Origin: an uncultured Clostridia bacterium
GTDB lineage: Bacteria; Bacillota; Clostridia; Oscillospirales; Oscillospiraceae
Direction of reading: 5' to 3'
Length of the DNA: 51,573 nucleotides
NCBI GenBank assembly: GCA_947165595.1
Contig: CAMVAV010000009.1
Span: forward strand, 1 to 51,573
Part shown: piece after piece, positions 1 to 51,573 of the stretch
Layout: every line of letters begins with the position of its first letter
How positions within the stretch are numbered: the first letter of the stretch is position 1
Notes under the pieces: generated by a model
Database searches by the model: none
What the model saw: only the letters and a program-made list of their open reading frames with translations
What the model was told of the DNA's origin: nothing
Program-made: the position numbers and the translations under genes

Positions 1-2
1 CG

Positions 3-656
3 GACAACCAGACCTCCGTTGAGGTCAACGTCCTGCAGGGCGAGCGCGAGATGGCGGCGGCGAACAAGAGCCTCGGCCGCTTCCACCTGGACGGCATCGC
101 CCCGGCGCGCCGCGGCGTGCCGCAGATTGAGGTCACGTTCGACATCGACGCCAACGGCATCGTGAACGTCAGCGCGAAGGACCTCGGCACCGGCCAGGAG
201 CAGCACATTACGATCACCGCGTCCTCCAACATGAGCAAGGAGGACATCGAGAAGGCGGTCAAGGAGGCGGAGCAGTACGCCGCCGAGGACGCCAAGGCGA
301 AGGAGAAGGTCGAGGTCCGCAACCAGGCGGATCAGATGGTCTATCAGAGCGAGAAGACCCTGAACGACGTGGGCGACAAGATCCCCGCCGACGAGAAGGC
401 AAAGGTCCAGGCGGGCGTCGACAAGCTCAAGGAGACGCTCAAGGGCGAGGATACCGCCGCCATCAAGGCGGCGACCGAGGAGCTGACGCAGCTGTTCTAC
501 GCCATGAGCGAGAAGCTGTACGCGGGCGCCAATCCGCAGGGCGGCGGCGCGGCGGGCGGCCCCGGCGCGGGTCCCGACATGGGCGGTCAGAACCCCGGCG
601 GCCAGCAGTTCTACGACGCCGACTACAAGGTGGTCGACGACGATCAGAACCAGTAA
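3..656 (+). CDS. dnaK: Chaperone DnaK (Hsp70), C-terminal part
   Basis: The window opens inside this gene; the reading frame is open from base 3, so the ATG at 51 is internal and not the start. About 217 residues remain: the end of the substrate-binding beta-sandwich ([16 protein letters not shown], then the [18 protein letters not shown] stretch) followed by the helical lid and a Gly-rich tail ending in DDDQNQ. The nucleotide-binding domain lies upstream of the window. DnaK is the cytoplasmic ATP-driven chaperone that works with DnaJ and GrpE. dnaJ follows 74 bases downstream on the same strand, the usual arrangement, with a strong RNA hairpin in the gap. The acidic, Gly-rich C-terminus is intact. 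Identification is certain; only the 5' part is missing. Confidence 0.97.
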
Positions 657-670
657 GAGGCAGAAATAAG

Positions 671-712
671 CATTGCGACGGGGACGGTCCGAAAGGGCCG
701 CCCCCGGCAATG
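671..712 (+). promoter_or_regulatory. Hairpin in the dnaK-dnaJ spacer
   Basis: CATTG (671-675) pairs with CAATG (708-712). Between them a GC-rich arm starting GGGGACGG pairs with GGGCCGCCCC across a GAAA tetraloop (691-694). A short TTTT follows at 716-719, just before the dnaJ ribosome-binding site. It could be a weak attenuator or a processing/stability element that sets the DnaK:DnaJ ratio. That role is inference. Confidence 0.5.
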
Positions 713-730
713 GCGTTTTAGGAGAGTTCC

Positions 731-1885
731 ATGGCTGAGACGAAAAGAGATTATTACGAGGTGCTGGGGCTGGATCGCGGCGCCTCGGAGGACGAGATCA
801 AAAAGGCATACAAGAAGCTCGCGCGCAAGTATCATCCCGATCTGAACCCCGGCGACAAGACTGCCGAGCAGAAGTTCAAGGAGATCAACGAGGCGAACGA
901 GGTGCTCTCCGACCCGCAGAAGAAGGCGCGCTACGACCAGTTCGGCTTCGCGGGCGTCGACCCGAGCTACGGCGCGGGAGCCGGCGGCGGCTTCACCGGC
1001 GGCATGGACTTCGACTTCGGCGATCTGGGCGACATCTTCGGCAGCTTCTTCGGCGGCGGCTTCGGCGACGGCTTCGGCGGCTCGTCCCGCTCGAACCCAA
1101 ACGCCCCCACGCGGGGCGAGAGCCTGCGCACGAGCGTGAACATCACGTTCGAGGAGGCGTGCTTCGGCTGCGAAAAGGAGGTCATCATCGAGCGCGTGGA
1201 GCCGTGCGACACCTGCAAGGGCAGCGGCTGCGAGCCCGGCACGACGGCGGAGATCTGCCCCGACTGTCAGGGCCGCGGCGTGGTGCAGCGCCGCCAGCAG
1301 ACGCCGCTGGGCTTCATGTCCACCACCTCCCCCTGCGGACGCTGCGGCGGGCGCGGCAAGATCATCCACAGGCCCTGCAAGGTCTGCGGCGGCCGCGGCA
1401 TGGCGCGCAAGCGCAAGACGCTCAAGGTCAACATCCCCGCCGGCATTGACAACGGCCAGACGATCTCCCTGCGCGGACAGGGCAACGCCGGCAAGAACGG
1501 CGGGCCGTCCGGCGATCTGCTGATCGTCATTTCGGTGCGTCCGCACGACGTGTTCCGCCGCGAGGGCACCAGCATCCTCTGCGAGGCGCCGATCACCTTC
1601 GCGCAGGCAGCGCTGGGCGCGGAGCTGGAGATCCCGACCATCGACGGCAGGGTGAAGTACGCCATCCCCGAGGGTACCCAGTCCGGCGACGTGTTCCGCC
1701 TCAAGGGCAAGGGCGTTCCCGGCATGGGCGGGCGCGCGCGCGGCGACCAGTACGTCACCGTCTACATCGAGACGCCGCGCAACCTCACGCGCGAGCAGAA
1801 GGCGGCGCTCAAGAAATTCAGCGAGCTGCTGGGCGAAAAGAACTACGAGCAGAGCAAGAGCTTCTTCGGCAAGTTCAAGAAATAA
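731..1885 (+). CDS. dnaJ: Chaperone protein DnaJ (Hsp40)
   Basis: Full-length 384-residue type I J-protein. It has an N-terminal J domain (about residues 5-70, with the HPD loop in [10 protein letters not shown]), a Gly/Phe-rich linker (about 75-125), four zinc-binding CxxCxGxG-type repeats ([32 protein letters not shown]; about 155-235) and the C-terminal client-binding domain. It stimulates DnaK ATPase activity and hands over unfolded clients in the cytoplasm. The start ATG at 731 has an upstream GGAGAG. It sits directly after dnaK, as in most Firmicutes hrcA-grpE-dnaK-dnaJ operons. All zinc ligands are present. A GC-rich hairpin follows the stop (about 1890-1918). Confidence 0.98.
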
Positions 1886-1949
1886 GCGGCGCCGCAGGTC
1901 CCGCGCAAGGCGGGGCCCGCGGCGGCAATGACAAGGGAGAACAGGCACC

Positions 1950-3008
1950 ATGCGAAACTACGGCACGCGGGGCTACACGGGCTACCGCGGACGGCGGCCC
2001 GGCGGCAAACGCTGGCTGATCCTCGTCCTTGTGCTGATCCTGCTGGCGGCGTGCGCGTCCCTGCTGGCGCAGCGGTATATCGTCTACGACATGGACGGCT
2101 CTTACCACTTCGAGCTGCCCTGGTCCCACCGTACCGGCACGCAGCGGACGGACTCCGGCGGCTCGCCGCAGGACCTTGAGATCATCATCGAACAGCCTCC
2201 CGCGCCGGAGGCTGTCCCCATCCGCGCCCAGGAGCTGCCGACCTCCGCGCTGGCGGGGGACATGGCGCAGGCGCTCGCCGCCCTGCCGGAGGACGTCACC
2301 GCCGTCGCCATTCGCCTGAAAACGGTGAGCGGCGATCTGCTCTATCCCTCGGCGCTGCCCGAGGCGGCAGAGGCGAAGGCGGTCGCGGGCAGCGGCGTCG
2401 CGCTGAACGCCGTCCGGGAGCTGACCGGCTCCGGCCGCTACACGATCGCGCGGCTCTCCGCCCTGCACGACAGCCGCTTTTCCTTCGCGCACATGGTCGA
2501 CGCGGCGATCCTGCAAAAGGCGTACAAGGACTACGTCTGGTACGCGCCGGACAGCACGTTCTACCTCGCGCCGGAGAAGGAGCTGGCGCGGCAGTACCTG
2601 TCGAACATCGCGCGCGAGGTGGCGGAGCTGGGCTTCGACGAGCTGCTGTTCGACGAGTTCGGCTACCCGACGAACGGGCGGCTGAACAACATTAAAACCT
2701 CCGACCGCGAGATCACGCAGGAGGCGGCGCTGGAGCTGCTGGCGGACAATCTGCGCGAGACGCTGTCGGACACGGGGACGAAGCTCTCCGTGGTGATGGA
2801 CGAGAAGACCGTGCTGGACGGCTCGAACGCGAAGTCGGGACAGAGCCTCGCCGGGCTCGCCGTCCGCTTCGACCGCGTCTACGTCCCCACGACCGAGGAC
2901 AAGCTCCCCGCTCTGCGCGCCGCGCTCGCGCCCTACGCCGCGGAGCTGGTGCCGATCCTCGCCGCCGCGCCCGCCGAGGGCGACTATCTCATCGCACAGG
3001 GAGGCTGA
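1950..3008 (+). CDS. Membrane-anchored glycosidase-like (DUF4015-type) protein
   Basis: 352 residues. A basic N-terminus (RGRRPGGKRW) precedes one hydrophobic helix (about 25-43, LILVLVLILLAACASLLAQ), so the protein is probably anchored in the membrane with the rest outside the cell. The C-terminal half contains YLSNIAREVAELGFDELLFD followed by EFGYPT. This resembles the strand-helix-strand pattern of the DUF4015 putative glycosyl-hydrolase (TIM-barrel) family, which usually reads like IAxEAxxLGFDEIxFDYVRFP. A further DEKTVLDG segment fits a barrel strand. The substrate is unknown. The start ATG 1950 has GGGAG upstream; the stop is 4 bases before the exonuclease III start, suggesting one transcript. 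The family call is from pattern recognition, not from a profile search. Confidence 0.55.
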   Translation: MRNYGTRGYTGYRGRRPGGKRWLILVLVLILLAACASLLAQRYIVYDMDGSYHFELPWSHRTGTQRTDSGGSPQDLEIIIEQPPAPEAVPIRAQELPTSALAGDMAQALAALPEDVTAVAIRLKTVSGDLLYPSALPEAAEAKAVAGSGVALNAVRELTGSGRYTIARLSALHDSRFSFAHMVDAAILQKAYKDYVWYAPDSTFYLAPEKELARQYLSNIAREVAELGFDELLFDEFGYPTNGRLNNIKTSDREITQEAALELLADNLRETLSDTGTKLSVVMDEKTVLDGSNAKSGQSLAGLAVRFDRVYVPTTEDKLPALRAALAPYAAELVPILAAAPAEGDYLIAQGG

Positions 3009-3012
3009 CGCC

Positions 3013-3765
3013 ATGCGTCTCATATCCTGGAACGTCAACGGGCTGCGCGCCTGTCTGAACAAGGGCTTTCTCGATTTTGTCGACGCCGTGAACGCGGACG
3101 TGCTCTGCATACAGGAGACCAAGCTCAAGGAGCATCAGATCGGCTTCGAGCTGCCCGGCTATCACCGCTACTGGAACTTCGCCGACAAGGCGGGCTACTC
3201 CGGCACGGCGGTCTTTTCCAAAACGGAGCCGCTGTCCGTCGCCAACGACTTCGGCGAGGATATCCACCGCCACGAGGGGCGCGTCATCACCGCCGAATAC
3301 CCCGATTTCTACCTCGTTTGCTGCTACACGCCGAATTCGCAGGACGAGCTCCGCCGCCTCGACTACCGGATGCGGTGGGAGGACGACCTGCGCGGCTATC
3401 TCTGCCAGCTCGATCTGGTCAAGCCGGTGGTCTACTGCGGCGACCTGAACGTGGCGCACGAGGAGATCGACCTCAAAAATCCGAAGGCGAACCGCTTCAA
3501 CCCCGGCTTTTCCGACGAGGAACGCGGCAAGCTGACCGAGCTGCTTGGCGCGGGCTTCGTGGACAGCTTCCGCGCCCTGCACCCCGACGCGAGGGACGCC
3601 TATTCGTGGTGGAGCTACCGCGCGGCGTCGCGGGCGCGGAACGTCGGCTGGCGCATCGACTACTTCATCGTCTCCGACCGCCTGCGCGACCGCATCGAGA
3701 CCGCGTCCATTCTCCCCGAGGTCATGGGCAGCGACCACTGCCCGGTGCTTTTGGAGCTTACATAG
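3013..3765 (+). CDS. xth: Exodeoxyribonuclease III (AP endonuclease)
   Basis: 250 residues of the exonuclease-endonuclease-phosphatase fold. Visible motifs are SWNVNGLRA (metal-binding Asn), IQETKL (catalytic Glu), the GDLNVAHEEIDLKNPK segment (Asp/Asn pair), RIDYFIVSD and the C-terminal GSDHCPV (catalytic Asp-His). It cleaves abasic sites and removes 3' blocking groups in base-excision repair. The ATG at 3013 has GGGAGG at the end of the previous gene and is 4 bases past its stop. Length and all catalytic motifs are standard. No terminator is obvious after it; the base composition becomes AT-rich immediately downstream. Confidence 0.95.
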   Translation: MRLISWNVNGLRACLNKGFLDFVDAVNADVLCIQETKLKEHQIGFELPGYHRYWNFADKAGYSGTAVFSKTEPLSVANDFGEDIHRHEGRVITAEYPDFYLVCCYTPNSQDELRRLDYRMRWEDDLRGYLCQLDLVKPVVYCGDLNVAHEEIDLKNPKANRFNPGFSDEERGKLTELLGAGFVDSFRALHPDARDAYSWWSYRAASRARNVGWRIDYFIVSDRLRDRIETASILPEVMGSDHCPVLLELT

Positions 3766-3866
3766 AATAACAATCACAAATGCTAACCATTACTTTGTGT
3801 CAGGAAATGCATCTCGACCGCAAGACGCATTTTCGGTCAAGCTCCTTGAAAAGCAACCATTCTGCC

Positions 3867-3895
3867 TTGCAAACGTATCAAAGCGTGTGTATAAT
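3867..3895 (+). promoter_or_regulatory. Sigma-A promoter for the brnT operon
   Basis: TTGCAA (3867-3872), 17-base spacer, TATAAT (3890-3895). The GTG start of the toxin gene is 30 bases downstream of the -10, with GGGGG as ribosome-binding site. It lies in a 159-base AT-rich gap after the exonuclease gene. Confidence 0.75.
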
Positions 3896-3924
3896 AGGAG
3901 CAGAGAAACAGGGGGCGACGGTGC

Positions 3925-4215
3925 GTGCTTTACGAGTGGGGAGAAGATTTTGAATGGGATACCGAGAAAGCGCGCATCAACTACGAAAAACACAGAGTTC
4001 GTTTTGAAATTGCCGCCGCTGTCTTTGACGACGAGGATCGTATTGAATGGTACGACGCACAGCATAGCGTAGACGAAGACCGGTATAATACAATAGGCAA
4101 GGTGAACGATGTGTTGTTTGTCGTTTACACCGAGCGCAGGGAAAAAATCAGACTGATTTCAGCGCGTCTTGCAACGCCGAGGGAAAGGAGACTGTACGAT
4201 GCTGGTATCTTATAA
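3925..4215 (+). CDS. brnT: BrnT-family toxin (type II TA, ribonuclease)
   Basis: 96 residues starting at GTG 3925, with GGGGGCGAC just upstream. The sequence follows the BrnT pattern: FEWDTEKARINYEKHRVRFE near the N-terminus, a central VFDDEDRIEWYD, a TIGKVND / LFVVYTER strand, and the C-terminal IRLISARLATPRERRLYD with the conserved Arg/Glu-rich end. BrnT toxins are RelE-fold ribonucleases that arrest translation. The companion gene overlaps the 3' end and its start is inside this gene, so the two are translated together. A clear promoter lies 30 bases upstream. Base composition is less GC-rich than the flanking core genes, in keeping with a mobile module. Confidence 0.85.
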   Translation: MLYEWGEDFEWDTEKARINYEKHRVRFEIAAAVFDDEDRIEWYDAQHSVDEDRYNTIGKVNDVLFVVYTERREKIRLISARLATPRERRLYDAGIL

Positions 4216-4393
4216 GAGAAAGCGCGGAACGCCGCTAACGCCCGAGCAGATCGCGGAAATCGAAGAAGCGCGGAAATATCCCATCACCTTTGACGAGGAT
4301 TGCCCGGAGATGACCGAGGAACAGCTCAAACAGTTCCGCCGCGTCAACCCGCGCACGGGTCACGCCCCGCGTGAAAAGGTTTCCGGGGATTGA
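4199..4393 (+). CDS. BrnT-associated putative antitoxin
   Basis: 64 residues from ATG 4199, preceded by GGGAAAGGAG (4181-4190); an in-frame ATG at 4169 lacks such a site and would add 10 residues. It overlaps the toxin by 17 bases. The protein is small and charged: MLVSYKRKRGTPLTPEQ, then a predicted helix IAEIEEARK, then ITFDEDCPEMTEEQLKQF. It has no obvious ribbon-helix-helix DNA-binding domain of the standard BrnA kind, so it may neutralise BrnT by binding without classical operator control. Assignment as antitoxin rests on position, coupling and size. Confidence 0.6.
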   Translation: MLVSYKRKRGTPLTPEQIAEIEEARKYPITFDEDCPEMTEEQLKQFRRVNPRTGHAPREKVSGD

Positions 4394-4533
4394 GCCATTG
4401 CCCGCCGCCTGCTGCTGAGGCGACGGGTTTTGAGCTTTTTTTGTCTTGTTTTTGCTCGGAAGCCGGTTCTGTTTCTTTCTGATTGACAGATTGATATAAC
4501 TGAAATCTGTAGTATTCATATCCGTTGGATATG

Positions 4534-4565
4534 AAAATACCACGGCCTCGCGGTCGTGGTATTTT
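4534..4565. terminator. Bidirectional intrinsic terminator
   Basis: AAAATACCACG (4534-4544) pairs perfectly with CGTGGTATTTT (4555-4565). The stem extends inward by about 3 pairs to a small loop and is followed by T-rich sequence. It separates the toxin operon from the converging mreB transcript. The remaining gap (4394-4830) holds repeat copy 1 and an imperfect hairpin with TGCCTAAT/ATTAGGCA ends (4758-4800), which may terminate mreB. Confidence 0.8.
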
Positions 4566-4588
4566 TACAATGTTTTTTTGTCACTTTG

Positions 4589-4738
4589 ATACTTCTTTCA
4601 AATTAAAAGATTTAATTTGAAAGGCGCGTGCTGCGCACGCTGGTTTTGCGCCAAAGGCGCAAAACACGTCTCATGCGAAATTTAACGCCGCTGCGCGGCT
4701 ATAAAACGATTTTCAATCGTTTTAATAAATTTCAGTAT
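4589..4738 (+). repeat. 150-bp five-hairpin repeat, copy 1
   Basis: The element has ends ATACT...AGTAT and contains five successive perfect hairpins, each with a 3-base loop. They are 4595-4623 (13-bp stem, loop AGA), 4626-4640 (6 bp, TGC), 4644-4664 (9 bp, AAA), 4687-4699 (5 bp, TGC) and 4703-4723 (9 bp, TTC). A second copy lies in opposite orientation at 34781-34930 and differs by a single base (position 6 of the element). No coding capacity of its own. It is probably a non-autonomous mobile or REP-like element; it sits between convergent genes. Confidence 0.9.
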
Positions 4739-4830
4739 GAATCGCTTTTTCGGTAACTGCCTAATTCTTTGTCGTTTTTCGTCACTGTCTTTATTAGGCA
4801 CCGCCCGGCGGGCAGAGGTTTTGTGTTTTT

Positions 4831-5856
4831 TCAGTTGATCTGTTTCCTGCGGCTGAGGTTCATCGTGCCGTCCTGCATGTCGCCGACGCTGTCGAGGCTT
4901 TTGCCCGTGCCCTTGGCGACGCACTGGATGGCGTCCTCCGCGATGATGGTGGGGATGCCCGTGCGCGCGGTGACGAGCTTGTCGAAGCCGTTGACCAGGC
5001 TGCCGCCGCCGGTCATCACGATGCCGTTGGTGGAGATATCCGCCACCAGCTCGGGCGGCGTGTGCTCCAGCACCTGGTGCACCGCCTCCATGATGCGCTC
5101 CACCGGCTCCTCGAAGGCGTCCATCATCTCCGTGGACGTGACCGTCACCAGCTTGGGAAGGCCCGTCAGCAGGCAGCGGCCCTTGACCTCCATGGTCGTC
5201 TCCTCCTCGGGCGGGAAGACGCAGCCGATGGTCATTTTCATGTTCTCGGCGGTGCGCTCGCCGATGAGCAGGTTGTGCGTGCGGCGCATGTACTTGACCA
5301 CCGCCTCGTTGAACTGGTCGCCCGCGACCTTGATCGACGCGCTCTCCACCACGCCGGAAAGCGAGATCACGGCGATGTCCGTCGTGCCGCCGCCGATGTC
5401 GATGACGAAGTTGCCGTCCGGCTGCGTGATGTCGATGCCCGCGCCGATGGCGGCGGCGACCGGCTCCTCGATCAGGTAGACGCGGCGCGCGCCCGCCTGA
5501 ATGCCCGCGTCGATCACGGCGCGCTCCTCGACCTCGGTGATGCCGGAGGGCACGCAGATGATGATGCGCGGCTTGAAGAACTGGAAGCCCGCGACCTTGT
5601 GGATGAACTCCTTGAGCATGCGCTCGGTGACCTCGTAATCGGAGATCACGCCCTCGCGCAGCGGGCGGATGGCGATGATGTTGCCCGGCGTCTTGCCGAG
5701 CATCGCCTGCGCGTCCGCGCCGACCTTCAAAAGCTTGCCGGTGTTCTTGTCGATGGCGACCACCGACGGCTCGTTGAGCACGATGCCCTTGCCCTTGACG
5801 TAAATGACGACCGAGGCGGTGCCGAGGTCGATGCCGATATCCTTTGCCAATGACAT
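4831..5856 (-). CDS. mreB: Rod-shape determining protein MreB/Mbl
   Basis: 341-residue actin-like protein. Phosphate-1 motif IGIDLGTASVVIYVKG is at the N-terminus; the DIGGGTTDIAVISL phosphate-2 motif and the adenosine motif ISTNGIVMTGGGSLV are present; FEEPVERIMEAVHQVLE matches MreB helices. It polymerises under the membrane and guides the elongation machinery. It stands alone here, under its own promoter, 39 kb from the mreC-mreD-PBP2 cluster, so this could be the Mbl/MreBH-like paralogue rather than a canonical operon member. Start ATG 5856 has GAGGT upstream. Length is typical. Confidence 0.93.
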   Translation of the reverse strand: MSLAKDIGIDLGTASVVIYVKGKGIVLNEPSVVAIDKNTGKLLKVGADAQAMLGKTPGNIIAIRPLREGVISDYEVTERMLKEFIHKVAGFQFFKPRIIICVPSGITEVEERAVIDAGIQAGARRVYLIEEPVAAAIGAGIDITQPDGNFVIDIGGGTTDIAVISLSGVVESASIKVAGDQFNEAVVKYMRRTHNLLIGERTAENMKMTIGCVFPPEEETTMEVKGRCLLTGLPKLVTVTSTEMMDAFEEPVERIMEAVHQVLEHTPPELVADISTNGIVMTGGGSLVNGFDKLVTARTGIPTIIAEDAIQCVAKGTGKSLDSVGDMQDGTMNLSRRKQIN

Positions 5857-5929
5857 TGTTTTTACCTCTTATCTGAACACGGTGAAGGCGTGCGTTTTCC
5901 AAATGCCGGTTTCCCGGCCAGTATGAACC

Positions 5930-5958
5930 ATTATAGCGGCTCGCACGGCACTTTGCAA
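5930..5958 (-). promoter_or_regulatory. Sigma-A promoter for mreB
   Basis: Reading on the minus strand: TTGCAA (5958-5953), 17-base spacer, TATAAT (5935-5930). The leader to the mreB ATG is about 70 bases and contains a small GAAA-capped hairpin of the form GCCGG-GAAA-CCGGC (about 5905-5919). Confidence 0.75.
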
Positions 5959-6012
5959 TAGTATTTGTGTCCAAAACGGGGTTCTATGTTATCCAAAGCC
6001 TTCCGTTAAAAA

Positions 6013-6669
6013 CTACCGTTCTTTGTGCGTTTGCTCCGTTGCCGACGCAACGCACGCGCATACGACGCTTTTCGCCCCGGCGGCGGTCAGAACGCGCACG
6101 CACTCCGTCAGCGTCGAGCCCGTCGTCACGATGTCGTCGACGAGCAAAACCCGCCTGCCCTCGATGCGCTCCGGGCGCGCCGCCTCATAGACGCCCCGGA
6201 CGTTTCCCCGGCGCGCCGCCGCGTCCAGCCCCGACTGCGGCGGGTTGTCGCGCGTCTTTCGCAGCATCGGCTCCGGCGCGGTGTCCCAAAGGCGCGCCGC
6301 CTCCCTCGCCAGCAGCTCCGACTGGTCGTAGCCGCGCCTCCGCCGGCGTTTTTCCGACACGGGCGCCCAGGTCACGACGTCGAACGCGCCGCCCAGCTCC
6401 TCCGCGGCGCAGCGGCCCAGCAGCAGTCCGAGCCCCTCCGCCGCGCTCCGCGCCCCGTGGAACTTGAAGCGCAGCAGCGCCTCGCGCACGGCGCCCTCGT
6501 ACCGCAGCGGCACGGCGCATTGCCCGAAGCCGGCCTCCTCGCGCAGCGGCGTTTCGAGATACGGCAGCGTCTTCTCGCAGTCCGGGCAGACGCCGTGCTG
6601 CCCCGCGCGGCCGCAGATCGCGCAGCGGGGCGGGAACGCGAGGTCCAGCAAGACGTTTCTCCCCCTCAC
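6013..6669 (-). CDS. comF: ComF-family phosphoribosyltransferase-like protein
   Basis: 218 residues from the GTG at 6669; this start gives the usual opening RGRNVLLDLAFPPRCAICG, and GAGGAAG lies about 10 bases upstream inside the preceding gene. A zinc-finger-like CAICG...CPDC motif is at about residues 15-31. The PRPP-binding loop VLLVDDIVTTGSTL lies near the C-terminus. ComF proteins take part in DNA uptake/processing during transformation. No ComFA helicase is adjacent. The start overlaps the stop of the XRE gene by 4 bases (GTGA), so expression is coupled to that regulator. Confidence 0.88.
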   Translation of the reverse strand: MRGRNVLLDLAFPPRCAICGRAGQHGVCPDCEKTLPYLETPLREEAGFGQCAVPLRYEGAVREALLRFKFHGARSAAEGLGLLLGRCAAEELGGAFDVVTWAPVSEKRRRRRGYDQSELLAREAARLWDTAPEPMLRKTRDNPPQSGLDAAARRGNVRGVYEAARPERIEGRRVLLVDDIVTTGSTLTECVRVLTAAGAKSVVCACVASATEQTHKER

Positions 6670-6890
6670 GGCTGCTTCTTCCTCGGGTACGGCTTCGGGT
6701 CGTCCGTCAGGTCCGCCAGATAGTCCATGCTCGTCTTGAGAGCCAGCGCGATGCGGCGGCACTGCTCGAAGCTCATGTTGCGTTTGCCAAGCTCAAGCTT
6801 TGAGTACGCGCTTTGGTCGATTCCCGTCAAAAATTGCATTTTGATCTGGGTATAACCCAGAGATTTCCGCAATTCCTTCATTTTTGTCAT
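6666..6890 (-). CDS. Small XRE-family HTH regulator
   Basis: 74 residues that are almost only a Cro/CI-type helix-turn-helix: MKELRKSLGYTQIKMQFLTG, then IDQSAYSKLELGKRNMSFE and the last helix RIALALKTSMDYLADL. The C-terminus is short and basic. Start ATG 6890; the only Shine-Dalgarno-like sequence (GGGGTG) lies in the loop of a perfect inverted repeat that also covers the ATG. That suggests autorepression or RNA-level control. It is co-transcribed and overlaps with comF, a combination that suggests regulation of DNA uptake. No toxin partner is seen. Confidence 0.85.
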   Translation of the reverse strand: MTKMKELRKSLGYTQIKMQFLTGIDQSAYSKLELGKRNMSFEQCRRIALALKTSMDYLADLTDDPKPYPRKKQP

Positions 6891-6915
6891 AATATCACCC
6901 CGCGGATATTATGAC
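6886..6915. promoter_or_regulatory. Inverted repeat over the XRE start codon
   Basis: GTCATAATAT (6886-6895) and ATATTATGAC (6906-6915) are perfect 10-base arms around a 10-base GC-rich centre holding the likely ribosome-binding site. The start codon of the XRE gene lies in one arm. A further GTCATA half-site follows, and a second palindrome-like TAGGA...TCCTA pair is at 6934-6951. Likely operator(s) for the XRE protein; a translational hairpin is the alternative. Confidence 0.6.
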
Positions 6916-6972
6916 AATATGACCTATTTGTATTAGGATAATATAGTCCTATTTTGGTTTGTTGCCGCCACG

Positions 6973-7006
6973 AAAAACACGACCGCCGCCGTGGGGCAGC
7001 GGTCGT
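6973..7006 (-). terminator. Intrinsic terminator after the AAA+ gene
   Basis: On the minus strand ACGACCGC (7006-6999) pairs with GCGGTCGT (6986-6979) and is followed by GTTTTTCG. It ends the NusG-II / Gx / AAA+ transcript 60 bases past the last stop. Confidence 0.75.
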
Positions 7007-7066
7007 TTGGTGCGGCTTTTTTCAACCGGTGCGGCGCCGTTCGCGGGCTCCGCCCCTTTTTGCGCG

Positions 7067-8311
7067 TCACGCCTCCGGCGCGTCCCCGGCAGGCGTCTCC
7101 GGCTTTGGCTCCGCGGGCGTCTCCTCTGCGGGCGCTTGCGGCTCCGCCGGCTGCTCCGGCTCCGCGCCCTCCGCGGGCGTATCCTGCGCGGCGCTCTCCG
7201 TTCCCTGCTCCGCCGCTTCCGCCGGCTGCTCCGCGCTCCCGCCCTCCGGGACGGGCATGGGCGGGGTATACTCCATGTCCCGCGCGTGATAGACGTCCTC
7301 GATCGTGATGGTCATGAGGTCTTCCCTGGTGAACTCGTCCATCGCGGCGAGGCGGTTCGCCTGCTCGGTGAGGATCTGCTCGAAGATGTTGCGCACGCCG
7401 CGCGCGTTGCCGAAGGTGATGCCGTCGTCGTTCGACTCCTCGATGAACTCGCGCACCTCCGCCTCCACGCCGTCCGCGAGGCGGTAGCTGCCCTTCTTGC
7501 ACTGGAGCTTGAAAATGCCGATCATCTCGTCGGTGGTGTAGTCGTCGAAGTGCAGATAGCGGTTGAAGCGCGACTCGAGGCCCGGGTTGGAGTGGATGAA
7601 GCGCTCCATCAGCTCGTCGTAGCCCGCCACGATGACGACCAGGTCGTCGCGGTGGTCCTCCATCGCCTTGAGAATGGTGTCGATCGCCTCCTGCCCGAAG
7701 TCGTTCTCGCTCTTGCCGTTGAGCGCGTACGCCTCGTCGATGAACAGCACGCCGCCGAGCGCCTTCTGGATCTGCTGCTGCGTCTTGATGGCGGTTTGCC
7801 CGACGTAGCCCGCGACGAGGCCGCTGCGGTCGACCTCGACGAGCTGCCCCTTCGACAGGATGCCCAGCGAGCGGTAAATGCGCGACATGAGACGGGCGAT
7901 CATCGTCTTGCCCGTGCCGGGATTGCCGGTGAAGACCATGTGCAGCGAGAAGTCGGTCGTCGGCAGGCCCGCGTCCTGGCGGCGCTTGAACACCGTCGCC
8001 ATGTTGATGAGGTTATTGACCTCCTTTTTGACCTCCGCGAGACCGATGTAGCTGTCCAGCTCCGCCTTGAGGTCCTCGATCTTCTCCGGCGGGGGCAGCT
8101 CCTCCTCCTTTTTCTCACCGCCCTCTCCCTTGCTCGTCGCGGTGGGCGGCTCCTTCTTCTCGTCCTTCGCCGCCGCGCCGCCGCCCGGTTTCGAGGCGTC
8201 GCTCATGCGCGGCGTGCCCCAGAAGTCCTCGTTCATGCGGTTGAGGCTGTTCTCCGACATGCTGCGGATGACGTCGAGCTGGCGCAGAATGATTTCGTCC
8301 TTCTTGTCCAT
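7067..8311 (-). CDS. CbxX/CfqX-type AAA+ ATPase (SpoVK-like)
   Basis: 414 residues in three parts. The charged N-terminus (1-75) has a KKEPPTATSKGEGGEKKEEE-type linker. The AAA+ core (about 80-335) has Walker A GNPGTGKT, Walker B VLFIDEAYAL, pore/sensor segments (VAGYVGQTA, VVIVAGYDE) and arginine-finger region GLESRFNRYLHFD. The long C-terminal tail (about 340-414) is almost only Pro, Ala, Glu and Gln. The core is like SpoVK/CbbX proteins, hexameric remodelling ATPases found in sporulation and Rubisco activation; the client here is unknown. Start ATG 8311 has GGGAGAG upstream. It follows the Gx transporter gene by 29 bases on the same strand. The low-complexity tail is unusual in length and may tether clients. 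Confidence 0.88.
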   Translation of the reverse strand: MDKKDEIILRQLDVIRSMSENSLNRMNEDFWGTPRMSDASKPGGGAAAKDEKKEPPTATSKGEGGEKKEEELPPPEKIEDLKAELDSYIGLAEVKKEVNNLINMATVFKRRQDAGLPTTDFSLHMVFTGNPGTGKTMIARLMSRIYRSLGILSKGQLVEVDRSGLVAGYVGQTAIKTQQQIQKALGGVLFIDEAYALNGKSENDFGQEAIDTILKAMEDHRDDLVVIVAGYDELMERFIHSNPGLESRFNRYLHFDDYTTDEMIGIFKLQCKKGSYRLADGVEAEVREFIEESNDDGITFGNARGVRNIFEQILTEQANRLAAMDEFTREDLMTITIEDVYHARDMEYTPPMPVPEGGSAEQPAEAAEQGTESAAQDTPAEGAEPEQPAEPQAPAEETPAEPKPETPAGDAPEA

Positions 8312-8340
8312 AACTTCTCTCCCTTTCTATGTTCACCGCT

Positions 8341-8847
8341 TCAGCGTATCGCCCTTTGCAGATAGGCGCTGCGGAACAGCAGCGCCGCGACGAAGCCCGT
8401 CAGCGCGCCCGTGAAGAGCGACACCGCCAGCAGCACCGGCAGATACGCCAGCGGCGCGGCGTTTCCCAGGGTCAGCATCGCGGCGCAGACCTGCCCCGTG
8501 TTGTGCGCCGCCGCCCCGCCGACCGACACGCCGTAGACCGACAGCCGGCGGCTGCGCGCGAGCAGCGCCATCACCGCCAGCGCCGCCAGCGCGCCCAGCA
8601 GCGAGTAAAGCAGCGCCGAGGCGTTGCCCGCGAACATCGCGCCCAGCAGCACGCGCACCAGCAGGATCGCCAGCGCCGACGGCGCGCCGAGGGCGTAGAG
8701 CGCGAAGAGCGTCACAATGTTCGCAAGCCCCAGCTTGCACCCCGGCAGCGGCACGGGCGGCGGAAACGCGCGCTCCACCCACGAAAGCGCCAGCGCCAGC
8801 GCCGCGAGCATCGCGCAGAGGGTCAGCCGCTTCGTCGTCCATTTCAC
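8341..8847 (-). CDS. Gx transporter family membrane protein
   Basis: 168 residues, about five or six membrane helices (starting LTLCAMLAALALALSWVERA, then LGLANIVTLFALYALG, then LLVRVLLGAMFAGN). The pattern KLGLANIVTLFAL together with GxxxHNTGQ-like GGAAAHNTGQ is what the Gx transporter family, also labelled heptaprenyl diphosphate synthase component I, shows. The fold is related to ECF-type substrate-binding S components. The substrate is not known. The gene starts 12 bases after a NusG-domain-II protein gene; I recall these two being neighbours in other Clostridia. It likely handles a small molecule at the membrane for that extracytoplasmic partner. Confidence 0.82.
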   Translation of the reverse strand: MKWTTKRLTLCAMLAALALALSWVERAFPPPVPLPGCKLGLANIVTLFALYALGAPSALAILLVRVLLGAMFAGNASALLYSLLGALAALAVMALLARSRRLSVYGVSVGGAAAHNTGQVCAAMLTLGNAAPLAYLPVLLAVSLFTGALTGFVAALLFRSAYLQRAIR

Positions 8848-8859
8848 GCCGCGTCCCCC

Positions 8860-9249
8860 CTATCCCGCCACGGCGTCGACGCCTTCGTCCGCCGCGCCCG
8901 CGACCGTGACGACGATCCGCGCCGGCAGGCACACGATGCTCTGCCCCGGGCGCGAGACCGTGCCCGTGCGCACGCAGTCCTGCGTCGGGCAGTCCGCCCG
9001 GTCGACGCGCACGCCGTCCGGAGTGACCCGGACGTGTACGGTATAGCCGTTATTCTGATACTCCCGTTCAGCGTCGGCGAACGGGAGGCGCTCCACCTCC
9101 ACGCCCTCGACGCTGACGACGGCGCAGCGAGCCCCGCTCTGCGCGCCGCTCAGGGAAAAGCGCGCGCCCAGCGCGAGCGCGAGCAGCAGCACCGCGGCGG
9201 CGACGAGCGCGTCCCAGCCGGTGGGTTTGAGCTTCGGTTCGTGTTTCAT
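8860..9249 (-). CDS. NusG domain II-containing extracytoplasmic protein
   Basis: 129 residues with one N-terminal membrane helix (about 13-32, ALVAAAVLLLALALGARFSL). A compact beta domain follows and contains DCPTQDCVRTGTVSRPGQSIVCLPARIVVTV. The signature CP..xCV.TG.I.xPGQ.IVCLPNR is that of stand-alone NusG domain II proteins, which lie outside the membrane and are not transcription factors. Three Cys are conserved, suggesting a disulfide or a ligand site. No strong ribosome-binding site is seen; the start ATG lies 20 bases after the nifJ terminator. First gene of a three-gene cluster with the Gx transporter and AAA+ ATPase. Confidence 0.85.
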   Translation of the reverse strand: MKHEPKLKPTGWDALVAAAVLLLALALGARFSLSGAQSGARCAVVSVEGVEVERLPFADAEREYQNNGYTVHVRVTPDGVRVDRADCPTQDCVRTGTVSRPGQSIVCLPARIVVTVAGAADEGVDAVAG

Positions 9250-9268
9250 ACTCTCATACTATAACAAA

Positions 9269-9298
9269 AAGAAAGACGCCTGTAAAGGCGTCTTTCTT
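9269..9298 (-). terminator. nifJ terminator
   Basis: AAGAAAGACGCC (9269-9280) pairs perfectly with GGCGTCTTTCTT (9287-9298) around TGTAAA, with a T tract on the minus strand. It lies 14 bases past the nifJ stop. Confidence 0.9.
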
Positions 9299-9311
9299 CT
9301 GTGGGGAAAAT

Positions 9312-12971
<3,660 letters not shown>

Positions 12972-13054
12972 AGTCAATGAAACCTCCTGTTTGTTGTGCC
13001 GCCTTGGCGGCCGTACAAAATGCTGCGCGGGAATCGCGCATCACATACTCATTC

Positions 13055-13083
13055 AATATAACACAAACTTTCGCGGGTGTAAA
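13055..13083 (-). promoter_or_regulatory. Sigma-A promoter for nifJ
   Basis: Minus strand: TTTACA (13083-13078), 17-base spacer, TATATT (13060-13055). The leader of about 80 bases contains a perfect 7-bp palindrome, GCCGCCT/AGGCGGC (12998-13011), before the AGGAGG. Confidence 0.65.
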
Positions 13084-13186
13084 CGGCGCGCGCGCAAGTT
13101 TTTCAACAAATTATGCATGGTTTGATTCAGTGCCGCCGCGCCGCTCCTTTCCCATGAATTTTTTCGGTCTTTTTCCCGATTTGGGA

Positions 13187-13215
13187 TTTTCATTTCCTGT
13201 GAAATGTGATAAAAT
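13187..13215 (+). promoter_or_regulatory. Sigma-A promoter for yifB
   Basis: TTTTCA (13187-13192), 17-base spacer, TAAAAT (13210-13215) with an extended TGA immediately before the -10. The yifB ATG is 33 bases downstream with GAGGTGGG as ribosome-binding site. Confidence 0.6.
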
Positions 13216-13247
13216 TCGATTAATTCTTTGGATTTCGAGGTGGGTGC

Positions 13248-14768
<1,521 letters not shown>

Positions 14769-14836
14769 GGACCGGGACGGTTTTCGCCCGCGCTTTGGCC
14801 CAACCCAAAAAAGCAGGAAGGAAGATAACGACAACC

Positions 14837-16009
14837 ATGGAAATGATACTCTGCAAGCTGGGCGAGGTGGTGCTCAAGGGCCTCAACCGCCGCAGCTTTG
14901 AGGACAAGCTGATCTCGAACCTGCGCCGCCGCGTATCGAAGTGCGGCAGCTTCCGCGTCTATTCCAAGCAGTCCACGATCTACGTCGAGCCGGTAAACGA
15001 CGACTGCGACCTCGACGCGGCGTTCGCCGCGTGCCGGCAGGTGTTCGGCGTGATCACCGTGTCGCGCGCGCTGCCCTGCGAGAAGGACGTGCAGGCGATC
15101 ATCGGCACGGCGAAAACCTATCTGCACGAGGAACTGTCCGCGGCGCGCTCCTTCAAGGTGGAGAGCAGGCGCGCCGACAAGACCTTCCCGCTCACGTCGA
15201 TCCAGCTCTCACAGCAAGTCGGCGGCGCGCTGCATCAGGCGTACCCCAACCTCGCCGTGGACGTGCACGAGCCGGAGCTGACCGTCTATCTCGAAATCCG
15301 CGACGACGCGGCGTTCGTCCACGGTCCCGCCGTTCCCGGCGCGGGCGGGCTGCCGCTGGGCATGGGCGGCACGGCGGTGACGCTGCTCTCCGGCGGCATT
15401 GACTCGCCCGTTTCGTCGTGGATGATGGCGAAGCGCGGCGTGGCGCTCGAGCCGGTGCACTTCTTCTCCCCGCCCTACACCTCGGAGGCGGCGAAGGAGA
15501 AGGTGATCGAGCTGGCGCGGCGGCTGACGCCGTGGTGCGGGCGGCTGCGCCTGCAGATCGTCCCGTTCACGGAGATTCAGGAGGAAATTCGCCGCAAGGC
15601 GCCGGAGGACTATTTCACCCTGCTGATGCGCCGCTTCATGATGCGCCTCGCGGAGCGCTGCGCGGAGGAGGCGCACGCGCGCGCGATCGTCACCGGCGAG
15701 TGTCTGGGCCAGGTGGCGAGCCAGACGATGGAGGCGCTGCGCTGCACGGAGGATGTGGTCTCCCTGCCCGTGCTGCGCCCGCTCATCGGCATGGACAAGG
15801 AGGAGATCGTCCGCCTTTCGCGCAAGATCGGCACGTTCGACACCTCGATCCTGCCCTATGAGGACTGCTGCACGGTCTTCACCCCGCGCCATCCCAAGAC
15901 CAGGCCGCATCTCGACGAGGTGCGCGAGGCGGAGGCTGCGCTCGACGTCGAGGCGTTGTGCCTGCGGGCGTTGGAAAACCGCGAATTTATTCGCGTCAAA
16001 TTGCAATAA
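14837..16009 (+). CDS. thiI: tRNA 4-thiouridine synthase ThiI
   Basis: 390 residues from ATG 14837, with GGAAGGAAG upstream; translation further upstream would run through sequence with no homology. An N-terminal ferredoxin-like plus THUMP domain (about 1-165) precedes the PP-loop adenylation domain with LLSGGIDSPVSSWMMAKRG and the ThiI-type C-terminal CTGECLGQVASQT-like stretch (here VTGECLGQVASQTMEALRC). It adenylates U8 of tRNA and transfers sulfur to make s4U, and can supply sulfur to thiamine synthesis. The C-terminal rhodanese domain of the E. coli enzyme is absent, as is usual in Firmicutes. Next comes a 31-codon gene, then cinA. Confidence 0.95.
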   Translation: MEMILCKLGEVVLKGLNRRSFEDKLISNLRRRVSKCGSFRVYSKQSTIYVEPVNDDCDLDAAFAACRQVFGVITVSRALPCEKDVQAIIGTAKTYLHEELSAARSFKVESRRADKTFPLTSIQLSQQVGGALHQAYPNLAVDVHEPELTVYLEIRDDAAFVHGPAVPGAGGLPLGMGGTAVTLLSGGIDSPVSSWMMAKRGVALEPVHFFSPPYTSEAAKEKVIELARRLTPWCGRLRLQIVPFTEIQEEIRRKAPEDYFTLLMRRFMMRLAERCAEEAHARAIVTGECLGQVASQTMEALRCTEDVVSLPVLRPLIGMDKEEIVRLSRKIGTFDTSILPYEDCCTVFTPRHPKTRPHLDEVREAEAALDVEALCLRALENREFIRVKLQ

Positions 16010-16041
16010 CCCACATTATTTCAAAACAGGAGGAAATTATC

Positions 16042-16137
16042 ATGAAAAAAACAACGTTCATTCTGTCCTGCGTCATTCTCGGCATGGCGGTCGGCAACTT
16101 TGTGCTCTCGCTGCTCGCCGTGCTCAAAAAAGACTGA
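16042..16137 (+). CDS. 31-residue single-span membrane peptide
   Basis: A small gene with a near-ideal ribosome-binding site (CAGGAGGAAATT, 9 bases before the ATG). The product is MKKTTFILSCVILG followed by MAVGNFVLSLLAVLKKD: basic N-terminus, one hydrophobic helix of about 22 residues, and a KKD end, so it is an inner-membrane micro-protein. Its stop TGA overlaps the cinA start (TGATG), so cinA translation probably depends on it. I know of no named family. It may act as a leader peptide coupling cinA to thiI, or function at the membrane. Confidence 0.7.
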   Translation: MKKTTFILSCVILGMAVGNFVLSLLAVLKKD

Positions 16138-17384
16138 TGGCGCACACCGCGGAGCTGATCGCCGTCGGCACCGAAATTCTGCTCGGCAATATCGCCAACA
16201 CGGACGCGCAGCTGCTCTCGGAAAAGCTGGCGGAGCTGGGGATCGACGTGCTGTACCACACGGTCGTCGGGGACAACCCGAAGCGTCTGCGCGCGGCGCT
16301 GGAGCTGGCGCGCACGCGCGCGGACATCATTCTCACCACCGGCGGGCTCGGCCCGACCTACGACGATCTCACGAAGGAGACGATCTGCGAGACCTTCGGG
16401 CGCAAAAACGTCCGCCGCCCCGAGCTGGAGGACTGGCTGCGCGGCGTGTTCGCAAATCGTGGCCGCACAATGACCGAAAACAACCTCCGCCAGACGTATC
16501 TGCCGGAGGGCTGCACGGTCTTTCTCAATCAAAACGGCACCGCGCCCGGCTGCGCCTTCTGCGAGGGCGGGGTCCACGTCCTTATGCTGCCCGGCCCGCC
16601 GCACGAGTGCGCGCTGATGTTCGAGACCGGCGCGGCGCCCTATCTGCGCGCCCTGTCGCACGAGGTCATCGTCTCCCACACCCTGCGCATATACGGCAAA
16701 GGCGAAAGTGAGGTCGAGTCGATTCTGCATGACAGAATCGTTAAGATGACGAATCCCACCGTCGCGCCCTACGCGAAGCCGGACGAGTGTATGCTGCGCG
16801 TGACGGCGAAGGCGGAGAGCGCGGAGGCGGCGGAGGCGCTGCTCGCCCCCGTCGTGGACGAGGTGATGGACGCGGTGGGCGAATGGGTCTACGGCGTGGA
16901 CGTGGACAATCTCGAATCCGTGTGCCTTGCGCTGCTGCGAGAGCGCGGCGCGACGCTGTCGGCGGCGGAGAGCTGCACCGGCGGCCTGATCGCCAAGCGG
17001 ATCACGGACGTGCCCGGCGCGAGCGCGGCGTTTCTCGGCGGCGTGGTGAGCTACACCGACGGCGTCAAGGCGGAGGTGCTTCACGTTCCGCAAGCCCTGC
17101 TCGACGAGTTCGGCGCGGTGTCGGAGCCGGTGGCGCGCGCGATGGCGGAGGGCGTGCGCGCGGTGACGGGCTCGGACTACGCGCTCTCGGTCACGGGCCT
17201 CGCCGGACCGGACGGGGACGACCGCGGCAACCCCGTGGGACTGGTGTACATCGGCCTCGCGGGGCCGAACGGCACGACGGTGCGCGAGTGCCGCTTCGGC
17301 AGGCGCACGCGCGAGCACATCCGCCAGCAGGCGGCGAACACGGCGCTGGACCTGCTGCGCCGCGCGCTGCGGCAGGCAACCTGA
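16137..17384 (+). CDS. cinA: CinA-family protein (nicotinamide-nucleotide amidase)
   Basis: 415 residues. The N-terminal MoCF/COG1058 domain (AELIAVGTEILLGNIANTD; TTGGLGPTYDDLTKET; VLMLPGPPHE) acts on ADP-ribose-type substrates in characterised members. The C-terminal CinA domain (AAESCTGGLIAKRITDVPGA; YTDGVKAEVLHV; LSVTGLAGPDG) deamidates NMN in the pyridine-nucleotide salvage cycle. The family is also induced with competence genes in some Firmicutes. The ATG at 16137 overlaps the stop of the 31-residue peptide gene, and the first residues match the usual CinA start. No terminator is obvious before the next promoter at 17412. Confidence 0.93.
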   Translation: MAHTAELIAVGTEILLGNIANTDAQLLSEKLAELGIDVLYHTVVGDNPKRLRAALELARTRADIILTTGGLGPTYDDLTKETICETFGRKNVRRPELEDWLRGVFANRGRTMTENNLRQTYLPEGCTVFLNQNGTAPGCAFCEGGVHVLMLPGPPHECALMFETGAAPYLRALSHEVIVSHTLRIYGKGESEVESILHDRIVKMTNPTVAPYAKPDECMLRVTAKAESAEAAEALLAPVVDEVMDAVGEWVYGVDVDNLESVCLALLRERGATLSAAESCTGGLIAKRITDVPGASAAFLGGVVSYTDGVKAEVLHVPQALLDEFGAVSEPVARAMAEGVRAVTGSDYALSVTGLAGPDGDDRGNPVGLVYIGLAGPNGTTVRECRFGRRTREHIRQQAANTALDLLRRALRQAT

Positions 17385-17411
17385 CAAAACGGAGAAAAAC
17401 CGCAAAAGCCC

Positions 17412-17440
17412 TTGCATTTCCGTCTCTTATCCGATATGCT
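17412..17440 (+). promoter_or_regulatory. Sigma-A promoter for the structured leader
   Basis: TTGCAT (17412-17417), 17-base spacer, TATGCT (17435-17440). The expected start of transcription is about 17446-17447, which is exactly the first base of RNA unit 1. Confidence 0.6.
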
Positions 17441-17446
17441 GAGAAT

Positions 17447-17563
17447 GCCGCACAGGCGGTTCCTTTTCTTCGACTGTTAATCGAATTTTACCGCCCGCGG
17501 CTTTTCGGCGCACAGGCGCTTCCTTTCTATCTGGTCGCCTTGACTGATTTTAGCGCCCGCGCC
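17447..17563 (+). ncRNA. Tandem structured RNA motif (two units)
   Basis: Unit 1 is 17447-17501, unit 2 is 17507-17563, joined by TTTTC. Each unit has a 5-bp outer helix, an ACA/C internal loop, a 5-bp middle helix, an asymmetric loop with TTCCTTT on the 5' side and TTTA on the 3' side, and a variable apical hairpin. Unit 1 helices are GCCGC/GCGGC and GGCGG/CCGCC; unit 2 helices are GGCGC/GCGCC for both. Where a base differs between units its partner differs too, while the loops stay the same. That is the signature of a selected RNA fold. The location, in the 203-base leader of the 642-residue protein gene, suggests a tandem riboswitch or a protein-binding leader. I do not recognise it as a named class. 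Confidence 0.7.
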
Positions 17564-17577
17564 GGCCTGTGTGATCC

Positions 17578-17618
17578 GGGCTGTGAAGGAATGAGCTTCT
17601 CTCGTTTTTTCACAGCCC
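17578..17618 (+). promoter_or_regulatory. Leader hairpin upstream of the ribosome-binding site
   Basis: GGGCTGTGAA (17578-17587) pairs with TTCACAGCCC (17609-17618) around a 21-base loop. No T tract follows, so it is not a simple terminator; it lies 14 bases before AAAGGAGG (17633-17640). GCCTGTG at 17565-17571, just before it, is complementary to CACAGGC in both RNA units. This allows an alternative fold, so the region may be the expression platform of the leader. Confidence 0.5.
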
Positions 17619-17649
17619 GTTGATTTGCGCGCAAAGGAGGGATAATCGC

Positions 17650-19578
17650 GTGAAAAGCTACGATAGTGCCGCCCTGCTCCGGCTCTTTCGGATGGTCCCC
17701 CATCCGTTCGCCGTTCCCGCCGTCCGGTCGGTCCTCGACTGTCTGGACCGCGGCTTCGCCGTCGTGCGGGACGGGCGGCCCATTCCCGTGCCGGGCTATG
17801 TTTTCACCGCCTGCGCCGAGGTCTATGGGATCGACGGGACAAAGCTCAACCAGACGTTTCACAAATCCTTTCAGACCGTTGCGGAGCTGCCGCCGGAGGA
17901 GTACTACGCGCAGCAGATCGCGCACTATCTGACCACCTACGGCGCGGAGGCGCTCGGCGTCAGGATGCCTGCCTACATCCCCGCCGAGGCGCTCAAGGTC
18001 CCGGACGGCCCGATCCCTTTTGAAAAGCTGAACGTCATCCGCGCGGCGGACGAGGAGGACATTCGCGCCGCGATCGACGGCTATGCCCTGCGGACCGTCT
18101 CGCCGGGCGAGAAGCAGCTCGCGCTCTTTCAGCCGCTGCTGCCCTTCGTGCGCGTCGAGACGGAGCGCATCGCCTGCTTCGAGCTGCAATGCCGCAAGCA
18201 CGCGCTCGACGGGACGGTGCCGGAGCATCCCGTCTCCCTGCTGCGCTATCTCGTCTATGAGACGACGGGCGAAACGCTGCTGATCAAAAGCGACGACCTC
18301 ATCAGGAAGATCGCCGGCGCGGCGCACGACGCGGACAAGGTCCGCGCGGCGAGCGTCATTCTCTGCCACGCGGACCCCGTGCGGCTTTCGAGCATCTTTT
18401 TGCGCTACAAGCCCATCTTTCTCGCCTTCCGGACGTTCGACGACTGCAGGCCCGTCGTCAACCGGCTGCGCCGGCTGGCGGTCAGGCACCACAGGCCCCT
18501 TTCCTCGGAAACGCTGCAAAACGCGGTCAATCTCGCGCTCTCGGGGGATCGAAGGGCGTTCCTCCGTCTGGCGGAGGCCGCGAGCAACCGCGAGCTTGTC
18601 AAGCTCTGCAACGCCGTCTCGGTCAGGCAGCGCGCCGCGGAGCCGACGCCGGGGGTCTACGCCGTCCGCAACGGCAAGACCTGGGTGCGGGAGGACGCCG
18701 TCCGCGCCCGGTCGTCGCTCTCGGTGGAGGAATGCCTGACGCTCGCCTGGATGCGGGAGGAGCTGCTTCGGATGCTCGCCGGGCGTCTCTCGCGGCTCAA
18801 GGGCCGGGTGTTCCACATTCCCGCCTACGCGGACTACGCCGCGCCGCACACCGAGCGGCAGCTGGTCGGCGCCTTCCCCTACGGCACGCGGATCAAAACG
18901 CCGGAGAATACGGCGTTCACCGCCGGCATCCACTGGTTCAATCAGAAGGGGACGCGGGTGGACCTGGACCTGCATCTCAATTCCACGGGCGGGCATTTTG
19001 GATGGAACGGCGCCTATAAAAGCATCGACACCCCCATTATTTTCACGGGCGATATGACGGACGCGCCGGAGCCGGACGGCGCGGCGGAGGCGTACTATTT
19101 CGACCCGGCCAACGACGTCTTCACGCTCTCGGTGAATCGCTTCTCGGGACCGGAGGACACCGCGTTCCGCTTCTTTCTCACCCATGACGTTCCGAAGACC
19201 GGCACGGATTCCGAGGAGAAACAGCACTATACCTTTGATCCGAGCCGGGCGGTCTTCGCGCCGATCCCGCTGACGCTCGCGGGCGAGCGGGAGGCCAATC
19301 TGGGCGTCTTTCTGGACGGCGCGTTCGTCTTCTACGGCGGCAGGCTCGGCGACGCAAGAATTCCGACCGCGGAATACGGCCCGTTCCTGCGGGGCGTGGC
19401 GCATTTGCTGCGCAGCCGCCTGATGCTGCGCGAGCTGCTCGCCGCCGCAGGGGCGACGGTGGTGGACGATCCGGAGCACCTGCCCGACGGCGTCGCGGCG
19501 GAGGACGTCACGGACCTGACGCCAGAGGCGCTCACGCCGGAGACGCTGCTGCGTCTCATCGACGGCGAGGAAGACTGA
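17650..19578 (+). CDS. Unknown 642-residue protein, possible TerD-like C-terminal domain
   Basis: Start GTG 17650 has AAAGGAGG 9 bases upstream; an upstream frame extension to 17620 lacks such a site. The protein is soluble, with no signal peptide or membrane helix. The N-terminal about 400 residues are mostly helical (LLRLFRMVPHP, LNQTFHKSFQTV, QQIAHYLTTYG, RLSSIFLRYKPIFLAF). The C-terminal about 180 look like a beta-sandwich with TRVDLDLHLN and IFTGDMTDAPEPDGAAEAYY. The DLDL...GD.T.AP.P.GA.E pattern recalls the TerD-related C-terminal region of MXAN_6230/SCO0854-type proteins, and the N-terminal HYLTTYG pattern fits the same group. This link is from memory and needs a profile search. Expression is under a structured RNA leader, which is unusual for a protein of unknown function. 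Confidence 0.75.
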   Translation: MKSYDSAALLRLFRMVPHPFAVPAVRSVLDCLDRGFAVVRDGRPIPVPGYVFTACAEVYGIDGTKLNQTFHKSFQTVAELPPEEYYAQQIAHYLTTYGAEALGVRMPAYIPAEALKVPDGPIPFEKLNVIRAADEEDIRAAIDGYALRTVSPGEKQLALFQPLLPFVRVETERIACFELQCRKHALDGTVPEHPVSLLRYLVYETTGETLLIKSDDLIRKIAGAAHDADKVRAASVILCHADPVRLSSIFLRYKPIFLAFRTFDDCRPVVNRLRRLAVRHHRPLSSETLQNAVNLALSGDRRAFLRLAEAASNRELVKLCNAVSVRQRAAEPTPGVYAVRNGKTWVREDAVRARSSLSVEECLTLAWMREELLRMLAGRLSRLKGRVFHIPAYADYAAPHTERQLVGAFPYGTRIKTPENTAFTAGIHWFNQKGTRVDLDLHLNSTGGHFGWNGAYKSIDTPIIFTGDMTDAPEPDGAAEAYYFDPANDVFTLSVNRFSGPEDTAFRFFLTHDVPKTGTDSEEKQHYTFDPSRAVFAPIPLTLAGEREANLGVFLDGAFVFYGGRLGDARIPTAEYGPFLRGVAHLLRSRLMLRELLAAAGATVVDDPEHLPDGVAAEDVTDLTPEALTPETLLRLIDGEED

Positions 19579-19585
19579 AAAGAGT

Positions 19586-20060
19586 GGCTCTGTTATCAAT
19601 TTAAGAATAACAAACAGGACAAATGATATGACCTTGTATGAGTTGCTTAAAAAAATATCGAATATTATCACTCCACAGAATGACGCATTTTTCAGATATG
19701 CTATATATACTTCTGATGATAATGGCGGTTTTTTACGGACAAGATACTGTTGGTGGCTAGACAGACCAGTCAAAGACAGAGAATTGGGAAACGGTTTTGA
19801 GACAGTATTAGTTACGGCAAAACAAGAAATCAGCGTAGACGATTTAGGGGTTGAAACAGATACGCTTGTAAAAATGCAGATTACATATTCAGAGAAAAAG
19901 GCAACTATTGAGGACGCAGATTGGGACACACAGCTTGACTATTGCTTTGTGTATCTATTTGATTTGACAAAAGATACATACACTGTGTCTTATGTTGAGA
20001 ATCCTTGTCCATAATTATTCCAAACACCAATAAAATTCAACTATTCAGGGTGACAGAGCC
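19586..20060. mobile_element. 475-bp low-GC cassette with transposon-like ends
   Basis: The left end GGCTCTGTTATC and the right end (reverse complement) GGCTCTGTCACC form an inverted repeat. The flanks AAAAGAGT (19578-19585) and AAAAGAAT (20061-20068) look like an 8-bp target duplication with one change. The cassette is clearly AT-rich inside a GC-rich chromosome and carries one 128-codon gene but no transposase. It inserted right at the stop of the 642-residue protein gene. An IS family making 8-bp duplications (for example IS1595, IS6 or ISL3 type) could have moved it in trans; the family is not established. Confidence 0.65.
19628..20014 (+). CDS. Orphan cassette protein, function unknown
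   Basis: 128 residues, AT-rich codons unlike all neighbours. Start ATG 19628 has only a weak AGGAC upstream. The protein is acidic and aromatic-rich: AIYTSDDNGGFLRTRYCWWL, ELGNGFETVLVTAKQEI, TDTLVKMQITYSEKKATIED, DYCFVYLFDL. No signal peptide or membrane helix; predicted mostly beta with an N-terminal helix. I do not recognise a family. Size, acidity and setting in a mobile cassette would fit an immunity, anti-defence or defence accessory protein, but this is speculation. It is the only gene between the inverted ends. Confidence 0.6.
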   Translation: MTLYELLKKISNIITPQNDAFFRYAIYTSDDNGGFLRTRYCWWLDRPVKDRELGNGFETVLVTAKQEISVDDLGVETDTLVKMQITYSEKKATIEDADWDTQLDYCFVYLFDLTKDTYTVSYVENPCP

Positions 20061-20061
20061 A

Positions 20062-20115
20062 AAAGAATAAAAAGAACGGGAGCCGACCGATTTTACTCGA
20101 TCTGCTCCCGTTTTC
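20062..20115. terminator. Bidirectional terminator after jag
   Basis: AACGGGAGC (20075-20083) pairs with GCTCCCGTT (20104-20112). T-rich runs follow on both strands (CTTTTTATTCTTTT on minus, TTTTCTTTTG on plus). It ends the rpmH-to-jag operon. Confidence 0.85.
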
Positions 20116-20122
20116 TTTTGTC

Positions 20123-21091
20123 TTATTCCTCGCCCTGACGGATTTTTTTGCTCCGGTCGTAGGCGACCACCACGCGGCGGTTCGGGTCGGTGCCGATGGA
20201 AAAGGTCGATACGTCCTTCGTGTACTGCAGCGCCGTGTGGATCACGTGCCGCTCGTAGGCGTTCATCGGCTCCAGCGTCATGTTCTTGCGGTACTTGACG
20301 ACCTTCGCCGCCACCTTCTCCGCCAGGCGCTCCAGGCTCTGCTCGCGCTTTTCGCGGTAGTTCTCCGCGTCGATCTGCACGCGGGCGCGGTTCTTGTCGC
20401 CGCTGCGGTTCACGGCGTAGCTCGTGAGCTGCTGGATGGCGTCCAGCGTCTCGCCGCGGCGGCCGATCAGCGCGCCGAGCTTCTCGCCCTCCAGAATGAC
20501 CTTGTAGCGGTTTTTCTCGACCTCGTAGACCTTGACCGCCGCCTCGCTCTCCATCTGGCGTAGCAGCCCGGTGAGAAATTCGCGGATTTTCTCGCTTTTC
20601 TCGTCGTGGACCTCCTCGCCCAGCTCGACCTTGGCGGCGGGCTTCGGCTCGCGCCGGGGCGTTTGCGCGCGCTCGGGCTTCTCCTTCTTCTCGGGCCTGT
20701 CCGCCTTCGCGGGCTTCTCGCCGCCCTTGTTCTGGAGCACCTCGGGCGCGAAATCCTTCGGCAGCTCCGGCTTGGGAGCGTTCTTTCTTGCCTCGGCGGC
20801 CCTGCGCTCCTTCTCCGCCTTCGCGGCGGCCTCCTCCGCCTCGCGCTCCTCCTTCGTCTTGCGCTGCTCGGGACGGAAGGTCACCTCGACCTTCTCCGCC
20901 GCGGGCTCGGGCTGTCCGTCGTCATAGCTGACGCGAACGGTCGCCGGCGTCGCGCCGATTCCGAGAAAGCCCGCCTTCGCGCGCTCGATGATCTCCACCG
21001 AGACCTCGTCGCGGTCCATTCCAAGCTGACGGAGCGCCTTTTCGATGGCCTCCTCCTCGGTCTTGCCCGATACGTCGATATATGTGTTCAT
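20123..21091 (-). CDS. jag: RNA-binding protein Jag/KhpB (EloR)
   Basis: 322 residues: N-terminal Jag_N domain (VSGKTEEEAIEKALRQLGMD; KAGFLGIGATPATVRVSY), a long charged linker rich in Lys, Glu and Pro (about 65-165), a KH domain with GEKLGALIGRRGETLDAIQ (about 205-225) and a C-terminal R3H domain (PMNAYERHVIHTAL). With KhpA it binds RNA and controls cell elongation and division in Gram-positive bacteria. It is the last gene of the rpmH-rnpA-yidD-yidC-jag operon and is followed by a terminator. In many relatives mnmE, mnmG and rsmG follow; here the region beyond is a mobile cassette and unrelated genes. Confidence 0.93.
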   Translation of the reverse strand: MNTYIDVSGKTEEEAIEKALRQLGMDRDEVSVEIIERAKAGFLGIGATPATVRVSYDDGQPEPAAEKVEVTFRPEQRKTKEEREAEEAAAKAEKERRAAEARKNAPKPELPKDFAPEVLQNKGGEKPAKADRPEKKEKPERAQTPRREPKPAAKVELGEEVHDEKSEKIREFLTGLLRQMESEAAVKVYEVEKNRYKVILEGEKLGALIGRRGETLDAIQQLTSYAVNRSGDKNRARVQIDAENYREKREQSLERLAEKVAAKVVKYRKNMTLEPMNAYERHVIHTALQYTKDVSTFSIGTDPNRRVVVAYDRSKKIRQGEE

Positions 21092-21130
21092 GGTCAGAAT
21101 AACTCCTTCGTTCTTATCCTCTTGCTTGCC

Positions 21131-22249
21131 TTACTCCCCGTAGTGTTCGGGGTCGTAGGAGCGCCCGCGCGCGTAGGGACGGTCGCCGATGCGGCCCGCC
21201 TCGCTGGTGGAGGTCCCCTTCTTTTCGGGCTTTTTGTCCTGCTTTTTCGCGGTCTGCGGCTTGCCGGACCTGCCGCGGTTCGCCGCCTGCTCCTGCAGCT
21301 GGCGCTGCTGCTCGCGCGCCGCCAGCATCTTCGCCACGCGCTCCTCGCGCTTTTTGCGCTCCTTCTCGGTCTCCTCCCGCTCCATGCGCTCGGAGAAGAA
21401 CTTGTTGAGAATCACGTCCTGCACGATCTGGAACACGCTGTTGGCGATCCAGTACACGCCCAGCGCCGCCGGAAGCGTAAAGCCGATCCACAGCGACATG
21501 AGCGGCATCATCAGCATCATCGAGCGGGTCGAGCGCGCCGCCGCGTCATCCGACTTCTGTCCGTTCCCCGCCATGGAGACCTTCGACTGGAAGAAGCTCA
21601 GCGCGGCGGAGATGATCGGGATCAGCACCAGGCCGAACGAGGCCCAGCCGCCGGAGAAAACCGTTTTCCAGATCGTCTGCGGCACCACCGTCAGGTCAAG
21701 GCCGAGGAAGTTGTAGTCCACGCGCAGCACGCCGCCGATGTCGGAAAAGCTGGCAAAGTGGTCGTTGATAAACTTGGCGAGCTGGATCTCCTCATAGAAT
21801 GAGGCGCGCCCGTTGGTCTGCTCCATCACATAGCCGAGGCCGGTCGCGATCCCGCGGACCTTTTCCACGGCCTCCGCCGAGAGAAGCATGAAGCGGCTGA
21901 GCGGCTGGCGAATGATGGAGTACAGCGCGATGATGATGGGGAACGGCAGCAGCGACCACAAACAGCCGCTCATGGGGTTGATGCCCTCCTGCGCGTACAG
22001 GAGCTGCAGCTCCTCGTTCATCTTCTGCTGGTTGTTCGCGTACTTCTCCTGAATTTCGCGCATCTTGGGCTGGAACTTGTTCATGCGCAGCATGCTCTTT
22101 TTGCTCTTGAGCTGGAAGGGCAGCAGCACCAGCTTGACGATCAGCGTGAACAGGATCAGCGCCATGCCGTAGGAGCCCGTCAGCTCGTAAAATATGCGCA
22201 GAAGCCACGCAAACGGGATGCAAATGTAGTAGCCGAGTGTTGAAAACAT
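21131..22249 (-). CDS. yidC: Membrane protein insertase YidC/Oxa1
   Basis: 372 residues from ATG 22249, preceded by GGAGG at 8 bases; a TTG 15 bases earlier includes the ribosome-binding site and is rejected. The N-terminal hairpin and five membrane helices include YGMALILFTLIVKLVLLPFQ, where the first-helix hydrophilic-groove Lys/Arg follows, and the Oxa1 loop (KSMLRMNKFQPKMREIQEKY). The C-terminal basic tail has AAREQQRQLQEQAANRGRSG. It inserts membrane proteins alone or with Sec. Gram-positive form without the large periplasmic domain of E. coli YidC. The gap to yidD is 99 bases without other features. Confidence 0.93.
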   Translation of the reverse strand: MFSTLGYYICIPFAWLLRIFYELTGSYGMALILFTLIVKLVLLPFQLKSKKSMLRMNKFQPKMREIQEKYANNQQKMNEELQLLYAQEGINPMSGCLWSLLPFPIIIALYSIIRQPLSRFMLLSAEAVEKVRGIATGLGYVMEQTNGRASFYEEIQLAKFINDHFASFSDIGGVLRVDYNFLGLDLTVVPQTIWKTVFSGGWASFGLVLIPIISAALSFFQSKVSMAGNGQKSDDAAARSTRSMMLMMPLMSLWIGFTLPAALGVYWIANSVFQIVQDVILNKFFSERMEREETEKERKKREERVAKMLAAREQQRQLQEQAANRGRSGKPQTAKKQDKKPEKKGTSTSEAGRIGDRPYARGRSYDPEHYGE

Positions 22250-22348
22250 GTGGTTTTCCTCCAAAATTATTGGAAAACTGTCTGACGCGCGGATTTTTCG
22301 TCTTGTGTATGACGAGGGGAAAAACGACGACAGGCTAAAAATATGCCG

Positions 22349-22564
22349 TCAGGGAACCGGATCGTAGAGCTTGCCGCCCCGATAGAAGGGATGGCACCGC
22401 AGCAGACGCCGCAGCGCGAGTCGGCCGCCCCGGAGCGCGCCGTATTTCTCCACCGCCTCGAGCGCGTATTCCGAGCAGGTCGGAATAAAGCGGCAGCAGG
22501 GCGGGCGGAGCGGCGAAACGTACCGCCGGTAGAAGCGGATACAGCCGAGCAGGAGCCGTTTCAT
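22349..22564 (-). CDS. yidD: Membrane protein insertion efficiency factor YidD
   Basis: 71 residues from ATG 22564. This start overlaps the rnpA stop by 4 bases (ATGA) and gives the family opening [20 protein letters not shown]. The core [21 protein letters not shown] has the family Cys residues. It is a small membrane-associated protein that assists YidC-dependent insertion. Longer upstream frames run inside rnpA and are not real. Confidence 0.92.
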
Positions 22565-22905
22565 GTCGCATCCTCCAGCAGTTCCAACTCGGCGCAGCAT
22601 CTGCGGAAGGCGCGCGAAAGCTCACGATACGCCGCGTTCGCGGCGCGCGTGCGCGCGACAAGCACGACGTCGAAGCCCTGCTTCATCTGCGGCTGCGACA
22701 GGCGATAAATTTCGCGCAGGCGGCGGCGCACGCGGTTGCGGACGACCGCCTTGCCCAGCTTGGTGCTCACCGTGACGCCGAGACGGTTTCTGCCCGCGCG
22801 GTTGGGGCGGGCGTAGACGACGAGAAACGGCGAAACGCCGGTCTTCCCTTTGTTGTAGACCCGGCGGAACTCATAGTTTTCCTTTAGCGTCGTCTGGCGT
22901 TTCAT
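22561..22905 (-). CDS. rnpA: Ribonuclease P protein component
   Basis: 114 residues with the family landmarks: [10 protein letters not shown] near the N-terminus, then [20 protein letters not shown] containing the RNR box that contacts the RNase P RNA. It is the protein subunit for tRNA 5' maturation. It lies directly after rpmH, overlaps yidD by 4 bases and is part of the conserved oriC-flanking operon. Confidence 0.95.
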
Positions 22906-22982
22906 GCGTATGCTAGCCTCTAAGGGACGGCGCGTCGCGTCCGTCCCTCTCTATACGATCGGTTCTGTTGCTGCCGTCCGTC

Positions 22983-23123
22983 TCAGTGCGTCAGGCGGAG
23001 ACGGCCCCTGGCACGGCGGCGGGAAAGGACCTTGCGGCCGTTCGCGGTGCTCATGCGCTTGCGGAAGCCATGCTCCTTGGAGCGCTGCAGCTTCTTGGGC
23101 TGATAGGTGCGTTTGGTTGCCAT
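22983..23123 (-). CDS. rpmH: 50S ribosomal protein L34
   Basis: 46 residues from ATG 23123, preceded by GGAGGAAGA. Contains [20 protein letters not shown] and the [15 protein letters not shown] tail typical of L34. It is the first gene of the minus-strand operon and has a near-consensus promoter about 160 bases upstream. The 355-base gap to dnaA (23124-23478) holds this promoter and the dnaA promoter; no further gene is seen. Confidence 0.97.
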
Positions 23124-23281
23124 TCTGTCTTCCTCCTTTAAAAATGATGTCGCCGGCGGCATTGTCTCCCTGCCGCGGCTTATTGCCGCCGTTTGTAAGC
23201 GGACGGCGGCATTACTCGACGCGCGGAGTCTCCCCCGCCGCGCAGTAATCCCTCTATGCCCCAAAATGCGGAGCAAACGAC

Positions 23282-23310
23282 ATTATATCGGTTGACTCGT
23301 TTTCTGTCAA
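23282..23310 (-). promoter_or_regulatory. Consensus sigma-A promoter for the rpmH operon
   Basis: Minus strand: TTGACA (23310-23305), 17-base spacer, TATAAT (23287-23282). Both hexamers match the consensus exactly, which fits a highly expressed ribosomal-protein operon. Confidence 0.92.
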
Positions 23311-23407
23311 CTACATTTTATAGGGTTTTTCTCACTTTGTCCGTCATTCCCCTTGTGTTTCCGCCGCGCGGACTCAATGCTTTATATTTAGAATATGTAG
23401 AAAACCG

Positions 23408-23436
23408 TTGCAATCCGTCCTCTCATCTGATATAAT
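23408..23436 (+). promoter_or_regulatory. Sigma-A promoter for dnaA
   Basis: TTGCAA (23408-23413), 17-base spacer, TATAAT (23431-23436) with an extended TGA before the -10. The dnaA start is 43 bases downstream. Confidence 0.85.
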
Positions 23437-23478
23437 CAACAAGTTAAAGAAATACCAACGGAAGGTGGGTGCGCGGCA

Positions 23479-24780
23479 TTGAATTCCATTGGCGACATCT
23501 GGGAGATCGTGCTGGACCGTCTGCGCGGGGAGCTTTCGGAAACGACCATCAACACCTGGTTCGACGAGGTCACCGGCGTCGATCTGAAGGAAAAGGATTT
23601 CGTGATCGTCTGTCCGAACGAGTTCAAGCGCGATATGATCGAGGGTCGCTTCGCGGAGCCCATCCGGGCGGCGCTGAAGGACATCTTTTCCGACGATTTC
23701 ACGCTTCGCCTCGTTTCGGAAAAGGAAGCCGCGGACGACGGGAAAAAGCCGGTATCCCTCTTTGACAGCAAGGACTTTACCTTCGACACCTTCGTCGTGG
23801 GAGAGAGCAACAAGCTGGCGCACGCCGCGGCGCGCGCGGTGGCGGACGGGGCAAGCGCGCACTACAATCCCCTTTTTATCTACGGCGACTCAGGCCTCGG
23901 CAAGACGCATTTGATCTACGCCATCGCCCACCAGTTCCGCAAGCGCCTGCCCTCGGCCAAGATCGTATACATCAAGGGCGACGATTTTCTCAATGACTTC
24001 ATCAGCCTCGTGCGCGCCAACCGCGGCGACGAATTTCGCGCCAAATATCGCGACGCCGACCTCCTTCTCGTAGACGACGTGCAGTTCGTCGCCGGCAAGG
24101 AGCAGTCGCAAAACGAATTTTTCCACACCTTCAACACGCTCTATGAGGCGGGCCACCAGATCGTGCTGACCTCGGATCGCCTGCCCTCGGAGATGACGCT
24201 GCTGGACAACCGGCTCCGCACCCGCTTTGAGCAGGGCCTGACCGTGGACGTGCAGGCGCCGGACTACGAGACGCGCGTCGCCATCATTAAAAATAAGGCG
24301 ACGCAGCGCGGCTTTGTCATCGACGACAAAAGCGCGGACTACATTGCGCGCAACGTCACAGCGAACGTGCGGCAGATTGAGGGCGTCATCAACATGATCA
24401 ACGCCCACCGCGAGCTCAAGCAGAAAAATATGAGCGACGAGGAGATCGAGAGGATCGTCCGGGAGGCCGTTCACAAGAACAACGAGGCGATCCCCACGCC
24501 GGACGCGATCATTTCGGAGGTCGCGCGCTTCCACGGCTTCGACGAGGCGATCCTCCGCGGCAGGGGCAGAAGCCGTCAGGTCGTCAACGCGCGCAACATC
24601 GCCATGTATCTGATCCGCAACATCACGGGCCTCTCCACCATCGAGATCGGCAAGATCTTCGACCGCGACCACTCCACCGCCGTGCACTCCCTCGATCAGG
24701 TCGAGGAACGGCTCCAGACGGACCCCTCCTATTCGCAGACCATCAAGGACATCACGCTGAACATCAACAGCAAACGGTAA
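23479..24780 (+). CDS. dnaA: Chromosomal replication initiator DnaA
   Basis: 433 residues starting at TTG 23479, the only start codon in frame near the AAGGTGGG site 8 bases upstream. Domain I (IWEIVLDRLRGELSETTINT) is followed by a short linker and the AAA+ domain III, with Walker A GDSGLGKTH, Walker B LLVDDVQFV and sensor LTSDRLPSEM. Domain IV contains the DNA-binding helix-turn-helix and a signature reading FDRDHSTAVHS (usually GRDHTTVLH). It unwinds oriC and loads the helicase; DnaD- and DnaI-like loaders are encoded 15 kb away. The weak TTG start may help keep DnaA levels low. Confidence 0.97.
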   Translation: MNSIGDIWEIVLDRLRGELSETTINTWFDEVTGVDLKEKDFVIVCPNEFKRDMIEGRFAEPIRAALKDIFSDDFTLRLVSEKEAADDGKKPVSLFDSKDFTFDTFVVGESNKLAHAAARAVADGASAHYNPLFIYGDSGLGKTHLIYAIAHQFRKRLPSAKIVYIKGDDFLNDFISLVRANRGDEFRAKYRDADLLLVDDVQFVAGKEQSQNEFFHTFNTLYEAGHQIVLTSDRLPSEMTLLDNRLRTRFEQGLTVDVQAPDYETRVAIIKNKATQRGFVIDDKSADYIARNVTANVRQIEGVINMINAHRELKQKNMSDEEIERIVREAVHKNNEAIPTPDAIISEVARFHGFDEAILRGRGRSRQVVNARNIAMYLIRNITGLSTIEIGKIFDRDHSTAVHSLDQVEERLQTDPSYSQTIKDITLNINSKR

Positions 24781-25051
24781 AACGCCGCATTTTGCCCGCC
24801 TCAGACAGCGTTTTTCTCCGGCAAAAAAAGCAAAAGTTTTCCACACAATTCACAGTTGTTTCACGTGAAACCCCGTGGATATTTTATTTCCCGCGCAAAT
24901 ATGCGGATAACCCCCCGATTTATTCACAGCCTCCCGCGGCGCGTTTTCCTCTTGCTTTCGCCGTTTCCCTACGTTTTCCACGTTTTCCCGTCCTCTTCTT
25001 CTTCTGCTTAAAAAGTATTCTCATCTTTTCTCTCAGAAAGGAAATAACGCC
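24781..25051. other. oriC: Probable replication origin (dnaA-dnaN spacer)
   Basis: A 271-base gap with DnaA-box-like sites: TTTTCCACA at 24837-24845, TTATTCACA at 24920-24928, and on the minus strand TTATCCGCA (24910-24902). Weaker sites are at 24874-24882 and 24974-24982. AT-rich stretches and a parS site are interspersed. Position between dnaA and dnaN supports oriC. Confidence 0.65.
24857..24872. promoter_or_regulatory. parS: parS site near oriC
   Basis: Matches the 16-base ParB (Spo0J) site TGTTTCACGTGAAACA at 15 positions, with the last base C instead of A. It lies in the dnaA-dnaN gap. A second, perfect site is at 50766-50781 by parA. Confidence 0.9.
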
Positions 25052-26164
25052 ATGAAATTCTCCTGCGAAAAAGTCGTTCTGCAAAACGCCATCAACACCG
25101 CGTCCCGCGCCGTTGCGAGCAAGAGCTCCATCCCGGCGCTGGAGGGGCTGCTGCTGGTCTGCGCGAACGGGACGCTGACCGTTACGGCGTTCAACATGAA
25201 TTTGAGCATCCGCACGTCCTTCGCCTGCGACGTCGAGGAGGAGGGACAGCTCGTGCTCAACGCAAGGCTGCTCGGCGACATCGTACGCCGTATGCCGGAG
25301 GATACCGTGGCGTTCCGCTCAGACGAAAAGCTGGCGGTCAAAATGAATTGCGGCGACGCGGATTACGATATCACGGGCCTGCCCGCGGCGGATTTTCCGG
25401 AGCTGCCGGAGGTGGAGGAAAAGAACACCGTCTCCATTCCGGAAAAGACCCTCAAGAGCATGATCCAGCAGACGATCTTCGCCGTTTCGACCAACGAGGC
25501 GCGCCCGGTCCACATGGGCTCCCTCTTCGAGGTGGGCGCGGAGGAGCTGACCGTCGTCTCGGTGGACGGCTTCCGCCTCGCCATGCGGCGCGAAAAGCTG
25601 GAAAAGGCAGGAGACGGCGTATTTTCCTTCGTTGCCCCGGGTACGGCGCTGAGCGAGGTGGAAAAGGTCTGCGAGGACGTGGAGGAGCCCGTCCGCATCA
25701 CGCTGGGCGACCGCCATATTCTGTTTGAGGTGGGCGAGACGGAGCTGATCTGCCGCCGGCTCGAAGGTGAGTTTCTGGACTACAAAAACGCCATTCCGCG
25801 CAAGAATCCCATCCGTCTTCTGGTGGACACCAAGATGATGATGGCGAGTCTGGAGCGCGTGAGCGTCGTGATCAGCGAAAAGCTCAAAAGTCCCGTGCGC
25901 TGCCTCTTCTCACAGGATAAGGTGACCTTTTCCGCGCGCACGGCGAGCGGCGAAGCGAAGGACGTGTGCAAGCTGCAGGGCAACGGAAAGGAGCTGGAGA
26001 TCGGCTTCAACAACCGCTATCTGACGGAGGCGCTGCGCTACGCTCCGGCGGACACGGTGCGGCTCGAACTCAACAGCGGCATCTCCCCCGCCATCATCGT
26101 ACCCGTCGAGGACGGGAACGACAGCTTTCTCTATATGGTGCTGCCCGTTCGGCTGAAGGCGTAA
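25052..26164 (+). CDS. dnaN: DNA polymerase III beta subunit (sliding clamp)
   Basis: 370 residues made of the three repeated clamp folds. Typical segments: ALEGLLLVCANGTLTVTAFN, the SVDGFRLAMRR loop, and the C-terminal YMVLPVRLKA. It encircles DNA as a dimer and tethers the polymerase. Start ATG 25052 has AGAAAGGAA upstream. The small S4 gene follows after 4 bases, then recF, all one conserved operon. Confidence 0.97.
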   Translation: MKFSCEKVVLQNAINTASRAVASKSSIPALEGLLLVCANGTLTVTAFNMNLSIRTSFACDVEEEGQLVLNARLLGDIVRRMPEDTVAFRSDEKLAVKMNCGDADYDITGLPAADFPELPEVEEKNTVSIPEKTLKSMIQQTIFAVSTNEARPVHMGSLFEVGAEELTVVSVDGFRLAMRREKLEKAGDGVFSFVAPGTALSEVEKVCEDVEEPVRITLGDRHILFEVGETELICRRLEGEFLDYKNAIPRKNPIRLLVDTKMMMASLERVSVVISEKLKSPVRCLFSQDKVTFSARTASGEAKDVCKLQGNGKELEIGFNNRYLTEALRYAPADTVRLELNSGISPAIIVPVEDGNDSFLYMVLPVRLKA

Positions 26165-26168
26165 AAAT

Positions 26169-26387
26169 ATGGATATCATTACCATTACAACGGAATTTAT
26201 CAAATTGCAGGACCTGCTGAAGCTCGCCTCTCTCGTCTCCACGGGAGGAGAGGCAAAGCTCGCCGTGCAGGAGGGAGAGGTCACGGTCAACGGCGAGGTG
26301 TGCACGCAGCGCGGACGAAAGCTCCGTCCCGGCGACGAGGTCAGCTACGGCGGACACAAAATCACGGTGAAATATGCGGATCAATAG
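26169..26387 (+). CDS. S4-domain RNA-binding protein (YaaA type)
   Basis: 72 residues that form one S4 domain: TEFIKLQDLLKLASLVSTGG, EGEVTVNGEVCTQRGRKLRP and the final ITVKYADQ. Such small proteins are conserved between dnaN and recF in Firmicutes (B. subtilis YaaA/RlbA); they bind ribosomal RNA and probably aid 50S assembly. It overlaps recF by 14 bases, so the two are translationally linked. Confidence 0.92.
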   Translation: MDIITITTEFIKLQDLLKLASLVSTGGEAKLAVQEGEVTVNGEVCTQRGRKLRPGDEVSYGGHKITVKYADQ

Positions 26388-27477
26388 GCTGACGCTGCGG
26401 AACTTTCGCAACTATCGGGAACAGAGCGTGGAGTTTTCGCCGGAGAACAACGTCATCGTGGGCGAGAACGCGCAGGGCAAGACCAATCTGCTTGAGGCGG
26501 TGAGCCTGCTCTCCTGCGGACGCTCCGCGCGGACACGCACGGACCGCGAGCTGATCCGCTTCGGTGAAGCGGAGGCAAAAATTCGGGGAGACATCTTTTC
26601 ACGCGAACGCGATTTTCGTGTGGAAATGAGTTTTTTCGCGGGCAAACGAAAAAAAACGGAGATCAATCAAGTGCCCGTAAAGCGCGCAAGCGAACTTTCC
26701 GGCGTGCTGGGCACCGTCTTTTTCTGCCCCGAGGACCTGTTTTTGATCCGTGAGGGCGCGGCGGCGCGGCGGCGCTTCATGGACCAGTCGCTTTGCCAGC
26801 TTCGCCCCCGCTACGCCGCGGCGCTGGCGGAATACAACCGCCTGTACGACCACAAGACCCGCATTCTCAGAGACGCGGACGAGCATCCGGACCTGTTGGA
26901 CACGCTGCCGGAGTTCAACGCGCGCATGGCGGCCGCCGGCGCGGTGCTGATCCACTACCGCGCGCGCTTCTGCGCCCGGCTCGCCGAATACGCCGCCGCC
27001 GCGCACAGCGAATGCTCCGGTGGAAGGGAAACGCTCGTCCTCCGCTATGAGACGGTCAAGACGGTCGAGGACCCCTTCGCGGAGCAGAATGTGCTGATCG
27101 AGGCGCTCGCGGAGCATCAGAGAAGCCACGCGTCCGCGGAGCGCGCCGCAAGGCTTTGCCTCTCCGGACCGCACAAGGACGACGTCGCCGTGGAGATCGG
27201 CGGCGAAAACGCGCGGCAGTTTTCCTCGCAGGGACAGACGCGCACGGCGGCGCTCGCCTTCAAGCTGGCGGAGCGGGAAATCTACCGCGAGATCACGGGA
27301 CAGACGCCCGTGCTGCTGCTGGACGACGTGCTCTCCGAGCTGGACCCGAAGCGGCAGGAGTTCGTGCTCAACCGCATCTCCGGCGGACAGGTGCTCATCA
27401 CCTGCTGCGAGGAGGACCGTCTGGGCACGCTGACGGCGGGCCGGGTCCTGCGCGTGGAGAACGGGGAGGTGCGCTGA
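26374..27477 (+). CDS. recF: DNA replication and repair protein RecF
   Basis: 367-residue SMC-like ATPase. Opening MRINRLTLRNFRNYREQ, Walker A GENAQGKTNLLEAV, ABC signature LSGPHKDD and Walker B LLLDDVLSELD are all visible. It helps load RecA at gapped DNA via RecOR. Start ATG 26374 lies within the S4 gene. remB follows after 3 bases. Nothing is missing. Confidence 0.96.
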   Translation: MRINRLTLRNFRNYREQSVEFSPENNVIVGENAQGKTNLLEAVSLLSCGRSARTRTDRELIRFGEAEAKIRGDIFSRERDFRVEMSFFAGKRKKTEINQVPVKRASELSGVLGTVFFCPEDLFLIREGAAARRRFMDQSLCQLRPRYAAALAEYNRLYDHKTRILRDADEHPDLLDTLPEFNARMAAAGAVLIHYRARFCARLAEYAAAAHSECSGGRETLVLRYETVKTVEDPFAEQNVLIEALAEHQRSHASAERAARLCLSGPHKDDVAVEIGGENARQFSSQGQTRTAALAFKLAEREIYREITGQTPVLLLDDVLSELDPKRQEFVLNRISGGQVLITCCEEDRLGTLTAGRVLRVENGEVR

Positions 27478-27480
27478 AGG

Positions 27481-27743
27481 ATGTATCTGCACATCGGCAA
27501 CGACCAGCTGCTGCCCGAGCGGCGCATCCTCGGCATCTTCGACCTGGAGATCACATCCCAGTCGCGCGTCACATCGGAGTTTTTGAAGCGAGCCGAACAG
27601 GAGGGCGTCGTGGTCGACGCCTGCGAGGACATTCCCAAGAGCTTTCTGGTCTGCGATCATCCGTATCACAGACAGATCGTATATCTATCGCAGCTCAACA
27701 GCCGCACGCTGCAGGGCAGGGCTGAGGAACAGGAGAAAACAGT

Positions 27744-27747
<4 letters not shown>
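27481..27747 (+). CDS. remB: RemB-like regulator (DUF370)
   Basis: 88 residues: [34 protein letters not shown] and PKSFLVCDH, as in RemB/YaaB of B. subtilis, a small protein encoded between recF and gyrB and tied to regulation of biofilm matrix genes. The C-terminus ([18 protein letters not shown]) is longer than the core domain. It overlaps the gyrB start by 4 bases (ATGA). Confidence 0.88.
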
Positions 27748-29690
<1,943 letters not shown>

Positions 29691-29708
29691 GAAAGGAGGT
29701 ATCCCTCT

Positions 29709-32237
<2,529 letters not shown>

Positions 32238-32252
32238 AGGAAGCGAAGGAAT

Positions 32253-32756
32253 ATGAACGACGAGCTGACAAGGGTCGACATCGAGAAGATGAAGGCGGAG
32301 CTGGAGGACCGGCGGCAAAACATCCGGCCGAAGCTGATCGAGGACGTGCAGACGGCGCGCGCGCACGGCGACCTGAGCGAGAACTACGAGTATAAGGTCG
32401 CCAAGCAGGAGCAGCGCCGGAACGACAGCCGGATGCGCTATCTCGAAAGGATGATCGCCACGGCGAAGATCATCGACGTGGAGGATACGGGCGACGCGGT
32501 GGGTTTGTTCAGCACCGTGACGATGTTCAACGAGGCGCTCGGGAAGGAGCAGACCATCCGCATCGTCACCACGCTGCGGCAGGATGTGCTCCGCGGCCTC
32601 ATCAGCAAGGAATCCCCCGTGGCGAAGGCGCTGATGGGGCACCGCGCGGGCGAACGTGTGGAGATCGAGGTCAGCCCGGAAACGAAGTATTTTGTCGAGA
32701 TTCGGAGCGTCGAGCCTGGCAAGGACGACGCGAGTCTGGAGATCAGCAGCTTTTGA
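32253..32756 (+). CDS. greA: Transcription elongation factor GreA/GreB family
   Basis: 167 residues. N-terminal coiled coil with the acidic tip HGDLSENYEYKVAK (the Asp/Glu pair that coordinates Mg in the RNA polymerase active site) and a C-terminal FKBP-like domain with ISKESPVAKALMGHRAGE. It rescues backtracked RNA polymerase by transcript cleavage. It lies 15 bases after gyrA and 13 bases before a small membrane protein gene, so it is probably co-transcribed with gyrase, which is not the common position of greA. Confidence 0.9.
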   Translation: MNDELTRVDIEKMKAELEDRRQNIRPKLIEDVQTARAHGDLSENYEYKVAKQEQRRNDSRMRYLERMIATAKIIDVEDTGDAVGLFSTVTMFNEALGKEQTIRIVTTLRQDVLRGLISKESPVAKALMGHRAGERVEIEVSPETKYFVEIRSVEPGKDDASLEISSF

Positions 32757-32769
32757 GGGAGGAGAACGC

Positions 32770-33156
32770 ATGAGCAACTCTTTTTCCGGCGTTGTGCGGA
32801 TTTTGTTGGTTGTGATCGTGATCCTTGTCTCGCTTGCGAAGAAGGCGGGAAAGAAGACCGACGCGGAGAAAAAGAAAGCCGCCGAACGGCTTGCGGAGGC
32901 GGCGCCCCCGCTCACGCCCGGCAATCAGACGCGCCGCGGCGCGCGCCGCGCGCAGGCCGCGCAGACGGAGCTCTGGCGCGCGGCGAAGCGTCAGCAGGAC
33001 GACGCGGCGCAGGTGCATTCCATACATATGGACAGCTGCGAGAGCCGGCTGGAGAGCCTGCGCGTGCTCTACGACGCCGGCATCCTAGACCGCGAGGAGT
33101 ACGCCGAACGCGTCGCGCGCGTGAAGCAGCGGCACGCGCAGGGCGGCGCGTACTGA
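32770..33156 (+). CDS. Membrane-anchored protein with SHOCT-like C-terminus
   Basis: 128 residues from ATG 32770 with GGGAGGAGA upstream. An N-terminal hydrophobic helix (GVVRILLVVIVILVSLA, about 7-23) is followed by a very basic Lys/Ala/Arg-rich linker (about 24-85). The C-terminal LESLRVLYDAGILDREEYAE resembles the SHOCT motif, a short oligomerisation module of the form L..L..L.. .G.IT.EEFE. Function unknown. It ends the gyrBA-greA transcript before a row of hairpins. Confidence 0.7.
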   Translation: MSNSFSGVVRILLVVIVILVSLAKKAGKKTDAEKKKAAERLAEAAPPLTPGNQTRRGARRAQAAQTELWRAAKRQQDDAAQVHSIHMDSCESRLESLRVLYDAGILDREEYAERVARVKQRHAQGGAY

Positions 33157-33180
33157 CGCCGGCCGCCCCCGGCGGGAGCC

Positions 33181-33264
33181 TTTTGTGCTCCGCGCGGGCA
33201 GGCGGCACAAAAAAGGGAAGCGCTGATTAAATCAACGTGCGCGGGGATTTATTCAGCGCTTCCC
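33181..33264. repeat. Stacked palindromes after the gyrA-greA operon
   Basis: TTTTGTGC (33181-33188) pairs with GCACAAAA (33205-33212). Next to it, GGGAAGCGCTGATTAAATC (33215-33233) pairs with GATTTATTCAGCGCTTCCC (33246-33264) at 18 of 19 positions around a 12-base centre. The second structure is followed on the minus strand by six Ts. The 50-base palindrome may be a transposon-end remnant or a very strong terminator. Confidence 0.65.
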
Positions 33265-33273
33265 TAAATTAAA

Positions 33274-33308
33274 CGCAAAAAGCCCTGCCTCTCGGCAGGA
33301 CTTTTTGC
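33274..33308. terminator. Bidirectional terminator between SHOCT gene and rnhA
   Basis: GCAAAAAG-C-CCTGCC pairs with GGCAGG-A-CTTTTTGC around a TCTC loop, with A and T runs on each side. From here to 33430 I see no gene; an isolated AGGAGGGAG at 33323-33331 has no start codon at the right distance. Confidence 0.8.
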
Positions 33309-33430
33309 TGTGTGTGTATTTTAGGAGGGAGAAAATCACATCGGGGTGGGTTCCCCTTTGCAAGTATAAGATACCAAGGAATTATGGCGGAATCTTGAAG
33401 TGCCTGTAAACAAATTATGAACGGTGCGAT

Positions 33431-33868
33431 TTATTTGAATTTCCGGCTCTCCGCCACGGCAAGCTCGTCACAGCGGTTGTTGTATTCGTTCTCCGCGTGG
33501 CCCTTGACCCAGTGGTAGCGGACCTCGTGCCGCGCGATAAGCGGCAGCAGAAGCTCCCACAGATCGACGTTGAGCGCGGGCTTTTTGTCGCTTTTGATCC
33601 AGCCCTTTTTCTGCCAGCCGTAGACCCAGCCCTTCGAGAGCGCGTCGATGACGTACTTCGAGTCCGAGTACAGCTCGACCGTACACGGCTCCTTGAGCTG
33701 CCGCAGCCCCTCGATCACGCCGGTGAGCTCCATGCGGTTGTTGGTGGTCTCCGCCTCGCCGCCGGAGAGCTCCTTCTCATGCGCGCCGTACCGAAGGATG
33801 GCGCCCCAGCCCCCCGGCCCGGGATTGCCGCTGCAAGCGCCGTCGGTATAAAGCTCCACGGTTTTCAT
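33431..33868 (-). CDS. rnhA: Ribonuclease HI
   Basis: 145 residues. The four catalytic acids are visible: Asp9 (LYTDGACSG), Glu47 (NNRMELTGV), Asp69 (LYSDSKYV) and Asp134 (RCDELAV). The basic-protrusion-like [16 protein letters not shown] is present. It degrades RNA in RNA:DNA hybrids, here close to the origin. nadE lies 30 bases upstream on the same strand, so both may share a transcript. Confidence 0.96.
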
Positions 33869-33898
33869 ATTGCCTCCGATCGACGGCGCTTGCCGTCA

Positions 33899-34684
33899 TC
33901 ACTTTTTATCCTTATTATAATAATCCGTCCCGTCCTCGAGGACGATCGGCAGGCCGTTGTGGTAGACCGGCAGGGTCTGGAACTTGAAGCGGCTGGCGCA
34001 GTGCTTCGCGTCGATCTGCTTTTGAATCTCCGGGTCGCAGACGCCACGGCGGACGTACTCGTTCACCGCGTGATAGGTGAAGCCGAGGTTGTCCTCGTCC
34101 GTCAGACCCGTCAGCCCGTCGGAGGGCGGCTTGACGAGGAAGCGCTCCGGCAGGCCGAGCTCCGCGCCGAGGGCGATGACCTCCTCGGTCGTATACATGC
34201 CGATGGGCGAGAACGCGCCCGCGCTGTCGCCGTAGATCGTGCAGTAGCCCACCCAGTCCTCGGAGAGGTTGGAGGTGTTGATGACAATGCCGCTTTCGAC
34301 CGTCTGCGCCACGGCGTAAAGCGTCGTCATGCGGATGCGGGAGGGCAGGTTGACCGTCGTCTGCCGCGAGGGCGACAGTCCGAGGCGCTCCATTTCGTCC
34401 AGCACGCCGCGCACCGCCGCGTGGATGTTGACCGTGTAGCTGCGGATGCCCAGGTGCTCCACCAGCCCGTTCGAATAGTCGATGTCCGGCTGCACGCCGT
34501 CCGGCATCAGCACGCCGACGACGTTCTCCCTCCCGTACGCCTCGCAGCAAAGCGCCGCGATCACGCTCGAGTCCTTGCCGCCGGAGACGCCGACGACCGC
34601 GGTCCTGCCGTGGCAGTTTTGCATCTGCGCGCGCATCCAGTCGAGAAGTCCGGGCAGCTGTTCCTTCGCGTTGAATTCGTTCAT
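33899..34684 (-). CDS. nadE: NAD(+) synthase, ammonia-dependent
   Basis: 261 residues from ATG 34684, preceded by AAAGGAGG at 7 bases. PP-loop VVGVSGGKDSSVIAAL, the TTLYAVAQTV / NTSNLSEDWVGYCTIYGD deamido-NAD site and PSDGLTGLTDEDNLGFTY are present. It adenylates nicotinate-adenine dinucleotide and aminates it to NAD. No glutaminase domain, so free ammonia is the donor. The open frame continues upstream through a 150-bp repeat copy, but that part is not coding: the real start has the strong ribosome-binding site. Confidence 0.93.
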   Translation of the reverse strand: MNEFNAKEQLPGLLDWMRAQMQNCHGRTAVVGVSGGKDSSVIAALCCEAYGRENVVGVLMPDGVQPDIDYSNGLVEHLGIRSYTVNIHAAVRGVLDEMERLGLSPSRQTTVNLPSRIRMTTLYAVAQTVESGIVINTSNLSEDWVGYCTIYGDSAGAFSPIGMYTTEEVIALGAELGLPERFLVKPPSDGLTGLTDEDNLGFTYHAVNEYVRRGVCDPEIQKQIDAKHCASRFKFQTLPVYHNGLPIVLEDGTDYYNKDKK

Positions 34685-34780
34685 GGCGATCGCCTCCTTT
34701 GCCGGTATTCTACCGCAGGCGCGCTCAAATGGCAATCCTCGGTTTATACGAATCTCAAAGCATACGGAAAGCGGCGATTG

Positions 34781-34930
34781 ATACTGAAATTTATTAAAAC
34801 GATTGAAAATCGTTTTATAGCCGCGCAGCGGCGTTAAATTTCGCATGAGACGTGTTTTGCGCCTTTGGCGCAAAACCAGCGTGCGCAGCACGCGCCTTTC
34901 AAATTAAATCTTTTAATTTGAAAGTAGTAT
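34781..34930 (-). repeat. 150-bp five-hairpin repeat, copy 2 (inverted)
   Basis: Reverse-complement copy of the element at 4589-4738, identical except for one base near its outer end. All five hairpins with 3-base loops are conserved. It lies between the gpr stop and nadE, 97 bases before the nadE start. Beyond the AGTAT end both copies continue with weak similarity (AATCGC, then a CGGTA/CCGTA-like stretch), so the ancestral element may be longer. Confidence 0.9.
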
Positions 34931-34959
34931 GACATCCTTATGGACGCGCGCCGCCGCTC

Positions 34960-35847
34960 CTAGCCCATCAGCGCGCACAGCTCGCGGTACGACAGCGGCT
35001 GGAGCGCCAGATTGATGCCGTAGCCCACCACGCGCGCGAGCTCGCGGATCTGCGCGTCGATGTCCCGCGGCGTGACCATGACGCCCCTGCCCCGCCCGCG
35101 CAGCGCGGAGGGGTCCGGCAGCTCCGCGCCCGCCTCCTCCAGAATGTCGAGCGCCAGCGTGCCCGCGTCCACCACCGTCGGCACGCCCACGGCGATCACC
35201 GGGATGCCCAGCGACGCGCGGTTGAGCGCCCTGCGCCGGTTGCCGACGCCCGAGCCGGGCACGATGCCCGTGTCCGAGAGCTGCACGGTCGTGCACACGC
35301 GCGCAAGCGAACGCGAGGCGAGCGCGTCCACCGCGATGAGCACGTCGGGGTGCACCGTGCGCACCGCGCCGCGGATCGTTTCGACCGCTTCCATGCCCGT
35401 GCGCCCCAGCACGCCCGGCACCAGCACGCTGACCGCCGTCAGGCCCGCGAACGCGCTCTCGCGCATCAGGTGGCGCGTCACCAGCACGTGCTCCGCCGTC
35501 TGCGGCCCGACGGCGTCCGGCGTCATCGCGGCGTTGCCGAGTCCGGCGACCAGCGCGGTCTTCACCTCGCCCTCGCCGATGAGCGCGCGCAGCTCCGTGC
35601 CGACTGCCGTCGCGGCGCGCTCAAAGGCGTCGTCCGCGTGCTCCCAGTACGGCCGCAGGTCGAGCGTGACGTAGGTACCCATCGGCTTTCCCAGCGCCCG
35701 CGCCGCGGCGCGCTCCGTTACCTCGACCACGGTCACGCCGTAGCCGAAGGTTTCATGCTCCCGCGCGCTCGCGCCGGAAACCTTTTCCGCCTGCGCGCGC
35801 CGGAGCTCGTGCGCCTCCAGCGCCAGATCGGTTCGTCGTTCCAGCAT
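34960..35847 (-). CDS. gpr: Germination protease GPR
   Basis: 295 residues: RRTDLALEAHEL opening, the TYVTLDLRPYWEH stretch, LVAGLGNAAMTPDAVGPQTA, VSVLVPGVLGRTGMEA, VDALASRSLARVCTTVQLSD and SGVGNRRRALN. GPR degrades the small acid-soluble DNA-protecting proteins when spores germinate and is made as a zymogen in the forespore. This implies that the organism sporulates. A forespore-type promoter lies upstream. Start ATG 35847 has AAAGGG at about 9 bases. The 3' end is 30 bases from repeat copy 2. Confidence 0.95.
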   Translation of the reverse strand: MLERRTDLALEAHELRRAQAEKVSGASAREHETFGYGVTVVEVTERAAARALGKPMGTYVTLDLRPYWEHADDAFERAATAVGTELRALIGEGEVKTALVAGLGNAAMTPDAVGPQTAEHVLVTRHLMRESAFAGLTAVSVLVPGVLGRTGMEAVETIRGAVRTVHPDVLIAVDALASRSLARVCTTVQLSDTGIVPGSGVGNRRRALNRASLGIPVIAVGVPTVVDAGTLALDILEEAGAELPDPSALRGRGRGVMVTPRDIDAQIRELARVVGYGINLALQPLSYRELCALMG

Positions 35848-35887
35848 TTTTTTCGCCCTTTCTCCACAAAATCTGGTATAACAGATT

Positions 35888-35916
35888 TAGTTTTGCCGCC
35901 AAGTCTTGTTTCATAC
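35888..35916 (-). promoter_or_regulatory. Candidate sigma-F/sigma-G promoter for gpr
   Basis: Minus strand: GTATG (35916-35912), 14-base spacer, GGCAAAACTA (35897-35888). The -10 fits the sigma-F form GGnnAnAmTw at every position and the -35 fits GYWTA at four of five. It lies about 40 bases before the gpr ATG. Confidence 0.6.
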
Positions 35917-35947
35917 AAAAAAAGTGGGAAAAAAGCGAAAAAAATGC

Positions 35948-35976
35948 TTGCATTTCGGAAAGAACTTTGCTAAAAT
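35948..35976 (+). promoter_or_regulatory. Sigma-A promoter for rpsT
   Basis: TTGCAT (35948-35953), 17-base spacer, TAAAAT (35971-35976). Divergent from the gpr promoter 30 bases away. Confidence 0.75.
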
Positions 35977-36030
35977 ACCAATCTGCACGGTGGGGAACCA
36001 TCGTAGAAAGAATCGGAGGAGGTGTTTGGT

Positions 36031-36294
36031 TTGCCGAATATCAAGTCTGCCAAGAAGCGTGTTCTCATTTCCGAGAGCCGCAACGCCCGCAACAAGGCGG
36101 AGCGCAGCGCGCTGAAGACCACGCTCAAGAAGTTTGACGCTGCTGTCGCGGAGGGCAATCGCACCGAGGCCGAGGGCGCTTACAAGGTTGCGGTCAAGAC
36201 CGTGGACAAGGCTGTGGCGAAGGGCATTCTGCACAAGAACAACGCCGCGCACAAGAAGAGCGCGCTGACGCTGAAGCTCAACGGCCTGAACTGA
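36031..36294 (+). CDS. rpsT: 30S ribosomal protein S20
   Basis: 87 residues starting at TTG 36031, giving the standard MPNIKSAKKRVL opening; AGGAGGT lies 7 bases before it. A GTG at 36022 overlaps the ribosome-binding site and is rejected. Three long basic helices: SRNARNKAERSALKTTLKK, then AYKVAVKTVDKAVAKGILHK and NNAAHKKSALT. S20 binds 16S rRNA early in assembly. A rare start codon is known to help autogenous control of S20 in other bacteria. Single gene between its promoter and a strong terminator. Confidence 0.96.
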   Translation: MPNIKSAKKRVLISESRNARNKAERSALKTTLKKFDAAVAEGNRTEAEGAYKVAVKTVDKAVAKGILHKNNAAHKKSALTLKLNGLN

Positions 36295-36304
36295 TTGGCA
36301 AATC

Positions 36305-36337
36305 AAAAAGGGACGTCTCTCGGGACGTCCCTTTTTT
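36305..36337 (+). terminator. rpsT terminator
   Basis: AAAAGGGACGTC pairs with GACGTCCCTTTT, followed by TT; 10 bases past the rpsT stop. The glyQS start lies only 26 bases beyond. Confidence 0.9.
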
Positions 36338-36363
36338 CCAATGATGCGTAAGGAGAAAGAACC

Positions 36364-37788
36364 ATGGAACACAGCAAGAAAAATTTTGACGCCATCGTCA
36401 ACCTCTGCAAGAGCCGCGGCTTTATCTACCCCGGCAGCGAGATCTACGGCGGACTCGCCAACTCCTGGGACTACGGCCCGCTGGGCGTGGAGTTCAAGAA
36501 CAACGTGAAGAAGGCGTGGCTCAAGAAGTTCGTGCAGGAGTGCCCCTACAACGTCGGACTCGACGCGGCGATCATCATGAACCCGCAGACCTGGGTCACG
36601 ACGGGCCACGTCGCGAGCTTCTCCGACCCCCTGCTCGACTGCAAGGCGTGCAAGGCGCGCCACCGCGCGGACAAGCTCATCGGCGAGGAGTTTCCCGACG
36701 TCAACACCGACGCCATGACCTTCGACGAGATGGACGCGTTCATCGCCTCGCACGAAAACGTCGTCTGCCCGATGTGCGGCAAGCACGACTTCACGCCCAT
36801 CCGCAAGTTCAACCTCATGTTCAAGACCGCCATCGGCGTGACGGAGGATTCGTCCAGCACCGTGTACCTGCGCCCCGAGACCGCGCAGGGCATCTTCGTC
36901 AACTTCGCGAACATCGCGCGCACCACGAGGAAAAAGCTGCCCTTCGGCGTCTGCCAGATCGGCAAGGCGTTCCGCAACGAGATCACGCCCGGCAACTTCA
37001 CCTTCCGCACGCGCGAGTTCGAGCAGATGGAGTGCGAGTTCTTCTGCAAGCCCGGCACCGACCTCGAGTGGTTCGCCTACTGGAAGAACTACTGCACCGA
37101 CTGGCTCACGAGTCTCGGCATCGACAAGAGCCATCTGCGCCTGCGCGACCACGAGAAGGCGGAGCTCGCCTTCTACTCCCGCGCGACCACCGACATCGAG
37201 TACGCCTTCCCGTTCACCGACTGGGGCGAGCTGTGGGGCATCGCGGACCGCACGGACTACGACCTCGGCCGCCATCAGGAGGCGAGCGGCAAGGACCTGA
37301 CCTACTTCGACGACGAGACGAAGGAGCACGTCATCCCCTATGTCATTGAGCCGTCGCTCGGCTGCGACCGCGTGGCGCTGGCGTTCCTCTGCGACGCTTA
37401 CGACGAGGAGGTCGTCGGCCAGGACAAGAACGGCAAGGACGACGTCCGCACCGTGCTGCGCCTGCACCCCTACCTCGCGCCCTACAAGGCGGCGATCCTG
37501 CCGCTGAGCAAGAAGGAAAAGCTCGCCAAGCCCGCGATGGAGCTCTATCGGGAGCTTTCCAGGGACTTCATGGTGGACTACGACGAGACCGGCTCCATCG
37601 GCAAGCGCTATCGCCGCGAGGACGAGATCGGCACGCCGTTCTGCGTCACCTTCGACTTTGAAACCGTCGGCGACGAGAACATCCCCGCCGACAACTGCGT
37701 CACGATCCGCGAGCGCGACACGATGCAGCAGGTGCGCATCCCCATCGCGGAGGTCAAGCAGTACCTCGCCGAGCGCGTGGGCTTCTGA
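36364..37788 (+). CDS. glyQS: Glycyl-tRNA synthetase (single-chain, class II)
   Basis: 474 residues, alpha2 type. Motif regions: [65 protein letters not shown] (motif 2 region), the [14 protein letters not shown] stretch, [20 protein letters not shown] (motif 3) and the C-terminal anticodon domain ([15 protein letters not shown]). It charges tRNA-Gly. CKAC and CPMC Cys pairs suggest zinc binding. Start ATG 36364 has AAGGAGAAAG. No T-box is visible in the short 5' gap after the rpsT terminator. Confidence 0.96.
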
Positions 37789-37803
37789 TTATCAAACAAA
37801 TCA

Positions 37804-37831
37804 AAAAAAGCAGCCGCAAGGCTGCTTTTTT
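37804..37831. terminator. Bidirectional terminator between glyQS and the sulfatase gene
   Basis: AAAAAAGCAGCC pairs with GGCTGCTTTTTT around GCAA. Serves both converging genes. Confidence 0.9.
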
Positions 37832-37832
37832 C

Positions 37833-39713
37833 TTATTCGATCCCCTTTGTCTCGCGGCGGTACTCCGCGCAGCGGTAGCGGAGGTAAAGCGCCTCCGCCT
37901 CCGGGGAGAGCGTGTCGGTCAGCACGCCGTTTTCCAGATAGAAGCCCTGCTCGTGAACGAGCGGCGTATAGGCGCGCAGCTCGCGGGCGAGCGCCATGAA
38001 GGGCGGCCCGTCCCAGGCGCACAGGTCGAAGAGCGCCGGCATCAGGAAGCAGGGCGAAAAGTCGCCCGCCGTGCCGGTGAAGTCGTTGCCGAGGACGCGT
38101 TTCGCCGCGGAATTCGCCCAGATCAGGTAGGGCGTCGCGTAATAGTTGTAGAAGCCCTCCTTCGTGCTGGGGTCCAGCACGATGCCCAGCTCCGTGTAGA
38201 CGCTGTTGTTGTTGCCGAGCCAGGGCTTGTGGTCGCCGTAGATCACCAGCACCACAGGGATGTCGCGCGCCTCCAGCTCGTTGGTGAAGCGGCGCAGCTC
38301 GGAGATCGTGTCCGCGATGCCGGTGAGGTAGTGGTCGAGGATGCCGCGGCTCTCCGCCGACCAGCGCGCGCCCTCCGGGTCGACGATCGCGTGCTCCGCG
38401 CTCGTGGCGTCGTAGGGGCCGTGGTTCTGGTAGGACATCGCGAAGTCGAACAGCGGCGGGCTCTCCGCCGTACGCGCGTCGAGGTCGCGCAGCAGGTAGT
38501 CGAACAGCTGCCGGTCGGAGTGCCAGGGCGCGGCTTTGACGTTGACGTACTGGCTGAAGCCGTTTTCGGTGAACACGCTCTCGTCAAAGCCGAGGTAGGC
38601 GTTGACGTTCTGGCGGTTGTAGAACCAGGCGTAACCGGGGTGGCGGTAGAACGTGTCGTAGCCCTGTGCATTGAAGTACCGCACATAGGAGTCCACGTTG
38701 CTTCGGAACTCGCCGTGGCGGGAGTAGCCGGTCAGAAAGCCCCATTCGCTGTCCACCGTGCCGCCGGCGAAGATGTTCGTCAGCAGCTCGCCCGAGACGC
38801 ACGCCGACTCCAGCTCGTGCAGCGGCGCGTAGAGCGCGGCGACGTTCTCCTCCTCCGCGAGCATCGGGTAATCGCTCAGGTCGGAGAACGCCTCGAGCAT
38901 CACGCCGACGACGTTGACCTTCTTTTCCCGGGGAATATCCGCGCCGGGATAAGACGCGAGGATCGCGTCCGCCTCGCGGGCGCTGTAGCCCCTGGGGACG
39001 GAGGGGAACGCCTTGGGCACGCTGCGCAGGAACGGATACCAGAACCCGCGCGAGACAAAGATCTCCAGCTCCGACCGCTCGTAATGGATGGCGTCGTTGT
39101 TGACGGTCTTCTCGTAGAGCGCGTCGTTCAGGTACACCTGCGTGTAGAGCAGCGGCGCGAGCGCGAGGCACGCGAGCGTCCCGCCGAGACGGACCCTTTT
39201 GCCGCGCGGGCCGTTTTTCAGGAAAAAGACCGAGAACAGCAGCATCGCCAGCGCGCCGAGGGCGATGAGCAGCATCAGCCGCGTCACGCCCAGCCGGTAG
39301 TGGCTCAGGATGCCGCCCGCCGTGCGGATAAGGCGAAGGTCGGCGGCGAGGAAGGGGTCGCCGCGCAGCTGGATTTTGTAGTAGTTGACCAGCGCGCAGC
39401 CGATGGTGGGCACGGCGGAGAACAGATACGCCGCCCACGCCCGCCCCGTCAGGAACAGGCCCAGCGCCGAGAGCAGCACCGCCGGCAGCAGGTTCAGCAG
39501 CACCAGCGGCGGATGCGCGAAATAGGATTCGTACACCGCCTGGAACCACAGCGTCGCGCAGGAGTCGGCGGCGAGCAGCAGGGCAAAGAAACCGTTGGCA
39601 ACGGAGAAGGCGGCAAGCAGGACCGAGAGATAGACGAAGTGCAGCCGCCGCTCCGCGGGGCTTGCCTCTCCCCCGCCGCGGATTACGTTTTTAATACGAA
39701 TGTGTCGAGTCAT
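37833..39713 (-). CDS. LTA synthase-like membrane sulfatase
   Basis: 626 residues from ATG 39713, which overlaps the helicase-loader stop by 4 bases (ATGA). About five N-terminal membrane helices (YLSVLLAAFSVANGFFALLL; LVLLNLLPAVLLSALGLFLT; LMLLIALGALAMLLFSVFFL) precede an extracellular sulfatase-fold domain. Catalytic-type motifs are NVVGVMLEAFSDLSD (metal-binding Glu), FAGGTVDSEWGFLTGY (nucleophile Thr), MSYQNHGPYD and VIYGDHKPWLG. Such enzymes transfer glycerol phosphate to build lipoteichoic acid, or add phosphoglycerol/phosphoethanolamine to other envelope glycans. It is operonic with replication genes, which is unusual. The substrate cannot be told from sequence. Confidence 0.85.
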   Translation of the reverse strand: MTRHIRIKNVIRGGGEASPAERRLHFVYLSVLLAAFSVANGFFALLLAADSCATLWFQAVYESYFAHPPLVLLNLLPAVLLSALGLFLTGRAWAAYLFSAVPTIGCALVNYYKIQLRGDPFLAADLRLIRTAGGILSHYRLGVTRLMLLIALGALAMLLFSVFFLKNGPRGKRVRLGGTLACLALAPLLYTQVYLNDALYEKTVNNDAIHYERSELEIFVSRGFWYPFLRSVPKAFPSVPRGYSAREADAILASYPGADIPREKKVNVVGVMLEAFSDLSDYPMLAEEENVAALYAPLHELESACVSGELLTNIFAGGTVDSEWGFLTGYSRHGEFRSNVDSYVRYFNAQGYDTFYRHPGYAWFYNRQNVNAYLGFDESVFTENGFSQYVNVKAAPWHSDRQLFDYLLRDLDARTAESPPLFDFAMSYQNHGPYDATSAEHAIVDPEGARWSAESRGILDHYLTGIADTISELRRFTNELEARDIPVVLVIYGDHKPWLGNNNSVYTELGIVLDPSTKEGFYNYYATPYLIWANSAAKRVLGNDFTGTAGDFSPCFLMPALFDLCAWDGPPFMALARELRAYTPLVHEQGFYLENGVLTDTLSPEAEALYLRYRCAEYRRETKGIE

Positions 39714-40702
39714 CGTTTCTTCAGCCTTCGGATATCCTCTCCGAAGAACGGGAGGATGCGGTATTCGCCCTCCAGGCGGGACCGGATCGCCGCGCCGTAG
39801 CGCGCGCCGAGCTCGTCGGGGCTGAGGTTGGTGGAGATGATCGTCTTGCGGTTGGTCATCAGCCGCGTGTTCACGATCTGATAGAGCGCGCTCTGCACGA
39901 AGGCGGTGGTCATCTCCGAGCCGAGGTCGTCGAGGATCAGCAGGTCGCATTTGAGGCAGCGGGCGACGTCGTCCTCCGCCTCGTCCGCGTCGTCGTCGCG
40001 GCGGAACTTCTGCGACTCGAAGCGCGAGAAGACGTGCGCCGCCGTGTCGTAGACCACGGAGTGTCCCGCCTCGCTCACCACACGCGCGATGCTGGCGGAG
40101 AGGAAGGTCTTGCCGAGCCCGGGCGCGCCGCTGAGCAGCAGGCTGCCGCTGCGCTTCGAGAATTCATACGCGTAGTCGCGGCAGGCGTCGTAGTTCTTCT
40201 CCATCCGCTGATAGGGCGAGATGTCCTTTCCGGGATAACGCTCGCGGGAGTAATAGTCGAAGCGGAACGTGTCGAAGCTCTGCGTGCCGAGGTCCAGCAG
40301 CCTCGAAAGCTCCGCGTTCTGCTCGCGTACATAGTAGGCGCGCAGGCACTCGCACATGCGGGTGTCCCGCCAGCCCGTGTCGTTGCACAGCGGGCAGTCC
40401 GGCGTCGGCTCCAGATAATCCGCGGGATAGCCGAGTCCCGTGAGCAGCTCGCCCCGCTCCTGCTGCAGGCCGAGGTTTTCCGTTTTGAGCGCCTCGATCG
40501 CGCCGCGCGGGTCGGCGCCGCGGCGGAGACCGTTGGCGATGATCTTTGCCATCGTGTGCGAGAGCTCGCGGTCGATCTCCTCCAGCCGCGGCTCCTTTTC
40601 ATAGCATTCGCGCTGCCGCGCGCGGAACAGCTCCTCGCGGCGCTGCCGATCCTCGTCGTAGCGCGCCGCCGCGCGGCGCAGCACCCTTGCGTCGTATGCC
40701 AT
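39710..40702 (-). CDS. DnaI/DnaC-like helicase loader ATPase
   Basis: 330 residues. A helical N-terminus (about 1-95) is followed by a zinc-like motif CPLCNDTGWRDTRMCEC and an AAA+ domain with Walker A LSGAPGLGKTFL, Walker B LLILDDLGSEM and sensor 1 ISTNLSPDEL. Firmicutes DnaI loads the DnaB-type helicase at oriC. It follows the DnaD-like gene by 16 bases, so the two initiation factors are co-expressed. Start ATG 40702; no strong ribosome-binding site. Confidence 0.9.
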   Translation of the reverse strand: MAYDARVLRRAAARYDEDRQRREELFRARQRECYEKEPRLEEIDRELSHTMAKIIANGLRRGADPRGAIEALKTENLGLQQERGELLTGLGYPADYLEPTPDCPLCNDTGWRDTRMCECLRAYYVREQNAELSRLLDLGTQSFDTFRFDYYSRERYPGKDISPYQRMEKNYDACRDYAYEFSKRSGSLLLSGAPGLGKTFLSASIARVVSEAGHSVVYDTAAHVFSRFESQKFRRDDDADEAEDDVARCLKCDLLILDDLGSEMTTAFVQSALYQIVNTRLMTNRKTIISTNLSPDELGARYGAAIRSRLEGEYRILPFFGEDIRRLKKR

Positions 40703-40718
40703 TTGCGCCCGCCTCCCG

Positions 40719-41666
40719 TCAGTCGTAATCGTTCATCCACGCGTCGCGCGCGAGCTCCCTCTCGCTCACGGCGGGCTTGCCCTTCCCGCGCGGGGCGTCG
40801 TTCTCGGCGCGCACCTCGTCCGGCGTGTGCAGGCCCTTCTCGTGCCAGCGCCGCAGAATGCCGTTGAGATACGCCCACTTGAGCTCGTGGCACTTGAGCA
40901 TCGTCTTGTCGTAGGCGATGGCGACGGTCTCCGGCGGAAAGCCCTGCTCCGCCCAGGCATGGAGATAACGCTCCTCGCCTGGCGCGGGGGCGCGCCCGCC
41001 GAGCTGCAGCGCCGCCATGTACTCCGGGTAGGACCGGCGGCGGTCGCGCTCGCCGCGAAGATAGGCGTCCGCCTCGGCATAGGTCGTCAGCTCGCGCCGC
41101 GCCCAGTCGTAGGCCGTCCTTTCGATCTCACGCATGGTGGGCGGCTTTTCCGTGCCGTACTGCTCCGCCTTGCGCTCGGCGCAGTAGCTGACCAGAAGAA
41201 AGATCACGTCCGCCGGAAAGCCCAGATAGTCGTACAGCCCCAACAGCTTTTTGACCGACGGCTCGCTCAGCCGGCCCAGCTTGCGCTCGACCTCCCGCAG
41301 CAGCGCGGCGAAGGAGGCGTCGCTCTCGAGCTTGCCCATCACGTCCTCGCGGCTGTATTCGGGCAGCGCGGTCTCCGGCGGCGGGGGCGCCGCGTTCGAT
41401 CGCGGCGCGGCGGCTCCTTCGCGGAAGGCGGCGGACGGGGCGCTGATCAGCCCCAGCGAGCAGAGCATCTGTTCCGCCGCGGAGAATTGCTCCGGCGTCC
41501 AGCGCAGCTCGGCGCGCAGCTTCTCCGGCTCCGACGCGCCGTGCTGCGCCAGGCAGAGGTACAGCAGCGCCGCGTCTCCGCTGCCGCCCTCGATCAGGCG
41601 GCGCACCGCGGAGGCGCCGAGCAGGATATTCTCTTCCTGGGTCAGATGCAGCATGTACTCGCCCAC
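40719..41666 (-). CDS. DnaD-domain replication initiation protein
   Basis: 315 residues from GTG 41666, with GAGG 10 bases upstream; an ATG at 41744 would add 26 Pro/Arg-rich residues and has no ribosome-binding site. N-terminal winged-helix part (LTQEENILLGASAVRRLIEG), a Pro/Ala-rich linker, then two DnaB_2/DnaD C-terminal domains (LGRLSEPSVKKLLGLYDYLG with VIFLLVSYCAE; and FPPETVAIAYDKTMLKCHEL with AYLNGILRRWHEKGLHT). The second has the YxxxIxxxW-type motif for DNA binding. Functions with DnaI in primosome assembly. First gene of a three-gene minus-strand operon. Confidence 0.85.
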   Translation of the reverse strand: MGEYMLHLTQEENILLGASAVRRLIEGGSGDAALLYLCLAQHGASEPEKLRAELRWTPEQFSAAEQMLCSLGLISAPSAAFREGAAAPRSNAAPPPPETALPEYSREDVMGKLESDASFAALLREVERKLGRLSEPSVKKLLGLYDYLGFPADVIFLLVSYCAERKAEQYGTEKPPTMREIERTAYDWARRELTTYAEADAYLRGERDRRRSYPEYMAALQLGGRAPAPGEERYLHAWAEQGFPPETVAIAYDKTMLKCHELKWAYLNGILRRWHEKGLHTPDEVRAENDAPRGKGKPAVSERELARDAWMNDYD

Positions 41667-41801
41667 GGGGCAGCAACCTCTTTTCGGGGGAAACGCACGC
41701 GCGCTCCCGCGCGGCGGGATCGGCGCTTTCTTCCAAAATGCCATACTATTTTACATGATAAAACCGGTTTCGTAAACAGGAAATTTTCCGTTTTACACCT
41801 C

Positions 41802-41829
41802 TTGCAACGCCGTGGGATTGTGCTATAGT
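41802..41829 (+). promoter_or_regulatory. Candidate promoter for zapA
   Basis: TTTACA (41802-41807), 16-base spacer, TATAGT (41824-41829) with an extended TGC before it. The leader carries a GGGCGCC/GGCGCCC palindrome at 41856-41871 before the zapA ribosome-binding site. Confidence 0.5.
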
Positions 41830-41899
41830 ATAATAGACATATAGTATGGGACACTGGGCGCCTCGGCGCCCCATCACGAAGGGAAAGGGAGTTAAGACC

Positions 41900-42214
41900 A
41901 TGGAAAATCGCGTCACCGTCAGCATCTGCGGCGAGGAATACACGCTCGTCGCCGAGGAAGCGCCGTCCTACATGCAGAAGGTCGGCGGCTATGTGGACAC
42001 CAAGATGGGCGCTCTGATCGAGTCGGCGAAGGTCGGCCGCACGGACGCCGCGGTGCTCACCGCCGTCAACATCGCGGACGAGCTGTTCAAGGAGCGCGAG
42101 GCGGCGGAGAGCCTGCGCGCCCAGGTCAAGCAGTACGTCGACGAGGCAAGCCGGGCGAAGAACGAGGCCTCCGAGCTCAAGCGCGAGCTGTTCAAGGCGC
42201 AGAACCGCAAGTGA
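41900..42214 (+). CDS. zapA: Cell division protein ZapA
   Basis: 104 residues from ATG 41900, with AAAGGGAG upstream. N-terminal beta part NRVTVSICGEEYTLVAEE, then YMQKVGGYVDTKMGALIE and a long C-terminal coiled coil (ADELFKEREAAESLRAQVKQ onward). ZapA bundles FtsZ filaments at the division site. Next to a U32 peptidase, as is common in Clostridia; 4-base gap. Confidence 0.9.
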   Translation: MENRVTVSICGEEYTLVAEEAPSYMQKVGGYVDTKMGALIESAKVGRTDAAVLTAVNIADELFKEREAAESLRAQVKQYVDEASRAKNEASELKRELFKAQNRK

Positions 42215-42218
42215 CGCC

Positions 42219-44255
42219 ATGACAGAGCTGCTGGCGCCCGCCGGGTCAAAGGAAGCGCTCGTCGCCGCCGTACAGAACGGCGCGGACGCGGTTTATCTTG
42301 GCGTTGACGAGTTCAACGCCCGCCGCGGCGCGCGCAATTTTTCGCCCGAGGAGCTGCGCTACGCGGTCGCGTACTGCCATCTGCGCGGCGTGCGGGTGTA
42401 TCTGACGCTCAACACCCTGGTCAACGACCGCGAGCTGCACGCCCTTGCCTCCACCGCCCGCGTTGCGAGCGAGGCGGGGGTCGACGCGATCCTCGTGCAG
42501 GATTGGGGCGTGGTCGACACGCTCCGCCGCGTCGTGCCCGACGTGCCGCTGCACGCGAGCACACAGATGACGGTCCATACGCTCTCCGGCGTGCGGGAGG
42601 CGGCGCGGCTGGGCCTTAGCCGCGTCGTGCTCGCGCGCGAGCTCAGCGGCGCGGAGATCGCGGAGCTGTGCCGCGAGAGCCCGATCGAGCTGGAGGTCTT
42701 CGTCCACGGCGCGCTGTGCATGTGCTATTCGGGCCAGTGCGCCATGAGCGCCGTCATCGGACAGCGCAGCGGGAACCGCGGGCTCTGCGCCCAGCCCTGC
42801 CGCCTGCCCTACGGCGAGAAATACCCCCTGAGCCTCAAGGACAACTGCCTTGCCGACTATATTCCGGAGCTTTCCGAGCTGGGCGTCGCCTGCCTCAAGC
42901 TGGAGGGGCGCATGAAGCGGCCGGAGTACGTCGCCGCCGTGACGGGCATCTATGCGCGCTTGCTGCGGGAGCACCGCGGCCCCACGGACGAGGAGCGCGC
43001 ACAGCTCGCCGCCGCCTTTTCGCGCGACGGGTTTACCGACGGCTACTATACCGGGCGCAAGGGACCGGAGATGTTCGGCGTCCGTCCCGGCGCGGCGCGC
43101 TGGCCGGAGGAGTGGTTCGCGCAGCTGCGCGCCGACTATGAGCGCGGCGATCTGCGGACCGTCCCCGTGCGCTTTGCCGCGAAGATCGCCGCGGACGAGC
43201 CGATCACGCTGATCGCCGCGGACGGCGACGGGAACATGGTCACGACGACCGGCGCTCCGCCCGAGCCGGCGCGTACGCGCAGCATCACGGAGGAGGAGGC
43301 GGAGCAGCGCCTGCGCAAAACGGGCGGCACCGCCTTCCGGGTCACGGAGTGCATCGTCCGCGCGGGCGAGGACCTCTCGGTCTCGGCGGCGTCGCTCAAC
43401 GCGCTGCGGCGCGACGCGCTTTCGGCGCTGGAGGAGAAGCGGACCGCCCTGCCCGAGCGGCGAGTCTTTGCCTACAGCGCCCCTGAGTCGATCGACTCAC
43501 CGGCGGAGCCGCCGCGCTGCACCGTATCCCTGATGCGCGCGGAGCAGCTCACGCCGGAGCTGGCCGAGCTGCGCCCCGCCATGGTCAGCCTGCCCATCGG
43601 CGCGTTCGCGGGGCTCGACCTCGAGCCCTATCTCGACCGGACGCGCTTTTGCGCCGTGCTTCCGCGCATCTACCGCTCGCGGGACGAGCAGGATCTGCGC
43701 GCGCAGCTCTCGGCGCTGCGCTACCACGGCGTCAGCGCGGTCGGGATCGGCAATCTGGGCCACTTTGGGCTCGCACGTGATAGCGGATTGGAATTATGGG
43801 GGCAATTATCACTCAACGTATTCAATTCTGCCTCGCTTTCCCTTCTGAAGGAGCAGGGATTGGCGGTCGCGGCGGTCTCCTTCGAGCTGCGGCGCGAGCA
43901 GGTGCGCGATTTGCAGAAATGTCTGCCCTGCGAAGCCATAGTCTATGGACGGCTGCCGCTGATGATTACGGAGAATCGGATTGAGACTGACAAGGACGGA
44001 ACCTTGACAGACCGCAGAAGTGAGCGCTTTCCCGTGCTTTCCGTGGAGGGCGGGCGCTGTGAGGTCGAAAACGCGAAGACGCTTTACCTCGCCGATCACG
44101 ACGACTGGAAGCACTTGGGCCTGACCTACGCTCTGCTGCGCTTTACGACCGAGACCCCGGCGGAGTGCGCGGCGATCCTGCGCGCATATACCGAGGGCGG
44201 CGGCGAGGCGCCCGCGGACATGACGCGCGGGCTGTTCTACCGCGGCGTGGAGTAG
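42219..44255 (+). CDS. U32 family peptidase
   Basis: 678 residues. TIM-barrel N-terminus LLAPAGSKEALVAAVQNGAD with AVYLGVDEFNAR; the U32 signature region ELEVFVHGALCMCYSGQC, followed by SGNRGLCAQPCRLPY, supplies four conserved Cys. C-terminal half matches the DUF3656-type extension. Members include collagenase-like proteins and RNA-hydroxylation factors (RlhA/TrhP) that use an Fe-S cluster at these Cys; the latter role seems more likely than proteolysis for this architecture. Starts 4 bases after zapA. The 124-base gap after it contains CCGCTTCG/CGAAGCGG (44319-44340), a possible terminator without T tract. Confidence 0.9.
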   Translation: MTELLAPAGSKEALVAAVQNGADAVYLGVDEFNARRGARNFSPEELRYAVAYCHLRGVRVYLTLNTLVNDRELHALASTARVASEAGVDAILVQDWGVVDTLRRVVPDVPLHASTQMTVHTLSGVREAARLGLSRVVLARELSGAEIAELCRESPIELEVFVHGALCMCYSGQCAMSAVIGQRSGNRGLCAQPCRLPYGEKYPLSLKDNCLADYIPELSELGVACLKLEGRMKRPEYVAAVTGIYARLLREHRGPTDEERAQLAAAFSRDGFTDGYYTGRKGPEMFGVRPGAARWPEEWFAQLRADYERGDLRTVPVRFAAKIAADEPITLIAADGDGNMVTTTGAPPEPARTRSITEEEAEQRLRKTGGTAFRVTECIVRAGEDLSVSAASLNALRRDALSALEEKRTALPERRVFAYSAPESIDSPAEPPRCTVSLMRAEQLTPELAELRPAMVSLPIGAFAGLDLEPYLDRTRFCAVLPRIYRSRDEQDLRAQLSALRYHGVSAVGIGNLGHFGLARDSGLELWGQLSLNVFNSASLSLLKEQGLAVAAVSFELRREQVRDLQKCLPCEAIVYGRLPLMITENRIETDKDGTLTDRRSERFPVLSVEGGRCEVENAKTLYLADHDDWKHLGLTYALLRFTTETPAECAAILRAYTEGGGEAPADMTRGLFYRGVE

Positions 44256-44379
44256 CAGGGCGCGCCGTGCCGCGCGGACGCGAAGGAGAGAACCGGCCCG
44301 CGCCCCCGCGGCAGACCGCTTCGGAGGCCGCGAAGCGGGGACGGCGGAAAGCCAAGTAACTATACAAAAGGTAATATTC

Positions 44380-44970
44380 ATGTACAATTCTACAAAACAT
44401 CATATCGTTTTGGCGTCCGGTTCACCGCGGCGGCAGGAGCTGCTGCGGCGCATCGGGATCGAGAGCTTCGACGTCGTCGTGCCCGACGCGGACGAGAGCT
44501 GCCCCGCGGGGCTGTCGGCGCGCGAGACCGTCGCCCACATCGCCCGCGCGAAGGCGGAGGCGGCGCGCGCGCTCACCGCGGCGGAGGATATCGTCATCAC
44601 GGCGGACACGATGGTCTTTCTCGGGGACGAGCGCCTGGGCAAGCCGCGCGACGAGGCGGACGCCCTGCGGATGCTCACGGAGCTTTCCGGGAACCGGCAC
44701 ACGGTCTGCACCGGCGTAACGGTGCGGCAAGGTGACAGGCTAAAATGCTTTACAGTATCGACGGATGTGTACTTTCGCCCGGTTCGGGAGGCAGAGCTGC
44801 GCGCCTATATCGCCTGCGGCGAGCCGATGGACAAGGCGGGCGCCTACGGGATTCAGGGGCGCGGCGCGCTGCTGGTCGAGCGGATCGACGGCGACTTTTT
44901 CAATGTCATGGGCCTGCCGGTGATGCCGCTTGCGCTTGCGCTGCGGGAATTCGATATAGATTTATTGTGA
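44380..44970 (+). CDS. maf: Maf-like nucleotide pyrophosphatase
   Basis: 196 residues: LASGSPRRQELLRRIG, VPDADESCP, ITADTMVFLGDERLGKP and VERIDGDFFNVMGLPV. Maf enzymes hydrolyse dTTP/UTP or modified nucleotides and slow septation when overproduced. Start ATG 44380 with AAAAGGTAA. It precedes mreC by 14 bases; maf-mreB-mreC-mreD is a conserved order in Firmicutes, here without mreB. Confidence 0.93.
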   Translation: MYNSTKHHIVLASGSPRRQELLRRIGIESFDVVVPDADESCPAGLSARETVAHIARAKAEAARALTAAEDIVITADTMVFLGDERLGKPRDEADALRMLTELSGNRHTVCTGVTVRQGDRLKCFTVSTDVYFRPVREAELRAYIACGEPMDKAGAYGIQGRGALLVERIDGDFFNVMGLPVMPLALALREFDIDLL

Positions 44971-44984
44971 TGGACTGAGCTGGT

Positions 44985-45824
44985 ATGAAGGACTTTTTCT
45001 CCCGGTACGGCGTTTGGATCCTTGCCGCCGCCGCGGCGATCGCGGTGACGCTGAGCGTACTGTCGTACTTTACCTCGACCTCGCCGCTGCTGGAGAACGC
45101 GGCGGGTATCGTGACCGCCCCCTTCCGTCTCGCGGCGGAGTCGGTGAGCCGCTGGGTCGAGGACAAGAAGCATTACTATCAGGAGTACAACGACCTGCTC
45201 GCGGAGAACGAGGCGCTGCGCGAGGAGGTGGCGGAGCTGCGCGCGAACGCCAGACAGGCGGACCGCGACCGGGAGGAAAACCGGCTGCTGCGCGAGCTGA
45301 TCGACCTGCGCGAGCAGCGGCGCGATTTTGAACTGGAGGCCGCGATGGTGCTCGAGCGCAGCGCGAACAACTGGACGCGCACGCTGACGCTCAACCGCGG
45401 CACGGCGCACGGCGTGGCGGCGAAAAACATGGTGGTCAGCAGCGAGGGCTATCTGATCGGCGTGGTGACGGAGGTCGGGCTGAACTGGTGCACGGTGCAG
45501 ACGATCATCGACACCGACACCGAGCTCGGCGCGCTGCTGTTCCGCACGGGCGACGTGGTGATGGCGGAGGGCGAATTCGCGCTTATGCGGGAAAAGCGCC
45601 TCAAGCTGACCTACCTCCCCTCCGGCACGGCGCTGCTGGTGGGCGACTACATCGTGACCTCGGGCCTCGGCGGCTACTATCCCTCCAATCTCGTCATCGG
45701 CACGGTCGAGAGCGTGGAGACCGACGACAACGGCCTTGCGCAGTACGCGGTGCTCGCGCCGATGCGCGACTTTGACACGCTGACCGAGGTGTTTGTCATC
45801 AAGAGCTTTGACATTGTGGAGTAA
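44985..45824 (+). CDS. mreC: Rod-shape determining protein MreC
   Basis: 279 residues. One membrane helix (about 9-27, VWILAAAAAIAVTLSVLSYF), a coiled coil (about 60-105, YNDLLAENEALREEVAELRA), then the two beta domains with TVQTIIDTDTELGALLFRTG and GDYIVTSGLGGYYPSNLVIG. It links MreB filaments to PBP2 and RodA outside the membrane. Followed by mreD after 9 bases. Confidence 0.95.
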   Translation: MKDFFSRYGVWILAAAAAIAVTLSVLSYFTSTSPLLENAAGIVTAPFRLAAESVSRWVEDKKHYYQEYNDLLAENEALREEVAELRANARQADRDREENRLLRELIDLREQRRDFELEAAMVLERSANNWTRTLTLNRGTAHGVAAKNMVVSSEGYLIGVVTEVGLNWCTVQTIIDTDTELGALLFRTGDVVMAEGEFALMREKRLKLTYLPSGTALLVGDYIVTSGLGGYYPSNLVIGTVESVETDDNGLAQYAVLAPMRDFDTLTEVFVIKSFDIVE

Positions 45825-45833
45825 GGGCGCACT

Positions 45834-46340
45834 ATGCTGACAAGACGCGACATCATTATAAAATGGTCGAGCTACGGCGCGGTTTCGCTGCTGCTGCTCT
45901 TTCTCTGCGCGCTGACGCTGCGGGACGTCCGGGTGCTGGGCGTCAACCTGTTTCTGCCGCCGCTGCTCGTGGGCGTGGTCGCCTCGGTGGAGGATACGCG
46001 CGCCGGCGTGCTCTACGCCCTTGTGTGCGGCGTGCTGTGCGACATGACGGTCGCGGGCACCTTTCCCTGCGTCTATACGCTCTCGTTCACGGCGGCGGCG
46101 CTTTGCTGCTCGCTGCTGGCGAAAAGCGTGCTCCAGCCGGGCGTCCTGTGCTCGCTGGCGGTGACGGCGCTGACGTTCTTCTTCGTCGACGCGCTCAATA
46201 TGCTCGCGCTCTTTTTCCGCGACCGCGCGCCGTTTAGCGCCATGCTGTCGCTCGCGCTGCGGGAGACGGCCGCCTCCTGCCTGCTTTTGATCGTGTGCCA
46301 CCCGGTGCTGCTGTGGCTGCACAGGAAATTCACGCTGTGA
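45834..46340 (+). CDS. mreD: Rod-shape determining protein MreD
   Basis: 168 residues, about five membrane helices, with the family feature of a charged first loop (LTRRDIIIKWSSYGAVSLLL) and GVLYALVCGVLCDMTVAGTF. Poorly conserved in sequence, but position after mreC and before PBP2 makes the call firm. Its stop overlaps the GTG start of the next gene. Confidence 0.88.
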   Translation: MLTRRDIIIKWSSYGAVSLLLLFLCALTLRDVRVLGVNLFLPPLLVGVVASVEDTRAGVLYALVCGVLCDMTVAGTFPCVYTLSFTAAALCCSLLAKSVLQPGVLCSLAVTALTFFFVDALNMLALFFRDRAPFSAMLSLALRETAASCLLLIVCHPVLLWLHRKFTL

Positions 46341-46813
46341 GCGGCGTCGTGCTCCGCGCCGCGGAGACCTCCGACGAGGCGCGGCTGGCCGGGGCGCTGC
46401 GCGCGTACCTCGCGGAGCTCGCGCCCTATTACGACGACGCGCGCGCCGCGGCCGCCGAAGCGCTGCTGCCGCTGTATTTTTCGGAGCCGGGGCGGCTCGC
46501 CCTCCTGTTCGAGCGCGGCGGCGAGTGGATCGGCTTCGCGCTCGTCAACGACCACAGCTTTCCCGGCGCCGCGGCGGACCGCACGCTCGCGGAGTTTACG
46601 GTCTTCCCCCCCTATCGCGGCACGCTCTGCGCCCGCGCGGCGGCGCGGGCGCTTTTTGAGAGCCGCCCCGGACGCTGGCGGCTCAAATACGCGGACGGCA
46701 ACGAGCGCGCCGCGCGCTTTTGGAAAAAGGTCACAGCGCCCTATTCTCCGACGGAGCGCCGCCTCGGCGGGGAGCTTCGCCTGACCTTCGATACGACCCC
46801 ATACGGAGGATAA
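46337..46813 (+). CDS. GNAT-like acetyltransferase in the mre operon
   Basis: 158 residues from GTG 46337, overlapping the mreD stop by 4 bases. GNAT pattern: N-terminal LRAAETSDEARLAGALRAYL, central IGFALVNDHSF, LAEFTVFPPYRGTLCARAAA (acetyl-CoA-binding region) and WRLKYADGNERAARFWKKVT. The substrate is unknown. Translationally coupled between mreD and PBP2, so it may act on a cell-wall or elongasome target, but operon hitch-hiking is possible. PBP2 starts 3 bases after it. Confidence 0.8.
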   Translation: MSGVVLRAAETSDEARLAGALRAYLAELAPYYDDARAAAAEALLPLYFSEPGRLALLFERGGEWIGFALVNDHSFPGAAADRTLAEFTVFPPYRGTLCARAAARALFESRPGRWRLKYADGNERAARFWKKVTAPYSPTERRLGGELRLTFDTTPYGG

Positions 46814-46816
46814 ACG

Positions 46817-48856
46817 ATGGAGGAAAACAAGAAGCTGCGCTATCGAATGACGGCGATCTGTCTGGTCTATATGCTGCTGCTGATCGTCTTCTTCGTCACG
46901 ATGTTCAACGCGCAGATCGTTCACGGGGCGGATTACCGGTCGCAGTCGGTACGCACGAACACGAGCGTCGAGACGGTGGAGGCGTCGCGCGGCATTATCA
47001 CCGACCGCAACGGCAAGGTGCTGGTGAGCAACCACGCGGTCTACACGCTGACCTTCGACCCCTCGCTCGTAGAGGAGGACGCGCTCAACGGCGAGCTGCT
47101 GCGCCTGATCGCGCTGCTGCGGCGCGAGGGCGTGGCGTGGTTCGACGAGCTGCCGCTGAGCGACGGCGCGCCCTACGCCTTCGACTACACCGTGCCGCGC
47201 TCCGGGATGCTGGTGAAGTACCTCGCGGACAAGAAGTGGATCGAGGAGGGCATGACCGCCGACGAGATGCGCGACGGCGTTTCGCCGCAGAAGATATTCG
47301 AGCGTATGTGCGATCTATACGGTGTGGACGAGACTCTCAGCGCAACGCAGAAGCGCGCCCTCGTCGGTCTGCGCTACTCGCTGGAGACGGCGAAGCTGGA
47401 CGGGGACGGCACGTTCCTCTTCGCGCGGGACGTGGACGTGGCGCTCATCTCCCTGCTCAAGGACGGCGGCTACGGCGGCATCCGCGTGGGCACCTCCGCC
47501 GTGCGCGAGTATCAGACGGAGGTGGCGGCGCACATCCTCGGCCACATCGGCAAGATTCAGAACTGGGACGATTACAAGGATAAAGAGGGCTACAAGTGGA
47601 ACGACCTCGTCGGCATCGACGGGGTGGAGTACGCGTTTGAGGACTATCTGCGCGGGACGGACGGCAAGCGCGTCGTCACCATGAACGAGGACGGCAAGGT
47701 GATCTCCGAGCTGTACTCCGTGGAGCCGCGGCCCGGCGGCAACGTCGCGCTGACGCTGGACATCGACTTTCAGGAGAAGGTCGAGCAGATCCTTGCCAAC
47801 GCGGTGGAGGAGATGACCGCGTCGGACGGGATCGGGCGCGGAGCCGCCGCCGCCGTGGTGCGCGTCGGCTCCGGCGAGACGCTGGCGCTCGCCACCTACC
47901 CCACCTTCTCGCGCGCCACGTTCAACCGGGACTACAACACGCTGCTCGAGGACCCGCTCTCCCCCATGCTCAACCGCGCCACGATGGGCCTCTATCCCCC
48001 CGGCTCGACCTTCAAGCCGGCGGCGGCGGTGGCTGCGCTGGAGACCGGCGCCATCACCACGCGCACGAAGATCCGCGACCTCGGCGTCTACAAGTACTAC
48101 GACCTGAACCTCAAGTGCTGGATCTGGCCGGGCAACCACGGGCTGATCAACGTGACCGACGCCATCACCGTCTCGTGCAACTACTTCTTCTATGAGGTCG
48201 GCAACCTGACCGGCATCGCGACGCTCGAGCGCTACGCCCGCGCCTTCGGCCTCGGCGAGCCGACGGGCATCGAGATTCCCGAGAGCGTCGGCACCATGAC
48301 CTCGCCCGAGTACGTCAACTCGCTCAAGGGGCAGCACTGGACGGACGGCATGACCCTTCAGGCGGCGATCGGCCAGGCGTACGACCTCTTCACGCCGCTC
48401 CAGCTCGCGAATTACATCGCGACGCTCGCCGGCGGCGGCACCCGCTACCCGGCGCATCTTCTCAAGGACGTGAGCGCCTACGACGGCGCCGTGCCCGTCT
48501 ACGTCTACGACGAGCCTCCGGTGGAAACGGTCGAGATCGGCGAGGAAAACCTCAAGGCGGTGCTCGCCGGGATGCGCAAGCTCGTCACGGACGGCAGTGT
48601 GCGCAGCCAGTTCAAGGACTGCGTCGTGGACGCCGCCGCCAAGACCGGCACGGCGCAGACGGGCGGCCGGGGCACGATCAGCAACGGCGTGTTCGTCGCC
48701 TTCGCGCCCTACGACGATCCGCAGATCGCGCTGGCGATCGTCATCGAAAAGGGCGACACGGGCGGCGCGCTCGCCGAAACGGCGGTCAACATCCTCAACG
48801 CCTATTTCACCGCCGCCGACCCCGACGTGGTGAAGGAAAACACGCTTATTAAATAA
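46817..48856 (+). CDS. mrdA: Penicillin-binding protein 2 (transpeptidase)
   Basis: 679 residues. Short cytoplasmic tail and one membrane helix (about 13-32), a PBP dimerisation domain with SRGIITDRNGKVLVSN, then the transpeptidase domain with Ser397 in GSTFKPA, Ser453-Cys-Asn455 and Lys609-Thr-Gly611 (AKTGTAQTGG). Class B PBP of the elongasome; mreC and mreD upstream fit this role. A conserved WIWPGNHG loop precedes the SxN motif. Complete. Confidence 0.95.
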   Translation: MEENKKLRYRMTAICLVYMLLLIVFFVTMFNAQIVHGADYRSQSVRTNTSVETVEASRGIITDRNGKVLVSNHAVYTLTFDPSLVEEDALNGELLRLIALLRREGVAWFDELPLSDGAPYAFDYTVPRSGMLVKYLADKKWIEEGMTADEMRDGVSPQKIFERMCDLYGVDETLSATQKRALVGLRYSLETAKLDGDGTFLFARDVDVALISLLKDGGYGGIRVGTSAVREYQTEVAAHILGHIGKIQNWDDYKDKEGYKWNDLVGIDGVEYAFEDYLRGTDGKRVVTMNEDGKVISELYSVEPRPGGNVALTLDIDFQEKVEQILANAVEEMTASDGIGRGAAAAVVRVGSGETLALATYPTFSRATFNRDYNTLLEDPLSPMLNRATMGLYPPGSTFKPAAAVAALETGAITTRTKIRDLGVYKYYDLNLKCWIWPGNHGLINVTDAITVSCNYFFYEVGNLTGIATLERYARAFGLGEPTGIEIPESVGTMTSPEYVNSLKGQHWTDGMTLQAAIGQAYDLFTPLQLANYIATLAGGGTRYPAHLLKDVSAYDGAVPVYVYDEPPVETVEIGEENLKAVLAGMRKLVTDGSVRSQFKDCVVDAAAKTGTAQTGGRGTISNGVFVAFAPYDDPQIALAIVIEKGDTGGALAETAVNILNAYFTAADPDVVKENTLIK

Positions 48857-48872
48857 GGAAGAAGGCAGAGCC

Positions 48873-50735
48873 ATGTATTTTGATTCCCGCGACATCCGCT
48901 GCAAGCAGCCCTACGGCGCGGTGACGCACGGCACGCAGGTGACGCTGAGCGTTTACCCGGAGCGGGGCGAGGCCATTGAGCGCGTTGTGCTGGTCGTTCA
49001 CGGCGAATTTGCCGACACCTGGGAGGAATACGAGCTTTCAGAGCTGCGGCTCGACGGGAAGCGCGTGTTCCGCACGGTCTATACCGCGCCCGCGGAGAGC
49101 GAGCTGGTGTGGTACCACTTCAAGCTCCTGCGCGCGGACGGAACGGAGGCGCGCTTCGGCAAGAACGGCGTGCAGCCGTGGGAGAGCCTTGCGACCTGGC
49201 AGCTGACCGTCTACGACGGCGCGGGCAAAACGCCGGACTGGTTCGGGCGCGGCGTCAGCTATCAGATCTTCCCCGACCGCTTCCGCCGCGGCAGACGGCG
49301 CGACGTCTCGGAGATGGTGGGAAACCGCACGCTGCATGAGGCGTGGGACGAGATGGTCGAATACCTCCCCAACGCCGAGGGCAAGATCACCTGCTCGGAC
49401 TTTTTCGGCGGCGACCTTCTGGGCATCGAGGAGGAGCTGGGCTACCTGCACTCGCTGGGCGTGACGACGCTCTACCTCAACCCGATCTTCGAGGCGGCGT
49501 CCAATCACCGCTACGACACGGCGGACTACCGGCACGTCGACCCCCTGCTCGGCGACGAGGACGACTTCCGCTCCCTGTGTGCGGCGGCGGCGGAGCACGG
49601 CATCCGCGTCGTGCTCGACGGCGTGTTCAACCACACGGGCTCGAACAGCGTCTATTTCAACGCCGAGGGCTGCTATCCGGACGTCGGCGCGGCGCAGAGC
49701 GAGGACTCGCCCTACGCGGGCTGGTATCACTTCACGCACTTCCCCGACGAGTACGACGCCTGGTGGGGCTTCAAGACCCTGCCCGCCATCGAGGAGACCG
49801 ATCCGTCCTACATTGACTTTATCATCGAGGGTCCGGACAGCGTCGTGCGGCACTGGCTGCGCGCGGGCGCGTCGGGCTGGCGGCTGGACGTGGCGGACGA
49901 GCTGCCCGGCGTGTTCATCGAGCGCCTCCGCCGCGTCATGGAGGAGGAAAAGCCGGACGCCTACCTGCTCGGCGAGGTCTGGGAGGACGGCTCGAACAAG
50001 ATCGCGTATTCGACGCGCCGCAAGTACCTGCTCGGCGCGCAGACGCACGGCCTGATGAACTACCCCTTCCGCAACGCGCTGCTGGGATACCTGCTCGGCG
50101 GCGACGCGGCGGCGTTCCGCGAGTCGATGGAGACCCTGCGCGAGAACTATCCCCCCGCCGCGTTCTACGGCGCGATGAACTTCCTCGGCACGCACGACAC
50201 CCCGCGCATCCTGACCGTGCTGGGTTACCGCGGCGAGTGGCCGCAGTCCCGCGAGACGCGCGCCCGCACGGTGCTCAACGCCGCCGAGCGCTGCCGCGGC
50301 GTGCGGCTGCTGCGCATCGCGGCGACTGTGATGTTCGCCTTCCCCGGCTCGCCGACGATCTACTACGGCGACGAGGCGGGCATGGACGGGTTCGAGGACC
50401 CGTTCAACCGCGAGACCTATCCGTGGAACCGCGAGGATCAGGACCTCGTCGCCTTCTTCCGCCGCCTCGGACAGCTGCGCGGCGCGCGGGAATCGCTGCA
50501 AAGCGGAACGATCGAATACCTGATCGCGGACGGACGGGTGCTCGCCTTCCTCCGCGCCGCGGGAGAGGAGACGAGCATCGCGGCGTGCAACGCGGGCGAA
50601 GCGCCGGTCGAGGTCTGCCTCCCGTGGGAGGGAGACACGGCGCTCGACGCCCTGACGGGCGAGCGCTTCCCCGCCGCGGACGGGCTGCTGCGCCTGACGC
50701 TCCCGCCCCTGCGCGCGCTGCTGCTGATCGGCTGA
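48873..50735 (+). CDS. GH13 alpha-glycosidase (neopullulanase/cyclomaltodextrinase type)
   Basis: 620 residues. N-terminal beta-sandwich (about 1-120) as in neopullulanase-type GH13_20 enzymes, then the TIM barrel with RVVLDGVFNHTGSNS, nucleophile Asp339 (GWRLDVADE), acid/base Glu368 (LLGEVWEDG) and Asp442 (LGTHDTPRI), and a C-terminal beta domain. No signal peptide, so it acts on imported malto-oligosaccharides or cyclodextrins in the cytoplasm. It starts 17 bases after PBP2 but is functionally unrelated. A terminator follows. Confidence 0.92.
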   Translation: MYFDSRDIRCKQPYGAVTHGTQVTLSVYPERGEAIERVVLVVHGEFADTWEEYELSELRLDGKRVFRTVYTAPAESELVWYHFKLLRADGTEARFGKNGVQPWESLATWQLTVYDGAGKTPDWFGRGVSYQIFPDRFRRGRRRDVSEMVGNRTLHEAWDEMVEYLPNAEGKITCSDFFGGDLLGIEEELGYLHSLGVTTLYLNPIFEAASNHRYDTADYRHVDPLLGDEDDFRSLCAAAAEHGIRVVLDGVFNHTGSNSVYFNAEGCYPDVGAAQSEDSPYAGWYHFTHFPDEYDAWWGFKTLPAIEETDPSYIDFIIEGPDSVVRHWLRAGASGWRLDVADELPGVFIERLRRVMEEEKPDAYLLGEVWEDGSNKIAYSTRRKYLLGAQTHGLMNYPFRNALLGYLLGGDAAAFRESMETLRENYPPAAFYGAMNFLGTHDTPRILTVLGYRGEWPQSRETRARTVLNAAERCRGVRLLRIAATVMFAFPGSPTIYYGDEAGMDGFEDPFNRETYPWNREDQDLVAFFRRLGQLRGARESLQSGTIEYLIADGRVLAFLRAAGEETSIAACNAGEAPVEVCLPWEGDTALDALTGERFPAADGLLRLTLPPLRALLLIG

Positions 50736-50765
50736 GCCACGCCGCTGCTGTGGAAAGCTGTGGAT

Positions 50766-50781
50766 TGTTTCACGTGAAACA
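50766..50781. promoter_or_regulatory. parS: parS site upstream of parA
   Basis: Perfect 16-base ParB (Spo0J) site TGTTTCACGTGAAACA, 31 bases after the GH13 stop and about 200 bases before parA. With the site at 24857-24872 this marks the origin-proximal segregation region. Confidence 0.95.
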
Positions 50782-50831
50782 CGCCGGCGCAAGAAGAATG
50801 GCTTCGCCGGGCGGGAACAGGCAAATAAGCA

Positions 50832-50862
50832 TAAAAGCATCGCGATTTTTCGCGGTGCTTTT
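50832..50862 (+). terminator. Terminator after the GH13 gene
   Basis: AAAAGCA-T-CGCG pairs with CGCG-G-TGCTTTT around an A/T loop, followed by CATTTT. Confidence 0.7.
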
Positions 50863-50873
50863 CATTTTAGCGG

Positions 50874-50901
50874 TTGAAATCAGATAAGTTTGTGATATAC
50901 T
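50874..50901 (+). promoter_or_regulatory. Sigma-A promoter for parA
   Basis: TTGAAA (50874-50879), 16-base spacer, TATACT (50896-50901) with extended TGA. The parA TTG start is 75 bases downstream. Confidence 0.75.
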
Positions 50902-50975
50902 GTTTAAGTTAAAATAAAAAATGGGTAAAATGCCCTGTACCGGAAGGGCGTTTTCCGCGGAAGGCGGGGGTACGC

Positions 50976-51573
50976 TTGGCAAAGACCGTTGCGATCGTGA
51001 ATCAGAAGGGCGGCGTCGGAAAGACGACCACCTGCGTCAATCTTGTCTCGGCGCTCAGCGAGGCGGGCAAGCGCTCGCTGCTGTGCGACTTCGATCCGCA
51101 GGCGAACTCCACCTCCGGCATGGGCGTGGACAAGAGCGCGACGCAGGGCGTGTACGACGTGCTCATCAACGGCGCGGACGCGGCGGCCGGCGTGGTACAC
51201 ACGCGCTACGGGGACGTGCTGCCCTCCAGCAAGGCGCTGGCGGGCGCGGGGATCGAGATGATCGACCGCGAGAAGCGCGAGTTTATGCTGCGCGACGCGC
51301 TCGCTCCCCTCGCGGATGACTACGATTTCATTTTCATCGACTGTCCGCCCTCGCTCGAGCTGTTGACGCTCAACGCCCTTTGCGCCGCGGACACGCTGCT
51401 CGTCCCGGTGCAGAGCGAGTACTTCGCGCTCGAGGGGCTCAGCGACCTCATCAACACCGTGCGCATCGTCAAGCGCTCGCTCAATCCCGGGCTGGAGCTG
51501 GAGGGCGTGCTGCTGACGATGTACGACGCGCGCACCAACCTCGCCATGCAGGTGGCGGAGGAGGTCAAGCGCT
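50976..51573 (+). CDS. parA: Chromosome partitioning ATPase ParA/Soj, 5' part
   Basis: The window ends inside the gene; 199 residues are visible. Start TTG 50976 with GGCGGGGG upstream. Deviant Walker A KGGVGKTTT, the CDFDPQANSTSGMG motif (Walker A'), Walker B FIFIDCPPSLELLTLNA and VPVQSEYFALEGLSDLI are all present. ParA with ParB and parS positions the origin and modulates DnaA. parB (spo0J) is expected just beyond the window. A second perfect parS lies upstream. Confidence 0.95.
   Translation, partial: MAKTVAIVNQKGGVGKTTTCVNLVSALSEAGKRSLLCDFDPQANSTSGMGVDKSATQGVYDVLINGADAAAGVVHTRYGDVLPSSKALAGAGIEMIDREKREFMLRDALAPLADDYDFIFIDCPPSLELLTLNALCAADTLLVPVQSEYFALEGLSDLINTVRIVKRSLNPGLELEGVLLTMYDARTNLAMQVAEEVKR

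Follow-up and report, generated by a model that had tools for sequence, protein, structure and literature searches.

A tandem small-RNA array and its TerD-domain partner protein at a Clostridia locus and in large phages

The array and its surroundings in the analyzed genome

We analyzed a window of 51,573 nucleotides, contig CAMVAV010000009.1 of an uncultured Clostridia bacterium (GCA_947165595.1). An array of two RNA units is located there between cinA and an open reading frame of 642 codons. The Pfam domains encoded nearby (thiI, cinA, jag, dnaA, dnaN, recF, gyrB, gyrA) represent an ordinary chromosome; the RNA-protein locus is carried by the bacterial chromosome, with dnaA a few kb away. 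The features of the locus are as follows.

17412..17440, plus strand: candidate promoter TTGCAT-17-TATGCT, read in the sequence; weak
17447..17501, plus strand: RNA unit 1, 55 nt; fold z -3.6; covariance model R1 52.7 bits, E 5.5e-11 (self-match)
17507..17563, plus strand: RNA unit 2, 57 nt; z -3.0 for 17502-17563; R1 49.5 bits, E 4e-10 (self-match)
17577..17619, plus strand: 19-pair hairpin separating the array from the gene; classed as terminator-like, with a poor T tail (TTGATTTG)
17650..19578, plus strand: partner protein of 642 aa, starting at GTG; in no Pfam family; homologous proteins occur in phages and in two congeneric genomes
18892..19398, plus strand: TerD-like domain, residues ~415-583

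The R1 scores are self-matches because both window units are among the 26 from which the model was built. The units have one fold in common, composed of a stem P1 (5 bp), an ANA/C loop, a stem P2 (6 bp), and UUCCU opposite UA. In unit 1, P1 (GCCGC/GCGGC) is followed by an ACA/C internal loop, P2 (GGCGGU/ACCGCC), a next internal loop with UCCUUU on one side and UUU on the other, and a variable apical hairpin. Unit 2 has P1 GGCGC/GCGCC, ACA/C and P2 GGCGCU/AGCGCC, the same loop motifs, and a different apical hairpin; both apices are plain hairpins. The folding energy of unit 1 is -21.1 kcal/mol, with none of 200 shuffles as good, and that of 17502-17563 is -22.9 kcal/mol, with one of 200 as good; the entire array at 17447-17563 reaches z -4.0 (0/200 shuffles). 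The minus strand of the array folds nearly equally well (z -3.8, 0/200), so that folding alone cannot assign the strand of the units. Their orientation is taken from relatives, where all of the 171 units lie on the strand of the partner gene.

A search of Rfam 15 across the window gave no family at gathering score. Between 17380 and 17660, the matches at E<=10 were mir-2 and snoR35 alone, both far under gathering and outside the two units. The initial annotation had described two adjacent units of 55 and 57 nt with one fold, compensatory P1 and P2 changes between them, common loops, and no recognized class, ahead of a 642-residue protein. The coordinates and folding agree with this description, the paired changes and loops are present in the sequence, the Rfam check gave no relevant family over the units, and the reading frame runs from a GTG at 17650, preceded by AAAGGAGG, to 19578. 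The promoter proposed at 17412-17440 fared less well: the hexamers are there, but they score 7/12 by hand count and were left unreported by a consensus scan with a threshold of 9/12. In the hairpin at 17577-17619, the T-run sits within the 3' arm.

The partner protein is laid out as a helical N-terminal part (residues ~1-410) followed by the C-terminal domain, which is assigned the TerD fold. The single structure model has pLDDT 75.4 and pTM 0.53, and its helical part is poorly modelled, with pLDDT below 50 for residues 63-125 and hardly any coverage of this part in the match list. The window protein matches none of the Pfam families at E<=1. Homologues of the protein are rare in bacteria: they were found in three of 149 related genomes, the window's own included and all of the same genus, and in one of 398 sampled genomes of the phylum, again the window's own. 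They are also present in phage Phass-1, in cyanophages S-CRM01 and S-CBWM1, and at nine IMG/VR loci. Sequence homology of the protein to Ro60/TROVE was tested and is unsupported (hhalign probability 0.3% and 0.9%). TROVE was not among the 25 of 29 Pfam families listed for 50 partner-protein homologues, and PF05731 had no match in the window's own genome.

Conservation of the fold and its link to the protein

In the 26 units collected by hand, pairing is seen in 97.9% of 284 cells and two-sided changes occur in 9 of 11 pairs, a count that leans toward structure since most of these units came from a descriptor that demands pairing. For 140 distinct units in an alignment fitted to the model, 97.1% of 1540 cells are paired, with two-sided changes in 10 of 11 pairs; when the partners are shifted by one to three columns, pairing falls to 37-53%. 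We also searched near protein-first loci with the 5' half of the unit alone. A paired 3' half, defined as at least four of five P2 pairs and at least three of five P1 pairs plus the UA and C anchors, was found at 29 of 30 sites (one of the 29, in L048, sits at the threshold and may be due to chance). This compares with 38% when helices were swapped between sites, a high null because the units have composition and anchors in common.

Starting from the protein, we found an RNA unit adjoining the homologues in the two congeneric genomes, in Phass-1, S-CRM01 and S-CBWM1, and at most, though not all, of the IMG/VR loci. Unit copies number three by the homologous gene in genome G005 and four in G013. 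The phage records contain nine model matches for Phass-1, four for S-CRM01 (one at E 0.09), and two for S-CBWM1. Altogether, 13 of 14 protein-first records, the window genome included, match the model at E<=0.1 (15 of 16 before removal of G157 and G158, which the RNA itself had found); several of these records supplied units to the covariance model. The record without a match is G155, and weak ones are G151 (best E 0.001) and G156 (best E 0.02). Of the nine protein-first IMG/VR loci, four are strong (E<=1e-5), three from one phage type are weak (E 0.003), one is marginal (E 0.06), and one has no unit. Genome-wide, all model matches fall at the partner gene, with two in G000, three in G005 and four in G013 (150 of 264 to 372 first-look candidates scored per genome).

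In the opposite direction, two strict paired patterns retrieved 57 and 35 IMG/VR stretches, corresponding to 85 distinct RNA-first loci, a few of which share a contig. The R1 search covered 79 of these; the rest are L107 and L118, scored with the protein-first loci, and L215, L226, L240 and L252, contigs already present as L040, L047, L045 and L039, respectively. The partner protein is encoded within the fetched stretch at 65 of the 85 loci and elsewhere on the contig at seven of the other 20, for a total of 72. At the remaining 13 it was not found on the contig (12 contigs of 6 to 90 kb and one of 291 kb), and each of these loci has a model match at E<=1e-4. The 291-kb contig argues against a strict one-to-one link between RNA and protein. 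As a control, 120 loci were taken with a loose pattern that does not demand pairing. Five of them encode the protein within the fetched stretch, and each of these five also has a unit: four pass the strict unit test, and the fifth (L130) matches the paired pattern and the model (47.7 bits). The other 115 control loci have neither unit nor protein.

Placement was counted at 72 genes pooled from protein-first and RNA-first loci and deduplicated on the initial 300 bases of the matched gene stretch, which may leave truncated duplicates in the set. With one to seven units per locus, 151 units are upstream of the partner gene and 20 downstream, and 130 of the upstream units fall no more than 500 nt from the start of the gene. 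Some or all units are downstream in ten of the 72 loci, including both congeneric genomes and Phass-1, and five loci have downstream units only.

The initial annotation would have been contradicted by a lack of the same helices near related genes; they are found there, and the proposed tie to the downstream protein is supported by co-occurrence in both search directions. At the level of sequence, it is shown that the basal stem P1-ANA/C-P2-UUCCU/UA is kept in each unit, together with one protein family and on the same strand. RNA and protein are almost certainly a conserved pair, and this pair is largely phage-borne. The link, strand and placement counts make it hardly a pure leader or riboswitch.

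Apical modules and tRNA context

The commonest unit length is 50-59 nt, accounting for 122 of 214 descriptor hits at 95 loci, numbers that include overlapping or duplicate stretches (L045/L240, L047/L226, L039/L252, L040/L215, L275/L281) and some hits spanning two units; hits with a second core were skipped in apex sorting. By regular expression, T-loop and D-loop motifs occur together in ten of the 214 hits, none of them in the window's units, and the T-loop motif alone in four further hits. Four of the ten tRNA-like apices have the normal order, and six have the T-arm before the D-arm, that is, they are circularly permuted. ARAGORN calls all four normal-order apices tRNA or tRNA-like, and three of them have non-standard anticodon loops according to ARAGORN or folding. 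The locus coordinates of these modules are given below.

L211 3605-3720; L212 4427-4543; L280 2719-2838: tRNA-like, non-standard anticodon loop, enclosed by the basal stem
L228 2421-2538; L232 1637-1758 and 1312-1433; L243 5459-5580 and 5306-5442; L253 6836-6962: circularly permuted tRNA-like modules in phage units

Inspection of L253 and L228 by eye suggests that a short loop caps the acceptor and that the halves of the anticodon stem adjoin the basal stem, an arrangement that the minimum-energy folds show incompletely.

Some units sit between phage tRNA genes. The partner gene lies inside a tRNA cluster in S-CRM01, S-CBWM1 and Phass-1, and in G013 it is preceded by five tRNA genes, two of them immediately before it. 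ARAGORN reports a tRNA in the fetched stretch at 38 of the 95 unit-bearing loci and none at 57; the tRNA link is therefore common, not universal.

Comparison with known systems and possible function

The units resemble the YrlA type of Y RNA in that the 5' and 3' ends form a basal stem, the apex is modular, and the RNA gene adjoins the protein gene; the tRNA-like apices of 10 of the 214 descriptor hits, six with the T-arm first, are a partial likeness. The tRNA-like domain of YrlA, to judge from its published description, is probably itself permuted. According to PMC8394870, YrlA measures 90-150 nt; Rsr is held by a large stem that joins the two ends, and PNPase by a tRNA-like domain comprising D, T and acceptor arms. 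Unlike YrlA, the units have a different basal-stem motif without an Rfam match, are mostly ~50-60 nt long, and form tandem arrays. Ro60 carries a vWA domain, and a DxSGSM stretch in A6 is consistent with it; the partner protein differs from Rsr/Ro60 in lacking a TROVE match and in having a TerD-like domain in place of the vWA domain. It also differs from TerD-domain proteins in its long helical N-terminal extension and in its pairing with an RNA. A TROVE gene has been described in Borg elements (PMC11208441), and RNAs of cyanophage S-CREM1 were annotated with tRNAscan-SE and Rfam (PMC9964418). Our literature search took in little of the subscription literature and so weighs little; it gave no description of the RNA or of its tie to the protein.

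Co-occurrence, strand and the downstream placements make it likely that RNA and protein form a physical ribonucleoprotein (RNP). We lean toward the view that the noncoding RNA array and its protein partner work like the Ro60-Y RNA particle, a preference that rests on the modular apices and on the plan of stem plus module. Only tentatively do we suggest an undescribed RNP class, common in large phages and often located by many tRNA genes, in which a TerD-fused putative RNA-binding protein is combined with a tandem small-RNA array whose apex is swappable and sometimes mimics tRNA in circularly permuted form; with RNA and protein both outside known families, the principle of the Ro60-Y RNA particle would have arisen here a second time, independently. 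In the preferred Ro60-Y RNA-like reading, the array would be transcribed, the helical N-terminal part of the protein would bind the basal stem of each unit, and the variable apex would hold a second partner or client. Given the tRNA-like apex of some units, the RNA would link the TerD protein with machinery that handles tRNA (a nuclease, or a factor of processing or translation), in the way that YrlA connects Rsr/Ro60 with PNPase. The RNP would be spread mainly by phages, managing, protecting or mimicking tRNA during infection, and the copy on the bacterial chromosome would be a captured version.

The initial annotation instead suggested a riboswitch or an autoregulatory RNA. A riboswitch or a purely autoregulatory leader is unsupported, given that 10 of 72 loci have downstream units, that some units are placed among tRNA genes and that some apices are tRNA-like; a trans-acting RNA partner fits better, although units of the downstream-only loci may lead another gene. 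Autoregulation may act alongside such a role, since most upstream units are close to the gene. A leader whose units, lying upstream of the gene, are bound by the encoded protein to control its translation or the downstream hairpin would account for the prevalence of upstream units (151 of 171, 130 of them close to the gene start) and for the 19-pair hairpin that separates the two in the window. As the sole explanation we nevertheless regard it as unlikely in view of the 20 downstream units, the five downstream-only loci, and the units that lie between tRNA genes or have tRNA-like apices. The same apices, with their non-standard anticodon loops, and the tRNA-cluster context would suit a decoy function, whereby the units act as bait for host anticodon nucleases or further defences directed at tRNA, with the protein displaying or stabilizing them; a competitive-inhibitor role has been suggested for YrlA (PMC7790460). 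Both tRNA motifs, however, are present in only 10 of 214 descriptor hits, and we consider a decoy quite unlikely.

As tandem structured units with variable inner segments, placed before or after a single gene and mostly in phages, the arrays also resemble those of TIGR-Tas as described in PMC12045711, and the variable apical parts could by analogy with stem-loop TIGR-Tas be guides. Such an RNA-guided system is very improbable here: the basal stem of the units is conserved and covarying, nothing in the arrays points to spacers, the variable segment takes the form of a hairpin or a tRNA-like module, the window protein matches no Pfam family at E<=1, and a sequence search found neither a Nop domain nor a nuclease among the families listed for 50 homologues. 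With type III toxin-antitoxin systems such as ToxIN, the locus shares tandem RNA repeats ahead of a gene, in this case with a terminator-like hairpin between. That the repeats neutralize a toxic protein is hardly credible, however, for a protein of 642 aa that has a TerD-like domain and falls in none of the Pfam toxin families, since unit fold, protein size and domains all differ from ToxIN and some arrays are downstream only.

The RNA family is absent from Rfam, covaries strongly, is linked to the gene in both search directions, and is present in the isolated phages S-CRM01 and S-CBWM1. If the Ro60-Y RNA-like reading is true, the little-understood TerD domain gains an RNA partner and the Ro60-Y RNA particle a phage counterpart. 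A testable role is thereby offered for an element retained by some phages within large tRNA clusters, and the covariance model and protein profile ease the annotation of more phages.

A search of six relative loci against Rfam gave 84 matches, consisting of tRNA and one tmRNA. The tmRNA match (77.9 bits) is at 13647-14085 of L041, from Phass-1, just after the array, where the feature table is blank. Several tRNA matches near units are ~110-115 nt long (L248 2247-2361 and 2004-2115, L246 14622-14736, L211 8852-8962) and may contain inserts.
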